From positions 1 to 6,389 of the forward strand of contig DAOVMP010000026.1 in assembly GCA_030630695.1 (NCBI GenBank): a stretch of 6,389 nt of DNA. The letters run 5' to 3'. Position 1 is the stretch's first letter. Each line of letters opens with the position of its first letter. This document shows, in pieces, positions 1-6,389 of this stretch. The stretch comes from Candidatus Woesearchaeota archaeon (lineage in GTDB: Archaea; Nanobdellota; Nanobdellia; Woesearchaeales; ARS49). The translations under genes were made by a program, and so were the position numbers. Below the pieces are notes generated by a model that saw nothing but the letters and a program-made list of their open reading frames with translations, was not told where the DNA came from and did no database searches.

Positions 1-368
1 CCAGTACCTGTTCCGCCGCCCATTCCTGCGCAGATAAAAACCATATCTGCGTGTTTTAACTCGTCTTTTATTTCATTAAGACTTTCCTGAGCAGCTTCAG
101 CACCTTTTTGAGGAAAGCCACCGCAACCTAATCCGCGAGTAACTTCTTTGCCGATTATTAATTTTTTATCGGCTTCGCTAATATCTAAATGCTGCTGATC
201 TGTGTTGCACGCAAGAATTTCAGCACCTTTGATGCCTCTCTTGTACAACCAAGAAATCATGTTGTTACCAGCGCCGCCTGCACCGACGACTTTTATGTTG
301 GCCTGACCAACTTGCAAACCGATATTTTGGTTTGCGTTTTTTTGCGCGTTTTGTACTAAAATGTCCAT
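1..368 (-). CDS. ftsZ: Cell division protein FtsZ, N-terminal 122 residues (3' part beyond the window)
   Basis: FtsZ is the tubulin-like GTPase that polymerises into the division ring at mid-cell. The visible part is the first 122 codons, starting at the ATG at 368-366 and leaving the window inside the GTP-binding signature GMGGGTGTG. Earlier blocks are the nucleotide-binding loop VVGAGGAGNNMI (about residues 27-38), NTDQQHL (about 54-60), and RGLGCGGFPQKG with GAEAAQES behind it. The stretch after the T3 loop (PQKGAEAAQESLNEIK) resembles archaeal FtsZ1 more than FtsZ2, but with only a third of the protein this is tentative. The T3 loop reads GCGGFP where bacterial proteins have GAGxxP with a polar residue. 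A short non-conserved tail (about 20 residues) precedes the GTPase fold, which fits this start. A run of six G lies 6 nt upstream of the ATG as ribosome-binding site. Confidence 0.96.
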   Translation of the reverse strand, partial: MDILVQNAQKNANQNIGLQVGQANIKVVGAGGAGNNMISWLYKRGIKGAEILACNTDQQHLDISEADKKLIIGKEVTRGLGCGGFPQKGAEAAQESLNEIKDELKHADMVFICAGMGGGTGT

Positions 369-374
369 ATGTAT

Positions 375-380
375 CCCCCC
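375..380 (-). promoter_or_regulatory. Ribosome-binding site of ftsZ
   Basis: GGGGGG followed by ATACAT before the ATG. It is purine-rich but not a perfect Shine-Dalgarno; its spacing of 6 nt supports the start at 368. Confidence 0.5.
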
Positions 381-424
381 TTTTTTGGTTTGTATGGTCT
401 AATGTATATGTTCTACTTGCGAAA

Positions 425-432
425 TATTTAAA
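425..432 (-). promoter_or_regulatory. Candidate TATA box for ftsZ
   Basis: TTTAAATA on the minus strand, about 57-64 nt before the ftsZ ATG. Archaeal transcription starts about 25 nt downstream of the box, which would place the start near 400 and give a leader of roughly 30 nt. No convincing BRE is seen upstream. The region is AT-rich, so other TATA-like strings exist (for example around 535-541). Confidence 0.35.
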
Positions 433-560
433 TGCAAGTTAATTATTAATACTTTTAGAACAAGTTTGGGGTGTTTACGCCAATAAATATCTCAAGAAGA
501 ACTGTTCCAATATCTTAGAACGTCAAACTAAGATTATATAAAATACAAATTCAAACGCCA

Positions 561-597
561 AATTTTAAACGAGTTCGCCAAAACTTAGTTTAAAATT
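561..597. repeat. Long AT-rich stem-loop
   Basis: AATTTTAAAC (561-570) pairs perfectly with GTTTAAAATT (588-597), and an inner AGTT (572-575) pairs with AACT (582-585), leaving the loop CGCCAA. The structure lies about 75 nt beyond the nitroreductase stop and about 190 nt before the ftsZ start. It could be a 3' structure of the nitroreductase transcript, a part of a long ftsZ leader, or a DNA-level palindrome. The loop is itself one of the CGCCAA boxes. Confidence 0.6.
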
Positions 598-669
598 AAT
601 ATTTCTTTATATTTATAAAACAACTATATAAATATTTTTGTGATACGTAATATATATTATAGAATATAC

Positions 670-1323
670 TTAGGTTTTTCTCGACGGGGATTTTTTCTTT
701 CCCGACGCTATTTTTCTAAAAAGTTCTTTGCCTTTTTCTGCAGCTTGTTTAATATGAGTTCCATAATAACCCATATACGCGGCTATATCTTTTATCCTAT
801 TACCCCATTTGTCAATAAAAACTACATCTGTTAAAGGATATTTCTCTGGCATTTGAGGCTGTTCAGCAGGATAACCAACAGGAACAATACCAAGAACTCT
901 TATGTTATCTGGAGCACCAACAGCTCTTTTAACCTGATCTTCTTCACAAGCACCAACCCAACAAGCGCCTAATCCTTGGGCATGAGCTGCTAATAACATA
1001 TTTTCAATAGCAGCAGCAGCATTTTGCAGGCAATACATTTTTTCCCCTTTATCACCATAATATCTTTCTGATTTGCCAGGATTAGAACAAACAACAATAT
1101 GAACAGGAGCATCATTCATCCAAGTCTGCATACACGCAGCCATTGAAATCTTTTCTCTAGCTTTATAATCTGTAACCAAAATAAAATTCCATTCCTGAAC
1201 ATTTCCAGCAGAAGGAGCTAATCTTGCTGAATCTAAAATATTACCAATCAATTCAAAAGGAATAGGCTGATCCTTAAAACGCCGAACACTTCTACGAGTT
1301 TTAATACATTCTAATGTATCCAT
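670..1323 (-). CDS. Nitroreductase-family FMN flavoprotein (217 aa)
   Basis: Members of this family bind FMN and use NAD(P)H to reduce nitro groups, quinones, flavins or other acceptors; the natural substrate cannot be told from sequence. Visible marks in order: RRSVRRF (residues 10-16), the first FMN phosphate contact; LAPSAGNVQEWNF (35-47), where the usual QPW is QEW; CLQNAAAAIENMLLAAHAQG (98-117), the dimer-interface and FMN helix; GACWVGA (119-125); and GIVPVGYP (145-152). Length to residue 185 is normal for the family; the last 30 residues form a lysine/arginine-rich tail (KGKELFRKIASGKKK) that may contact nucleic acid or simply be disordered. GAGGT lies 3 nt before the ATG and supports the start. 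The gene is transcribed away from the ligase gene, from a shared 192-bp region. Predicted cytoplasmic; no signal peptide or membrane segment. Confidence 0.93.
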   Translation of the reverse strand: MDTLECIKTRRSVRRFKDQPIPFELIGNILDSARLAPSAGNVQEWNFILVTDYKAREKISMAACMQTWMNDAPVHIVVCSNPGKSERYYGDKGEKMYCLQNAAAAIENMLLAAHAQGLGACWVGACEEDQVKRAVGAPDNIRVLGIVPVGYPAEQPQMPEKYPLTDVVFIDKWGNRIKDIAAYMGYYGTHIKQAAEKGKELFRKIASGKKKSPSRKT

Positions 1324-1326
1324 AAT

Positions 1327-1359
1327 ACCTCTTTTTTACTTAGGCACTTAGTAAAAAAG
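1327..1359 (-). promoter_or_regulatory. Leader hairpin abutting the nitroreductase ribosome-binding site
   Basis: On the minus strand CTTTTTTACT (1359-1350) pairs exactly with AGTAAAAAAG (1340-1331), a 10-bp stem with a 9-nt loop. The last stem base is the first G of the Shine-Dalgarno GAGGT (1331-1327), which is 3 nt from the ATG. Folding would sit directly against the ribosome site and could lower initiation; this is inference. Confidence 0.55.
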
Positions 1360-1380
1360 CACCTATTTGTATCATAAGGT

Positions 1381-1389
1381 TTTTATATA
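1381..1389 (-). promoter_or_regulatory. Candidate TATA box for the nitroreductase gene
   Basis: TATATAAAA on the minus strand, 58-66 nt before the ATG. A start about 25 nt downstream (near 1359) would make the leader begin at the hairpin at 1359-1331. The same bases read TTTTATATA on the plus strand and could serve the ligase gene too; a second plus-strand option is TTTATAAT at about 1397-1404. Confidence 0.45.
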
Positions 1390-1421
1390 GAACTCCTTTA
1401 TAATCTTTTCGTATGAAACTA

Positions 1422-1440
1422 CGCCAAATTATATTTGGCG
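1422..1440. repeat. Perfect inverted repeat CGCCAAAT-TAT-ATTTGGCG
   Basis: An 8-bp perfect stem with a 3-nt spacer in the divergent promoter region. It is the most GC-rich palindrome of the region and is built from two head-to-head copies of the TTTGGCG box also found upstream of ftsZ. It lies downstream of the plus-strand TATA candidates, so it could be an operator or a hairpin at the start of the ligase transcript. Confidence 0.6.
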
Positions 1441-1441
1441 A

Positions 1442-1520
1442 GCTTCATTTTTACCAGAGGCAAAAATGAAACATCAAAGACAAATGTCTTTGGGCTTCAT
1501 TTTTGAAAAACAAAAATGAA
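1442..1520 (+). promoter_or_regulatory. Structured ligase leader with duplicated start-codon hairpins
   Basis: Two copies of TTCATTTTT/AAAAATGAA form hairpins: 1444-1452 with 1462-1470, and 1496-1505 with 1511-1520. Between them CAAAGAC (1475-1481) pairs with GTCTTTG (1486-1492). The first hairpin holds AGAGG (1456-1460) in its loop and the ATG of a mini-ORF (1466-1468) in its 3' arm; the second holds the ligase ATG (1516-1518) in its 3' arm. Because the arms are identical, an alternative nested fold is possible: 1461-1470 with 1496-1505 around the central hairpin, and 1444-1452 with 1512-1520 outside. Two exclusive folds would suit a translational switch; that role is inference. Confidence 0.6.
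1466..1519 (+). CDS. 17-codon leader mini-ORF overlapping the ligase start (ATGA)
   Basis: The frame reads MKHQRQMSLGFIFEKQK and stops at the TGA at 1517-1519, which overlaps the ligase ATG as ATGA. AGAGG lies 5 nt before its ATG, a good ribosome site, whereas the ligase ATG has none of its own. This is the usual arrangement for translational coupling: ribosomes finishing the peptide could restart on the ligase. The peptide resembles nothing I know, and half of it is dictated by the duplicated hairpin sequence, so it may matter only as a translated leader. It could also be fortuitous. Confidence 0.4.
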   Translation: MKHQRQMSLGFIFEKQK

Positions 1521-3273
1521 ATACGCGGAATTGGTGGGGATTTATGATAAATTAGAGGGCACTACTAAAAGATTAGAGAAAACACACTATCTTTCTGGAT
1601 TTTTGAAAACAGTTGATACTGCGGAAATGGATAAAGTATTGTTATTAGTCCAAGGAAGAGTATTTTCGCCATGGGATGAAAGAAAAATAGGAGTTGCTGC
1701 CAGACTTTTATTAAAAGCAATACAAATATCAACAGGAATAGATGCTGAACAAGAATGGAAAACAACAGGAGACTTAGGAAGAGCCGCTGAAAATTTAATC
1801 GGAAGAAAAAAACAAGTCACATTATTTTCACAAGAATTGACTGTTGACAAAGTCTTTGATAACTTGCAGAAACTCGCTTCTTTAGAAGGAACAGGAACAG
1901 TTGATAAAAAAATAAAATTAATTGCAGAATTATTAACAAGTGCAAGTCCTTTGGAAGCTCGATATATTATTCGAACCGTAATTGAAGAACTGCGCGTTGG
2001 ACTGGGGGAAGGAACAATCCGGGATTCTATTGTATGGGCTTATTTTGGTGAACAAGCAAAAATAAGTTATTTAATCAAAGAAAACAAATTTGAAGTAGAA
2101 AATAGAGAAGAATACATGAAGTATGTAGATGCTGTGCAGGAAGCATATGATGTTGTAAATGATTTCTCAGTTGTTTCAAAAGCGGCAAAACAAAAAGGAT
2201 TTGAAGGATTATCTGAAATCAAATTAGAATCAGGAACACCAATTAAAGTAATGCTTTACCCAAAAGCGAAAAACATAGAAGATGCATATTCCATTGTAGG
2301 AAAACCTGCGGCATTTGAATACAAATACGATGGGTTTAGAATGCAGATACATAAAAACAATCAAGAAATAAAAATATTCACCCGTCGATTAGATGATGTA
2401 ACTGAACAATTTCCAGATGTTTTAGACTTTGTTGAAAAACATGTTGAAGGAGATTCATTTATTATCGATTGTGAAGCAGTTGGATATGATCGTTTCAGCA
2501 AAAAATACATTGCTTTTCAAAGTATATCCCAAAGAATCAGAAGAAAATATGATATAGAAGAAATTGCTAAAAAGTTTCCAGTAGAATTAAATGTTTTTGA
2601 CGTGATTTTTTACAACGGAGAAAATCTAATCAAAAAACCATTTTCAGAAAGACGAAAAATATTAGTTTCAATGATAACAGACCCCGAATATCTGAAAATA
2701 AAACCAGCAGAGCAATTTATAACTTCAAATATTTCTGAAGCAGAAGAATTTTATCAAAAAAGTTTAGAAGCAGGAAACGAAGGAATTATGGTAAAGAATT
2801 TGGCTGGAATCTACAAGCCGGGTGCTCGTGTTGGCTATGGAGTAAAAGTAAAACCAACAATGGAAACAGTAGATGCAGTAATAGTTGGAGCAGAATGGGG
2901 AGAAGGCAAACGATCTGCTTGGCTTGCAAGTTTTATAATTGCTGTACGCGATGCTGAAACCGGCGAATTTTTAGAAATCGGTCGTGTGGGTACTGGAATT
3001 AAAGAAAAAGCAGAAGAAGGAGTGAGTTTTGGACAGTTGACAGAGATGATGAAGCCTTTGATAATTAAAGAAGAAGGCAAAATCGTTTATGTCAAGCCAG
3101 AAATAGTTATTGAAATCAATTATGAAGAGATACAACGTAGTCCTACTTATAAATCCGGCTATGCTTTACGATTTCCTCGTTTGGTTCATTTGCGCGAAGA
3201 AAGAAGCCCTGAAGAAATAACTACTCTTGAGGATATTGAAATTATTTATGAATCTCAGAGAGGGAGAGGGTAG
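1516..3273 (+). CDS. lig: ATP-dependent DNA ligase, archaeal type (585 aa)
   Basis: Seals nicks in duplex DNA using ATP, in Okazaki-fragment joining and repair. The protein shows the full three-domain layout. The N-terminal DNA-binding domain covers about residues 1-215. The adenylation domain has motif I EYKYDGFR (268-275, AMP-accepting Lys270), motif III FIIDCEAVGYD (315-325), IIIa YIAFQSIS (331-338), IV EGIMVKN (422-428) and V YGVKVKP (441-447). The OB domain follows, with motif VI in RFPRLVHLREE (552-562). Length is normal for archaea. The start MKYAELVGIYDKLEGTTKRL matches the usual archaeal N-terminus, so the ATG at 1516 is right despite lacking a ribosome site; see the coupled mini-ORF upstream. 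The C-terminus EDIEIIYESQRGRG is duplicated 0.45 kb downstream. The receiver gene begins 7 nt after the stop and is likely co-transcribed. Confidence 0.98.
   Translation: MKYAELVGIYDKLEGTTKRLEKTHYLSGFLKTVDTAEMDKVLLLVQGRVFSPWDERKIGVAARLLLKAIQISTGIDAEQEWKTTGDLGRAAENLIGRKKQVTLFSQELTVDKVFDNLQKLASLEGTGTVDKKIKLIAELLTSASPLEARYIIRTVIEELRVGLGEGTIRDSIVWAYFGEQAKISYLIKENKFEVENREEYMKYVDAVQEAYDVVNDFSVVSKAAKQKGFEGLSEIKLESGTPIKVMLYPKAKNIEDAYSIVGKPAAFEYKYDGFRMQIHKNNQEIKIFTRRLDDVTEQFPDVLDFVEKHVEGDSFIIDCEAVGYDRFSKKYIAFQSISQRIRRKYDIEEIAKKFPVELNVFDVIFYNGENLIKKPFSERRKILVSMITDPEYLKIKPAEQFITSNISEAEEFYQKSLEAGNEGIMVKNLAGIYKPGARVGYGVKVKPTMETVDAVIVGAEWGEGKRSAWLASFIIAVRDAETGEFLEIGRVGTGIKEKAEEGVSFGQLTEMMKPLIIKEEGKIVYVKPEIVIEINYEEIQRSPTYKSGYALRFPRLVHLREERSPEEITTLEDIEIIYESQRGRG
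3245..3267 (+). repeat. 23-bp direct repeat, copy 1 (ligase 3' end)
   Basis: Exact 23-bp match to 3698-3720, beginning TTTATGAATCTC. This copy encodes the YESQRGR end of the ligase. The distance between copies is 453 bp and encloses exactly the receiver gene. Confidence 0.95.
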
Positions 3274-3280
3274 AGTTCTT

Positions 3281-3682
3281 ATGAAAAAAGATATTCTATT
3301 GGTTGATGACGAAGAGAAGTGGGTAAGGTTAATGTCTAGAAAGGTGAAAAAAACCAGATTTAATCCTATCGAATTTACAGATTTCTATAGGGCTCTTGAT
3401 TATGTTATTGAAAAAGCAGGAGATTTGTATGCTTGTTTTGTAGATATGAAACCAATTCTCAAAGATCCTACCACCATGCAAATAACAGATGAAGAAAGAA
3501 ATCTACTAGAAACTCCTGAAAAGATGTATAATGAAGCACGATCAAGAGGGGCAAGTGATAGATTTTATTTTATTTCTGCTCATAAAAGTGAATATGACGA
3601 GGGCGTTCTTGAAAGAACTGGCGCAGGATTTATTCAAAAAATTGATTTAAGAAAAAAGATTTCTGAAATTCTAGGGGAATAG
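3281..3682 (+). CDS. Single-domain response-regulator receiver protein (133 aa)
   Basis: A CheY-like receiver domain with no output domain; such proteins take a phosphate from a histidine kinase and act by protein contact. Visible: hydrophobic strand then acidic pair ILLVDDEE (D9, D10), candidate phosphoacceptor in ACFVDMKP (D55), switch residue in FYFISA (S99), and conserved lysine in FIQKID (K120). A stretch of about 30 residues after D55 (KDPTTMQITDEERNLLETPE) is longer than the usual loop and may form an extra helix. The frame is open further upstream to 3227 inside the ligase gene, but the receiver fold starts at MKKDILLVDD, so the ATG at 3281 is chosen; GAGAGGG sits 10 nt before it. No kinase gene is nearby. 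It lies directly behind the ligase and between two copies of the ligase tail, so it appears to have arrived there by a recombination event. Confidence 0.88.
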   Translation: MKKDILLVDDEEKWVRLMSRKVKKTRFNPIEFTDFYRALDYVIEKAGDLYACFVDMKPILKDPTTMQITDEERNLLETPEKMYNEARSRGASDRFYFISAHKSEYDEGVLERTGAGFIQKIDLRKKISEILGE

Positions 3683-3726
3683 AAGATATAACAGTTCTTT
3701 ATGAATCTCAGAGAGGGAGAAATTAA
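3682..3726 (+). pseudogene. Remnant: duplicated, diverged 3' end of the DNA ligase gene
   Basis: Read in frame from 3682 this gives EDITVLYESQRGRN and a TAA, against EDIEIIYESQRGRG and TAG at the true ligase end. Ten of 14 residues are identical and two of the changes are conservative (I/V, I/L), in the same reading frame, so it is a second ligase C-terminus and not a chance repeat. Upstream of it there is no ligase sequence, only the receiver gene, whose TAG (3680-3682) touches it. Its TAA overlaps the stop codon of the convergent sigma gene. Best explained as the tail of the former resident ligase gene, displaced when ligase plus receiver (or the receiver alone with a new ligase end) was inserted. 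Confidence 0.8.
3698..3720 (+). repeat. 23-bp direct repeat, copy 2 (ligase tail remnant)
   Basis: Identical to 3245-3267. Upstream of the exact core the two copies still match at about 16 of 22 positions, so the identity fades gradually on that side and stops abruptly on the other. Confidence 0.95.
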
Positions 3727-5027
3727 TTATTATTTAATAATTTAATAAGCCCTTTTGAAACGTGTTTAAGTTTTCTCTTAACCTTTTTTTCAATCTGCCT
3801 TACGCGTTCTTTACTTAAATTAAGTACTCTGCCGCATTCTTTAAGAGTATGTGCTTTTCCGTCAGAAAGGCCATATCTTAAACACAGAATTTGTTTTTCT
3901 CTTTCAGGAATACTATCAAGAGCGCTTCTAACTATTTGCCTTAATTCTTCGGTTTCTAATCTAGAATCCGATTTTTCTGTTTTTTTATCCTCAATAAATA
4001 TCTTGAAAGAATCATTACTATTTTTATTTACTTTTAAATCTAAAGAAACGACCGGTCTTAACACAGCTAATGCATTTTTAACTGTAAAAACAGATAAATT
4101 ACAAATTTCTGCAATTTTTTCTGTATAGGGCAGGGACTTGTTTTCGATTTTAAGACGGTCTTTTAATTTTTTAATTTTATTTGCGGCATCAAGAACATGA
4201 ATCGGCATTCGCATAGCTCTATACTGCGTTGAACGATTTTTTAAAATACCTTGTTTAATCCACCAAGAGGCATATGTAGAAAATTTATATCCTTTTCTAT
4301 AATCAAATCGTTCTAAAGCATCGATAAGACCGTTGTTTCCTATTTGTATTAAATCATCTCGGGCAATGTATGAAGAGTTTCTGTTAGATGAATATTTGCC
4401 GGCAATACGCGCAACTAATTTTAAATTTGAACAAATAAAATTATCAAAGAGTTCTTTATACTGTTTGTTAATTTGATATGCTAATTTTATTTTGTTTGTA
4501 TCTTGTTCTGAAAAAATTCCTTTAACTTCTGTTAGTTTGATTAAATTATTAATATGTTGATTTAAAAACCCTTTTGAAATATTAAACGTGCTCAAAAGAT
4601 TAAATTTATGAATTCTTTTAAAGCAAATTCTTTTTTCAAGATCTCTTTGTTTATATGCTCTTTTTGTTGTTTTATATATCTGATTTAATCTTTTGATTTC
4701 CTTGTTAATCTTATCTATTGTTTTAAGAGATTCACTTAACTGAAGCTTAATATCTAAACTAAAATTATCTTTTCCAAATAAAACAATTTCCTTTAAATCA
4801 GAATTAAGGCAAAATTCTAAACTGCCGTGGTAAGAATCAAGTATGCATAATTGATAGATTATTCTTTTTTGGCTATGCCAAATTAATTTAGTTTGTTTTC
4901 TTTCTTCCTGTCTAGACAACAAATTAAAAGAAGCTATTTGATTAGAATAATTTCTATTAGGATCTATAAGTTTATTAGATTTTGAGATTTCTGCCTTTTT
5001 ATCTGCGTATTGTCTCCCCTCACTCAT
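3723..5027 (-). CDS. Bacterial-type sigma-70 factor (RpoD/SigA-like, regions 1.2 to 4), 434 aa
   Basis: In bacteria sigma-70 factors bind core RNA polymerase, recognise -10 and -35 elements and melt the promoter. Conserved blocks in order: region 1.2, DPNRNYSNQIASFNLLSRQE (22-41); a lysine-rich helical spacer (about 50-190) in the place of the non-conserved region; 2.1, NFICSNLKLVARIAGKY (196-212); 2.2, DDLIQIGNNGLIDALERFDY (224-243); 2.3, YKFSTYASWWIKQ (247-259) with the melting WW pair; 3.0, MPIHVLDAANKI (274-285); region 3.1 about 299-326; the finger with FIED (344-347); region 4, from ALDSIPEREKQILCLRYGL (369-387) to the helix-turn-helix TLKECGRVLNLSKERVRQIE (394-413). Region 1.1 is absent. 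Compared with E. coli, T440 of region 2.4 is leucine and R584 of region 4 is lysine; E585, R588 and Q589 are kept. Neighbours are archaeal, where sigma factors are not expected. No Shine-Dalgarno precedes the ATG. Convergent with the ligase-receiver operon, stop codons overlapping. Confidence 0.95.
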   Translation of the reverse strand: MSEGRQYADKKAEISKSNKLIDPNRNYSNQIASFNLLSRQEERKQTKLIWHSQKRIIYQLCILDSYHGSLEFCLNSDLKEIVLFGKDNFSLDIKLQLSESLKTIDKINKEIKRLNQIYKTTKRAYKQRDLEKRICFKRIHKFNLLSTFNISKGFLNQHINNLIKLTEVKGIFSEQDTNKIKLAYQINKQYKELFDNFICSNLKLVARIAGKYSSNRNSSYIARDDLIQIGNNGLIDALERFDYRKGYKFSTYASWWIKQGILKNRSTQYRAMRMPIHVLDAANKIKKLKDRLKIENKSLPYTEKIAEICNLSVFTVKNALAVLRPVVSLDLKVNKNSNDSFKIFIEDKKTEKSDSRLETEELRQIVRSALDSIPEREKQILCLRYGLSDGKAHTLKECGRVLNLSKERVRQIEKKVKRKLKHVSKGLIKLLNNN

Positions 5028-5066
5028 TGGAATATGTGTGAAATTAATTGCGGTTAAAAAGGTATC

Positions 5067-5075
5067 TATTTAATA
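5067..5075 (-). promoter_or_regulatory. Candidate TATA box for the sigma-70 gene
   Basis: TATTAAATA on the minus strand, 40-48 nt before the ATG. A start about 25 nt downstream would leave a leader of under 20 nt, which fits the absence of a Shine-Dalgarno. I see no TTGACA/TATAAT pair, so if this box works, the gene is read by the archaeal TBP/TFB machinery. Confidence 0.35.
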
Positions 5076-5207
5076 GCACTAATTAAGATAGGAATAGTAA
5101 TCTTATTTTCTATATCGGTAATCAGCCAGTACAGACCTCCTAAATGTGGAGATATTATACAACCTGTTCGACCCAGAATTGTTTTTGATAAGACTATAAT
5201 TCTAAAG

Positions 5208-5214
5208 AAAAAAA
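5208..5214 (-). terminator. Oligo-T terminator of the tRNA gene
   Basis: Seven T on the minus strand, starting 7 nt after the discriminator base of the tRNA. Archaeal RNA polymerase terminates at T-runs, so this is the likely end of the tRNA transcript. Confidence 0.55.
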
Positions 5215-5220
5215 GTTAAA

Positions 5221-5313
5221 CGCCCCTGCGAGGATTTGAACCCCGGTTTCACGGATTTTACTTTTAGAAAAGAACCGCAACCGTGCGTACTGTCCAAGCT
5301 ATACTACAGGAGC
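5221..5313 (-). tRNA. tRNA-Arg, anticodon GCG, with a 19-nt intron
   Basis: Acceptor GCTCCTG pairs with CAGGGGC (one T-G wobble), discriminator G, no encoded CCA. D arm GTAT/GTAC with loop AGCTTGGACA; anticodon stem CACGG/CCGTG; four-nt variable loop; T arm CGGGG-TTCAAAT-CCTCG. The mature anticodon loop is TTGCGGT, giving anticodon GCG (5278-5276), which reads CGC and CGT. A20, an arginine identity base, is present. Mature length is 74 nt. The tRNA-Arg call rests on the splice position, which is well supported by the bulge-helix-bulge fold. Confidence 0.93.
5256..5274 (-). other. Archaeal tRNA intron at position 37/38
   Basis: TTGC (5280-5277) pairs with GTAA near the intron 3' end (one G-T wobble), a 4-bp central helix flanked by 3-nt bulges GGT and AAT. 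Cutting after the second base of each bulge, as the archaeal splicing endonuclease does, leaves a 7-nt anticodon loop and a 19-nt intron. The inner loop helix is weak (AT pairs with a mismatch). This motif is strong evidence that the DNA is archaeal. Confidence 0.85.
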
Positions 5314-5340
5314 TTATAGAATAAGAACTTCTAGAAGCTT

Positions 5341-5369
5341 AAAAAACTATCTCTTAATCAAAAAAGAGA
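5341..5369 (-). terminator. Possible hairpin/T-run terminator of the small membrane protein gene
   Basis: On the minus strand TCTCTT (5369-5364) pairs with AAGAGA (5355-5350), then TAG and six T (5346-5341). The stem overlaps the stop codon at 5358-5360. The T-run also lies about where a TATA box of the tRNA gene would be expected, so its role is ambiguous. A 10-bp palindrome CTTCTAGAAG (5328-5337) lies between it and the tRNA. Confidence 0.35.
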
Positions 5370-5807
5370 ATCTGCCTGACTTGTCCATTGACCACATTCT
5401 TTTTTACGAGTATCCAAATCCCAATAATAATCAACACACTCAGGAACAGTAGAAGCAAGACAAACACTGACAGAATTTCTGCTAATGTCTCCAACTTTAA
5501 TACCTACTTGTTCACCAAGCCAAGAATTAGTAAGTTCAAGATACGGAGTTAAAACACCATCCACATTAAACCTCGCTCCTGGACCTTTTATGTCCACAAG
5601 TTCAACAGTGCCTTCAATTCCTCTAAATTTATATTCAGCAAAATAATTAGCAGACAAACCAGTAAAACTCATATGAGGAATTATAAAACCACCATTACAT
5701 GCAGGCAGTCTTTTAATAGCTTGACCAGTTCCAAAATAAGCAAAATACATACCACCAATAGCAACTGCAAGAACTGCAACAAAAATAACTGCTTCAAGCT
5801 TTTCCAT
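5358..5807 (-). CDS. Membrane-anchored protein of unknown function (149 aa)
   Basis: I do not recognise a family. Residues 6-25 (AVIFVAVLAVAIGGMYFAYF) form one hydrophobic segment behind a short charged N-terminus MEKLE, so the protein is an N-terminally anchored or secreted protein with about 120 residues outside. The outer part carries four cysteines (C37, C116, C124, C138), which could form two disulphides, and alternating hydrophobic strands (EYKFRGIEGTVELVDIKG, 58-75) that suggest a small beta domain. AAGAGGT (5820-5814) lies 6 nt before the ATG, a strong ribosome site. It starts 17 nt after the stop of the PHP gene and is probably in one operon with it; the tRNA follows downstream. Confidence 0.8.
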   Translation of the reverse strand: MEKLEAVIFVAVLAVAIGGMYFAYFGTGQAIKRLPACNGGFIIPHMSFTGLSANYFAEYKFRGIEGTVELVDIKGPGARFNVDGVLTPYLELTNSWLGEQVGIKVGDISRNSVSVCLASTVPECVDYYWDLDTRKKECGQWTSQADSLF

Positions 5808-5813
5808 GAAAAC

Positions 5814-5820
5814 ACCTCTT
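5814..5820 (-). promoter_or_regulatory. Ribosome-binding site of the 149-aa gene
   Basis: AAGAGGT, followed by GTTTTC and the ATG. It lies in the 17-nt gap after the PHP gene and fixes the start of the membrane protein. Confidence 0.7.
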
Positions 5821-5824
5821 TAAA

Positions 5825-6389
5825 CTATCTATAGAATAACTTATTTATAAATCTTGCTGTGAATTTCCTAAACATACTGATTCCTCTACCTACTGGCAAA
5901 GGAGATATTTTACCATCTGCATGGGTTTTTTTCTTTTTAATAGCAGATTTTAAATTTCCATTGAATAAGGTATAGCCTCTGCCAATTTCATTATAGGAAT
6001 GAGCATCAGAACCGCCTGTTTTAGCCAGTTTGTATTTTGCCGCTGCTAATTCTGCATAGAAATTTTCCCAATGAAACATATTTCTAGCATTATGAGTTTC
6101 AACACCATTTAACCCTTTCAAATACTTAATATCAATACCTGCACACTTTCTTATGATTCCATGACCAAAAGGATGAGCTATAACTGCTATTCCGCCTTGT
6201 TTATGAATTTCTTTAATAACTTGTTTTGGATCTCTTGATTTAATTTCCTTTTTAAGATAATAACCTAAAATTTCACCAACTTTTGTTTTGATTTCAGCTC
6301 CTATGATCACTTCAAAATTCTTATCTTTGTTTAAACTATTAGCTTCTAAACCGCCTTTGATTGTATTATGATCTGTTATAGCAATTCCA
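5825..6389 (-). CDS. PHP-domain metal-dependent phosphoesterase, C-terminal 187 residues (5' end beyond the window)
   Basis: PHP proteins hydrolyse phosphate esters with a bound metal cluster; relatives act on nucleotides, RNA ends or histidinol phosphate, and the substrate here cannot be named. Visible blocks, counted from the window edge: GIAITDHNTIKGGLEA (1-16) with the DH ligands, IIGAE (28-32) with a glutamate ligand, AVIAHPFGH (68-76), VETHNAR (96-102) and TGGSDAHSYNEIGRG (124-138) with the final Asp and His ligands. The N-terminal HxH motif is missing because the gene enters from outside. An internal GTG at 6310-6308 could be mistaken for the start, but the frame is open and conserved upstream of it. 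After residue 150 there is a lysine-rich tail ending in KFTARFINKLFYR. Likely the first of an operon with the membrane protein. Confidence 0.93.
   Translation of the reverse strand, partial: GIAITDHNTIKGGLEANSLNKDKNFEVIIGAEIKTKVGEILGYYLKKEIKSRDPKQVIKEIHKQGGIAVIAHPFGHGIIRKCAGIDIKYLKGLNGVETHNARNMFHWENFYAELAAAKYKLAKTGGSDAHSYNEIGRGYTLFNGNLKSAIKKKKTHADGKISPLPVGRGISMFRKFTARFINKLFYR

What the first reader, a model, noticed from the sequence alone, without database searches (positions are those of the whole stretch)
3723..5027. A complete bacterial sigma-70 factor inside an archaeal gene neighbourhood
The sequence directly shows regions 1.2, 2.1-2.4, 3.0-3.2 and 4.1-4.2 of a primary-type sigma factor, including the WW melting pair and FIED finger. 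Flanking genes on both sides are archaeal: an archaeal ligase with its tail on one side, and a tRNA with a BHB intron on the other. Established knowledge: archaeal RNA polymerase uses TBP, TFB and TFE and does not use sigma; the flap-tip that sigma region 4 grips in bacteria is not expected in archaeal RpoB. Inference: this may be a captured initiation factor serving a set of transferred bacterial genes, a tool aimed at a bacterial partner's polymerase, or a factor adapted to the archaeal clamp coiled-coil. The intact frame and conserved contacts argue for selection.
Basis: partly seen in the sequence, partly recalled or inferred. Interest (0 to 1): 0.93.

Follow-up and report, generated by a model that had tools for sequence, protein, structure and literature searches.

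The report
Bacterial sigma factor in an archaeon
An archaeon carries, among its own genes, an intact gene for a protein of the kind bacteria use to start reading genes; its relatives' polymerase lacks a part that such proteins grip in bacteria, so it likely steers only a few genes, and that such archaea hold these proteins was already in print.

Summary
Window 3723-5027, minus strand, encodes a 434-aa sigma-70 protein with regions 2, 3 and 4 above Pfam cut-offs and a weak region 1.2. It is no artefact: same-genus G001 has a sigma gene in the same slot between ligase and tRNA-Arg; the 11 other ligase loci compared have none. Sigma-70 region 2 occurs in 128 of 371 genomes of the phylum. Sigma-70 in Woesearchaeota is already published (Castelle 2021, passages). 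Sharpened here: 56 relatives have one RpoB match each; in the 54 flap loops read, with and without sigma, length is constant and the bacterial tip helix absent. Bacterial-type promoters are not enriched in one sigma-bearing genome, archaeal ones are, and the test works on bacterial DNA. Residues that read -10/-35 DNA and face the clamp are mostly kept, yet sigma evolves far faster than its neighbours. Best reading: a specialised factor for few promoters in its own cell, mechanism untested (0.4). A bacterial partner's polymerase as target is not excluded (0.18).

The parts
3723..5027 (-). sigma-70 family gene, 434 aa, ATG start
4881..4979 (-). aa 17-49, weak match to sigma region 1.2
   Evidence: 2.6 and 5.3 bits; Pfam PF00140 not hit
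4455..4880 (-). aa 50-191, helical in the model, at the place of the non-conserved region of RpoD; weakly related to the same part of the G004 (two) and G001 sigmas
4230..4430 (-). sigma region 2 (aa 200-266), clamp-facing and -10-reading (roles recalled)
4260..4265 (-). WW melting pair, aa 255-256 (E. coli W433/W434 positions)
   Evidence: sequence
3975..4184 (-). sigma region 3 (aa 282-351)
3987..3998 (-). FIED, region 3.2 finger, aa 344-347
   Evidence: sequence
3762..3923 (-). sigma region 4 (aa 369-422), -35-reading HTH (role recalled)
3..368 (-). ftsZ (cut by window end)
670..1323 (-). nitroreductase-family protein
1516..3273 (+). ATP-dependent DNA ligase, left flank of the sigma slot
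3281..3682 (+). small receiver-like ORF (133 aa) between ligase and sigma; weak Response_reg match
   Evidence: E 0.029, below cut-off; no match in the 15 relative loci compared
3229..3267 (+). 39-nt direct repeat, copy 1 (ligase 3' end)
3682..3720 (+). 39-nt direct repeat, copy 2 (85%), between receiver-like ORF and sigma
5221..5313 (-). tRNA-Arg(GCG) with a 19-nt insertion just after the anticodon, right flank of the sigma slot
5358..5807 (-). hypothetical protein (hydrophobic N-terminus by eye), present in G001 and G002
5825..6388 (-). PHP-associated protein (cut by window end)

Best explanation
This is an intact bacterial-type sigma-70 gene at home on a woesearchaeal chromosome, and its product most likely works inside its own cell as a specialised promoter factor, predicted to dock by region 2 on the archaeal polymerase's clamp coiled coil at a small set of promoters, not as a general initiation factor. 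Shown: the gene, its domains, its place in the genus, its spread in the phylum, a single RpoB match in each of 56 relatives (archaeal where read), no flap-tip helix in the 54 flap loops read, and no genome-wide -35/-10 signal in one sigma-bearing relative. Inferred: that the protein binds the archaeal polymerase at all; that region 2 is the docking part (the coiled coil keeps an arginine aligned near E. coli beta-prime R275, by eye; the role of R275 is recalled); that region 4 then reads DNA without its usual polymerase contact, or by a new one; and that few promoters are served. TFB is found in the window's own bin and in 29 of 30 genomes tested (the miss, G022, is sigma-bearing), so ordinary initiation would go on as in other archaea.
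For: Own-cell residence: sigma in the same slot in G001; region 2 in 128 of 371 genomes of the phylum, including a one-contig genome (G031), against 0 of 4 archaeal control genomes. Constraint: of 63 archaeal sigmas 30 keep all of W434+Q437, R/K584-E585-R588-Q589 and D/E403-G408, the window among them; in the pair G244/G251 (dS 0.87) the core has w 0.14. Own transcription looks archaeal: 58 sigma-gene upstream stretches differ from their antisense for BRE/TATA (p 0.016; 8 above the line, 2.9 expected) and not for -35/-10 (p 0.66; 1). Not general: no -35/-10 excess in G033, with archaeal excess in the same gaps and a working bacterial control. TFB in 29 of 30 genomes incl. the window's bin. Clamp-facing D/E403-G408 is the best kept of the three residue sets (53 of 63).
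Against: No flap tip for region 4 to grip in 54 of 54 RpoB' flap loops read, yet region 4 is no more relaxed relative to bacteria than region 2 (ratios 0.82 and 0.81 against 0.81 and 0.72). No change in flap loop length or clamp between sigma-bearing and sigma-free genomes, so no sign that the polymerase adapted. No target promoter was identified. The window sigma is only 25-29% identical to its positional counterpart in G001 while neighbours are 64-87%, and G001's lacks region 3, which fits weak constraint as well as specialisation; other, saturated pairs give core w 0.10-0.45. The tree does not make archaeal sigmas one clade, so conserved residues may partly echo repeated arrivals from bacteria. 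No other gene family recurs at more than 5 of 40 sigma loci, so no operon names the targets.
Confidence: 0.4

Rival explanations
1. The sigma is made by the archaeon but acts on the RNA polymerase of a bacterial partner or prey: delivered into it, it would assemble with bacterial core through clamp and flap and redirect its transcription.
For: Region 4, which in bacteria grips the flap tip (recalled), is no more relaxed than region 2 though the archaeal flap loops read lack that tip; archaeal promoter signals lie upstream of sigma genes as a set; rapid divergence; Castelle 2021 suggests that some Pacearchaeota and Woesearchaeota might be episymbionts of bacteria (abstract).
Against: Secretion signals and delivery systems were not searched for. 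SLT murein-lytic domains are not clearly associated with sigma (OR 1.43, p 0.12; without the window's family OR 1.58, p 0.044, not corrected for kinship) and gave no match in the 16 genomes of the window's family drawn. Conserved region 4 may reflect bacterial ancestry.
Confidence: 0.18
2. A sigma-derived DNA-binding regulator: the fold is kept for reading DNA (region 4 HTH, region 2) but it no longer works as an initiation factor with any polymerase.
For: No flap tip, no genome-wide promoter signal; G001's version has lost region 3; ten archaeal sigmas examined carry long extra parts.
Against: Clamp-facing D/E403 and G408 are the best kept of the residue sets counted (53 of 63), which a pure DNA binder would not need, unless they are kept for the fold.
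Confidence: 0.2
3. A passenger: sigma genes arrive repeatedly from bacteria or mobile DNA, insert beside tRNA genes or in variable gaps, and drift away without lasting function.
For: Patchy presence (128 of 371); no sigma at the ligase in 11 of 12 relatives' ligase loci; fast divergence; not one clade.
Against: Open frames in the matches listed; core w 0.14 in G244/G251; shared slot in G001 and related N-terminal parts across two genera of the family.
Confidence: 0.15
4. Assembly chimera or binning contamination.
For: The bin is 65.7% complete with 2% contamination and does hold a Patescibacteria-like rpoB-rpoC contig.
Against: Same gene order around a sigma in G001, and archaeal genes on both sides in one contig; sigma in a one-contig genome; published exclusion of mis-binning for this kind of gene.
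Confidence: 0.02

Closest known systems
DPANN sigma-70 family fam00359 of Castelle et al. 2021 (PMC8204110)
   Same: sigma-70 encoded by Woesearchaeota, mis-binning ruled out, mechanism unclear, no anti-sigma found (passages)
   Different: the passages seen give no locus, residue, polymerase or promoter analysis; whether the window protein is in fam00359 was not tested
Sigma factors in Archaea, Rinke et al. 2013 (Nature; recalled, not held; credited with describing archaeal sigma factors first in PMC6126073, passage)
   Same: archaeal sigma factors
   Different: not read; lineage and sequences not compared
Bacterial RpoD/SigA (group 1/2 sigma-70)
   Same: regions 2-4, most -10 and -35 reading residues, FIED finger, predicted fold finds RpoD/SigA chains
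   Different: about 40% identity over the core only; no region 1.1 match; diverged N-terminal half; host group's polymerase without flap tip
MzaA of the MZA anti-phage system
   Same: second-best NCBIfam match (207.9 bits) and a PADLOC match
   Different: far below the 800-bit cut-off; Pfam and NCBIfam scans of the seven window ORFs name no other MZA gene

Membership tests
sigma-70 family (superfamily level) | regions 2 and 4 above curated cut-off | tested here: met
sigma-70 family (superfamily level) | -10 and -35 reading residues (positions recalled) | tested here: met
   window keeps W433, W434, Q437, E585, R588, Q589; R441 and R584 are K, T440 is L
Primary (group 1) sigma, RpoD equivalog | equivalog score and region 1.1 | tested here: not met
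   208.5 bits against 555 needed; no region 1.1 match
Group 1/2 sigma | region 1.2 | tested here: inconclusive
   2.6 and 5.3 bits to SigA; PF00140 not hit in the window, above cut-off in G019's sigma, below it in G004's
Functional sigma factor | binds core RNA polymerase and directs initiation | not testable with these tools
   needs bench work
Functional general sigma factor of its genome | -35/-10 promoters enriched upstream of genes | tested here: not met
   tested in the relative G033 only; not in the window's own genome
Woesearchaeal sigma-70 (fam00359, Castelle 2021) | sigma-70 on woesearchaeal DNA | tested here: met
Woesearchaeal sigma-70 (fam00359, Castelle 2021) | falls in the same protein cluster | not tested
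MZA system (MzaA) | MzaA equivalog score | tested here: not met
   207.9 bits against 800

The most novel reading that the evidence does not exclude
An archaeal symbiont makes a bacterial sigma factor as an inter-domain effector: it enters a bacterial partner and commandeers that partner's RNA polymerase, which, unlike the archaeon's own, has the flap tip that the conserved region 4 grips.
Probability: 0.18. Interest if true: 0.95.

Novelty: new member of a known kind. Interest (0 to 1): 0.5.

Why it matters
Archaea are taught to start transcription without sigma. About a third of the genomes sampled in this phylum carry a sigma-70 region 2, some several, and the relatives examined have no bacterial polymerase to match. 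Either archaeal RNA polymerase can use sigma, which would bear on how the two initiation systems diverged, or these proteins act on someone else's polymerase, which would be a new kind of cross-domain control. The locus, residue, flap, clamp and promoter comparisons here turn a published oddity into a question with a clear bench test.

Tried and rejected
Contamination or chimera of the locus: rejected by synteny. Bacterial polymerase in the same cell: the window's bin holds a bacterial rpoB-rpoC piece (contig C107, 3021 bp), but its RpoB is nearest to Patescibacteria (83% to an unnamed best hit, 73% to the best named one), it has an in-frame TAA, and the 27 other genomes with a match and the 29 have one RpoB match each, archaeal where read; taken as a co-binned contaminant (inference). 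MZA defence sigma: below cut-off. Split sigma in tandem pairs: both members of the six pairs have a region 2 match, so not split. A fixed partner gene: none. Viral origin: 33 viral loci matched, best-scoring one at 36% identity; not analysed further. Fused extra domains: none beyond HTH hints in ten long sigmas. One archaeal clade: not supported, tree mostly unresolved (8 of 63 archaeal rows, G001's among them, were left out for under 75% fill). Link with murein-lytic enzymes: none clear; link with GrpE OR 2.06, p 0.003, probably genome size or completeness (inference). Two attempts to read the clamp failed by my own pattern and were replaced. A -10-only score and an extended -10 score in G033 were also without effect (8 and 5 above the line, 4 expected; p 0.24 and 0.88).

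Full report
WHAT IS THERE. The window is contig C92 of a 699-kb bin in 147 contigs, 65.7% complete, 2% contaminated. The ORF 3723-5027 lies on the minus strand and encodes 434 aa. Pfam regions 2, 3 and 4 are above their cut-offs. In a 5.8-billion-protein set (7,996 candidates scored, best 120 listed) the hits after the window itself are RpoD-like proteins, the best at about 40% identity over the core. A predicted model (mean pLDDT 80.2, pTM 0.63) finds RpoD/SigA chains first by fold (TM-scores by query length only 0.21-0.43 in the 50 rows listed and rmsd 24-33, so this supports the domains and not their arrangement).

IT BELONGS TO THE ARCHAEON. In the same-genus genome G001 the order is ftsZ, nitroreductase, ligase, sigma, tRNA-Arg(GCG), hypothetical, PHP, as in the window. 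Twelve relatives' ligase loci were compared; only G001's has sigma. G002, also of the genus and 92% complete, has no sigma match and about 620 bp between ligase and tRNA-Arg; G012 has about 40 bp and G008 about 150 bp there; in the other eight no tRNA-Arg was found downstream of the ligase. No convincing remnant of sigma was seen in G002. Of 62 other archaeal and 167 bacterial sigmas, the window's first 195 aa match best those of G004 (two genes, E 5.7e-7 and 3.2e-5) and G001 (3.6e-4), with two bacterial proteins close behind (about 1.2e-3) and G019 not matched; G001's N-terminal part matches G019 and G004 (1.4e-11 to 3.4e-5) and G019's matches G004 and G001 (5.5e-33 to 3.8e-11), with no bacterial protein listed for either. 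This points, weakly for the window itself, to a sigma lineage of this family. The record that fits G001's protein is named Candidatus Woesearchaeota at NCBI.

HOW COMMON. A protein search finds sigma in 20 of 37 genomes, the window's included. Region 2 (PF04542) is found in 84 of 240 genomes of the order and 128 of 371 of the phylum (93 of 243 good ones), with up to six per genome; the control rings in 10 of 10 bacteria and 0 of 4 archaea. Already in print: Castelle 2021 reports sigma-70 (fam00359) as particularly prevalent in Woesearchaeota, with mis-binning ruled out, no anti-sigma identified and the mechanism unclear (passages; abstract and outline). A 2018 review credits Rinke and colleagues with first describing archaeal sigma factors (passage; the Rinke paper is not held). 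By contrast a 2025 paper and a 2026 review still say that archaea have or need no sigma (PMC12316311 and PMC12993045, one passage each). In the listings of seven literature searches I saw no experimental study of an archaeal sigma; the library holds open-licence papers only.

WHICH POLYMERASE. RpoB domain 1 (PF04563) has exactly one match in 25 of 30 genomes, domain 6 (PF00562) exactly one in 28 of 30 and in 29 of 30 further sigma-bearing genomes; PF04997 (A'/beta-prime) one in 29 of 30. No genome has two. The exception in kind is the window's own bin, whose only rpoB-rpoC piece is bacterial, on contig C107, nearest to Patescibacteria; its own archaeal rpoB was not found in this incomplete bin, so the flap and clamp statements rest on relatives. 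I take C107 as contamination. In the relatives the flap loop SPPRF...RESS has one length in 26 of 26 read (16 sigma-bearing, counting G012 and G014 known only from region 4 matches, and 10 sigma-free; G017 escaped the pattern) and in 28 of 28 read in the second set (G239 escaped the pattern), without the tip helix seen in E. coli and on C107. The clamp coiled coil is practically identical in 20 sigma-bearing and 8 sigma-free genomes. So no bacterial polymerase and no visible adaptation of the archaeal one was found. TFB is found in 29 of 30; the miss is sigma-bearing G022.

WHAT THE SIGMAS KEEP. Mapped on E. coli RpoD, of archaeal rows with a letter there: D403 54/58, E407 44/59, G408 54/59, W433 37/60, W434 50/60, Q437 45/60, R441 42/60, R584 48/60, E585 48/60, R588 49/60, Q589 51/60. 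The window has Q406, G408, N409, W433, W434, Q437, E585, R588, Q589, but I at E407, L at T440 and K at R441 and R584. The roles of these positions are recalled. The bacterial rows were picked by patterns from the window and are thus biased. Information per column follows that of bacteria in every region (r 0.83-0.92) at 0.68-0.82 of its level, and region 4 is no more relaxed than region 2. By an own Nei-Gojobori script, window-G001 sigma has 29% identity and w 0.60 near saturation (dS 1.46), against w 0.07-0.10 for ftsZ, nitroreductase, ligase and PHP; the pair G244/G251 has core w 0.14, C-terminal extension 0.57, three neighbour ORFs 0.04, 0.065 and 0.30; three further pairs with high dS give core w 0.10, 0.39 and 0.45.

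PROMOTERS. In 81 tandem gaps of G033, whose sigma has E. coli-like DNA-reading residues (by eye), a -35/-10 score shows no sense excess (1 above the antisense 95% line, 4 expected, p 0.71), while archaeal BRE/TATA does (18, p 2.9e-5). Sigma-free G034 (82 gaps): -35/-10 8, p 0.24; BRE/TATA 15, p 0.009. Twenty-six low-GC bacterial loci give 19 of 80 for -35/-10 (p 7e-5), so the test has power; BRE/TATA there is 7 (p 0.02), so that score is not wholly specific. Upstream of 58 of the 63 archaeal sigma genes the paired test is significant only for BRE/TATA (p 0.016; 8 above the line, 2.9 expected); extended -10 has 7 above the line but p 0.38, and -35/-10 has 1 (p 0.66). The window gene's own upstream scores 4.2 for both models, so it says nothing by itself. 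In the window -35/-10-like sites are as many as in shuffles (24 against 26.2).

READING. The sigma is real, resident and in part constrained, but there is no sign that it is a general initiation factor. I favour a narrow role in its own cell through the clamp, at 0.4, since proteins mostly act where they are made and the clamp-facing residues are the best kept. The strongest fact against this is that region 4 stays conserved where its bacterial contact is missing, which is what an effector aimed at bacterial polymerase would show; repeated arrival from bacteria (12 label changes, 21.3 in shuffles, at least 2 forced by well-supported branches) could also explain it. SLT co-occurrence does not clearly favour the effector idea. 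The mechanism stays open.

Noticed in passing
window 3229-3720: A small receiver-like ORF (3281-3682) lies between two 39-nt direct repeats (85%) of the ligase 3' end; G001 and G002 lack it, so it looks like an insertion with tail duplication.
   Followed up: partly
G000:C107 1-3021 (L213): Patescibacteria-like rpoB-rpoC piece with an in-frame TAA inside the archaeal bin; a naive search would read it as a bacterial polymerase of the archaeon. Co-binning with a physical partner is possible but untested.
   Followed up: partly
window 5221-5313; L142 11731-11804; L291 1449-1524: tRNA-Arg(GCG) has a 19-nt insertion in the window and none in G001; G002's tRNA is also short (76 nt). The tRNA's strand relative to sigma differs between window and G001.
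   Followed up: partly
L142 about 11870-11894: Downstream of G001's tRNA-Arg lies an imperfect second copy of the tRNA's 3' end, as integrated elements leave; it is on the side away from sigma (by eye, short match).
   Followed up: no
L238, L239, L240, L241, L242, L243: Six loci with two sigma genes side by side in the same direction; both members have region 2 matches.
   Followed up: partly
L239, L146, L242, L245: A large isoleucyl-tRNA synthetase-like ORF (named by eye) lies beside or within a few kb of sigma in four genomes of three families.
   Followed up: no
L140, L253, L180, L144, L138, L143, L179, L134, L250, L145: Archaeal sigmas of 713-1052 aa with long extra parts that match no Pfam domain above cut-off except sigma regions, only weak HTH and other hits; the C-terminal extension of G244/G251 evolves fast (w 0.57).
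   Followed up: partly
L146 6370-7619: G035 sigma appears in two overlapping frames (336 aa with region 2, 87 aa with region 4): frameshift, split gene or assembly error.
   Followed up: no
L245 5483-6142 and L242 15285-15821: Receiver-like small proteins in two further sigma neighbourhoods, as in the window (the L242 one above Pfam cut-off, the L245 one below).
   Followed up: no
window 1422-1493: Two hairpin-like inverted repeats of 8 pairs each between nitroreductase and ligase.
   Followed up: no
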